From an uncultured Bacteroidota bacterium (lineage in GTDB: Bacteria; Bacteroidota; Bacteroidia; Flavobacteriales_F; PHOS-HE28): a stretch of 38,431 nt of DNA. The notes beneath the pieces are model-generated. The model saw only the letters and a list, made by a program, of their open reading frames with translations. It was not told the origin of the DNA and ran no database searches. Position numbers and translations under genes: made by a program. The DNA lies in contig CADECG010000004.1 of the NCBI GenBank assembly GCA_902825795.1, forward strand, positions 1 to 38,431, given 5' to 3'. Shown one piece after another: positions 1 through 38,431 of the stretch (the stretch's first letter is position 1; every line of letters starts with the position of its first letter).

Positions 1-1
1 G

Positions 2-1498
2 CTTACGCTTTTGCTTTTCGGCGCTTGGGCGATCAACCCCTACACTGATCTGGTGCCTCGACCATGGAAGTGGGGCTTCCTTTTCGCCACCGGTTTCCAT
101 CTGGTGTTCTTCGCCATGGCCGTGGGGTACAACCTGCGCTACAACCTGAAGTTCCGGCCGTTGGAGTTCGCGTTGTTGATCGGCAATACTGCGACGTACT
201 ACGCGGTGGGCATGCACTTCCTTACCGATGCGCCGAGTTACCCGATGCAGAAGTGGACCGGACTCTTCACTGCTGCACTTGGCTTGTTCCACATTGTGTT
301 CGCCTTCGTTTTCTATCGCAGGAAGCAGGTGCCGCGGAACTTGGTGCTGCTTCTCATTGGCCTGGCGCTGACGTTCTGCACCCTTGCGGTGCCAGTGCAA
401 CTGGAAGGCTACACCATCACGATCTTCTGGGCGGCAGAGGCAGTGCTGTTGTTGTGGTTCTCACAACGCGCCGCACTGCCCATGGTGGCCCGTGGCAGCG
501 TGCTCGTAGCAGTCTTGGCCGTGATCAGCTTGCTCATGGACCTCGATGCCTTCTACAGCATTCTGCGACCGGAGCTGCAGCCGATCATCAACCCCGGATG
601 GATCACGGGCATGGTGGTGGTGGTGTGCATGGTCGGCTTGCATTTGCTCTTCCGGCGAGAGAAGGAACAACGCGATGTGCTGCCCGCGATCAGTATCCGG
701 GCATGTGGGGCCGGGGCACTGGTGCTGGCTGTCGCCCTGGGTTATCTCGTTAACCTGTTGGAACTACGCAACCAAAGCGCACGCCTCCTTAGCGTCGATG
801 GTGTGCGCATGGTCACCATGGCGTTCACGCTGGCCTATTTGTTGGGCCTTGACCTCCTAACGCGGCGCGCCGGCAAGCAGGTGCGTGTCGTTGTCTTCGG
901 ACTTAGCATCCTTGCGCTGATCGGCTATGTGACGACCTTCTACGAAGCAAGCAACAACAGCCTGAACGAAATGCTTGCCGCTACCGCACGTGGCTTTGGT
1001 ATTCACTACATCGGACTGGTCTTGGGTGTAGCGCTGGTGGTGCGCGTCGCACAGCAGGCCAGACTTGTCCTGCCACGAGCATCGGGTTTGTGGAGCGCCT
1101 ACCTCTGGCTCATGTGCCTCTTCCTGGTGGTAATGGCCAGCCAAGAACTCGATCACGCGATGTTGTGGGCCAACTACTCCGCTGAAGAGGCGCCTTACCT
1201 CACGCTGAACAACGCTCGCCGTGCTGGCTACCCGATCCTCTGGGGTATCGGCTCCTTCCTATTCATGTGGTACGGTATGCGCACCAAACTGAAAACCGTG
1301 CGGGTGATCGCGTTGGTGCTCTTCGGCATCACGCTGTTGAAGTTGTTCCTCGTGGATCTGCGCGGCATCAGCGAAGGCGGCAAGGTGGCGGCGTTCATCT
1401 GCTTGGGCATCCTGTTGCTTGTGGTCAGTTTCATGTACAACAAACTGAAGGGTTTGTTCGTGGATGAGGACAAGAACAGTGAAGCGGTGAAGCCATGA
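2..1498 (+). CDS. DUF2339 family polytopic membrane protein, 5'-truncated
   Basis: The reading frame is already open at the left edge, so the N-terminus lies outside the window; about 498 codons are visible. The protein is almost entirely hydrophobic helices (well over ten membrane segments). The central stretch with IFWAAEAVLLLWFSQR and the C-terminal stretch with GYPILWGIGSFLFMWYG, then VDLRGISEGGKVAAF, match the recurrent pattern of the DUF2339 predicted membrane protein family. Complete members are usually 800-1000 residues, so roughly half is missing. No function is established for the family; an envelope role is likely. Its stop overlaps the start of the next gene as ATGA, which implies translational coupling. 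Family membership is judged from remembered pattern, not from a search. Confidence 0.82.
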   Translation, partial: LTLLLFGAWAINPYTDLVPRPWKWGFLFATGFHLVFFAMAVGYNLRYNLKFRPLEFALLIGNTATYYAVGMHFLTDAPSYPMQKWTGLFTAALGLFHIVFAFVFYRRKQVPRNLVLLLIGLALTFCTLAVPVQLEGYTITIFWAAEAVLLLWFSQRAALPMVARGSVLVAVLAVISLLMDLDAFYSILRPELQPIINPGWITGMVVVVCMVGLHLLFRREKEQRDVLPAISIRACGAGALVLAVALGYLVNLLELRNQSARLLSVDGVRMVTMAFTLAYLLGLDLLTRRAGKQVRVVVFGLSILALIGYVTTFYEASNNSLNEMLAATARGFGIHYIGLVLGVALVVRVAQQARLVLPRASGLWSAYLWLMCLFLVVMASQELDHAMLWANYSAEEAPYLTLNNARRAGYPILWGIGSFLFMWYGMRTKLKTVRVIALVLFGITLLKLFLVDLRGISEGGKVAAFICLGILLLVVSFMYNKLKGLFVDEDKNSEAVKP

Positions 1499-2754
1499 AG
1501 CAGTGGAGCAGATGGCGGAACATGTTAACGGCTGTGTTGGCGCTGAGCCTTTCGCATTCGCTTGCACAGCAGTGGAAGGCGGAGTTGCCGGCGGTGGAGA
1601 AGGCGGGCATTTACCAGATCTTGTTGTCGCCGGAGATGGTGGGGCGATCGAAAGAGGGGCTGGGGGATCTGAGGCTGGTTGATGATCTGGGCATTCCTGT
1701 TCCGCATGTTTTGGAGATCGCAACGCGGACCGAAACGCGGGAGCTTGTGCCGTTGACGATCATCCGCAATGAGATTTTACCACGGTCGACAGTCGTGGAG
1801 ATCGACAACAAAGGAGGAGGCCATTTGAAGACGATCCACTTGGTGGTGCGGAACGCCAAGGTTATCAAGCGAGTTAGATTGACCGGCAGTGATGATGCGG
1901 CGAACTGGTTCATGCTCGGCGACGAACAGGTAATTCTTTCGGGCGGTGGTGTCGGTGATGCTCCGAACGAGATCCTGCCCATTGCTGTGCCGAGCAGTGA
2001 CCAACGCTACTTCAGGATAGTGATCGATGATTCATTGACCGCTCCGGTGCAGGTGCTCTCGGCCAAGAAGGAGCAGGTCGATCGCGGACGGGAGCAGTTT
2101 GTATCCCATGTACCTCTTGATTGGGAACAGGACGATGGCAGCAGCGAAACACGCCTTCACGTGTACTCCCGTTTCCCTTTCATCGTTGACCGATTGGAAT
2201 TGCCCTGTGGCGGCGACAGTGCGGATATCGATCGCCACTTTCGCCGACCATGCAGATTGGTGCAACGGCAGAACCGGTCCTCCGGTTCGGGGTCGAGGAA
2301 GCGAGTCTGGAACGAGGAGGTGAGCTTGGCCACGTTCACCCTGTCATCGGACAGGGACGAGTTGATAGACCTTGGTGGCATTCGAGTGGATACGTTCGAT
2401 ATTGTTGTCGAGAATGGTGATGACCGCCCGCTGCATTTCATGCACGTTGGGTTGTTTCAGTTGGAGCGTTCTCTAACCGCGGAACTCCAACCCGGCAAGC
2501 GGTACACCCTTACCACCGGCGATCCGAAAAAGTCCGCCCCGCAATACGACATCGTCCACTTCAAAGACAAGCTGCCTGAACCGATCGCCACCATCGCGCA
2601 TGGCCCCCTCATCGCGTTGGCGGCAACGCCGGAAATGGGCCCATCCATTGCGCCATCGCGCTGGTGGATCTGGGCCGGACTTGTCGCGGTGCTCGGCATC
2701 GTGGCCATCATGGCCGTGCGCATGTTGCGCGAACCTCAACAACCAAACGGATAG
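1495..2754 (+). CDS. DUF3999 family exported protein with C-terminal membrane anchor
   Basis: 419 residues. An N-terminal signal peptide (about residues 1-25, ending SHSLAQ) is followed by a beta-rich extracytoplasmic region and one C-terminal transmembrane helix (about 390-412, WWIWAGLVAVLGIVAIMA) with a short basic tail. The opening of the mature protein, with the phrase GLGDLRLVDDLGIPVPHVLE, resembles DUF3999, a family of unknown function often encoded next to DUF2339 proteins. The ATG at 1495 overlaps the DUF2339 stop by four bases. The pair probably forms an envelope complex, with this protein supplying the periplasmic part; that is inference from gene pairing. The T9SS protein gene starts only three bases after its stop. 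Confidence 0.8.
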   Translation: MKQWSRWRNMLTAVLALSLSHSLAQQWKAELPAVEKAGIYQILLSPEMVGRSKEGLGDLRLVDDLGIPVPHVLEIATRTETRELVPLTIIRNEILPRSTVVEIDNKGGGHLKTIHLVVRNAKVIKRVRLTGSDDAANWFMLGDEQVILSGGGVGDAPNEILPIAVPSSDQRYFRIVIDDSLTAPVQVLSAKKEQVDRGREQFVSHVPLDWEQDDGSSETRLHVYSRFPFIVDRLELPCGGDSADIDRHFRRPCRLVQRQNRSSGSGSRKRVWNEEVSLATFTLSSDRDELIDLGGIRVDTFDIVVENGDDRPLHFMHVGLFQLERSLTAELQPGKRYTLTTGDPKKSAPQYDIVHFKDKLPEPIATIAHGPLIALAATPEMGPSIAPSRWWIWAGLVAVLGIVAIMAVRMLREPQQPNG

Positions 2755-2757
2755 CAC

Positions 2758-4611
2758 ATGAACATCAAGACACTGTTCGCGTCGATCATTGGGCGCGCGT
2801 CACAGCAGCGGGCGACGCATGCGTCGCCCCTAAGGGTGCGTTCGTTCGGGATCATGATCGCGACCGCGCTTTGGGCGACGCAGGCGTCGCCCCTTCTCGC
2901 ACAATGCCCCGGTTGTCAGATCAACTTCGGCTGCACCGTTGCGCCCGCGTACCCAACGCTCTGTCCGCTACAACCGGCCGATGCCACCAGCGGGCAACCG
3001 TACAGCGCCGACATCACCTTCTGGATGCCGGTGAACTTCGATGATCCCGGAACTGGCTTCAATGTGGACTTCCTGCAAATGACGATCACCGGCGTATCCG
3101 GCTTGCCCTTCGGACTGGAGATCGAAACCAACGACCCGCTGGGCATCTATTACCCGCAGCAGAACCAGTTCGGCTGTGCGCGGATTTGTGGCACACCACT
3201 GGGCGCGGGCACGTTCACGGTCACCATCTCCATCATCGCACAGGTGGAGTACAGCGGGTTCATCATCAATGCGCCGCAGCAGTTCCCGATCACGCTGGTG
3301 GTGTTGCCAGGCAGTGGGGGCAATAGTGGTTTCTCCTTCACACCGACCAATGGTTGCGGAAGTGCCGATGTGCAGTTCGCGGCGTTGATCGATGGCGCAC
3401 CCGATCCGACGACGTACGCTTGGGACTTCGGCAACGGCAACACGGGCAGCGACGCAATGCCGCCTGTGCAGACCTACGGAAGTCCGGGTACATACACCGT
3501 GTCGTTGCAGACGACGATCGGCGGTTATGTGTTGGATGTGGTAACGCTGAGCGGGGTGAACGACAACTGGTGCGGAGACGTGGAAGAGCCGGACATCTTC
3601 GGCTGCACGGGATCACCGGATCTGTACTTCGTGCTCACCGATGGCGGCGGCGGAACATACACCAGCGGTAGCGGCAGTGACAACGGCAGCGAAACTTGGA
3701 CCGGTCTCGGCCTGGTGCTCAACAACCCGCCGTACTCCATTGCCTTCTACGACGAAGATCCGATCAGCCAGGACGACATCCTCGGTACGTTGAACATTCC
3801 GATCGGCACGGTGGGCAATTTGCCATTCAATATTGCGGGTGGAACATTCGGCAGCATCGATATCAGCCTGCAGACGCAACAGCTGTTCAACGATACGGAC
3901 ACCGTGGTCGTTTATCCTGTTCCGGAGATCGTACTCGGTTTCGACACCGCTGCTGCCGAGATCTGCGCAGGCGACACAACGCTCGTCAGCTACACGTGGT
4001 ACAACAACGGCGATACGGTACCCATGGCGAACGGCCCTTGCGTGAACGCCAATGCCCCCGGACTTTGGTGGGGCACGGGAACGAACGGTTTTGGTTGCTT
4101 CGGCTCCAGCGATACGGTGGTGGTGTGCCCATCGCTCGCGATCGACTACGATGCGGGCGTACTGTTCGTTGATGATGTGTTCGATGGTTACGAATGGACG
4201 TTCGATGGTGTGCCCATCAACAACAACGACCAGCCATTTGCATTCTCACAAGGCGATGGACTTTACACGATCAACGGCACAACCACCTACGGGTGCGTCG
4301 TCACCGACACCTTCACGCTGAGCACCTTGGGCATTGCGGCGGTCGACCCGTCAACACCGTCGCTCCTTGTGTACCCGGTTCCCAACGACGGCAACTTCGC
4401 CGTGCAGGCGAACGGCCTGACTTCGTCCGAAGTGTTGTTGCGCGTTCTGGATACCAGCGGGAAGGATGTTCTCGCTGAGCGATGCACAGTCTTTGGAGGG
4501 ACCATCGGCGTGCGCGTTGCGTTGCGCGGAGCCCCCGCCGGTCGGTATCTGGTGGTGGTCGAGGATGGAACCGCGCGCCACTTGACGCGTGCCATCGTTG
4601 TAACGAAATGA
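2758..4611 (+). CDS. Secreted PKD / C2-like protein with T9SS type A sorting domain
   Basis: 617 residues from the ATG at 2758, three bases after the preceding stop. The leader is unusually long: a basic stretch, then a hydrophobic run ending SPLLAQ near residue 48; a shorter start at 2854 would remove nearly all of the basic region. Residues about 198-264 form a PKD domain ([13 protein letters not shown], then GTYTVSL). Residues about 280-380 look like a C2 domain (PDLYFVLTD, then [19 protein letters not shown]), which is an inference. The C-terminus (about 536-617) has the T9SS type A layout: [30 protein letters not shown] and a final basic VVTK. It is therefore probably exported through the outer membrane by T9SS and attached to the surface or released. 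The substrate is unknown. Two palindromic repeats lie in the leader codons. Confidence 0.85.
2810..2829. repeat. Perfect 20-base palindrome (REP-like), copy 1
   Basis: The bases gggcgacgcatgcgtcgccc equal their own reverse complement. They lie inside the leader codons of the T9SS protein gene and encode the core ATHASP. A near-identical copy starts 63 bases (21 codons) downstream in the same frame. GC-rich palindromes of this type occur as dispersed elements in many environmental bacterial genomes, but spread in this genome cannot be judged from one window. Confidence 0.75.
2873..2892. repeat. Near-perfect copy 2 of the 20-base palindrome
   Basis: gggcgacgcaggcgtcgccc differs from copy 1 at a single base (t to g at the eleventh position), which breaks only the centre of the dyad. 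It encodes ATQASP in the same frame as the ATHASP of copy 1 and sits at the end of the signal peptide, just before the likely cleavage region. Confidence 0.7.
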
Positions 4612-4645
4612 GCGCCGCTACATTCGCCGCACGCAAGCATTCCCA

Positions 4646-5344
4646 ATGAACAAAGTAGTCTCCGGTCCGGACGTTGCCCTCGAAGGCCTCACCGATGGCA
4701 TGACCTTGATGGTCGGTGGTTTCGGCCTGTGCGGTATCCCCGAGAACACGATCGCGGCCTTGGTGCGCAAAGGCGTGAAGAACCTTACATGCATCAGCAA
4801 CAACGCCGGGGTGGATGACTTCGGTTTGGGCCTGCTGTTACAGAGCAAGCAGATCAAGAAGATGATCAGCAGTTACGTGGGCGAGAACGCCGAGTTCGAG
4901 CGCCAGATGCTCAGCGGTGAATTGGAGGTGGACCTGATCCCGCAAGGGTCGTTGGCCGAACGTTGCCGTGCCGGTGGCGCGGGCATCCCGGCATTCTTTA
5001 CACCAGCTGGTTACGGAACGGAAGTCGCGGAGGGAAAGGAAGTGCGCGAGTTCAACGGCAAGCCGCACATCCTGGAAAGCTGGCTGCGTGCCGACTTCGC
5101 TATCGTGAAAGCATGGAAGGGTGATACGAGCGGGAACTTGGTGTACAAGCGTACGGCCCGCAACTTCAACCCGATGATGGCCATGGCGGGTAAGATCACC
5201 ATTGCCGAAGTGGAGCACTTGGTGAAGCCGGGCGAGATCGATCCCGATGCCGTGCATACCCCGGGGATCTTCGTTCAACGCATTTTCCAAGGCAGCAACT
5301 ACGAGAAGCGTATTGAGCAGCGGACGGTGAGGAAGAGGATGTGA
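4646..5344 (+). CDS. scoA: 3-oxoacid CoA-transferase subunit A (SCOT alpha)
   Basis: 232 residues, the normal length for the alpha subunit. With subunit B it transfers CoA from succinyl-CoA to acetoacetate, linking ketone-body or polyhydroxybutyrate breakdown and amino acid catabolism to the TCA cycle. The class I CoA-transferase signature is plain near the N-terminus ([19 protein letters not shown]), followed by the conserved [11 protein letters not shown] and [16 protein letters not shown] stretches and [13 protein letters not shown]. The ATG at 4646 lies 34 bases after the T9SS protein. Unusually, the beta subunit is not next: a membrane glycosyltransferase gene intervenes, and its earliest possible start (GTG at 5341) overlaps this stop by four bases. 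Confidence 0.95.
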
Positions 5345-5367
5345 TCCGTGACGATCGCCAACGGCGC

Positions 5368-7128
5368 ATGAGCGGCAACGACCGAAAGCTGTACTTCCTA
5401 TTGGCCTTGGTCGTGTTCGGCTACGTTCTCGCACGTGCGGTGCTCGTCCCTTTCGTTCACGATGAGGCGGCAACGTTCAGCATGTACGTGCAGTTCGGGG
5501 AATTCCTGCCCTGGCGGTCCCACTGGGATGCGGGTAACCACTTCCTGAACACGGCCCTTGGGATAGTTGGGTACAAGCTTTTTGGCATGGAGCAGCTGGC
5601 TATCCGCGCTGGGAATGTGTTGGCGTTCGTGCTGTATGCTTGGATGGCCTGGCACCTTGGCGGACAGGTGCGCGAGCGGCTGGTGCGTTGGTGCTTGTGG
5701 TTGGCATTGTTGCTCTGCCCGTTCCTGCTGGAGTTTTTCTCGCTGTTCCGTGGCTATGGTCTGGAAATGGCCTTCTTCGTTTGGGCGCTGCATGCGTTTC
5801 TGTCGTTCGCGCGCGACGGTCGTGTTGGGCAATTCGTGCAAGTCCTCCTTGCATTGTGCTTGGCCAACGCGAGCATCCTTGCATTGCTCCCGTTCTGGGC
5901 GATCGTGCTCGGACTGTTGGCGATCATGATCGGATCTGGTCAGCATACCCGGATCATACGTGCCCGACTTTCCTTGGCGTGGGTCGTGTTCGGTGCGCTG
6001 CCGCTGCTGCTCGCTGCGCGCATCGCCGTGGAGATGCAGGAGATCGGCCTATTGTACCACGGGAACACACTGGGCTTTGTTGCGGTTACCGTTTCCACCT
6101 TAAGCTGGTTCGCCTTGGGAAGTCAGCATCCCCTGTTGATCGGCGCGCTGATCATCGGGTTCAGTTCAATGACCGTGGTCACGGCCGGGATCATCCGCCG
6201 CGAGCGATCGTTCCGCCATCCGTTGGTGATCATCATCGGCCTGCTTTGGGCTGAAGTGCTGGCGCGTGTTTTCATGGCCACCGTGCTGCATGTGAACTAC
6301 CCGGAGGATCGCGCCGCGCTCCATCTGGTTCCCCTGTTCGTGTTCGCACTTGCGCTGTGTGTTGATGAACTCGGTATTCGGAATGTGCTGTGGCGTTATG
6401 CAGCGTTGCTATTGCTTTTCCTACCCGTTCGCTCACTTGCATTGTTTAATCTGGACCACACGGTTCTCTGGGCAGACCAATCGCCACCAACCCGCTTCAT
6501 TGATCGGTTGATCGCCATGCAAGCCGCTCAGGAAAGGCCATTGGCCATTGGTGCTTATCACCTGATGAACCGTAGCCTGCCATTCGCCGTGCGCGTGCGA
6601 GGTGAACAATTGCCGCTGCCGATCACGGATGGTTTTCCCATGGGCGCGCACGATGTGCGCATTGCCCGTCAGGACCATTTGCAACAAGCGCTCAACGGAT
6701 TCCATGAAGTGGATCATGACAAGGGGACCGGGTTACATCTCTTGGAAAGGAACGAGGCACTGCAGCTGACCCCTTTAACGACGAATGCCTTTGAGCGGAA
6801 AACCACCAGTGACGAGTTCATCGAGATCTTCAAGTTGGACAGCGCGCTGGGTGATCGGGAGTTCTTGGTGGAAGTCACAGGTGATCTGGTCACGACCGAT
6901 GCCGCAGCCGTGAAGCTGGTGGTGGAACTCCGCGATGCCTCGGACAAGTCGATCCATTACGATGCCGCCATGGTCACGGTTTTCGCTCCGTTGTCCGTGC
7001 AGCTGAGGGAGGTACGTCACATTCCAGCTTTGCCGGAAGCGCGCAGTGCCGTGGTCTATTTCTGGAATGTGCGTCGGACGGCACTGACCTTGACCAATGG
7101 CGCAGTAAGACTCAATCAGGTTGAGTAG
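5368..7128 (+). CDS. GT-C-type membrane glycosyltransferase-like protein, family A paralogue 1
   Basis: 586 residues from the ATG at 5368; a GTG at 5341 overlapping the scoA stop (GTGA) would add nine residues. The N-terminal two thirds is polytopic. After the first helix comes an acidic motif, VHDEAATFS, as in GT39/ArnT-like GT-C enzymes, where an Asp-Glu pair in the first periplasmic loop is catalytic. Then come NHFLNT, an LRxGN-like AIRAGNVLAF, and FFSLFRGYG, all shared with the proteins at 10643 and 20742(-). EDRAALHLVPL recurs in them as well. The last 120 or so residues are soluble and beta-rich (YFWNVRRTALTLTN near the end). The likely reaction is periplasmic transfer of a sugar from a polyprenyl phosphate to an unknown acceptor. 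It splits scoA from scoB. Confidence 0.75.
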   Translation: MSGNDRKLYFLLALVVFGYVLARAVLVPFVHDEAATFSMYVQFGEFLPWRSHWDAGNHFLNTALGIVGYKLFGMEQLAIRAGNVLAFVLYAWMAWHLGGQVRERLVRWCLWLALLLCPFLLEFFSLFRGYGLEMAFFVWALHAFLSFARDGRVGQFVQVLLALCLANASILALLPFWAIVLGLLAIMIGSGQHTRIIRARLSLAWVVFGALPLLLAARIAVEMQEIGLLYHGNTLGFVAVTVSTLSWFALGSQHPLLIGALIIGFSSMTVVTAGIIRRERSFRHPLVIIIGLLWAEVLARVFMATVLHVNYPEDRAALHLVPLFVFALALCVDELGIRNVLWRYAALLLLFLPVRSLALFNLDHTVLWADQSPPTRFIDRLIAMQAAQERPLAIGAYHLMNRSLPFAVRVRGEQLPLPITDGFPMGAHDVRIARQDHLQQALNGFHEVDHDKGTGLHLLERNEALQLTPLTTNAFERKTTSDEFIEIFKLDSALGDREFLVEVTGDLVTTDAAAVKLVVELRDASDKSIHYDAAMVTVFAPLSVQLREVRHIPALPEARSAVVYFWNVRRTALTLTNGAVRLNQVE

Positions 7129-7156
7129 CGTCGTCACTTAAGTCGGCCGCGTGCTC

Positions 7157-7183
7157 CATCTCCACATCTTCGCATCTCCACAT
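7157..7183. repeat. 11-base direct repeat in the scoB leader
   Basis: The sequence catctccacat occurs at 7157-7167 and again at 7173-7183, a 16-base period, in a pyrimidine-rich tract ending a few bases before the scoB start. No promoter motif or terminator was recognised in the 63-base gap. Confidence 0.5.
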
Positions 7184-7191
7184 CACCCAAC

Positions 7192-7848
7192 ATGCCCCTC
7201 GACAAGAACCAGATGGCCAAGCGCATTGCGCGCGAACTACAGCACGGGTACTACGTGAACCTCGGCATCGGCATCCCTACTCTGGTGGCCAACTATGTGC
7301 CCGAAGGCATCGACGTGGTGTTTCAAAGCGAGAACGGTATCCTGGGTATGGGACCCTTTCCGTACGAAGGCGAGGAGGACGCCGACCTGATCAACGCAGG
7401 CAAGCAGACGGTGACCTTGCTCGATGGTGCCAGCATCTTCGATAGTGCGACCAGTTTCGCCATGATCCGTGGACAGCATGTGCAGCTCACGGTGCTGGGA
7501 GCCATGGAGATCACCGACCAAGGCGATATCGCCAACTGGAAGATCCCCGGCAAGATGGTGAAGGGCATGGGCGGTGCCATGGATCTGGTGGCGAGCGCGG
7601 AGAACATCATTGTCTGCATGCTGCACACCAACAAGGCGGGCGAGAGCAAGTTGTTGAAGGAGTGCACGCTGCCGCTCACGGGTGTGAAGTGTGTGAAGAA
7701 GGTCGTGACGGATCTCGGGGTATTCGACATCACACCCGAAGGCTTCAAACTGTTGGAGCGCGCGCCCGGCGTTTCCGTGGACGAGATCAAGGCGAAGACC
7801 GAGGGCCGATTAGTGGTGGAGGGGGAGGTGCCGGAGATGGTGATCTGA
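7192..7848 (+). CDS. scoB: 3-oxoacid CoA-transferase subunit B (SCOT beta)
   Basis: 218 residues, full length for the family. The beta subunit carries the catalytic glutamate in the class I signature, seen here as VFQSENGILGMGP (the Glu of SENG forms the glutamyl-CoA thioester). Also typical are LGIGIPTLVANYVPEG at the N-terminus, the GxMEITDQGDIANWKIPG region and DLGVFDITPEGFKLLE near the end. The start at 7192 is the ATG after a short pyrimidine-rich leader. It should form a heterodimer or heterotetramer with the product of scoA, about 1.85 kb upstream. The two are normally adjacent, so the intervening glycosyltransferase gene is odd; both subunits look intact. Confidence 0.95.
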   Translation: MPLDKNQMAKRIARELQHGYYVNLGIGIPTLVANYVPEGIDVVFQSENGILGMGPFPYEGEEDADLINAGKQTVTLLDGASIFDSATSFAMIRGQHVQLTVLGAMEITDQGDIANWKIPGKMVKGMGGAMDLVASAENIIVCMLHTNKAGESKLLKECTLPLTGVKCVKKVVTDLGVFDITPEGFKLLERAPGVSVDEIKAKTEGRLVVEGEVPEMVI

Positions 7849-7863
7849 GATCCCACCATCCAA

Positions 7864-9294
7864 GTGAAGCAGGCGAACGCTCTACTGGGGACTTGGTGGG
7901 GCCGCGCGTTGTACTACCTCCTCACCGGCACCGCGATCTCCGTGATCGCGCTGATCAATGGTTATCCATTGGTCTATTCCGATTCCGGGACGTACATCAT
8001 GAACGCCTTCGCCCTCGAACAGATCGAGGACAGGCCGATCGGCTACGGGTTGATCATCCATGCCATTACGTGGAAGGCCACGTTGTGGACCGTCGTGCTG
8101 TTTCAAGGCGCCGTGACCAGTTGGTTGCTGATGCTGCTGGTACGAAGCACTATTGTGGAGGTGGGTCATTGGCTGAAGTTCCATTTGGTGCTGCTGGCCG
8201 TGCTGATCGTTGGGACAAGTCTCCCATGGTATGCCGCGCAGATCATGGCCGATGTGTTCACTCCATTGGTGATGATCATCGTCTTCCTGTTGTACAACGG
8301 AAGCGTGAAGGGCAATACGCGGAACATTGCCCTATGGTTGTTGCTCTTCTTCTTCCTTGCCGCGCACAATTCCCATTTCCCCATCCTCTTGGGTTTGCAA
8401 GCCATGCTGCTCGCGGCGCATGTGATCGGCCGTCGGGTGTTCGTTGTTTCGCGCGATCGTTTCTGGAGCAAGTGGTGGAGCGTGAACGTGGTGGCGATGG
8501 GTGCAGCGCTGATGATCGTGTTGTTCAATTTCGCTCCATATGGGCAATTCAGATTGTCCAGGGCGTCGAACGCTTTTCTTGCCGGAAGACTCTGTGAGGA
8601 CGACATCATGGCGGACTACCTGAACGCCACATGTGATGAACGACCACATCCGTTGTGTGCTTACAAGGACCGCTTGCCGGCCGATGCCCTGAACGGTTTC
8701 CTCTGGTCCGATACTGGCTTTGTGCGCGGGGAGGGACTTTCATTGGCTCAGGCGGACTCCGTTTTGGCGCCGCTGGTTTCCGACCTGCTCGGCCGCCCGG
8801 AGTATGCTGTGCGCTATGCGCTGTCCATGGTCCGCTCAACAGGGCAGCAAGTCTTGCAATGGGAAACGGGTGCTGGCCTCCATGCTTATGGTGAAGGAAC
8901 ATCACCCCATGCGCATCTGTGGTGGCGCCTGCCGCATGAGAAGGCGGCCTACGAGGGAGCCATGCAGCAGCGTGGTGTATGGGCTGACTTGTCCGGTTGG
9001 AATCGGCTCGTGGGGGCGGTGCTGCTCGTGTCGATTTTGGCGATCGCCGCTGTTGTTGTTCTCCGCTTCCGAAGCTTGACCAGCATGCATTGGGCGCTCA
9101 TGGCGTGGGTAGCGAGCTGGCTTCTTCTCAACGCATTCGTCACATCGTCCCTGTCCATCGTTGACTCCCGCATGCAATCGCGTGTTGTGTGGTTGGTGCC
9201 GATGATTGCGGTGTTTTTGGTAGTAGCGACCCTATCGACCAAGCGTTCCGTTGTTGGCCCAGAGGAAGCAACCTTGGACCCCGCGCATACATGA
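7864..9294 (+). CDS. Polytopic GT-C-like membrane protein
   Basis: 476 residues from the GTG at 7864, the only plausible start after the scoB stop 15 bases upstream. The first loop after helix 1 reads YPLVYSDSGTYI, with an acidic residue where GT-C enzymes place their catalytic Asp, followed by DRPIGYGLIIH, comparable to the RPPLYPLL-like turn of GT39-like proteins. About ten hydrophobic helices follow. A soluble segment near residues 255-285 has CDERPHPLCAYKDRLP, then NGFLWSD, with two cysteines that could form a periplasmic disulfide. No beta C-terminal domain is present. The gene overlaps the next one as ATGA. Function is inferred from fold pattern and context only; it may be a transferase or a non-catalytic partner. 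Confidence 0.65.
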   Translation: MKQANALLGTWWGRALYYLLTGTAISVIALINGYPLVYSDSGTYIMNAFALEQIEDRPIGYGLIIHAITWKATLWTVVLFQGAVTSWLLMLLVRSTIVEVGHWLKFHLVLLAVLIVGTSLPWYAAQIMADVFTPLVMIIVFLLYNGSVKGNTRNIALWLLLFFFLAAHNSHFPILLGLQAMLLAAHVIGRRVFVVSRDRFWSKWWSVNVVAMGAALMIVLFNFAPYGQFRLSRASNAFLAGRLCEDDIMADYLNATCDERPHPLCAYKDRLPADALNGFLWSDTGFVRGEGLSLAQADSVLAPLVSDLLGRPEYAVRYALSMVRSTGQQVLQWETGAGLHAYGEGTSPHAHLWWRLPHEKAAYEGAMQQRGVWADLSGWNRLVGAVLLVSILAIAAVVVLRFRSLTSMHWALMAWVASWLLLNAFVTSSLSIVDSRMQSRVVWLVPMIAVFLVVATLSTKRSVVGPEEATLDPAHT

Positions 9295-10604
9295 CCCTTG
9301 CCAAAAGAGCCAAGCAATTCGCCGGGAAACTGCGCGGAAGCACTGGGCTCTATTTTGGAGCGGCTCTCTTCTTTGTGTTCTTCACCGCCTTTACCTTGCG
9401 GTTCAGCTTAGCGATCCCAAGAGACCACGGACACCTTCGGTCCGATGCCGTCGGTTATTACATCTACTTACCGGGATTGTTCCACTATGGGTTCGATGGC
9501 TCGACGATCGATAGCACGGCGATGGAGGTCATGGGCCGTGGCTTCAGTATCGACTCAGTAAGCCACAAGATCGTTACGAAGTACACCTACGGGACAGCCT
9601 TGTTGGAACTCCCGTTCTATGCGATTGCGGAGGTGGTCACTGGGTTTGAAAGCTTGGATGGAAGAACCCGCGACCACTTCAACGCCATCGCTATCGCGGG
9701 TATCTTCTACTGGACTCTTGGTCTGCTTTGTATCGCCCTTGCGCTGCAGCGTATCTGGCCTGCCGATCACGTGGTAGTGATCTGCGTTCTTGGTTGCATT
9801 GCGTTCGGAACGAACACGTTCTTCTATGCCTTCAGGGCACCAGCCTATTCGCATGTGTATTCCTTCTTTCTCGTCTCGGTGGCCCTGTTCGCCGCTTCCC
9901 ACGCCACCCCGGTCGGCTGGTCGCCGCTCATGCGCTGGGTTTTCGTTGCGGCCAATGCGTTGATGGTCCTCATACGGCCGGTGGATGCCATTGCGGTGCT
10001 GGCCTTGGCTGGGCTCCTGTGGATCCGGAACGGGAATGGGCCGTTCACTCCCGGGCTCTTGCTGCGACAACTGCTTGCCGTTGTTGTCTTTGCCACTCCG
10101 CAACTCCTGTATTGGCACTATGTGCACGGACAATGGGTGGTATGGTCTTATGGAAACGAGGGCTTTACGCAATGGGCCGACCCAGAGTGGTGCAAGGTGC
10201 TCGCTGCCCCGATGAACGGGTTGCTGCCCAATGCACCAGTATTCGCCTTGGTGCCCTTCGCCTTATGGACTCTTTGGTATCGTAGCCGACGGATGTCCAT
10301 CTGGCTCGCAACAACACTGCTCGTGATCATTTATAGTTGCGCGGCTTGGCATGTGTGGCATTTCGGATGCAGCTATGGCTTGCGTCCCATGGTGCAGTAC
10401 ACGCCCTTCTTTGCAGTGGGCTTGTGGGGGCTGTTCGCCGAGATGCGGCAACGCATGCCCGCCCTTTTCAACGCGAGCATGGTTTCTCTTGCGCTGGTAT
10501 GTTTCGTGAACTACCGCGTGATGCTGTACGTCCCACATTGTTTCAACGGGGAGCATTGGGGATGGGAACTCTTCTTCAATAACGTCATAGGGTCATTTCA
10601 GTAG
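9291..10604 (+). CDS. GT-C-like membrane protein, family B paralogue 1
   Basis: 437 residues from the ATG at 9291, which overlaps the previous stop by four bases; a longer upstream frame would run through the previous gene and is rejected. It is polytopic. The first loop has LRSDAVGYYIYLPG, matching LGWDGFGYWLYLPL in the protein at 15356. Further matches between the two are FGTNTFFYAF versus VGTNLLVYFE, YSHVYSFFL versus MTHGYSFAL, LIRPVDAI versus LVRPTDAI, and a late periplasmic Trp-rich loop (AAWHVWHFGCSYG versus SSWTAWWYPGSFG). Unlike that paralogue it ends right after the last helices without a soluble tail. It is probably a lipid-linked-sugar-dependent transferase, with the first-loop Asp as candidate catalytic residue. 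The acceptor is unknown. Confidence 0.65.
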   Translation: MTLAKRAKQFAGKLRGSTGLYFGAALFFVFFTAFTLRFSLAIPRDHGHLRSDAVGYYIYLPGLFHYGFDGSTIDSTAMEVMGRGFSIDSVSHKIVTKYTYGTALLELPFYAIAEVVTGFESLDGRTRDHFNAIAIAGIFYWTLGLLCIALALQRIWPADHVVVICVLGCIAFGTNTFFYAFRAPAYSHVYSFFLVSVALFAASHATPVGWSPLMRWVFVAANALMVLIRPVDAIAVLALAGLLWIRNGNGPFTPGLLLRQLLAVVVFATPQLLYWHYVHGQWVVWSYGNEGFTQWADPEWCKVLAAPMNGLLPNAPVFALVPFALWTLWYRSRRMSIWLATTLLVIIYSCAAWHVWHFGCSYGLRPMVQYTPFFAVGLWGLFAEMRQRMPALFNASMVSLALVCFVNYRVMLYVPHCFNGEHWGWELFFNNVIGSFQ

Positions 10605-10642
10605 TGAAGGAGCTGGCAGAACCCATATATGGGGGGTCGCGG

Positions 10643-12532
10643 ATGCCCAGCAAATGGCGCAAGGGCTGGGTATTGCTACTGGCCCTGCTGCTGCTTACCT
10701 ACACCACACTGCGTGCATACACCGTCTCCTTCTCCTGGGACGAGGCGTACACTTTCATGCACCACGTTCGCAAGGGTGTCTTTTATCAGGACGCATATGA
10801 CCAGATGGGCGCGAATCACCATCTCCTGAACGTGTGGTTGATGTGGGGCTCCATGAAAGCCTTCGGCACGAGCGAGATCGCGTTGCGCTTGCCGAACCTG
10901 CTTGCCCACGTTTGTTTCCTCTATGCAACGGGCCGCATTGCCCTGAAGGCGAGCAGTACGTGGTTGGCCGTTGCCGCCTTCCTGTTGTTGAACGCGCATC
11001 CCTATGTGCTGGACTTCTTCTCGTTGGCGCGTGGCTATGGGCTGGCCATGGGTTTCATGATGTTGAGCGTGTGGTGTGCATGGTGTTGGCTGGAACACGA
11101 CACACGGCGACGCTGGCTGATGGGTGCCACTGCATTTGGCGCGTTAGCCGCCATGTCAAACTTGGTCATGATCAATTATTTGCTTGCATTCGACCTTGTT
11201 TTTATTGGCTGGGCTGCCCTAACGGCTCGGAGCTCATCATGGCGTTCAGTGCTCCCGCAAGCCGCTTGGGTCATAGGCATATCGACAGTGGGGCTGTGCG
11301 TTCTATTGCCCAACGCAATAGGACTGTTCAAGGGCGGCTCGCTGTATTTCGGGTGCGACACGGCTTATTGGTGCATGCTCCGGACGCTTGGGGTGAAGGT
11401 GCTCTATCATATGTCCTATGCTGAAAACGCTCTGCCGACCCTGACAGTGTTCATTGTAGGGATCGTGCTGTTCTTTTTGATCGTACTGATCGCCTTTTGG
11501 CGCCGAGACCGTACGATCAGGATCACTCCTGCGCTCTTCGCGTTCCTAATTCTGGCGGCATGCTTCCTTTCCCTTGCGGGACAACACAAGTTGCTCGGCG
11601 TGCCTTGGCCCAAGGATCGCACGGCCCTGTTCCTGGTCCCATTGCTAGCAACACTATTGGTCGCAAGCCTGTATGCCTGGTCCAAGCACGGTATTGCTAT
11701 CGCAGGCGTTGCCGCCTTGTTTGGCGGACCCCTGCTCTATCACCAGATCAGATGCTTGAACACGACGTATGCCGTGGAGTGGAAGCCTTCCGGGGAACTG
11801 CGCCACATCTTGGATGTCATGCAGACCGATCGCCCACAAGACCGCCCGGTCACTTCGCTCAGTGTCAGTGGTGAAAGCTGGGGAAGTCTTGATTACTACG
11901 TATTCGTCCGAAGCCTAACATGGCTGAATGTCGACGTGCGCGAGATACCGAACGCATTCATGCCGAGCGACTATTACATCGTGGAGTGGGATGGACAAGA
12001 CCAAGTGGACAAGACCAATTGGACCCTCCTGTACCACTCTGCCGCAACCAACACATCGCTGTACCGTGATGAGCGATCACGCACTTTGAAGATGCAAGTG
12101 CTGCATTCGGACCAGCGCAATATGGAGGATGCTGCGCTTTTGGGAAGCTCAATGGAGGATCATGTGAGCGGCAGCCGCTGTGTGCGGTTCGATACCGCCG
12201 TGCATTCCATAGACCCGTTGGAATGGCTGGTGCCAACCGGTGGTACCGATGCGCCACTGCTGCTGACCGGTAGCGCAATGGTCAAGCAGCCGAACGACAG
12301 CAACTGGGTCGCGGTGCGGCTCCAAGTGCTGCGTAACGACACGGTGGTCCATTCCCGCTTCTCGGGTTCGATCAAACAAACGCCCCAATTTGGCGAGTGG
12401 GCCAAAGTCGCGATCGCGCTACGTGTTGATAGTGGCTGTGCAGCCGGCGATAGGATCACCTTCGAAGTACTGCCCTACTACCGCTCGCCCAGCATTCTGG
12501 TGGACGACATGGAATTGACCGTGGTGCGCTGA
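10643..12532 (+). CDS. GT-C-type membrane glycosyltransferase-like protein, family A paralogue 2
   Basis: 629 residues from the ATG at 10643; a GTG at 10604, sharing one base with the previous stop, would add 13 residues. The catalytic-type motif is SWDEAYTFM after helix 1, followed by NHHLLNVW, ALRLPNLLAH and FFSLARGYG, shared with the proteins at 5368 and 20742(-). PKDRTALFLVPL marks a later periplasmic loop. A soluble C-terminal region from about residue 390 ends in a jelly-roll-like domain (about 500-629) closing with RSPSILVDDMELTVVR, like a carbohydrate-binding sandwich. Expected role: periplasmic sugar transfer from a polyprenyl-phosphate donor, possibly made by the GT2 encoded directly downstream. 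The link to that donor is inference. Confidence 0.75.
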   Translation: MPSKWRKGWVLLLALLLLTYTTLRAYTVSFSWDEAYTFMHHVRKGVFYQDAYDQMGANHHLLNVWLMWGSMKAFGTSEIALRLPNLLAHVCFLYATGRIALKASSTWLAVAAFLLLNAHPYVLDFFSLARGYGLAMGFMMLSVWCAWCWLEHDTRRRWLMGATAFGALAAMSNLVMINYLLAFDLVFIGWAALTARSSSWRSVLPQAAWVIGISTVGLCVLLPNAIGLFKGGSLYFGCDTAYWCMLRTLGVKVLYHMSYAENALPTLTVFIVGIVLFFLIVLIAFWRRDRTIRITPALFAFLILAACFLSLAGQHKLLGVPWPKDRTALFLVPLLATLLVASLYAWSKHGIAIAGVAALFGGPLLYHQIRCLNTTYAVEWKPSGELRHILDVMQTDRPQDRPVTSLSVSGESWGSLDYYVFVRSLTWLNVDVREIPNAFMPSDYYIVEWDGQDQVDKTNWTLLYHSAATNTSLYRDERSRTLKMQVLHSDQRNMEDAALLGSSMEDHVSGSRCVRFDTAVHSIDPLEWLVPTGGTDAPLLLTGSAMVKQPNDSNWVAVRLQVLRNDTVVHSRFSGSIKQTPQFGEWAKVAIALRVDSGCAAGDRITFEVLPYYRSPSILVDDMELTVVR

Positions 12533-12589
12533 TAGGGGTGGCGGGCGCCATTTGTTCGCTTGACAAGTATGACCTTCGCCGTCATTCAC

Positions 12590-13309
12590 ATGTCCATCCG
12601 CAAGCTCAGCATCGTCATTCCTGCCTACAACGAGGAACGCACCATTCATTTGATCCTCGACAAGGTGCGTGATGTAGTGCTCGACCACGGCATTACTAAG
12701 GAGGTGATCATCGTCAACGACGGCAGCACCGACGGAACCGTATCCGCCGTACAGGCGTACACGAGCGCTAATCCGGCCATGGGCATCGTGTTCGTGGACC
12801 AGCCGCGCAACATGGGCAAGGGCGCTGCGATCCACAAGGGTATCGAACTAGCGACCGGCGAATACCTGATGGTGCAGGATGCTGACCTCGAGTATGATCC
12901 CCGCGAGTACAACCAACTGCTGCGCCCCGTGGTGGAGGGTTTTGCCGATGTGGTGTTCGGGTCCCGGTTCATGGGTCACCATCCGCACCGCATCCTGTTC
13001 TACTGGCACAGCATCGGCAACAGGTTCCTCACGTCGTTGAGCAACGCGTTCAACAACCTCAACCTCACCGACATGGAAACGTGTTACAAGCTCATGCGCA
13101 GCGATATTGCCAAGGGCTTGAAGCTGCGTGAGAAACGGTTCGGGTTCGAGCCGGAAGTCACGGCGAAGTTGGCGCGCGTAAAGAATGCGCGCATCTACGA
13201 AGTGGGCATCAGCTACTACGGCCGCACCTACGCCGAGGGCAAGAAGATCGGCTGGAAGGACGGCTTCCGTGCCATCTGGTGCATTGTGCGCTACGGCCTC
13301 GCCGACTGA
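12590..13309 (+). CDS. GT2 polyprenyl-phosphate sugar synthase (DPM1-like)
   Basis: 239 residues from the ATG at 12590, which places the GT-A strand SIVIPAYNEERTI at the N-terminus; an ATG at 12569 is possible but adds non-conserved residues. Family 2 motifs are complete: VIIVNDGSTDGT, NMGKGAAIHKGIELATGEY, the metal-binding MVQDADLEYDP and VVFGSRFMG. The order and short length match DPM1/dolichol-phosphate mannose synthase-like enzymes without C-terminal membrane helices. These move a hexose from a nucleotide sugar to a polyprenyl phosphate on the cytoplasmic membrane face. It is the only soluble GT2 of this type within the run of GT-C genes, so it is the best candidate for their donor supplier. 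Mannose or glucose cannot be distinguished. Confidence 0.88.
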   Translation: MSIRKLSIVIPAYNEERTIHLILDKVRDVVLDHGITKEVIIVNDGSTDGTVSAVQAYTSANPAMGIVFVDQPRNMGKGAAIHKGIELATGEYLMVQDADLEYDPREYNQLLRPVVEGFADVVFGSRFMGHHPHRILFYWHSIGNRFLTSLSNAFNNLNLTDMETCYKLMRSDIAKGLKLREKRFGFEPEVTAKLARVKNARIYEVGISYYGRTYAEGKKIGWKDGFRAIWCIVRYGLAD

Positions 13310-13316
13310 GGGTACT

Positions 13317-13336
13317 GTGCGCAACACAGCGCGCAC
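13317..13336 (+). terminator. Weak hairpin after the DPM1-like gene
   Basis: gtgcgc and gcgcac form a six-base GC-rich stem around an eight-base loop, starting eight bases after the GT2 stop. There is no following T-run, so intrinsic termination is doubtful; it could instead stabilise the 3' end. Confidence 0.22.
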
Positions 13337-13367
13337 GCCACTCATTCCTCGCCCATTCTTCACCCCG

Positions 13368-13395
13368 CACTCGCGACTCATGACTCACGACTTCT
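13368..13395. repeat. Degenerate 7-base tandem repeat, four units
   Basis: Four heptamers run in tandem: cactcgc, gactcat, gactcac, gacttct (consensus about gactcay). They end 16 bases before the GTG start at 13412. The tract is pyrimidine-rich; no known operator was recognised. Together with the hairpin it fills the 102-base gap between the two genes. Confidence 0.5.
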
Positions 13396-13411
13396 CCTTC
13401 CTTTGCTTGCA

Positions 13412-15310
13412 GTGAGTGATCGCGATCCCAATACGTTATTGAAAGAACGCGACTCAGGTCCGATCGTCTTCGCGTTCGCCTTGGCTGCCGTGCCGCTGAT
13501 CGTGCGCCTGCTCTCGCCGGGGATCCCCGATGCCGGCGATGGCGTGCTCCACTACCAGTATGCCCGCTGGTGTTGGTCGCACCCTGTATTGCTGCTAGAC
13601 CTGTGGGCGAAACCACTGTTCACGCTGCTCGCGTCGCCGTTCGCGATGCTCGATACATGGGGCTTGGTACTGATGAACGCGTTGTTGGCAGCTTTCGCCG
13701 CGTTGGGTATCGGTGCCATTGTGCGTACGAATACCGCGCGTTGGCTGGCTCCGCTGCTGCTGCTATTGGCGCCGGTGTATTTCCACAACGTCATGAGCGG
13801 CATGACAGAAGTCCTCTTCGGCGCTGCTGCCATCGGTGTGGTGTGGTTGCTGGTGAAGCAACGCATTCAGTACGCGTTGATCCTCGCCTCGTTCATGCCG
13901 CTCATGCGACCGGAGTGGATCGCCTTTTTACCGTGCGTTTTGGTGTATGCGACGTGGCAACGGGCATGGCGCATGCTGCCTTGGTTGTTGCTCGGTAGTG
14001 GCGTGTACGCTGTGCTTGCCTTTGTTGCGTTCGGCGATCCGCTCCACTTCTTCACCCACGACCCATACGCAGGCAACAGCACCTATGGTACCGGCGCGGC
14101 CGATCATTTCATCCGCCATATGGATGAAGTGCTGGGTAAGCCGTTGATCGTGCTTCTGCTTTGCTGTGTCGCTCTATGGCCGCTTGTTCTTTGGAAGCTG
14201 ATGGAACAGCGCAAGGCAATGTTGAGCATGGCGCTCCTTTCGGTGATACCCGCCCTCGGCATTCTGCTCGTTCATTCCTACGCATGGTGGAAGGGTGGAA
14301 ATGGTTCGCTCGGGTTGCTGCGTGTCTTGGGCACCGGTATTCCATTGGTCGTGCTATTCGTGCTACACACGCTGGCGAGGGCTGCGGAAGCCCTGAATGC
14401 CGGAGCGGGAGATCCTCGACGGCAGCGCACCATGCTCTGGATCGCGGGCATTGCGCTCGGCGCTTTTGGCCTCCCCTCACTCACTGAACATGTTCCGATG
14501 CCGGTGGCCCGGAGCGTCGACCAGGAACTGTTACTGCGGGCCGGTGTTCGGGTGCAGGAACTCGATACTGTCGGGCACGGCATCGTGTGCCAAGACCCCC
14601 TGATCACCTATGCGGCGGGGCTCGACCCTTTCGATACGGAGCGTACCCGCATGATCTGGGCGGTGGACAAGTCGCAAGAGGGGCTGGGTCTCGGTACCGG
14701 CGACTTGTTGGTGTGGGATGCTCACTTCGCCCCCAACGAAGGCGGACTTCCGCTGGAGCGGGTAATGAACGACAGGGGCTTGCGCTTGCTGGAATTGATG
14801 GCGCCGCGCGAGAACGTGGACATGCTCGGTGGTCACCCCATGGAGGTGTACATCTTCCGCCGATTGCCGGGGCAGCGTATGGTTTCGAGCGACACGCTGT
14901 ACACACTTGCACAGCGCATGTCCCCGCTGCTGTCGCGCTACGATACGGTCCCATGCCCAACAGGAAACCCGGCAGCGCAGTGTTTCACCACCGACGAATT
15001 TCCCTTCACCTTGGAAGGGTTGCCGACGCTCGGGGATACCAAGCTGTTCGACGAGATCGTTGTGCAGGGCACGCTCGATGCCGCCCCGCGCGATTCCCTT
15101 TCCCTGTTCCTGGTCTTCGCCGAGTATGAAGGCAATGCACAGTTGCGCTACCACCAGATCAGCATCAAGGAAGCATCGTTCTCACTTGTCGCCCGCGTAC
15201 CACCGAGAGCGCCGGGTGTCACCAACAAACTCTACATCTGGAACCGGCAACAGCATCCATTGGCGCTGCGCTCGTTCACGCTCACGCGCAACAAATGGGG
15301 GCAGGAATGA
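13412..15310 (+). CDS. GT-C-like membrane protein with beta-rich C-terminal domain
   Basis: 632 residues from the GTG at 13412; a TTG at 13403 is the only other nearby start, and the first in-frame ATG lies well inside the membrane region. The first loop reads IPDAGDGVLHYQYARW, followed by KPLFTLLASPF. A later MSGMTEVLFG and LMPLMRPEWIAFLP fit GT39-like proteins of the broad GT-C clan. The soluble C-terminal region (from about residue 370) ends in a beta-rich domain with NKLYIWNRQQHPLALRSF, which resembles the C-terminal domain of the protein at 5368 (YFWNVRRTALTL). It is not closely similar to the other membrane proteins in its transmembrane part. Likely a transferase or glycan-handling partner; activity is inferred. 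Confidence 0.68.
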   Translation: MSDRDPNTLLKERDSGPIVFAFALAAVPLIVRLLSPGIPDAGDGVLHYQYARWCWSHPVLLLDLWAKPLFTLLASPFAMLDTWGLVLMNALLAAFAALGIGAIVRTNTARWLAPLLLLLAPVYFHNVMSGMTEVLFGAAAIGVVWLLVKQRIQYALILASFMPLMRPEWIAFLPCVLVYATWQRAWRMLPWLLLGSGVYAVLAFVAFGDPLHFFTHDPYAGNSTYGTGAADHFIRHMDEVLGKPLIVLLLCCVALWPLVLWKLMEQRKAMLSMALLSVIPALGILLVHSYAWWKGGNGSLGLLRVLGTGIPLVVLFVLHTLARAAEALNAGAGDPRRQRTMLWIAGIALGAFGLPSLTEHVPMPVARSVDQELLLRAGVRVQELDTVGHGIVCQDPLITYAAGLDPFDTERTRMIWAVDKSQEGLGLGTGDLLVWDAHFAPNEGGLPLERVMNDRGLRLLELMAPRENVDMLGGHPMEVYIFRRLPGQRMVSSDTLYTLAQRMSPLLSRYDTVPCPTGNPAAQCFTTDEFPFTLEGLPTLGDTKLFDEIVVQGTLDAAPRDSLSLFLVFAEYEGNAQLRYHQISIKEASFSLVARVPPRAPGVTNKLYIWNRQQHPLALRSFTLTRNKWGQE

Positions 15311-15355
15311 TGCGGTGGTCTGTTCGTACAGCCGTCCAATGATGCTATCAAGGAC

Positions 15356-17182
15356 ATGAGGAACTCACGGTTCATCGGGCGCATCGCGGTGCTGTTGTTC
15401 GGCCTGTTCCTTACGCAACGGGTAGTGGTGCAACGCCCCGACAATGCGCTGGGCTGGGACGGGTTCGGGTATTGGCTCTACCTCCCGCTCACCATCGTAC
15501 ACAACGATCTGGGCATGCAGGACCCGACGATCATAGAGGGCATCTTCAAGACCTATGATCCTTCGGGCACGTTCTATCAAGCGCACAAGGCGCCTACGGG
15601 GAATACGGTGATCCGATATACTCCGGGTCTCGCCTTCATCCATCTGCCCGGCTTCCTGATCGCCCATGCTCTTGCGGAGCCGTTGGGATCTCCAACCGAT
15701 GGGTTCTCAACGCCCTATCAGTATTCAGCGCTCATCACCTATGTGCTGGTGATGGTCTTTGGCGTGTGGATGTTGCGCAAAGTGCTGGATGAACTGTTCG
15801 GACCGACCATAGCGCTCGCTGCGCTGTTGCTCATCCTCGTAGGCACCAACCTGTTGGTGTACTTCGAAACGAATCCGATGATGACGCACGGGTATTCATT
15901 CGCCCTGCTGAGCCTGTTGTTGTGGTTGAACATGAAGTGGCACAAGGATCCGCGCCTGCGCACAGCGATCGCACTGGGCGCTGTGCTCGGCTTCATTGTG
16001 TTGGTGCGCCCCACCGATGCTATCGTTGCATTGATCCCATTGTTGTGGCCATTGCGGGATCACGATCTGCCGGGCAAGTTCCGTGCTGTGATATCGCAGT
16101 ACCGAGCACAACTGTTCGGTGGGGCGATGGCGGCACTGGTTGCGGTAAGTCCGTTGTTCATCTACTGGAAGGTGTACGCGGGGTCGTTCTTCTGGGACAG
16201 CTACCAGAACCCTGGCGAAGGCTTGGACCTCTTCTACCCGCACATTCACAATTTCCTGTTCAGCTTCCGGAAGGGCTGGTTGTTGTACTCGCCGCTCATT
16301 GCGCTCGCGTTGCTCGGCTTCATACCCCTGTGGCGTCGACATAGGCGTATTGCCCATGCGCTGTTGTGGTTCTTCTGTATCGAACTCTACGTGGTTTCCT
16401 CTTGGACGGCTTGGTGGTACCCGGGCTCCTTCGGGCAGCGGGGCATGATCCAAGCTTACCCAGTGGTGACGTTTGCTCTTGCTGCCGGCATCGAATGGTT
16501 GATGCAACAACGGGCAATGATCGCAATGCCCATTGCATCTCTGTCCACGGTGCTGGTCGCATTGAGCCTGCATCAATCACACCAGTCCAGATGGGGTATC
16601 TGGGATCATTCGCGCGGAACGTGCGCGCACTACAAGGCCGTCTTTTTCGATACGCGTCAGGACCGCGCTAAGAAGCGGTTGCTATCGATCGATAGAAGCA
16701 CTGATGATAGTGGAGCCTTCCACGACCCGGAGCGCTATATGGTGTACAAGACCGAGGTCGGTGCGCTCGACTTGTCAGCCGAACGCATTGCTCCGGATGG
16801 TCGCCCGGCCTTTCTCATCAATGATCGAACCCCCTTCACACCGGCGATGGAGATCCCCTTCGAAACACTTACGCCGAGCGATCACGCATGGTTGAAGGTG
16901 AGCGCCCAGGTTTGGTGCGATAGCCCGTTCGTTCAATGCAACTCGGTGCTGGTCGCCACCTTCGACCACAACGGCAATTACGGCTACTCAGCCGAGGAAC
17001 TCAGTGCGCATAGTGACATGAAGCCCGGCCAATGGAACACGGTGGAGTTTCTTTACCTCACTCCTGAACCACGTAGACCGTGGGACAACTTCCGGCTGTA
17101 CGGTTGGTATCGTGGTGGCCCTGCGGTTTGGGTGGACGACCTGCGTGTAACAAGCCTTGTGCGAAAGGAAGGATTGAAATGA
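15356..17182 (+). CDS. GT-C-like membrane protein, family B paralogue 2, with beta-sandwich tail
   Basis: 608 residues from the ATG at 15356, 45 bases after the previous stop. It is polytopic to about residue 410. The first loop LGWDGFGYWLYLPL carries the candidate catalytic Asp, and RYTPGLAFIHLPGFL, VGTNLLVYFE, LVRPTDAIVAL and SSWTAWWYPGSFGQ all find counterparts in the protein at 9291. The soluble tail (about 450-608) is a predicted beta-sandwich ending GGPAVWVDDLRVTSL, comparable to the VDDMELTVV end of the family A protein at 10643. This tail is absent from its paralogue at 9291. The stop overlaps the start of the GH5-like lipoprotein gene as ATGA, so the two are probably translated together. 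Confidence 0.7.
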   Translation: MRNSRFIGRIAVLLFGLFLTQRVVVQRPDNALGWDGFGYWLYLPLTIVHNDLGMQDPTIIEGIFKTYDPSGTFYQAHKAPTGNTVIRYTPGLAFIHLPGFLIAHALAEPLGSPTDGFSTPYQYSALITYVLVMVFGVWMLRKVLDELFGPTIALAALLLILVGTNLLVYFETNPMMTHGYSFALLSLLLWLNMKWHKDPRLRTAIALGAVLGFIVLVRPTDAIVALIPLLWPLRDHDLPGKFRAVISQYRAQLFGGAMAALVAVSPLFIYWKVYAGSFFWDSYQNPGEGLDLFYPHIHNFLFSFRKGWLLYSPLIALALLGFIPLWRRHRRIAHALLWFFCIELYVVSSWTAWWYPGSFGQRGMIQAYPVVTFALAAGIEWLMQQRAMIAMPIASLSTVLVALSLHQSHQSRWGIWDHSRGTCAHYKAVFFDTRQDRAKKRLLSIDRSTDDSGAFHDPERYMVYKTEVGALDLSAERIAPDGRPAFLINDRTPFTPAMEIPFETLTPSDHAWLKVSAQVWCDSPFVQCNSVLVATFDHNGNYGYSAEELSAHSDMKPGQWNTVEFLYLTPEPRRPWDNFRLYGWYRGGPAVWVDDLRVTSLVRKEGLK

Positions 17183-18684
17183 GGTCGGTGATGCAAGGAA
17201 GGAGATGGCTTCAGGCGGTGCGCAACGTGTGCTCCATTGGCCTCGCAATGCTCATGGTGTGCAGCGTATTCCACGGCTGTGCGAGCAAGAACGGCCAACG
17301 TGGTTTTGTCACACTGCCGGACAGCACGTTCATGGTCGACGGTCGGCGGTTCTTCCCTATGGCCATTAACTACATCGCCACGGTGCGCGCCGTTGGCGAT
17401 AGTCTCTGGATCGGGCCGAGTGTCAACTACGCCTCCTTCGATCAAGGTGCTTTGTCCCGTGCTCGCCAGTTGGCGTTGCTGCGCGCCGATATGGAGTTGA
17501 TCAAGGAGATGGGGTTCAACACGGTGCGCATTGTCGGCTTTTCCGAGCAAGCATTCGAGCGCGATAGTTTGTTTCTCGCTGCGCGTGATGTTGTGGGTAG
17601 TGATACGCTGATCCAATTGGAGAGACCCGGATCATACGACCACTATCTCGATGCCGTCGGCGAAATGCTCGATGCCGTTCGCGCAGCTGGGCTGCGTGCG
17701 ATCCTCCTTACGCAGGTGAGACCGTACCGCACGATCGATGATGACCACTTTGCACGCATTGCCGATCGCTTTGTCAACGACACAGTGATCCTGGCTTACG
17801 ACCTGTTCAATGAACCCTTGTACTTCGACCGACCGGAGCGACCGAAGCACGAGGCCCGGGAGATCCTGGAGCATTGGCGGGAACTGGTCGATGCCCACGT
17901 GCCCAACCACCTGTACACGCTAGGGCTCACCGGTATCCGCGAGACCTTCGAGTTCGATCCGAACATGCTCTTGGTGGACTTCATCAGTTATCACCCGTAC
18001 GAGTACGAGCCGGATCAGGTGCGCAATGAGTTGCGGTGGTACCACAACAGTGTTGATGTGCCATGGATCATCGGCGAAACTGCGATCCCGGCGGACAACG
18101 ATTCAGTGCCCTACGCCGAGCAACGCGCGTTCGCGGAGAAGACCCTGTTGCAGAGCCGTGCATGCGGCGCCATCGGTTATTCGTGGTGGCAGTATCAAGA
18201 TGTGAAATGGGGCCGATTCCACGCCGACTACATGGGGGTGCTCAACCGCGACGGCGTTACACGCACATCAAGTGGCGCGCTGGTGAACGGTACGGTGAAG
18301 CCGGTGGCGGAGGCGATCAAAGGCTTCGATCCATGGGCCGATGCCGGCGAGTGTATCTGCTTGCCCAATTACGAGAACTACTCCAACGGGCAGGTCAGCA
18401 AGGTCACCGGTCGCCTGGTCGATACGGATGGTAAGCCGATCGCTGAGGGTACCGTTATCGCGTGGACGGAAGAGTGGGATGCCAGCTACCATACCACCTC
18501 CACAGCGGACGGCCGATTCGAACTACGCGCACCGGTCTTTTTGTACCACTGGATGGCCAGCGCAACACGTTACACAATGGAGCGCGGCGATTGCCCACCA
18601 CCGGCTTTCACGCGCGGTGCCGACGGCATCCCGGCGTTCGAATTGGGAGACGTAGTGCTGGAGCGTTTGGGCTTCAGTGAATGA
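17179..18684 (+). CDS. GH5-like glycoside hydrolase lipoprotein with CarboxypepD_reg-like domain
   Basis: 501 residues from the ATG at 17179, overlapping the previous stop. The leader ends SVFHGC, an imperfect lipobox, so membrane anchoring is likely but not certain. Residues about 45-390 form a TIM-barrel of the GH-A clan: MGFNTVRIVGFSEQ early, the acid/base in DLFNEP (Glu212), FISYHPYEYEPD, the nucleophile in IIGETAIP (Glu300), and YSWWQYQDVKWG. Both catalytic carboxylates are present, so it should be active on a beta-linked glycan. Residues about 410-500 look like a carboxypeptidase regulatory-like beta domain (GRLVDTDGKPIAEGTV, then TADGRFELRAPV). Coupling to a GT-C gene suggests trimming or remodelling of the cluster's product. 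Its stop directly abuts the stop of the convergent gene. Confidence 0.78.
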   Translation: MRSVMQGRRWLQAVRNVCSIGLAMLMVCSVFHGCASKNGQRGFVTLPDSTFMVDGRRFFPMAINYIATVRAVGDSLWIGPSVNYASFDQGALSRARQLALLRADMELIKEMGFNTVRIVGFSEQAFERDSLFLAARDVVGSDTLIQLERPGSYDHYLDAVGEMLDAVRAAGLRAILLTQVRPYRTIDDDHFARIADRFVNDTVILAYDLFNEPLYFDRPERPKHEAREILEHWRELVDAHVPNHLYTLGLTGIRETFEFDPNMLLVDFISYHPYEYEPDQVRNELRWYHNSVDVPWIIGETAIPADNDSVPYAEQRAFAEKTLLQSRACGAIGYSWWQYQDVKWGRFHADYMGVLNRDGVTRTSSGALVNGTVKPVAEAIKGFDPWADAGECICLPNYENYSNGQVSKVTGRLVDTDGKPIAEGTVIAWTEEWDASYHTTSTADGRFELRAPVFLYHWMASATRYTMERGDCPPPAFTRGADGIPAFELGDVVLERLGFSE

Positions 18685-20745
18685 TCACCTATACCGCTCG
18701 ATGCGGAACAGGCACTCGGGCCTGACGCTGTCCTCGCGTGCGACAAGTCGCAAAGAAACCGTGTCCAAAGTGAGATATTTCCTGTTGTCGGCCAATAGCG
18801 CCACATGGCCGTTCGGCAGCTCCACCAGTTCGAACACCCCCATGTCGCCCACGCGATCGGTGGCGGAGCTCACCGAACCATCGTGCAGCACATCGGCGCT
18901 GAGGAACCGGTCGGTGTGCGCAATGAAGGCAACCTGATGATCGGACAATTGTAGGCGAACGAACGTTTCCCAACCCAATGCCCAAATGCGGTCAGCGAAC
19001 GCCCCATCCCGCCGGGTGGGATCGGCGCATATGTATTTGCCGTTCGCAGCGACCAGGTAGATCGTGTCCGTTGCAAGGATGGGCCGATGGATGCTGTTCG
19101 CGACACGAATGTCCTTCGCTTCGATCCCGTTGAAACGGCACCAGTCGCTCAACGTGTGTTCGTCCAGTCGCTCCCAGAAGGCTTCGTAGTTGCCCGGGTA
19201 CTTGCCGGTGTACGCGTTCACCGTGGCAATGCCCAGCTGCTGGGCCGCGAGCATGGCCGATAAGTGGATCCCCACACTGCGCATATAGTCTTCCTCTCCG
19301 GTCATCATTCCCCGCGCGGGCGCGTAGGCGATGGCCCGTGCCGAGCTGTCCCACTGCAATTGCATATCCAGCACAACACGGTCCACCAGCTTGCGTGCGT
19401 CGTGCTTGTCGTAGCGTTTCAGCTCGCGCACATCGATCTTGTTGTCGATCACCACCGCAAGTGGAATGCAACACGCGAACGCCAGTTGCACCCATGTTCG
19501 CGTGGTGATCACAGCGGACACAATGACCAGGATCGTTGCGAAGTACATCACCTGCACATTCATGATCCGATCCATGGAGCGCATGGAACCGAAGCCCGGC
19601 AAGTGATAGACCAACTTGTAGAGCGTGAAATCGCCAAAGCGCATACAGAACACAGTGCTCAGTAGGAAAGCGATACCGAGCATCGCCAACGACTTCCGCA
19701 CACGGACATCCGCGCGGGACTTCCACAGCACCAAGGGCAACAACGCGATAGCGAGCCAAGGTAGTGCGCCCATAAAATGGAAGTGGCTCCACCACGAATG
19801 GAAGCCATCGATGGAGTGCTCGGACAGACTGCGCCATGACAGCGCTGCGGGATGCGTGAAGAAATACGAAAGCACCCGCGGGATCGTGTTCTCGACTTCC
19901 GCGAACGCGCGCAGACCGACCGCCTTGCTCGCCGCCATGTAAGGCTGCATCAAGGGCCACAGCAGCAAGGCAGCGACCATCAGTACCGCGCCTCCCTTCG
20001 CAAGGCGGCGCCAATTCCCGGGCGGGAAACGCCCAAGTTGCCGGAAGTTCACCACGCCGTAGCCGATCACCAGAAAGGCCAAGGAATAGCACAGCATGAA
20101 GCCGACATAAATGCCGCAATAGAATTGGTACACCACGGCGAGTGTCATGAAGAGCATGTGTTTGACGCGCCCGGAAGTGAGCCATTGCCAACACCACCAG
20201 AACGCCAGCGGTACCATGAACTTCGGGAAGACCTGCGCGTGTTCCAGATGCCCGATCATGTATATGCCGAATGCAAAAACGAAAGCGCCGCATGCTGCCA
20301 GTGCCGAGCGCCCGGACCACAGCAACAGAGCGATGAAACAGCAGATGTAGTTGAGCGAGAAGAGCGCCAGGATCCACAGCTGGTAGGCCGACTCCCGGCT
20401 ATAGCCCAAGCTCCGGAACAGCGAATAGATGGGGGCCGTGCCAAGCAGGTTGTCGCTCAGCGCAACCACGTTCTTGCTTGGGTACATGAACGGCGCGTCC
20501 CAGTAGTCATCGACCCTCCCGGTGGCGAACCGATGAAAGTGTTCGAGCACGTAATTGTTGAAACGCGAATCGCCGAGATCGCCCGGTATGAGAGCCCGCT
20601 CGGGCCCGAGGATGGCCAGTGGGAAAGACCACATGCCATAGACAAAGAGCAACACCGGCACAATGACCGCCAACGTCGCGTGCAGGACACGTGGAAGGCC
20701 GCGCATCGGGACCGTTGGTCGACTGAGGTCCGGCAGTTGCATCAT
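18685..20745 (-). CDS. YfhO-like polytopic membrane protein with C-terminal beta-trefoil (fascin-like) domain
   Basis: 686 residues; the ATG at 20745 overlaps the stop of the upstream gene as ATGA. The N-terminal 540 or so residues are polytopic. The first loop reads IPGDLGDSRFNNYVLEHF, followed by WDAPFMYP and LSDNLLGTAPIYSLFR, a pattern seen in YfhO-like and related GT-C-clan membrane proteins. The C-terminal 125 residues are soluble with repeated trefoil-like elements: YLVAANGKYICADP, WETFVRLQL, DRFLSADV, VALLADNRKYLTLDT. This resembles fascin-type actin-bundling or sugar-binding beta-trefoils. In bacteria such domains often bind carbohydrate, which would suit a glycan-facing position. Catalytic activity is unproven. 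It is the last gene of a minus-strand run. Confidence 0.68.
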   Translation of the reverse strand: MMQLPDLSRPTVPMRGLPRVLHATLAVIVPVLLFVYGMWSFPLAILGPERALIPGDLGDSRFNNYVLEHFHRFATGRVDDYWDAPFMYPSKNVVALSDNLLGTAPIYSLFRSLGYSRESAYQLWILALFSLNYICCFIALLLWSGRSALAACGAFVFAFGIYMIGHLEHAQVFPKFMVPLAFWWCWQWLTSGRVKHMLFMTLAVVYQFYCGIYVGFMLCYSLAFLVIGYGVVNFRQLGRFPPGNWRRLAKGGAVLMVAALLLWPLMQPYMAASKAVGLRAFAEVENTIPRVLSYFFTHPAALSWRSLSEHSIDGFHSWWSHFHFMGALPWLAIALLPLVLWKSRADVRVRKSLAMLGIAFLLSTVFCMRFGDFTLYKLVYHLPGFGSMRSMDRIMNVQVMYFATILVIVSAVITTRTWVQLAFACCIPLAVVIDNKIDVRELKRYDKHDARKLVDRVVLDMQLQWDSSARAIAYAPARGMMTGEEDYMRSVGIHLSAMLAAQQLGIATVNAYTGKYPGNYEAFWERLDEHTLSDWCRFNGIEAKDIRVANSIHRPILATDTIYLVAANGKYICADPTRRDGAFADRIWALGWETFVRLQLSDHQVAFIAHTDRFLSADVLHDGSVSSATDRVGDMGVFELVELPNGHVALLADNRKYLTLDTVSLRLVAREDSVRPECLFRIERYR

Positions 20746-22253
20746 TCGCCCGAAGGTTCGTTGGGCAAGCGTTTCAGTAGCACTGTTCCGCTTTCGGGGA
20801 ACCGGGCAAGCACCGCGAAGCCTGCGCTGGACCGCCGCTCTTCATCTCCTTGTAACACGTAACGGTAGTCATCGTGAGGCGCAACGCCGTTCCGGTCAAT
20901 AGGGGCAAGCCAGTGCAACCTCCACACTTCGCGATAATAGCTCATGGCCGGTTCGAAGAGCCATGTGTTGCCGATGCGGATCTGTTTGTTTGTCGCGGGA
21001 ACAGCGTTGTGGTCGGCCACCATGGTGGCCATTGCATCCTTTGTTCGCACCTCGTGCATCCACTCCACGCTCTCGTACGGCCCGAAGTTCCGGAGGAAAG
21101 TCGGAACACACCAGAACAGTGCGCCGACCATGATCGCCCATGAAGCCGCTCGATGGCCGGCGTTCCTCAACAACTGCAACAGCAACGGAACCAACAACAA
21201 GATCAAGGGCAATAGGAACAGTGCGTAACGGGCTTTCAGGTGGTCCACACCAAAGAGCGCGTGTTCCAACACGGCACCTAGGCAGGCCAACAAGAACGTG
21301 GTGGATACCGTGGCGAGAAGTACAACATCCGACCCCGGTCCCGCCGATGTGCTCTTACGCTTCCGGAACAAGATGATCACCGGAGCCAATGCCAACAGCG
21401 TGATGAGGACTTGACCCGCAAACAGCAGAACACCGGACATCGGGATACCAGGTAGAACACTTCGTACCCAAGTGCCGACCGTGCTCCCGTAGAATGAGCT
21501 GGCCCCGTAAAAGGCGAATGTATTTGCGTGTACGAGCCGTTGCACAGGCACCCATAGCACGATCACGGACAGCAGGAGCATGAGCGCATTCAACACGTTG
21601 GGCCACAGCTTGCTCGCGCCCGCTATCCCTTTGTCGTTGCGCACTGCGGAACGGGCAACGTAGTAGGCTATGAGGCCTGCGATGTGCGCAGTGAGCAATG
21701 TGAAATTGCTCAACGACGCCAACACGGAAGCCGTGTGAAAGAGCACAAGATGTCGCGCGTGATACGTTCGCACAGCTTGCGCAAGGTGGAATTGGGCCAT
21801 CAGCAAAAACGCGAACGAAATCCCATAGCCGCGCGCCAGAGAGAAGAACTCCATAAAGTGGACATTGGTACACAGCAACACGAAGCCGCCCACCGCGAAA
21901 GGCCACGACAAGCGGCGCAAGAGCAGGGCCGAGTAGGCCAGATACAGGCAAAGCGCTAGGAGGTTGGGCGTGCGTAAGGCCAGCTCGGAGCTGCCGAACA
22001 GTTGCTCGGCGTATTTCATCCCGAGCGTGTTCAGCAGGTGGTTGTTGCTGAAGGCCTCCTTGTGCGTCAGGATATCGCTGAACGGCTGATGCACGTAGTG
22101 CAAGTACGAATAGCTCTCGTCCGGCGTGAAGGAGACGTTGCCCGCGCGGTGAACAACAAGTGCGAGCACCACGATCCCCAACAAGAGCATCGCCCATGTG
22201 GCAGGCCGCCACTTTCCGGGCGTGCTCGGATCCCTGACTTCCTCCACCTTCAT
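20742..22253 (-). CDS. GT-C-type membrane glycosyltransferase-like protein, family A paralogue 3
   Basis: 503 residues from the ATG at 22253; a longer frame begins inside the exonuclease gene and adds 51 non-hydrophobic residues, so it is rejected. The motif after helix 1 is FTPDESYSYLHYV, followed by NNHLLNTLG, ALRTPNLLAL and FFSLARGYG, as in the proteins at 5368 and 10643. KARYALFLLPL corresponds to the DRTALFLVPL loop. Compared with its paralogues the soluble C-terminal part is short (about 110 residues) and lacks the beta-sandwich. It starts seven bases after the exonuclease stop and overlaps the next gene, so it sits in an operon unlike the plus-strand cluster. Probable role: lipid-linked sugar transfer in the periplasm. 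Confidence 0.72.
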   Translation of the reverse strand: MKVEEVRDPSTPGKWRPATWAMLLLGIVVLALVVHRAGNVSFTPDESYSYLHYVHQPFSDILTHKEAFSNNHLLNTLGMKYAEQLFGSSELALRTPNLLALCLYLAYSALLLRRLSWPFAVGGFVLLCTNVHFMEFFSLARGYGISFAFLLMAQFHLAQAVRTYHARHLVLFHTASVLASLSNFTLLTAHIAGLIAYYVARSAVRNDKGIAGASKLWPNVLNALMLLLSVIVLWVPVQRLVHANTFAFYGASSFYGSTVGTWVRSVLPGIPMSGVLLFAGQVLITLLALAPVIILFRKRKSTSAGPGSDVVLLATVSTTFLLACLGAVLEHALFGVDHLKARYALFLLPLILLLVPLLLQLLRNAGHRAASWAIMVGALFWCVPTFLRNFGPYESVEWMHEVRTKDAMATMVADHNAVPATNKQIRIGNTWLFEPAMSYYREVWRLHWLAPIDRNGVAPHDDYRYVLQGDEERRSSAGFAVLARFPESGTVLLKRLPNEPSGE

Positions 22254-22260
22254 TCGGTGG

Positions 22261-22980
22261 CTACACGAGGGTGATGTTGTCCGGTGCGACCAGCGGAAGT
22301 CCGTGCAAGCGCAGATATACCTGCACTGTTGCAACAACGTCCTTCTTACAGTACTCGGCGATACGGTCCAGGTTTTTGTCCTCGTAATACACACGGGCGA
22401 CGTCACTGCCCTTGATGTCGCCTTTCGGAGAGGGAATGCCGAGTACGTGTGTCAACAGCTCCAATGACGTGTAATGCTTGCGGTCGCCGAACTTCCAAAG
22501 CTCCAAGGTGTCTTCGTGCTGAACTTCCCAAGGCTTTTTCCCAGCGATGTCCAGTTGCAAGGGGAGTGGGATGCCGTGGATGACGCAACGCCGCGCGATG
22601 TATGGGAAATCGAACTCCTTGCCATTGTGTCCGCACAGCTTGTGGTCAGCGGTGTGGAAGCGTTCGTTCAGCAGGGTCACAAATTCCGTAAGCACCGCAC
22701 GTTCATCATCCCCGTGTATGGTTTTCACACGGAGTTTGCGATCCGTTTTGCTCGCGGTGAGGAACCCCACGCCGATACAAATGATCCTCCCGAACTCGCT
22801 CAGGATACCGCCCTTGTCGCGGTGCATCTCGGCGTCCGTCTTGCCATCGCGTTCGCGCTCATGCCTTGTTTTATCACTGAACAGCGCTTGGGTGCGCGCG
22901 TCCATGTCGGTCCAAGCGTAGGTCTGCGGCACCGTTTCGATATCGAGGAAGAGGATTTTGCTGGGATCGGTGCGTGCCAT
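22261..22980 (-). CDS. DEDDy 3'-5' exonuclease, PolB-like
   Basis: 239 residues from the ATG at 22980 (a TTG precedes it by one codon). RNase H-fold exonuclease of the DnaQ-like superfamily. Exo I is FLDIETVP (Asp13, Glu15), Exo II is GHNGKEFDFPYIARR, and Exo III is the tyrosine type, IAEYCKKDVVAT. This order matches the stand-alone predicted 3'-5' exonucleases related to family B DNA polymerase proofreading domains, widespread in Bacteroidota. It probably removes nucleotides from the 3' end of DNA or RNA in repair or processing; the substrate is not known. It lies 111 bases downstream of asd, and seven bases separate it from the membrane protein gene that follows. Confidence 0.88.
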   Translation of the reverse strand: MARTDPSKILFLDIETVPQTYAWTDMDARTQALFSDKTRHERERDGKTDAEMHRDKGGILSEFGRIICIGVGFLTASKTDRKLRVKTIHGDDERAVLTEFVTLLNERFHTADHKLCGHNGKEFDFPYIARRCVIHGIPLPLQLDIAGKKPWEVQHEDTLELWKFGDRKHYTSLELLTHVLGIPSPKGDIKGSDVARVYYEDKNLDRIAEYCKKDVVATVQVYLRLHGLPLVAPDNITLV

Positions 22981-23091
22981 CAACGAACAGGATTTTGTAG
23001 GGTACAGCGAACGGATGAAGTCCCGGCCGTTCCCTGACCCAGGTTTGGGTTGTGGTGAAAGTAGGATCCAGAGCGATCCGCGAACGCCGGA

Positions 23092-24102
23092 TCAAGCCAC
23101 CTGACCCGTGCGTTTCGTCAAGAGGCCGTTGGTCACCAATAACTCGGCGATCTGCACCGCGTTCGTGGCTGCACCCTTTCGGAGATTATCCGCTACGATC
23201 CACATGTTGAGCGTACACGGTTGCGACTCGTCGCGGCGAAGGCGGCCAACGAATACTTCATCGCGCCCGTTGGCGATCAGCGGCATCGGGTACTCATCCT
23301 TGGCGGGATCATCGAGCAACAGGATGCCGGGTGCCTCATTGAGCAACTGCCGCACCACATCCATGTCGAACTCCTTGCTGAACTCCACGTTCACGCTTTC
23401 GCTGTGGCCGCCCGTTACTGGCACGCGCACGGCGGTAGCGGTAACGCGTATGGCGGGATCGAGGATCTTCTTCGTCTCGTGTACGAGCTTCATTTCCTCC
23501 TTTGTGTACCCATTGTCTGTGAACACATCGCAGCGCGGCAGCACGTTGCGGTCGATGGTGAACGGATACGCTCGTTCGCCATCCCTACCGTTGCGCTCGT
23601 TCTCCATCTGCTGCACGGCCTTCATACCCGTACCCGTTACGCTCTGGTAGGTGCTCACCACCACCCGCTGCACACCGTAGGCCCTATGCAGGGGAGCCAG
23701 TGCCAGCACCATTTGGATGGTACTGCAGTTCGGGTTCGCGATGATCTTGTCATCGGCCGTAAGCGCCTGTCCGTTGATCTCGGGCACCACCAGCTTTTTG
23801 TCCGGGTGCATGCGCCAAGCGCTACTGTTGTCTATCACCGTGGTGCCCACCTCAGCGAAGCGCGGTGCCCACTCCAGCGATGTGCTCCCTCCGGCGGAGA
23901 AGAGCGCGAGATCGGGCGCGGCAGCGACGGCATTGGCCATAGTCACCACCGTGTGGTCCCTTCCACGGAATCGTACGGCCTTGCCTTCACTTTTGTCGCT
24001 GGCTACCGGCAGCAGTGTCTCCACCGGGAAGTTGCGCTCTTCGAGCACCTTCAACATCACACCGCCCACCAGTCCGGTGGCACCGACAACAGCGACTTTC
24101 AT
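23092..24102 (-). CDS. asd: Aspartate-semialdehyde dehydrogenase
   Basis: 336 residues, full length. It reduces aspartyl-4-phosphate to aspartate 4-semialdehyde with NADPH, the branch point for lysine/diaminopimelate, threonine and methionine synthesis. The Rossmann start VAVVGATGLVGGVML, the FSAGGSTS loop, the catalytic cysteine in NPNCSTIQ (Cys126), the QSVTGTG stretch and the catalytic-type histidine in VTGGHSESV are all present. The start is the ATG at 24102, placing the nucleotide-binding motif at residue 4 onward. It is divergent from the lamin-tail protein gene with a 61-base gap. No promoter was firmly recognised there. Confidence 0.96.
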   Translation of the reverse strand: MKVAVVGATGLVGGVMLKVLEERNFPVETLLPVASDKSEGKAVRFRGRDHTVVTMANAVAAAPDLALFSAGGSTSLEWAPRFAEVGTTVIDNSSAWRMHPDKKLVVPEINGQALTADDKIIANPNCSTIQMVLALAPLHRAYGVQRVVVSTYQSVTGTGMKAVQQMENERNGRDGERAYPFTIDRNVLPRCDVFTDNGYTKEEMKLVHETKKILDPAIRVTATAVRVPVTGGHSESVNVEFSKEFDMDVVRQLLNEAPGILLLDDPAKDEYPMPLIANGRDEVFVGRLRRDESQPCTLNMWIVADNLRKGAATNAVQIAELLVTNGLLTKRTGQVA

Positions 24103-24163
24103 GCGATCAGCCCATCAGATCAGGGCGGTCGAAACTACTACCTTGTCCGCTCAAGATCCGCTG

Positions 24164-26761
24164 ATGCCGCGCTTGTATCCGACCTTCCTAGCGATCCTGT
24201 GTGTTGTGCTGCCCTGTGCTGCCACGTACGCCCAATTCACGGACGATTTCAACGACAACGACTTCACAACCGGAACGAGCTGGAGCGGCAACGACGTGCT
24301 GTACACCGCGGCTACCGGACAGCTCCAGAGCCAAAGCCCCGGAGCGGCCAACTATTACCTGAGCACGCCGAGCGCCTTGGCCACCAACGCGCAATGGGAG
24401 TGGTTCGCCAATTTGAAGTTCAGCACGAGCGGCGCGAACTACGCTGACGTCTATCTCGTGAGCGGCGCGGCGGATCTGTCCAGTGGAGTGAGCGGCTACT
24501 TCGTTCGTATGGGCGGAACGCAGGACCGGCTGGAACTGTTCCGGAGCGATGCCGGTGTTGCCGTCTCGTTGATCGCCAGCCCCGACGGCATCGTGAACAG
24601 CAGCACGGACAATCCCTTCAAGATCCGTGTTACGCGTGATGCGGGTAACAACTTCACACTGCTGTATGATGACGGTGTTCTGGGCAGCTTCACCACGGCG
24701 GGAGCTGCGCTGGATGCCACGTACAATTCATCCACGCACGCCGGTGTGCGCATCGAGCAGAGCACCGCTGCGAGCGCAGTGAACAACCATTTCTTCGATG
24801 ACTTCAGCGTGGGGCCCATCCCCGTGGACCTTACGCCGCCTGCGATCATCAGCGTGGTGGCAACATCTTCCACGAACGTGGATGTGCAGTACGGGGAAGC
24901 ACTTGACCCGGGCTTCATCGGCACATACGACATCATTCCGTTCATCGGTGTCAGTGCCCAAGTGCAGGATGGCTTCGATCCGGCATTGGTCCATGTAACC
25001 CCGGCTATCGCCCTTAGCAACGGAGGGACCTACACGCTCAATGCGAGCGCTGCTCAAGATGCCGCTGGCAATTCGGCGCTTCCCTTGGGTATTGATTTCA
25101 CCTACGTCGTCCCAGCCGTTGCCGGTCCGCGCGATGTCGTGATCAACGAGATCATGGCCGACCCCTCTCCGGTTGTTGGCCTTCCGGATGCGGAGTACGT
25201 GGAGATCCTGAACACAACGGCGGCCAGTTCGTTCGACTTGTCCGGCTGGACCTTTTCCGACGGTAGCACCACGGGCACGTTGCCCGCGTTCGTCCTCTTG
25301 CCCGGGATGTATGCCATTGTTGTCGACGATGCCAATACCACGCTCTTCACCGGCGTAGCGAACGTGATCAGCGTTACAAGTTTCCCATCCATGAACAACG
25401 ATGGCGATCCACTGTCGCTGAAGGATGCCGGAGGTGTTGTGATCGATGCGGTGACCTACGACCTGGTGTGGTATAACGATGCCCTAAAAGAAGACGGCGG
25501 TTGGAGCCTCGAACAGAAGAACTACACCGCTCCTTGCAGCGGTGCCAGCAACTGGACAGCCAGTACCGATCTGCAGGGCGGAACGCCCGGCGAAGTGAAC
25601 AGCGTACTGGACATCACCCCGGATACGCAGGCCCCGTCGTTGGTAAGCGTGCTGGTGAACTCGGCTACGGAGATCGCGCTCGTGTTCAGCGAAGAGCTGG
25701 ATGCGGTTACGACGCTGTCGGCCACGTATGTTCTTGACCCGGCGATCACGGTAACGAACGTTGCCAACGGGTCCGCCCCTGTGACTTCCGTTGTATTGAC
25801 CCTTGGCACCCCGCTTTCCATCGGCCAACAGTATATGGTTACAGTTAACGGTGTTGCCGATTGTCCCGGCAATGCGATCGGTGGGCAGAACACGGGATCA
25901 TTCGCCCTGCCGGAGCCCGCAGAGCCGGGCGACATCGTGATCAACGAGGTGTTGTACGATCCGCGTGTTGGTGGCTACGACTTCGTGGAGTTGTACAATG
26001 CCTCGAACAAAACCCTGAGCTTGGCTGACCTTGCTCTTGCCACCGAATTCATCGGCTTGATCGTCAACATCACGGACGTCACTGACCAGAGCATCCTGCT
26101 TCTCCCGGGCCAGTATATAGCGATCACCGAAAGCGCCTCGAACATCGAAGCCGAATACCCGCTTGGCCATGCTGATCGATACTTCCAGGCCGATATGCCC
26201 AGCTACAACAACGGGGACGGCACCGTGGTGTTGATGGATGTTGATGGCGACACGCTTGACCTATTCCGGTACACCGATGACCTGCACTTCGAGCTCTTGA
26301 ACGAGACGGAAGGCGTGAGTTTGGAACGCATCAACCCCGCCCGACCCAGCAGCGACAACACCAATTGGCACAGCGCTGCGGAAGCAGTGGGCTGGGCAAC
26401 ACCGGGCTATCGGAATTCGCAATACAGTGGTACCGGTGAGCCCAGCGGCGAACTCACCGTCGACCGCGCGATCTTCTCACCGGATAATGACGGGTTTGAG
26501 GACGTGCTCACCATCGGCTATCGCTTGGACGATCCGGGCTTCACCGGGAACATCGTCATTTACGATCAGGCCGGCCGTGAAACGAAGAAGTTGATGCAGA
26601 ACGAACTGCTCGGTGTGAACGGTAGCATCAGTTGGGATGGTATCACCGACGAGAATGAGAAGGCGCGGATCGGGCCGTACATCGTCGTCTTCGAGGTTTT
26701 TGATCTGAGCGGCAACACGGAAACCTTCTGGAAGACCGTGGTGCTGGCGCACCAGTTGTAG
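24164..26761 (+). CDS. Secreted lamin-tail-domain surface protein with FlgD/gliding-type C-terminus
   Basis: 865 residues from the ATG at 24164; a longer frame runs antisense through asd and is rejected. A signal peptide (about 1-24, ending CAATYAQ) precedes a concanavalin/LamG-like beta domain (about 25-218). Then alternate Ig-like Big_5-type domains (about 222-320 and 485-585: LTPPAIISV, TQAPSLVSVLVNSATE) and lamin-tail domains (about 323-480 and 588-760: VVINEIMADPSP and IVINEVLYDPR). The C-terminus (about 765-865) starts FSPDNDGFEDVLTI and continues IVIYDQAGRE, WDGITDENE, GPYIVVFEVFD. This is close to gliding-associated/type B T9SS ends and to FlgD Ig-like domains. A surface adhesive or structural role is likely. 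No catalytic motif was seen. Confidence 0.85.
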   Translation: MPRLYPTFLAILCVVLPCAATYAQFTDDFNDNDFTTGTSWSGNDVLYTAATGQLQSQSPGAANYYLSTPSALATNAQWEWFANLKFSTSGANYADVYLVSGAADLSSGVSGYFVRMGGTQDRLELFRSDAGVAVSLIASPDGIVNSSTDNPFKIRVTRDAGNNFTLLYDDGVLGSFTTAGAALDATYNSSTHAGVRIEQSTAASAVNNHFFDDFSVGPIPVDLTPPAIISVVATSSTNVDVQYGEALDPGFIGTYDIIPFIGVSAQVQDGFDPALVHVTPAIALSNGGTYTLNASAAQDAAGNSALPLGIDFTYVVPAVAGPRDVVINEIMADPSPVVGLPDAEYVEILNTTAASSFDLSGWTFSDGSTTGTLPAFVLLPGMYAIVVDDANTTLFTGVANVISVTSFPSMNNDGDPLSLKDAGGVVIDAVTYDLVWYNDALKEDGGWSLEQKNYTAPCSGASNWTASTDLQGGTPGEVNSVLDITPDTQAPSLVSVLVNSATEIALVFSEELDAVTTLSATYVLDPAITVTNVANGSAPVTSVVLTLGTPLSIGQQYMVTVNGVADCPGNAIGGQNTGSFALPEPAEPGDIVINEVLYDPRVGGYDFVELYNASNKTLSLADLALATEFIGLIVNITDVTDQSILLLPGQYIAITESASNIEAEYPLGHADRYFQADMPSYNNGDGTVVLMDVDGDTLDLFRYTDDLHFELLNETEGVSLERINPARPSSDNTNWHSAAEAVGWATPGYRNSQYSGTGEPSGELTVDRAIFSPDNDGFEDVLTIGYRLDDPGFTGNIVIYDQAGRETKKLMQNELLGVNGSISWDGITDENEKARIGPYIVVFEVFDLSGNTETFWKTVVLAHQL

Positions 26762-26805
26762 TGATCGATCAAGGTCGAACGGGGTTGATGGATCTTTGAC
26801 GCGCC

Positions 26806-28608
26806 ATGTCCGAACTCGACGTACGTGAGAAGGTGAAACTGCTGCCGCGGCAGCCGGGGGTGTACCAGTTCCTGGACGCTGAGGGCAACATCATCTACAT
26901 CGGCAAGGCGATCGATCTGCGCAGTCGTGTGGGCAGCTATTTCGGTAGCAGCAGTGGCATGAGCGGTAAGACCATGCGCTTGGTCCGCACCATCGTTGAC
27001 CTGCGAACGATCCTCGTGGCCACGGAGTTCGATGCGTTGTTGCTGGAGAACTCGCTGATCAAGCAGCACCAGCCGAAGTACAATGTCGCACTGAAAGACG
27101 ACAAGAGCTACCCGTGGATCCGGATCCGGAACGAACGTTTCCCGCGCGTGGAAGGCATGCGCAATCCGGAGCATGACGGTAGCGAGTACTTCGGACCGTA
27201 TGCCAGCGGTAAGGTGATGCATACTGTTCTTCACTTGATCCGCAAGCTTTATCGCCTGCGCACCTGCAACCTCGACCTGTCGAAGAAGAACGTGGAAGCC
27301 GGGAAGTTCAAGGTGTGCTTGGAGTACCACATCGGGAATTGCAAGGGGCCGTGTGTGGGCAACTATGCGGAAGAGGACCACACGAAAGCCGTTAATGAGA
27401 TCCGCCAGATCGTTCGTGGCCGCGCGCGCGGCGTGTTGAAGATGCTTGACAACGCCATGCTGGAACACGCGGACAAGTTGGAGTTCGAGCAGGCCGAGCA
27501 GCTGCGCGAACGCATTGACCACTTGGAGCGATTCCAGCGCCGCAACACAGTGGTGAGCACCGATGTGGGCGATGTGGATGTCTTCACCATTGTCAGCGAC
27601 GAAGGCGGTGGCTACGTGAACTATTTGCGCGTGATCGACGGCGCCGTTGTCCATGGCATCTCGGTGGAGATGAAACGGAAACTGGAGGAGAGCGAGAAGG
27701 AGCTCTTACAACTGGCCATCGTGGAATTGCGCACCAGGTTCAGCAGCACCGCGCCGGAGATCATTCTTCCCATCGACATCGGGTTGGAGATCCCACACAC
27801 TATCGTTTCCGTGCCCACGCGCGGCGACAGGAAGAAGCTGTTGGAACTGAGCGTGCGCAACGCGCAGTACTTCATGATGGACAAGCAGAAGCAGGAGAAG
27901 CTGGTGGACCCTGAGGCGCACACCACGCGCCTGATGGAGACCGCGCAGAAGGACCTTCGGCTGTCCGCTCAACCGCGCCACATCGAATGCTTCGACAACA
28001 GCAACACGCAAGGCACGGATCCCGTGAGCGCCTGCGTGGTGTTCAAGGACGGCAAGCCGAGCAAGAAGGACTACCGCCACTTCAACGTGAAGACGGTGGT
28101 GGGCTCGGACGACTTCGCCACGATGAAGGAAGCAGTACACCGCCGCTATCGCCGACTGCTGGACGAAAGCGCCGACCTGCCGCAGCTCATCCTCATCGAC
28201 GGCGGCAAAGGACAATTGAGCGCCGCCATGGAAAGTCTCGACGCGCTGGGGCTGCGCGGAAAGATCGCCGTGATCGGCATTGCGAAACGCTTGGAGGAAC
28301 TGTACTACCCAGATGATCCCGTGCCGCTGCATATCGACAAACGCAGTAGCACCTTGAAACTGCTGCAACACTTGCGCAACGAAGCCCACCGCTTCGGTAT
28401 CACGCACCACCGTGGGCGGCGTAGTAAGCGCATCGTGCGTACAGGGCTGGAGGATATTCCCGGCATCGGCAAAGCCACAGCCGAGAAGCTGCTCAAGCGC
28501 TTCGGCTCGGTGAAGGGGATACAGGAGGCCATCATGGAAGACTTGGTCGCGGAGGTCGGGGCGAAGAAGGCGGTAGTGGTGAAAGAGGCGGTGACACAGG
28601 TGGATTGA
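26806..28608 (+). CDS. uvrC: Excinuclease ABC subunit C
   Basis: 600 residues, the usual length. UvrC makes both incisions around a DNA lesion in nucleotide excision repair after UvrA/UvrB loading. The N-terminal GIY-YIG nuclease is clear (GVYQFLDAEGNIIYIGKA, residues about 18-95). A cysteine cluster follows (RTCNLD, KVCLEYHIGNCKGPC), then the UvrB-interacting UVR motif (FEQAEQLRERIDHLERF). The C-terminal RNase H-like nuclease has HIECFDNSNTQGTDPVS, DDFATMKEAVHRRYRR and LILIDGGKGQL. The protein ends with tandem helix-hairpin-helix motifs (LEDIPGIGKATAEKLL). FDNSN in place of the FDxSH seen in E. coli is typical of Bacteroidota as far as I recall. Its stop shares a base with the next start (TGATG). 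Confidence 0.97.
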   Translation: MSELDVREKVKLLPRQPGVYQFLDAEGNIIYIGKAIDLRSRVGSYFGSSSGMSGKTMRLVRTIVDLRTILVATEFDALLLENSLIKQHQPKYNVALKDDKSYPWIRIRNERFPRVEGMRNPEHDGSEYFGPYASGKVMHTVLHLIRKLYRLRTCNLDLSKKNVEAGKFKVCLEYHIGNCKGPCVGNYAEEDHTKAVNEIRQIVRGRARGVLKMLDNAMLEHADKLEFEQAEQLRERIDHLERFQRRNTVVSTDVGDVDVFTIVSDEGGGYVNYLRVIDGAVVHGISVEMKRKLEESEKELLQLAIVELRTRFSSTAPEIILPIDIGLEIPHTIVSVPTRGDRKKLLELSVRNAQYFMMDKQKQEKLVDPEAHTTRLMETAQKDLRLSAQPRHIECFDNSNTQGTDPVSACVVFKDGKPSKKDYRHFNVKTVVGSDDFATMKEAVHRRYRRLLDESADLPQLILIDGGKGQLSAAMESLDALGLRGKIAVIGIAKRLEELYYPDDPVPLHIDKRSSTLKLLQHLRNEAHRFGITHHRGRRSKRIVRTGLEDIPGIGKATAEKLLKRFGSVKGIQEAIMEDLVAEVGAKKAVVVKEAVTQVD

Positions 28609-29606
28609 TGCCCAGCGTCTCCATCCTCCTCCCGTTCCGCAATGCTGCGTCATCATTGGATGAGGCCATTGGCAGCATGGTGCGACAGTCCTTCACTGAG
28701 TGGGAACTGCTGCTGGTCGACAACGCGAGCAACGACGCAAGCGCGGCGGTCGCGCATGACTGGTCGCAACGGGATCCGCGGATCCGTATGATCCACGAGC
28801 CAACTATCGGTATTGCCCATGCGCTGAACACTGGACTTGGACAAACACATGCGCCCCTGATCGCCCGCATGGATGCAGACGACATCAGCCATCCCGAAAG
28901 ACTTGCGCGACAAGTCGAGTACATGAACGCGCATCCGGAGGTTGGTGTGCTGGGCACATGCACGCGATTCGAAACCACTGTTGAGAAGAGCAGTGGTATG
29001 CAGTGGTTCGTTCAATGGCAGAACACACTCCTCACACCGCGCGACCACTATGTGAAGCGTTTCGTTGATGCGCCGGTTGCGCACCCCACGGTGATGTTCC
29101 GCAGCGAGCTGGTGGATCGTTGCGGTGGCTATGACACTGGTCCGTTACCCGAAGACCACGAACTATGGCTGCGTTGGATGCATCATGGCGTGCGCTTCGC
29201 GAAGCTGCCCAGGGAATTAGTGATATGGAACGATCACGCGGGTCGCCTTAGCCGCACCCACGCGAACTACAGCGTGGACGCATTCTTCACCACGAAGGCG
29301 AAATGGATCGCGATATGGCTGGCGCGGAAACTGACAGGGCGCCCCGTGGTCATTGCCGGTACCAGCAGCTTGTGCCAAGGGCGGACCGCTATGCTTGAGG
29401 CGGAAGGCGTTCACATTTCCGCTTTTACCGATGTGAGGAAGCGCGAAGTACCGGGCTATTCGTTCATACCGCACAATGCGTTACCCCCATCGGGCGAGGC
29501 CTTCATTATCTCCTTCATCAGCCAGCGCGGTACCGGGGATCGCATCGCGGCCTACCTCATCTCCCGTGGACTTGTCGAGGGAGAGGATTTCATCCTTGCT
29601 GCCTAA
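28608..29606 (+). CDS. GT2 glycosyltransferase with C-terminal Rossmann-like extension
   Basis: 332 residues from the ATG at 28608, coupled to the uvrC stop. Residues 1 to about 245 are a GT-A family 2 transferase: SVSILLPFRNAASSLDEAI, LLLVDNASNDAS, the metal-binding IARMDADDISHPERL, and the acceptor-side LPEDHELWLRWM. Residues about 246-332 form a separate alpha/beta unit (RPVVIAGTSSLCQGRTAML, then AFIISFISQRG and GLVEGEDFILAA) reminiscent of a nucleotide-binding Rossmann half. It probably transfers a sugar during envelope polysaccharide or O-antigen synthesis in the cytoplasm. Co-transcription with uvrC looks structural rather than functional. Three bases of its 3' end overlap the convergent small gene. 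Confidence 0.85.
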   Translation: MPSVSILLPFRNAASSLDEAIGSMVRQSFTEWELLLVDNASNDASAAVAHDWSQRDPRIRMIHEPTIGIAHALNTGLGQTHAPLIARMDADDISHPERLARQVEYMNAHPEVGVLGTCTRFETTVEKSSGMQWFVQWQNTLLTPRDHYVKRFVDAPVAHPTVMFRSELVDRCGGYDTGPLPEDHELWLRWMHHGVRFAKLPRELVIWNDHAGRLSRTHANYSVDAFFTTKAKWIAIWLARKLTGRPVVIAGTSSLCQGRTAMLEAEGVHISAFTDVRKREVPGYSFIPHNALPPSGEAFIISFISQRGTGDRIAAYLISRGLVEGEDFILAA

Positions 29607-29833
29607 CCAACGCGCTCGGCACGCTTCGGCTTCAACCTATTGCGGATCAGTAGCATGTGGCTCTCGTCGCATTCCAAGGTGGCCGTGCAACGCACGGGTA
29701 GCGGAGTGGTCCATGCTCGCCGCTCGGCTACGCCTTCCTTATCGCAGAACTGGTGCAGGTGCTTCACGAAGTGCTCGGCCGTGGGCAAGGCATCCGGGCC
29801 GAAGAAGTCCCAATGGAAGCGGAGCGATCCCAT
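29603..29833 (-). CDS. Small conserved-looking protein downstream of gpsA
   Basis: 76 residues from the ATG at 29833, sharing a base with the gpsA stop; a GTG at 29836 directly before it would give a four-base overlap. The sequence MGSLRFHWDFFGPDALP, then HFVKHLHQFC, ECDESHMLLI and a basic tail KPKRAERVG suggests a small soluble alpha/beta protein. No signal peptide or membrane helix is present. I recognise no named domain. Tight coupling to gpsA and codon use like its neighbours support a real gene, although its 3' end overlaps the convergent GT2 gene by three bases. Function unknown. Confidence 0.65.
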   Translation of the reverse strand: MGSLRFHWDFFGPDALPTAEHFVKHLHQFCDKEGVAERRAWTTPLPVRCTATLECDESHMLLIRNRLKPKRAERVG

Positions 29834-30828
29834 CACGCCAACCTGTCGCTCAGCAGCCGCATTTCCATCGCGGGGGCCATCTTCTCGTAGAGCATGCGGT
29901 ATGTGCTCTCGGTGATCGGCATATCCACGCCGAGTTTAGCGTTGATCTCGTGCACGCACTTCACGGCATAGTAGCCCTCGGCCACCATGTTCATCTCCAT
30001 CTGCGCGGCGCGCACACTGTAGCCCTTGCCGATCATGGTGCCGAATTCGCGGTTGCGGCTGAAGGTTGAATACGCCGTCACCAAGAGATCCCCGAGGTAA
30101 GCGGGTTCGTTGATGTCGCGATCGATGGGGTGCACGGCCTTCACGAAACGATCGATCTCCTGGATGGCGCGGCTCACCAGCACTGCTCGGAAGTTGTCGC
30201 CGTAGCCGAGCCCGACGCTGATACCAGCGCACACGGCGATGACGTTCTTCAGGATCGCGGCGTATTCAGTACCGTAGATATCGTCGCTCAGCGTGGTCTT
30301 CATGAAGCGCCCATTGAGCGCATCGCCCATCGTCTTCGTGTTTTTGGCGTCTTGGCTGGCAATGGTGAGGTAGCTCAAGCGCTCCATCGCAACCTCTTCA
30401 GCATGGCACGGACCGCAGATGACGCCGAAGTGTTGCTTGGCAATGCCCCAATGATCGAACAGGTATTCGCCAACGATCTGGTTCGTCTCCGGCACGATGC
30501 CCTTCACAGCGCTGAACATCGTCTTCCCCAATAGTTCCGACTTGTCGAGTTGCTCCATCGTGGCTTTGAGGAATGCCGAGGGCACGGCGACGATCAAGAT
30601 GTCGGCCTCCTTCACCACCGCATGGATATCGGCGTTCATGTCCAAGCGTTCGATATCGAATTGCGCCGCGCTGATGTAGTCCGGGTTGTGACCATATTTC
30701 TTGATATGGTCGATGGTCTCTTGGCGCCGCACCCACCAGCCCACGCGTTGCTGCGTGCCGGTGAGCAACTTCACCAATGCGGTGCCCCAACTACCGGCGC
30801 CGATGACGGCGATCCGCAGGCTGCTCAT
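29833..30828 (-). CDS. gpsA: NAD(P)H-dependent glycerol-3-phosphate dehydrogenase
   Basis: 331 residues, full length. It reduces dihydroxyacetone phosphate to sn-glycerol 3-phosphate, the backbone for membrane phospholipids, in the cytoplasm. The N-terminal Rossmann motif is IAVIGAGSWGTALVKLL, followed by VPSAFLK, the SAVKGIVPET loop, GPCHAEEVA and the substrate-binding region AAILKNVIAVCAGISVGLG, which contains the catalytic-type lysine. DLLVTAYSTFSRNREFG follows as usual. The ATG at 30828 overlaps the stop of the M28 peptidase gene as ATGA, and the small gene downstream starts on its stop codon, so the three form one transcription unit. Confidence 0.96.
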   Translation of the reverse strand: MSSLRIAVIGAGSWGTALVKLLTGTQQRVGWWVRRQETIDHIKKYGHNPDYISAAQFDIERLDMNADIHAVVKEADILIVAVPSAFLKATMEQLDKSELLGKTMFSAVKGIVPETNQIVGEYLFDHWGIAKQHFGVICGPCHAEEVAMERLSYLTIASQDAKNTKTMGDALNGRFMKTTLSDDIYGTEYAAILKNVIAVCAGISVGLGYGDNFRAVLVSRAIQEIDRFVKAVHPIDRDINEPAYLGDLLVTAYSTFSRNREFGTMIGKGYSVRAAQMEMNMVAEGYYAVKCVHEINAKLGVDMPITESTYRMLYEKMAPAMEMRLLSDRLA

Positions 30829-32504
30829 TTGAACGTGATGTCCATGGTCACCGGCTTGCCATCGCGCAGCACGGTTACTTGTGTGGTCTCGCCCTTGTTG
30901 AAGAGGCCGAGTGCCTTCATGTAGCTCATCATATCCGTCACATCCTGTGGCCCGAGTTTCACTACGATGTCGTTCGCCTTCAAACCCGCGGCGGCCGCTG
31001 GCTTGCCTTCGGTAACACCGTCCACGCGTAGTCCCTTGCCGTCGTACATATAGTCAGGCACAACGCCCATGGTTACCTTGAAGCGCGGGGTCTCGGTACT
31101 GTCCGCCTCTTGCGTCTTGGTGAAGGTGAGTTTCGGGTCGTCGTTCAGCGAAGTGATGAGGCTCTCGATGAAACGGGTGATATCGAGCATGCCGTTGAAG
31201 TTCACCTTCTCCACATCGTCGCCCGGCTTGTGATAGTCGCCATGGCTGCCGGTGAAAAAGTGGATCGCGGGCACATCCTTCAAGTAGAACGAAGTGTGAT
31301 CGCTGGGCCCGATACCGCTCTTGCTGGTCTTCGCTTTCAATCCGTTGATCTTCATCGGTTCGATCTCCGCCCATGACGGAGACGTGCCCACGCCGCTGAT
31401 GGCGATCGTCTTCGCCGAGTCTAGGCGACCGACCATATCGAGGTTGATCATGTAGGTGAGCTTCTCGATCGGCACCGTCGGGTGCTTCGTCCACCAGTTG
31501 CTGCCATACAGTCCCTTTTCCTCGCCACTGAAGGCGATGAAGAGGTAGTCGTTGGCCCGGGCCTCGTCCAGTTCGCGCAGATCACGAGCGAGTTGAAGCA
31601 TCACCGCAATGCCGCTCGCATTGTCGTCCGCGCCGTTGTGTATGGCCCGCTCTCCACGGTGTAGCGAACCCTCTTCGCCATACCCCAAGTGATCGAAGTG
31701 CGCACCGATCACCACCACGTTCTCCTTGCCGTTGTCCAGAAAGCCCACCACGTTCATGCCGGTGCGCTGTTCCCGAACGATATCGGTGCTGATCACAACA
31801 GGATTGCCATCCACGATCAAACCTTCGTGTAGACCACCCTTGAGGAAGAGCACGGGCACGCTCAACGCCTGCACCTTCTCGCTCAGGCGGAACTCCGGCG
31901 ACTCCGTGTCCTTGTTGTCGTTGTAGAAGAGCACAGCGATGGCGCCCTTGCTGATCGCCAACTCGGCCCGCTTGCGCAAGTCATTGTGTTCGATGTAGCG
32001 GCTGTGCGGATGCACGCCATCCGGCGAGCTGATGCTGATGGCCGCCACCCGGTCTTTCACGTCGACGCCTTCATAGTCGTTCCGTCCAAGCTGCGGTGCT
32101 TCAATGCCATAACCCGCCTTCACCAGTTTGCTGAAGACGATGCCCGTATCGCAATACGCCATCGGGAACCAATCGTTCCCTTGCTTGAATTGTTTGCGAC
32201 CGACCTGCAAGCTGTTCTTCGCCCCGAGCACGGGCATGGCAGCGAAGGGAAATTTCTGCAAGTAGGACACGCTGTCGCCGTAGGGCACCAGGCCAGCATT
32301 CTGGAACTTGCCCATGATGTAGTCGGCGGCAAGTTTTTCGCCCTTGGTGCCGGCTTCGCGTCCTTCGAGTTCGTCACTCGCGAGGTATTGCACGTCATAC
32401 CGCATTTGCGTGCGGGCATCCTCGTCGCTCATCCATTGGGCGCTGGCAGATGAAGCGAAAAGAGCAAAGAAGGAGAGAAGGGAAAAGGAGGGGTGGAGGC
32501 GCAT
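30825..32504 (-). CDS. Exported M28 family zinc aminopeptidase with PA-like and PDZ domains
   Basis: 559 residues from the ATG at 32504; the longer frame upstream enters the GT4 gene region and is rejected. A signal peptide (about 1-23, ending SSASAQ) leads to a PA-like insert (about 100-240) and an M28 peptidase domain. The di-zinc site is complete: IGAHFDHLG (His269, Asp271), GADDNASG (Asp293), SGEEKGLYG (Glu328/329), NLDMVGR (Asp356) and DYHKPGDD (His425). A PDZ domain closes the protein (about 470-559: GKGLRVDGVTEGKPAAAAGL, NDIVVKLG). It should release amino acids from peptides in the periplasm or outside the cell. The signal-peptide codons form a striking pyrimidine tract on the coding strand. 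Confidence 0.92.
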   Translation of the reverse strand: MRLHPSFSLLSFFALFASSASAQWMSDEDARTQMRYDVQYLASDELEGREAGTKGEKLAADYIMGKFQNAGLVPYGDSVSYLQKFPFAAMPVLGAKNSLQVGRKQFKQGNDWFPMAYCDTGIVFSKLVKAGYGIEAPQLGRNDYEGVDVKDRVAAISISSPDGVHPHSRYIEHNDLRKRAELAISKGAIAVLFYNDNKDTESPEFRLSEKVQALSVPVLFLKGGLHEGLIVDGNPVVISTDIVREQRTGMNVVGFLDNGKENVVVIGAHFDHLGYGEEGSLHRGERAIHNGADDNASGIAVMLQLARDLRELDEARANDYLFIAFSGEEKGLYGSNWWTKHPTVPIEKLTYMINLDMVGRLDSAKTIAISGVGTSPSWAEIEPMKINGLKAKTSKSGIGPSDHTSFYLKDVPAIHFFTGSHGDYHKPGDDVEKVNFNGMLDITRFIESLITSLNDDPKLTFTKTQEADSTETPRFKVTMGVVPDYMYDGKGLRVDGVTEGKPAAAAGLKANDIVVKLGPQDVTDMMSYMKALGLFNKGETTQVTVLRDGKPVTMDITFK

Positions 32505-32560
32505 GTGCTGTAAAAGGAGTGCGAAGATGGTGGTGCGTGGAGAAAGAGAGCAGGGTGAGG

Positions 32561-33682
32561 TCACAGTGTCCCTGCGAACTTCACCAACCCCTCGCTGAAG
32601 CGGTCCCACGATAGTTCCTGCTTCACTTGGGCGAAGTTGCCGCGCAACCGCTGCGACCGGTCGCCGGTGAAGTAGAGTTTGATGCCCTCGGCAATGGCCG
32701 TTGCATCGGGCTTTGGCACGATCAACCCCGTGCGCTCGTGGGTGACGATCTCCGCCAGACCACCGACATCCGTAGCGATCACCGGCACCCCGAAGTGGAA
32801 GGCAATGGCCGTGATCCCGCTCTGGGTGGCTCCTTTGTAGGGGAGTACCAAACAATCGGCGGCACTGAAGAACATGGGCACTTCGGCGTCGCCGATATAG
32901 CGGGCATGCGCAACGATGCGGTGCCGCAAGGGATGCGCATCGATCATGCGTTGGTACTTCGCGAAATCGCCATAGGGCTCGCCCGCGATCAGCAATTGGT
33001 GGCCGTCGCCCAGCTGTGCGAACGCCTCGATCAGTAGGTCGAGGCCTTTGTAGTCGCGGATCAAACCGAAGAAGAGCACCGTGCGCAGCGCAGGGTCCAG
33101 ACCAAGTTTGTGTGCGGCTTCTTCACGCGGGATGGATGCGCCGAAATGATCGTACAGCGGGTGCGGCATGAAGTGCACGGGTGCATCCGGCCGAAGGCTC
33201 AGCAGATCCCGCTTCACTTTTTCGCTCATGGCGATGAAGCCGTGGTTGCGGTTCAGGAAGTACTTCGTGAACGGGACGTCTATGATGCGGCGCTCGTGCG
33301 GCAGCACGTTGTCCAATACGGTGAGCACCTTGGTCCCGCGCTTCTTCAGGCTGCCGGCTACATACCCCAACGATGGTCCGAAGTAGCTCATCCAATACTT
33401 CATCACCAGCAGATCCGGCTGATCCTTGGCGATGATCCGCGCGGCATGCGGCCAATTGAGCGGCCATGCTGTGTCGAGTATGCGCTGCGAGGGAACGGCA
33501 TCGGCGTTGTCGTCCGCTTGCACCATCTGTGTCTTACCGGGGAAGAGGAACTCCGGGTATTGCCGCGTGAACGTGTAAGCCTTCACAGCGTGCTCGCGCT
33601 CCAATGAGCGATACAGGGCCGCATTGAACTGAGCGATGCCGCCGCGGAACGGATGGAAGGTGCTGAGGTAGGCGATCCTCAC
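32561..33682 (-). CDS. GT4-type glycosyltransferase (GT-B fold)
   Basis: 373 residues from the GTG at 33682, chosen because it puts RIAYLSTFHPFRGGIAQFN at the N-terminus and overlaps the GT9 stop by four bases (GTGA). The longer upstream frame overlaps the GT9 gene and is rejected. N-terminal acceptor half, then the donor half with TVLFFGLIRDYKGLDLLIEAF and VLPYKGATQSGITAIAFHFG followed by VPVIATDVGGLAEIV, the usual GT4 nucleotide-sugar site. In place of the first Glu of the EX7E motif it has the SGITAIAF variant found in some GT4 subgroups. No membrane helix is seen, so it acts at the cytoplasmic face, likely on lipopolysaccharide or another envelope glycan, together with the GT9 encoded just upstream. 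Confidence 0.9.
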   Translation of the reverse strand: MRIAYLSTFHPFRGGIAQFNAALYRSLEREHAVKAYTFTRQYPEFLFPGKTQMVQADDNADAVPSQRILDTAWPLNWPHAARIIAKDQPDLLVMKYWMSYFGPSLGYVAGSLKKRGTKVLTVLDNVLPHERRIIDVPFTKYFLNRNHGFIAMSEKVKRDLLSLRPDAPVHFMPHPLYDHFGASIPREEAAHKLGLDPALRTVLFFGLIRDYKGLDLLIEAFAQLGDGHQLLIAGEPYGDFAKYQRMIDAHPLRHRIVAHARYIGDAEVPMFFSAADCLVLPYKGATQSGITAIAFHFGVPVIATDVGGLAEIVTHERTGLIVPKPDATAIAEGIKLYFTGDRSQRLRGNFAQVKQELSWDRFSEGLVKFAGTL

Positions 33683-34773
33683 TTCACGGCGAGCTTGGTA
33701 ATGTGCGCGAGCACGGGCTCCACGGCAATGTCGTGCATGCACCCGCGCGAACGCGTGCAGGTGTTGCCGTAGTAGCAGTCGCAACCTGTTGTCGGCTCCA
33801 CGATCACGCCGCGGCGATAGAGTTCGAATTCGTGGCGATTGAAGATGTTGTTGAAGAGCACCATCGGCTTTTTCAGGCCAATGGCAATGTGCATCATCAT
33901 ACTCACCTGGGTCACGATCGTATCGCACTGCGCGCTGATCGCAATGAAGTCCTGTAGGCTGTGGTGGCCGGGATAGGCGCACCCCGTGCGCTCTTGGTAG
34001 CGGGTGTTCAGTCCGTGTTCATCGGGGCCGCCCAGCACCATGGGGTAGTAGCCGGCTTGTTGAAGCCCTTCGATCAGGGCCACCCAGTTCTCCTCCGGCC
34101 ATAGACGTGTTCGCCAACGTTCGCCGCAGCCGGTGTTGAGCCCGATCAGCGGTTTGCCGTTCGCTTCGCCGCGCAGGTGTTTCCACTTCGCCAGCAGTTT
34201 CGGGTCAGCATCCAGCAGGTAGTCCTCACCACGGAAGTCGAGATGGCAGACTTCGAAGATCTCCTCGAGGTAGTTCTTCGTGTTCGTCTTGCTCAGGCCA
34301 TCGAACAAACCGGTTACGAGTTTGTGCTGGGCCGCTGGCGTGGCCGCATCGATATGCCCATCGCGCAGCGTGAAGCCGAATTTCTCCTTGGCGTTGGTGC
34401 GGGCCAGCAGCGCGCAGGCTTCCACATCCTTGTCCAGGTTGATGGCAATATCCCACGGCAGGCTTTCAGCCTTCAGGATCGCTTCGGTGTCCAGCCGCCA
34501 GATGTCGTCCACAGCGCTCTTGGGCAGGATCGCCGGGGAGTGGGTGATCCAGCTGATGCGACAATCCGGGTACGCGTTGCGGAAGCGCGTGACCAGGGGT
34601 GTGGTACGGATCACATCGCCGATGGCGCCCAACTTGATGAACAGGATACGCTTGCTAGTGCGCACGTACTCATCGCAGCTGCCGCACACCTTGCCGCGCA
34701 GCTTGTTGGGCTTGCACGGAATGTGGCCTTGGAAGTGGCGGCAGTCGTACTTGATGGTGCTGTAGGTGTCCAT
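33679..34773 (-). CDS. GT9 heptosyltransferase-like glycosyltransferase with Cys-rich N-terminus
   Basis: 364 residues from the ATG at 34773. The GT9 core begins at about residue 40 with KRILFIKLGAIGDVIRTTPL and continues GLNTGCGERWRTRLWP, VLGGPDEHGLN and TQVSMMMHIAIGLKKP, as in ADP-heptose:LPS heptosyltransferases. Ahead of it is a 38-residue extension with Cys11, His13, Cys20, Cys30 and Cys33 (spacing like a treble-clef or rubredoxin-type metal site). A second cysteine group (GCDCYYGNTC, then RGCMHDI) lies near the C-terminus, where GT9 proteins often carry such a cluster. Predicted role: core-region assembly of lipopolysaccharide or a related glycan. The divergent gene across the 67-base gap is the HEAT/cyclophilin lipoprotein. 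Confidence 0.9.
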   Translation of the reverse strand: MDTYSTIKYDCRHFQGHIPCKPNKLRGKVCGSCDEYVRTSKRILFIKLGAIGDVIRTTPLVTRFRNAYPDCRISWITHSPAILPKSAVDDIWRLDTEAILKAESLPWDIAINLDKDVEACALLARTNAKEKFGFTLRDGHIDAATPAAQHKLVTGLFDGLSKTNTKNYLEEIFEVCHLDFRGEDYLLDADPKLLAKWKHLRGEANGKPLIGLNTGCGERWRTRLWPEENWVALIEGLQQAGYYPMVLGGPDEHGLNTRYQERTGCAYPGHHSLQDFIAISAQCDTIVTQVSMMMHIAIGLKKPMVLFNNIFNRHEFELYRRGVIVEPTTGCDCYYGNTCTRSRGCMHDIAVEPVLAHITKLAVK

Positions 34774-34840
34774 GGCGGCGGGCGAAGATCGTGGACGCAG
34801 CGGTTAGTTTGGCCGACGTGCCGATCCATAGACCCCTTCC
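34774..34840. promoter_or_regulatory. Divergent intergenic region, possible -7 box
   Basis: The 67 bases between the GT9 and HEAT/cyclophilin genes should hold promoters for both directions. On the plus strand TTAGTTTG (34804-34811) matches seven of eight positions of the Bacteroidota -7 consensus TAnnTTTG, 29 bases before the ATG. No convincing -33 TTTG lies at the right distance, so the assignment is weak. Confidence 0.22.
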
Positions 34841-36709
34841 ATGAAACACACTCTCCTCGCCCTCGCGCTGCTCTCCCTGGTCGCTTGCGGCAGCCAGACT
34901 CCCGTGGGGCAAGACCAGCACGCGCTGAACAAGTGGGCCGATGACCGCTTGTGGGCCGTGTTGGAGGCCCAAGAGCACCGCGACACGAAAGCGCTGTGTT
35001 TGATGTTGCAAGACACATCCGGAACGGTGCGTGAGGCCGCCGCGCTCGCAATGGCGAGTGTGCAGGACAGCACTGCGAGACCCTGTTTGATGGCAGCGCT
35101 GCGCGATGACCGACCGACCGTTCGGCTGGCCGCCGCAAGAGCATTGGCCCATATCCCGGACAGCGCCTCGCTTGCGGCGGTGGAGGCGGCGATCATGGCA
35201 ACCGAGGATACCACGATCGCGAACATGATGAACGAAGCGGCGTTCATCGGCAGCCTGGCGCAGCCACGGGATGCCATGTGGTATGTGAGTTATCTGGAAA
35301 GCTCACAACCGGCCATCCGACAACGTTCAGTCTACAGGATGGCGCGACTTCAAACTGAAGAACTCACTACCGAGTTCGCTGGTATTCTTCATGCGCTTCG
35401 TGTGGAAATGGACCCGATGGTCACTCGTTCTTTGATGTCGGCCCTGCGCACCGATAACAACCCCGCCACACACGAACTGCTGATTGACTCGGCTGGCCGG
35501 AGCAAGAATGCAACGATCCGCATTGCCGCGCTCCGTTCGCTGGGTGCAGATAAACCATGGGGACAAATAGGTGACAGCATCTTCTGGTCCGCACTGCGTG
35601 ACCCCGACCCAGGTGTTTCGCACACGGCCTTGGACATATTGCAGAAGCGCCAAGGACTGGACGCCGAACGCCGCCTGGAAACAGTGCGAGAAGGGGTGGC
35701 GCCATATATCGAGCTTGCGCTTTCCGGACTTGCGCTGAAGCATGGTGATGACAGCACGCGAAAGGCTGAGCGCGGTTGGTTGAATGGCATGGCTGGCCAG
35801 CCGCTCGATCCATACGCGCAAGCCGAGTTATTACCGGCGCAGGCCAACGACCCCGATAAGGACATGCGACCGGTCTTGACGGAGAAATTCATGGCGAACA
35901 ACCCGGCCGTGGTGCGGTTGGCCGCCGTGGAACTAGCAGTGGCTGCAGTGCGAGAGGACATGAAGCGCGCTCGATACGCTTCGCGCGAAGCGCAGTATGC
36001 AATGCTCGGTGATGTGATCCGCGCGGCAATAGGAACCCACGATGCCGGGCTTATCGCTTTCGCGTGCGAACAATTGGCCGAGGAGGACAGCAGCGCCATA
36101 CGGATCATGTTGCATGACAGCCTTGTAGAGGAGGCCCGTGTGCATCTCCACCTCATCCGCGATCTTGAAACGCTCCAACTGCTCGAGCAGGCCGTTGCCA
36201 AACGCGATGGACTTCCACCGCCTGAGCACAAGGCGCCGCCGTTCAATCATCCCATTGATCGTGGTCGTCTCCTGCAATTGAAGCAGGGCGAGCGCTACCG
36301 CATCACTACCACCAAGGGCGAGATCATCATTGCTACCAACGTGAACGAAACGCCGGGAACAAGTTTGGTCTTCGATTCGTTGGTCACGGCGGGCTATTAC
36401 AACGGCAAGGCCTTCCACCGCGTGGTGCCCAACTTCGTGATCCAAGGCGGCTGCCCGCGCGGCGATGGCTACGGTGGCATGCCGTGGACCTTGCGCACGG
36501 AGATCGGCAGTACCGGTTTTACCGCAGGCTCAGTGGGTGTTGCTTCCGCCGGTCGTGATACGGAGAGCTGCCAGTTCTTCATCACGCACGTGCCCACACC
36601 ACACCTCGATGGTCGTTACACCAAGTTCGCCGAGGTGGTGATCGGCATGGACGTGGTGCAGCGGATCGTGGTGGGTGATCGGATGATCACGGTGGCGAGG
36701 GTGGAGTAG
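34841..36709 (+). CDS. Lipoprotein with HEAT-like repeats fused to a cyclophilin PPIase
   Basis: 622 residues. A lipoprotein signal with lipobox LVAC (Cys16) is followed by about 400 residues of HEAT-like helical repeats (for example GTVREAAALAMA, PTVRLAAARALAHIPD, ATIRIAALRSLG, PGVSHTALDIL). The C-terminal domain (about 486-620) is a cyclophilin-type peptidyl-prolyl isomerase: ITTTKGEIIIA, the catalytic-type FHRVVPNFVIQGG (Arg527), SCQFFITHVPTPHLDGRYT and FAEVVIGMDVVQRI. It probably folds or holds secreted or outer-membrane clients in the periplasm, with the repeat region as a binding scaffold. The ATG at 34841 gives a typical signal. It ends two bases before the convergent lysS stop. Confidence 0.92.
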   Translation: MKHTLLALALLSLVACGSQTPVGQDQHALNKWADDRLWAVLEAQEHRDTKALCLMLQDTSGTVREAAALAMASVQDSTARPCLMAALRDDRPTVRLAAARALAHIPDSASLAAVEAAIMATEDTTIANMMNEAAFIGSLAQPRDAMWYVSYLESSQPAIRQRSVYRMARLQTEELTTEFAGILHALRVEMDPMVTRSLMSALRTDNNPATHELLIDSAGRSKNATIRIAALRSLGADKPWGQIGDSIFWSALRDPDPGVSHTALDILQKRQGLDAERRLETVREGVAPYIELALSGLALKHGDDSTRKAERGWLNGMAGQPLDPYAQAELLPAQANDPDKDMRPVLTEKFMANNPAVVRLAAVELAVAAVREDMKRARYASREAQYAMLGDVIRAAIGTHDAGLIAFACEQLAEEDSSAIRIMLHDSLVEEARVHLHLIRDLETLQLLEQAVAKRDGLPPPEHKAPPFNHPIDRGRLLQLKQGERYRITTTKGEIIIATNVNETPGTSLVFDSLVTAGYYNGKAFHRVVPNFVIQGGCPRGDGYGGMPWTLRTEIGSTGFTAGSVGVASAGRDTESCQFFITHVPTPHLDGRYTKFAEVVIGMDVVQRIVVGDRMITVARVE

Positions 36710-36711
36710 CC

Positions 36712-38220
36712 TCAGGCTTTCTCCGGCCGCATCTGCGGGAACAGCAGCACCTCCTGGATAGTGGTGTTGCCCGTGAGCAGCATCACAAGTCGATCAACAC
36801 CAATGCCCACTCCGGAAGTCGGGGGCATGCCGTACTCCAGCGCACGCAGGAAATCCTGGTCGATGAACATGGCTTCATCATCGCCACGCTGTTGCAGTTT
36901 CAGTTGCTCCTCGAAGCGCTCGCGCTGGTCGATTGGATCGTTCAGCTCGCTGTATGCGTTGGCCAGTTCGAAACCGTTCACGAATAGCTCGAAGCGCTCG
37001 GTCAATCGTGGATCCGTGCGGTGCTTCTTGCACAGCGGGCTCATCTCCAACGGAAAGTCGGTGACGAACGTGGGCTGGATCAGCTCGGGCTGCACCAATG
37101 CACTGAAGAGCTCGTCGATCAATTTGCCCTTGCCCATGCTCGGCTCCACATGGATGTGGTGCGCGGCGCAGAGCGAACGCAATCCGGCTTCATCCATTTC
37201 CAATACATCCTTGCCGGTCTTCTCTTGGATCGAACCGCACATGGTGATACGCTTGAACGGTGCCGTGAAGTGGATGGTGTTCTCGCGGAACGTCGTCGAT
37301 GATGAGCCGTTCGCAGCGATGCACACGCGTTCGAGCATGCGCTCCATGAAACCCATCATCCAGCCATAATCCTTGTACGCCACGTAGAGTTCCATGATGG
37401 TGAACTCCGGGTTGTGCGTGCGGTCCATGCCCTCGTTGCGGAAGTTGCGACTGAACTCGAACACGCCGTCGAAGCCGCCGACGATGAGGCGTTTCAAGTA
37501 GAGTTCGTTCGCGATACGCAGGTACAGCGGAACATCCAACGCGTTGTGGTGCGTGATGAACGGCCGCGCGGCGGCCCCGCCCGGGATCGGCTGCAACACC
37601 GGGGTGTCCACTTCGTGGTATCCGGCTTCGTCCATGGTGGCGCGCATGGCTGTGATGATGCGCGAACGCTTGAGGAAAGTCTCCTTTACGCCTTCGTTCA
37701 CCACCAGATCCACATAGCGCATACGGTAGCGCAGCTCAGGATCAGTGAACGCATCGTGCACATTGCCCGCCTCGTCGGTCTTCACCACGGGTAGTGGGCG
37801 CAGCGACTTGGCCAACACGGTCAGTTGCTTCACATGCACGGTGATCTCACCGGTGCGCGTGCGGAACATGTGTCCTTGCACGCCGATGAAATCGCCCAAG
37901 TGCAACAGGTGGCGCCATACCTCATCGTAAAGCGTTTTGTCATCGCCCGGACAGACCTCATCGCGAGCGATGTAGATCTGCTGGTCACCGGTGTGATCGC
38001 GCAGCACGGCGAACGACGCCTTGCCCATTACGCGTACGCTCATGATGCGCCCGGCCAACCCCACTTCCAACTGCTCGCCGTCCTTGAAGAGTTCCTTCAC
38101 CTGCTTGGCAGTGTGCGAAACGGCATACTCTGCCGCAGGGAAAGGTTCGATGCCGAGTGCGCGCAGCTTCTGCAAGGCTTCGCGGCGCACCAGCTCCTGA
38201 TCGCTCAAATGATCTGACAT
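36712..38220 (-). CDS. lysS: Lysyl-tRNA synthetase, class II
   Basis: 502 residues, full length. It attaches lysine to tRNA-Lys. The N-terminal OB-fold anticodon-binding domain (about 55-150, with GRIMSVRVMGKASFAVLRD) precedes the class II core. Motif 1 is near VNEGVKETFLKRSRII, motif 2 is FRNEGMDRTHNPEFTIMEL, and motif 3 is SGVGIGVDRLVMLL. The lysine-recognition region and ENLYL-like strands (DVPLYLRIANELYLKRL) are in place. The ATG at 38220 is preceded by a 155-base divergent gap. Its gene is monocistronic here, since its 3' end meets the convergent HEAT/cyclophilin gene. Confidence 0.97.
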   Translation of the reverse strand: MSDHLSDQELVRREALQKLRALGIEPFPAAEYAVSHTAKQVKELFKDGEQLEVGLAGRIMSVRVMGKASFAVLRDHTGDQQIYIARDEVCPGDDKTLYDEVWRHLLHLGDFIGVQGHMFRTRTGEITVHVKQLTVLAKSLRPLPVVKTDEAGNVHDAFTDPELRYRMRYVDLVVNEGVKETFLKRSRIITAMRATMDEAGYHEVDTPVLQPIPGGAAARPFITHHNALDVPLYLRIANELYLKRLIVGGFDGVFEFSRNFRNEGMDRTHNPEFTIMELYVAYKDYGWMMGFMERMLERVCIAANGSSSTTFRENTIHFTAPFKRITMCGSIQEKTGKDVLEMDEAGLRSLCAAHHIHVEPSMGKGKLIDELFSALVQPELIQPTFVTDFPLEMSPLCKKHRTDPRLTERFELFVNGFELANAYSELNDPIDQRERFEEQLKLQQRGDDEAMFIDQDFLRALEYGMPPTSGVGIGVDRLVMLLTGNTTIQEVLLFPQMRPEKA

Positions 38221-38375
38221 GGGGGAATGGAAAGGGCGGCGAAGTTATCCGGCCCGGCTGTGGATGGACTGCAACACAAGCGGGCGATTCCGCGTTGCAC
38301 GCTTCTATTTTCGTCCCGGTACAACGAACAACCACCACCGCGCACAACACCCCCGGCCCTTCGGGATAGCACATC
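38221..38375. promoter_or_regulatory. Divergent intergenic region upstream of lysS and the right-edge gene
   Basis: This 155-base gap is the longest in the window and separates two divergent starts, so promoters for both are expected. I saw no good -33 TTTG / -7 TAnnTTTG pair: the nearest, TTG then TAACTTCG on the minus strand, has a spacer of about 24 bases and two mismatches. No hairpin, riboswitch or T-box-like element was recognised. Confidence 0.25.
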
Positions 38376-38431
38376 ATGCAGCAGCTCATCGACGGATTCC
38401 CACGCCAACTGAAAGAAGCATTGGAGATCGG
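38376..38431 (+). CDS. Start of a probable phosphoglucose/phosphomannose isomerase, 3'-truncated
   Basis: Only 18 codons are visible before the right edge, beginning MQQLIDGFPRQLKEALEI. This opening resembles the N-terminus of bifunctional phosphoglucose/phosphomannose isomerases (SIS-domain proteins) of Bacteroidota, which typically start with a similar (M)xxLIxxFxxQLxEALxI pattern. The match is from memory on a very short stretch, so the product name is tentative; a real coding start is likely given the open frame and position after a divergent gap. Confidence 0.45.
   Translation, partial: MQQLIDGFPRQLKEALEI

Follow-up and report, generated by a model that had tools for sequence, protein, structure and literature searches.

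A palindrome pair at the 5′ end of a putative exported-protein gene and its kinship with a dispersed family of 20-bp palindromes in an uncultured Bacteroidota bacterium

The palindrome pair and its host gene

The window analysed here is a stretch of 38,431 nucleotides from the genome of an uncultured Bacteroidota bacterium, a draft of 3.92 Mb in 260 contigs that is 93.5% complete. Positions 2758..4611 (plus strand) hold an ORF of 617 aa when read from ATG2758, in which a leader is followed by a PKD domain and, at the C-terminus, by a weak T9SS sorting domain, and a DUF3999-like gene upstream (1495..2754, plus strand) ends 3 nt before ATG2758. The PKD domain scored above the curated cut-off, while the C-terminus of the host protein reached 20.8 bits against Por_Secre_tail (PF18962; cut-off 27, E 0.00048) and 21.8 bits against TIGR04183 (cut-off 23, E 0.00014), and the T9SS label suggested by these matches is a weak one. 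Further downstream, 4646-5344 and 7192-7848 presumably encode both subunits of a 3-oxoacid CoA-transferase, and a membrane-protein gene (5341-7128) splits these two genes.

Two near-identical palindromes lie in the first part of the ORF. Copy 1 (GGGCGACGCATGCGTCGCCC, 2810..2829) is a perfect 20-bp palindrome with 10/10 pairs, and copy 2 (GGGCGACGCAGGCGTCGCCC, 2873..2892) differs from it by one mismatch. The distance from start to start is 63 nt, and the 43-nt spacer in between (2830..2872, plus strand) codes for most of a hydrophobic core (12 residues). In the frame of the ORF, copy 1 reads (R)ATHASP(L) and copy 2 reads (W)ATQASP(L). A scan of the window with up to 3 mismatches returned 4 matches, which are the same two places counted on both strands, while 100 dinucleotide-preserving shuffles of the window gave a mean of 0.05 matches and none of them reached 4. 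The palindrome pair is not a product of chance, and its position, pairing and behaviour in the shuffles confirm the two in-frame copies 63 nt apart that a preliminary description of this DNA had reported. In a predicted fold, the copies also pair across the 43-nt spacer, which would enclose an in-frame GTG at 2836. A tandem duplication of a 63-bp unit was rejected by eye, because the flanks of the two copies are dissimilar. Insertion of a fixed dimer of ~84 nt as a single unit would agree with the arithmetic of leader lengths (48 - 28 residues = 20, near the orthologue leaders); since the spacings of other pairs in this genome vary (28, 30, 45 and 102 nt), the fixed dimer is kept here as a guess.

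Three candidate starts precede a conserved Q-C in the host protein: ATG2758 by 48 residues, the in-frame GTG2836 (2836..2838, plus strand) by 22 and ATG2854 by 16. Their start-context scores are 2.49, -0.79 and -2.89, respectively, compared with a reference of 0.84 (sd 1.74) for 362 called ATG starts; the gene calls came from a simple codon-usage script, not a published gene finder, and the called starts are approximate. Codons 1-17 from ATG2758 are coding-like (score 4.1), and the calls for this genome comprise 362 ATG and 71 GTG starts. A presumed Sec signal peptide stretch of 23 residues (2836..2904, plus strand), recognized by eye and from orthologue leaders, is common to ATG2758 and GTG2836, the two favoured starts. 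Copy 2 is translated under each of them, while copy 1 would be untranslated if GTG2836 is used.

Orthologues covering the post-leader region were found in 19 of the 34 other genomes of the genus, at 48-57% identity. The leaders are not alignable even with the best orthologue (57%), so a site without the element is not visible for the host gene. Loci from additional named genomes lie at the same level of identity as the best orthologue, and four of these seven added loci (L153, L154, L155 and L157) were left uncounted as apparent duplicates of contigs already covered. In 18/19 orthologues the conserved Q-C is preceded by an ATG at a distance of 18-24 codons, and in the remaining one the distance is 32 codons. 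No GGGC palindrome was found near the leader in any of the 19 (scanned over 250 nt upstream and 40 nt downstream of Q-C). The orthologue comparison proposed in the preliminary description thus returned leaders that are different, shorter and palindrome-free.

A dispersed palindrome family

The 16-bp core of the window palindromes, GCGACGCANGCGTCGC, has no further occurrence anywhere in the draft genome. A loosened pattern led to a family of exactly 20-bp palindromes, GGGC-N12-GCCC, often in the form GTAN-GGGC-N12-GCCC-CAAC. We found GTAN-GGGC-N12-GCCC at 20 places in the genome versus 2 for the control, and although nothing in the pattern constrains the 12 central bases, all 20 tagged elements are palindromic (at least 7/8 stem pairs). 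The tags are GTAC in ten, GTAG in four, GTAA in four and GTAT in two, and CAAC represents the commonest following bases (12/26 rows, some elements being shown twice). The narrower pattern GGGCGA-N8-TCGCCC occurs at 17 places versus 0 for the reversed control, which is the highest number in the genus; the 34 other genomes hold 0-12 such places, often close to the control. In the whole-genome search suggested at the outset, the exact core is confined to the window and the loosened family is dispersed, and the proposal of a REP-like repeat was borne out. Ordinary coding sequence, which would have shown itself by the same leader in orthologues whose genomes have no palindrome elsewhere, is not what we observed, since the leaders differ and the family is dispersed. 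In the open-licence literature, as far as the available portions of the texts go, we found no description of a GGGC-N12-GCCC family.

Family membership of the window pair was assessed with a covariance model trained on the 20 tagged elements, with the window copies left out of training. Copy 1 scored 22.6 bits on the minus strand (2802-2833) and 21.9 bits on the plus strand (2810-2830), and copy 2 scored 22.0 bits and 18.7 bits on the minus and plus strands, with E-values over 838 kb of 0.0017 for copy 1 and 0.0026 for copy 2. Both copies are without the GTAN tag and the CAAC tail, and TTAG and GAAG stand at the place of the tag. These results show that the palindrome body of the window pair belongs to the dispersed family.

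A sample of 838,431 bases, made up of the window and 40 stretches of the same genome, contained 16 GGGC-N12-GCCC palindromes with at least 7/8 pairs, compared with 0-4 in five block shuffles. Eleven of the 16 are intergenic though 89% of the sample was called coding, and the remaining five lie in genes: both window copies, plus three weak, chance-looking matches which show that looser GGGC palindromes can turn up by chance. Among the loci fetched from this genome, 4/14 well-paired GGGCGA palindromes lie in called genes, namely the two window copies, one at the N-terminus of a chelatase-like gene (L006) and one in L049.

The tagged elements are almost all intergenic (19, with one in a weak ORF), and with orientation taken from the GTAN tag, 18/19 are followed by a gene in sense. 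Given that 473/682 adjacent gene pairs in the sample are co-directional, the co-direction of the neighbouring genes is unsurprising; it is the sense orientation that is the surprise. A called start lies no more than 36 nt past the palindrome in 13/18 (16, 15, 14, 5, 14, 25, 19, 17, 36, 20, 26, 29 and 7 nt), and the other five distances are 45, 59, 74, 52 and 131 nt, with another element intervening in some cases. Of seven elements separated by more than 90 nt from the gene behind them, six are followed by a start at a distance of 14-29 nt. At L212 1501 (G000:C23:16195), the preceding gene ends on a TAG stop codon that is part of the GTAG tag of an element.

The presence of an element at one site varies between species. 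The rplA-rplJ gap measures 15-23 nt in 19 and 30-52 nt in 10 of 29 same-genus loci; a palindrome with at least 7/8 pairs stands in four of the 29, and the gap of 42 nt in the genome of the window is occupied by GTAC-GGGCCGATGATCATCGGCCC-CAAC. Palindromes also lie between genes of a ribosomal-protein operon at L135 13411, 14355, 14383 and 15632 (G000:C25), in gaps that, to judge from the translations, we take to be tuf-like/secE, nusG/rplK and rplA/rplJ.

G050, a class-level relative with a genome of 2.0 Mb, carries 46 copies of GGGCGA-N8-TCGCCC versus 0 in the control, a number that no genome within the genus comes near. The genome of the window also contains a second dispersed hairpin family, CCCTTCTCC/CCCCTCTCC-NNN-GGAGAGGGG (L095 2593; L102 5205 and 5289; L106 9592; L108 2461, 4828 and 5732; L110 18414).

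In-frame copies in related genomes

Further in-frame copies were found in the genus, in a chelatase-like gene, in MoaE and in a DnaE-like ORF, in agreement with the earlier proposal of a palindrome inside coding sequence. In the chelatase-like AAA gene, 8/12 same-genus loci scanned share an element at one and the same position, while the other four (L162, L163, L168 and L171) have no palindrome at this site, nor has any of five loci outside the genus. The scan left out L178, a second locus of G015, and the truncated locus L177. An ATG follows the element by 4-11 nt in 5/8 loci. In the other three, including that of the window's own genome, no ATG, GTG or TTG lies between the element and the conserved TLGELK, indicating that the element is read in frame; in one of these three a GTG lies inside the palindrome itself. 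The split of five versus three indicates that both outcomes, untranslated and in-frame, occur in the genus.

The loop of MoaE (molybdopterin synthase) between FLGQVRAD and AIEYTAY is a hotspot for in-frame palindromes. Among 31 loci scanned, the loop was not found in two, and a palindrome was present in 7 of the remaining 29 same-genus loci, with a degraded form (6/8 pairs) in one more, L187; L184, which has a different palindrome with 7/8 pairs, is excluded from the count. The in-frame palindromes, in L069, L179, L181, L186, L187, L190, L191 and L192, occupy two positions in two frames, and therefore probably represent two separate entries. The MoaE flanks of G031 and G020 are 97% identical (331/341 bases), and the palindrome centres (GATGCATGCATC and GGAGGATCCTCC) show six differences that amount to three paired changes. 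The same loop holds other repeat-like inserts, of the CAACCAACAACTGGCAACTG type, in L180, L182 and L183.

The DnaE-like ORF of G006 (L084 1184-3019, G006:C159, minus strand) reads through GTAG-GGGCGAAACATGTTTCGCCC-CTAC. Two further repeat-like segments, NNEQRSTDNRQLATDNQQLTTD and SPITSDHSPITSH, occur in the same ORF. In the fetched loci of relatives, 10/22 well-paired GGGCGA palindromes lie in called genes, most of which look like chance matches (7/8 pairs, no tag); close inspection of the in-gene palindromes of relatives covered L059, L069 and L084 only.

Origin of the window pair and kinship with known elements

It is probable that the window pair consists of two members of a genus-specific palindrome family that landed at the 5′ end of an exported-protein gene. 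The family has its usual home between genes, in sense orientation and just before a start codon, with a presence at any one site that depends on the species. An element would have landed in this lineage at the 5′ end of the host gene, and was probably duplicated locally. Copy 2 encodes ATQASP between the hydrophobic core and the cleavage end of the presumed signal peptide, the spacer and copy 2 would now supply this core and cleavage end, and the product may be a working leader. Copy 1 would be either an untranslated leader element 6 nt before GTG2836 or part of a long N-terminal extension from ATG2758. Frame-keeping copies may survive in leaders and surface loops because composition matters there more than sequence. 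Against this explanation stand the missing tag and tail of both window copies, an orthologue identity of at most 57%, too distant to reveal an empty site, a search of the genome that found no transposase, the three weak in-gene matches as examples of looser GGGC palindromes arising by chance, and the draft state of the genome.

The two start readings are branches of this one explanation, and the evidence is split about evenly between them. If the start is mis-set and GTG2836 is used, copy 1 would be an ordinary intergenic leader element, the leader would have 22 residues and only copy 2 would be coding. The short leaders of 18/19 orthologues favour GTG2836, as does the habit of the family, since copy 1 would then stand 6 nt before the start, like the 13/18 members that lie 5-36 nt before a called start and the five chelatase-like elements followed closely by ATG. 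Di Nocera, De Gregorio and Rocco (2013, PMC3733652) caution that many of the REPs assigned to the N-termini of genes may in truth lie outside them. However, GTG2836 has a poor context score, is preceded by coding-like codons, belongs to the rarer type of start and sits inside the predicted fold of the pair. If ATG2758 is used, which we judge neither more nor less probable, both copies would be translated in a leader of ~48 residues, in line with the context score, codons 1-17, an upstream stop only 3 nt away and the three chelatase-like elements that are start-less before TLGELK; but the longest orthologue leader has 32 residues, and the extension places several basic residues and another short hydrophobic stretch ahead of the core. 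The leader of about 48 residues given in the preliminary description thus holds only if ATG2758 is used, and of its two copies inside the leader, copy 2 stands under both readings while copy 1 depends on the start.

An RNA element under hairpin selection in the 5′ leader, acting on translation or mRNA stability, could also explain the paired centres, and we regard it as a rather doubtful alternative to insertion of a DNA family. The start-side position and sense orientation in 18/19 and predicted hairpins of about -16 kcal/mol are consistent with such an element. Both-sided changes occupy 10/64 stem cells at the chelatase-like sites and again 10/64 at the MoaE sites, a number that 0/500 shuffles reach at either site; these counts lean towards pairing because the register is set by the palindrome and the letters were chosen for pairing. 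In contrast, G-U occurs in only 1/160 stem cells of the 20 elements, and at the ninth pair, where only a two-base loop would be left to close, all 20 are complementary. Since RNA cannot close a two-base loop, the ninth pair is read as symmetry kept in DNA, and RNA selection as the sole cause of the paired centres is weakened by both results. Moreover, paired turnover is also found within the MoaE coding sequence, and a search of the window against Rfam at gathering thresholds returned nothing. We infer that the symmetry of the palindromes is upheld at the DNA level, for example by template switching, which fits the paired centres, although exchange with other copies may explain them likewise. 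Template switching is a known route by which stems are created and repaired (PMC8794818), with paired multi-base changes and few G-U intermediates as in our elements; the stems described there are in RNA genes, whereas ours are intergenic elements and a protein gene, to which the mechanism may be extended.

A canonical GTAG REP that owes its mobility to a RAYT transposase, the type of enzyme that the preliminary description had suggested looking for, is an unlikely source of the family. In PMC3733652, GTAG-tagged REPs are stem-loops of 20-40 bp in many copies with a GTA-type end and alternative complementary stem residues, mostly intergenic, with some copies in genes, including replication genes, and some at N-termini with a doubtful start. 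The size, copy number, dispersal (20 versus 2 for the control, 16 versus 0-4 in shuffles) and occasional in-gene copies of our family match this description, the tag is GTAG in 4/20, and Y1_Tnp (PF01797) is present in 28/34 other genomes of the genus. However, GTAC is the commonest tag (10/20), so that the family is GTAN rather than GTAG, and G-U pairs, frequent in the published REPs, are almost missing here. The elements are intergenic in 19/20 but lie start-side and in sense, whereas canonical REPs are predominantly downstream of coding regions. Y1_Tnp was not found in the draft genome of the window, the richest of the genus in GGGCGA copies, and no GGG-ended palindrome, the only type scanned for, adjoins the gene in 14 Y1/RAYT regions of relatives picked from a much longer match list. 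RAYT as the driver was rejected on these two results. The GTAG families listed in the available part of PMC3733652 come from Proteobacteria, Cyanobacteria, Chloroflexi and PVC, and none from Bacteroidetes. TnpA-Y1/RAYT genes accompanied by hairpin repeats are known from Bacteroidetes (subclasses 2.4 and 2.6; PMC6006769); in the genome of the window no such gene was found, and the 14 regions of relatives had no palindrome of this kind beside theirs. REPs inside genes have published precedent in PMC3733652, and an in-frame palindrome lacking in orthologues is what we observed for copy 2 (0/19) and in MoaE (7/29). In its way of working the family resembles an intragenic REP, but tag, location and transposase all set it apart from the canonical GTAG type.

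Two other systems share the coding palindrome. Rickettsia palindromic elements (RPE), as cited in PMC3733652, are palindromic repeats in frame within protein genes, and RPE-4 and RPE-6 are CGTC-tagged; the family described here differs by its GTAN tag, its GGGC/GCCC ends and its usual home just before start codons. Nematomorpha mitochondria keep perfect inverted repeats in protein-coding genes (PMC6649704), but these measure up to 284 bp and encode conserved protein regions, whereas ours have 20 bp and lie in leaders and loops. Finally, chance palindromes in ordinary coding sequence, which have nothing but the open frame in their favour, are strongly disfavoured to the point of near-exclusion by the shuffles, the dispersed family and the residues absent from orthologues.

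Beyond the genus-specific family and its two members in the window, we tentatively propose a wider reading, which we hold to be possible rather than probable: a start-proximal, sense-oriented 20-bp family may be upheld at the DNA level, with its GGGC/GCCC ends fixed and its centre freely rewritten yet paired, through template switching or element exchange, and may repeatedly slip into reading frames, rewriting several residues with frame and length kept and forming part of a new signal peptide in the window. If this is true, peptide segments would have in the family a small source that renews itself, and the family might in addition influence translation as a leader element. Coding palindromes are usually put down to rare accidents of mobile REPs, whereas here a start-side sense family enters frames several times in one genus. 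The MoaE pair, with 97%-identical flanks and different paired centres, makes it testable how a palindrome is rewritten with pairing, length and frame kept, and whether the family adds new leader and loop peptides is likewise testable. A practical caution is that where starts are called automatically, proteins may be lengthened across such elements.
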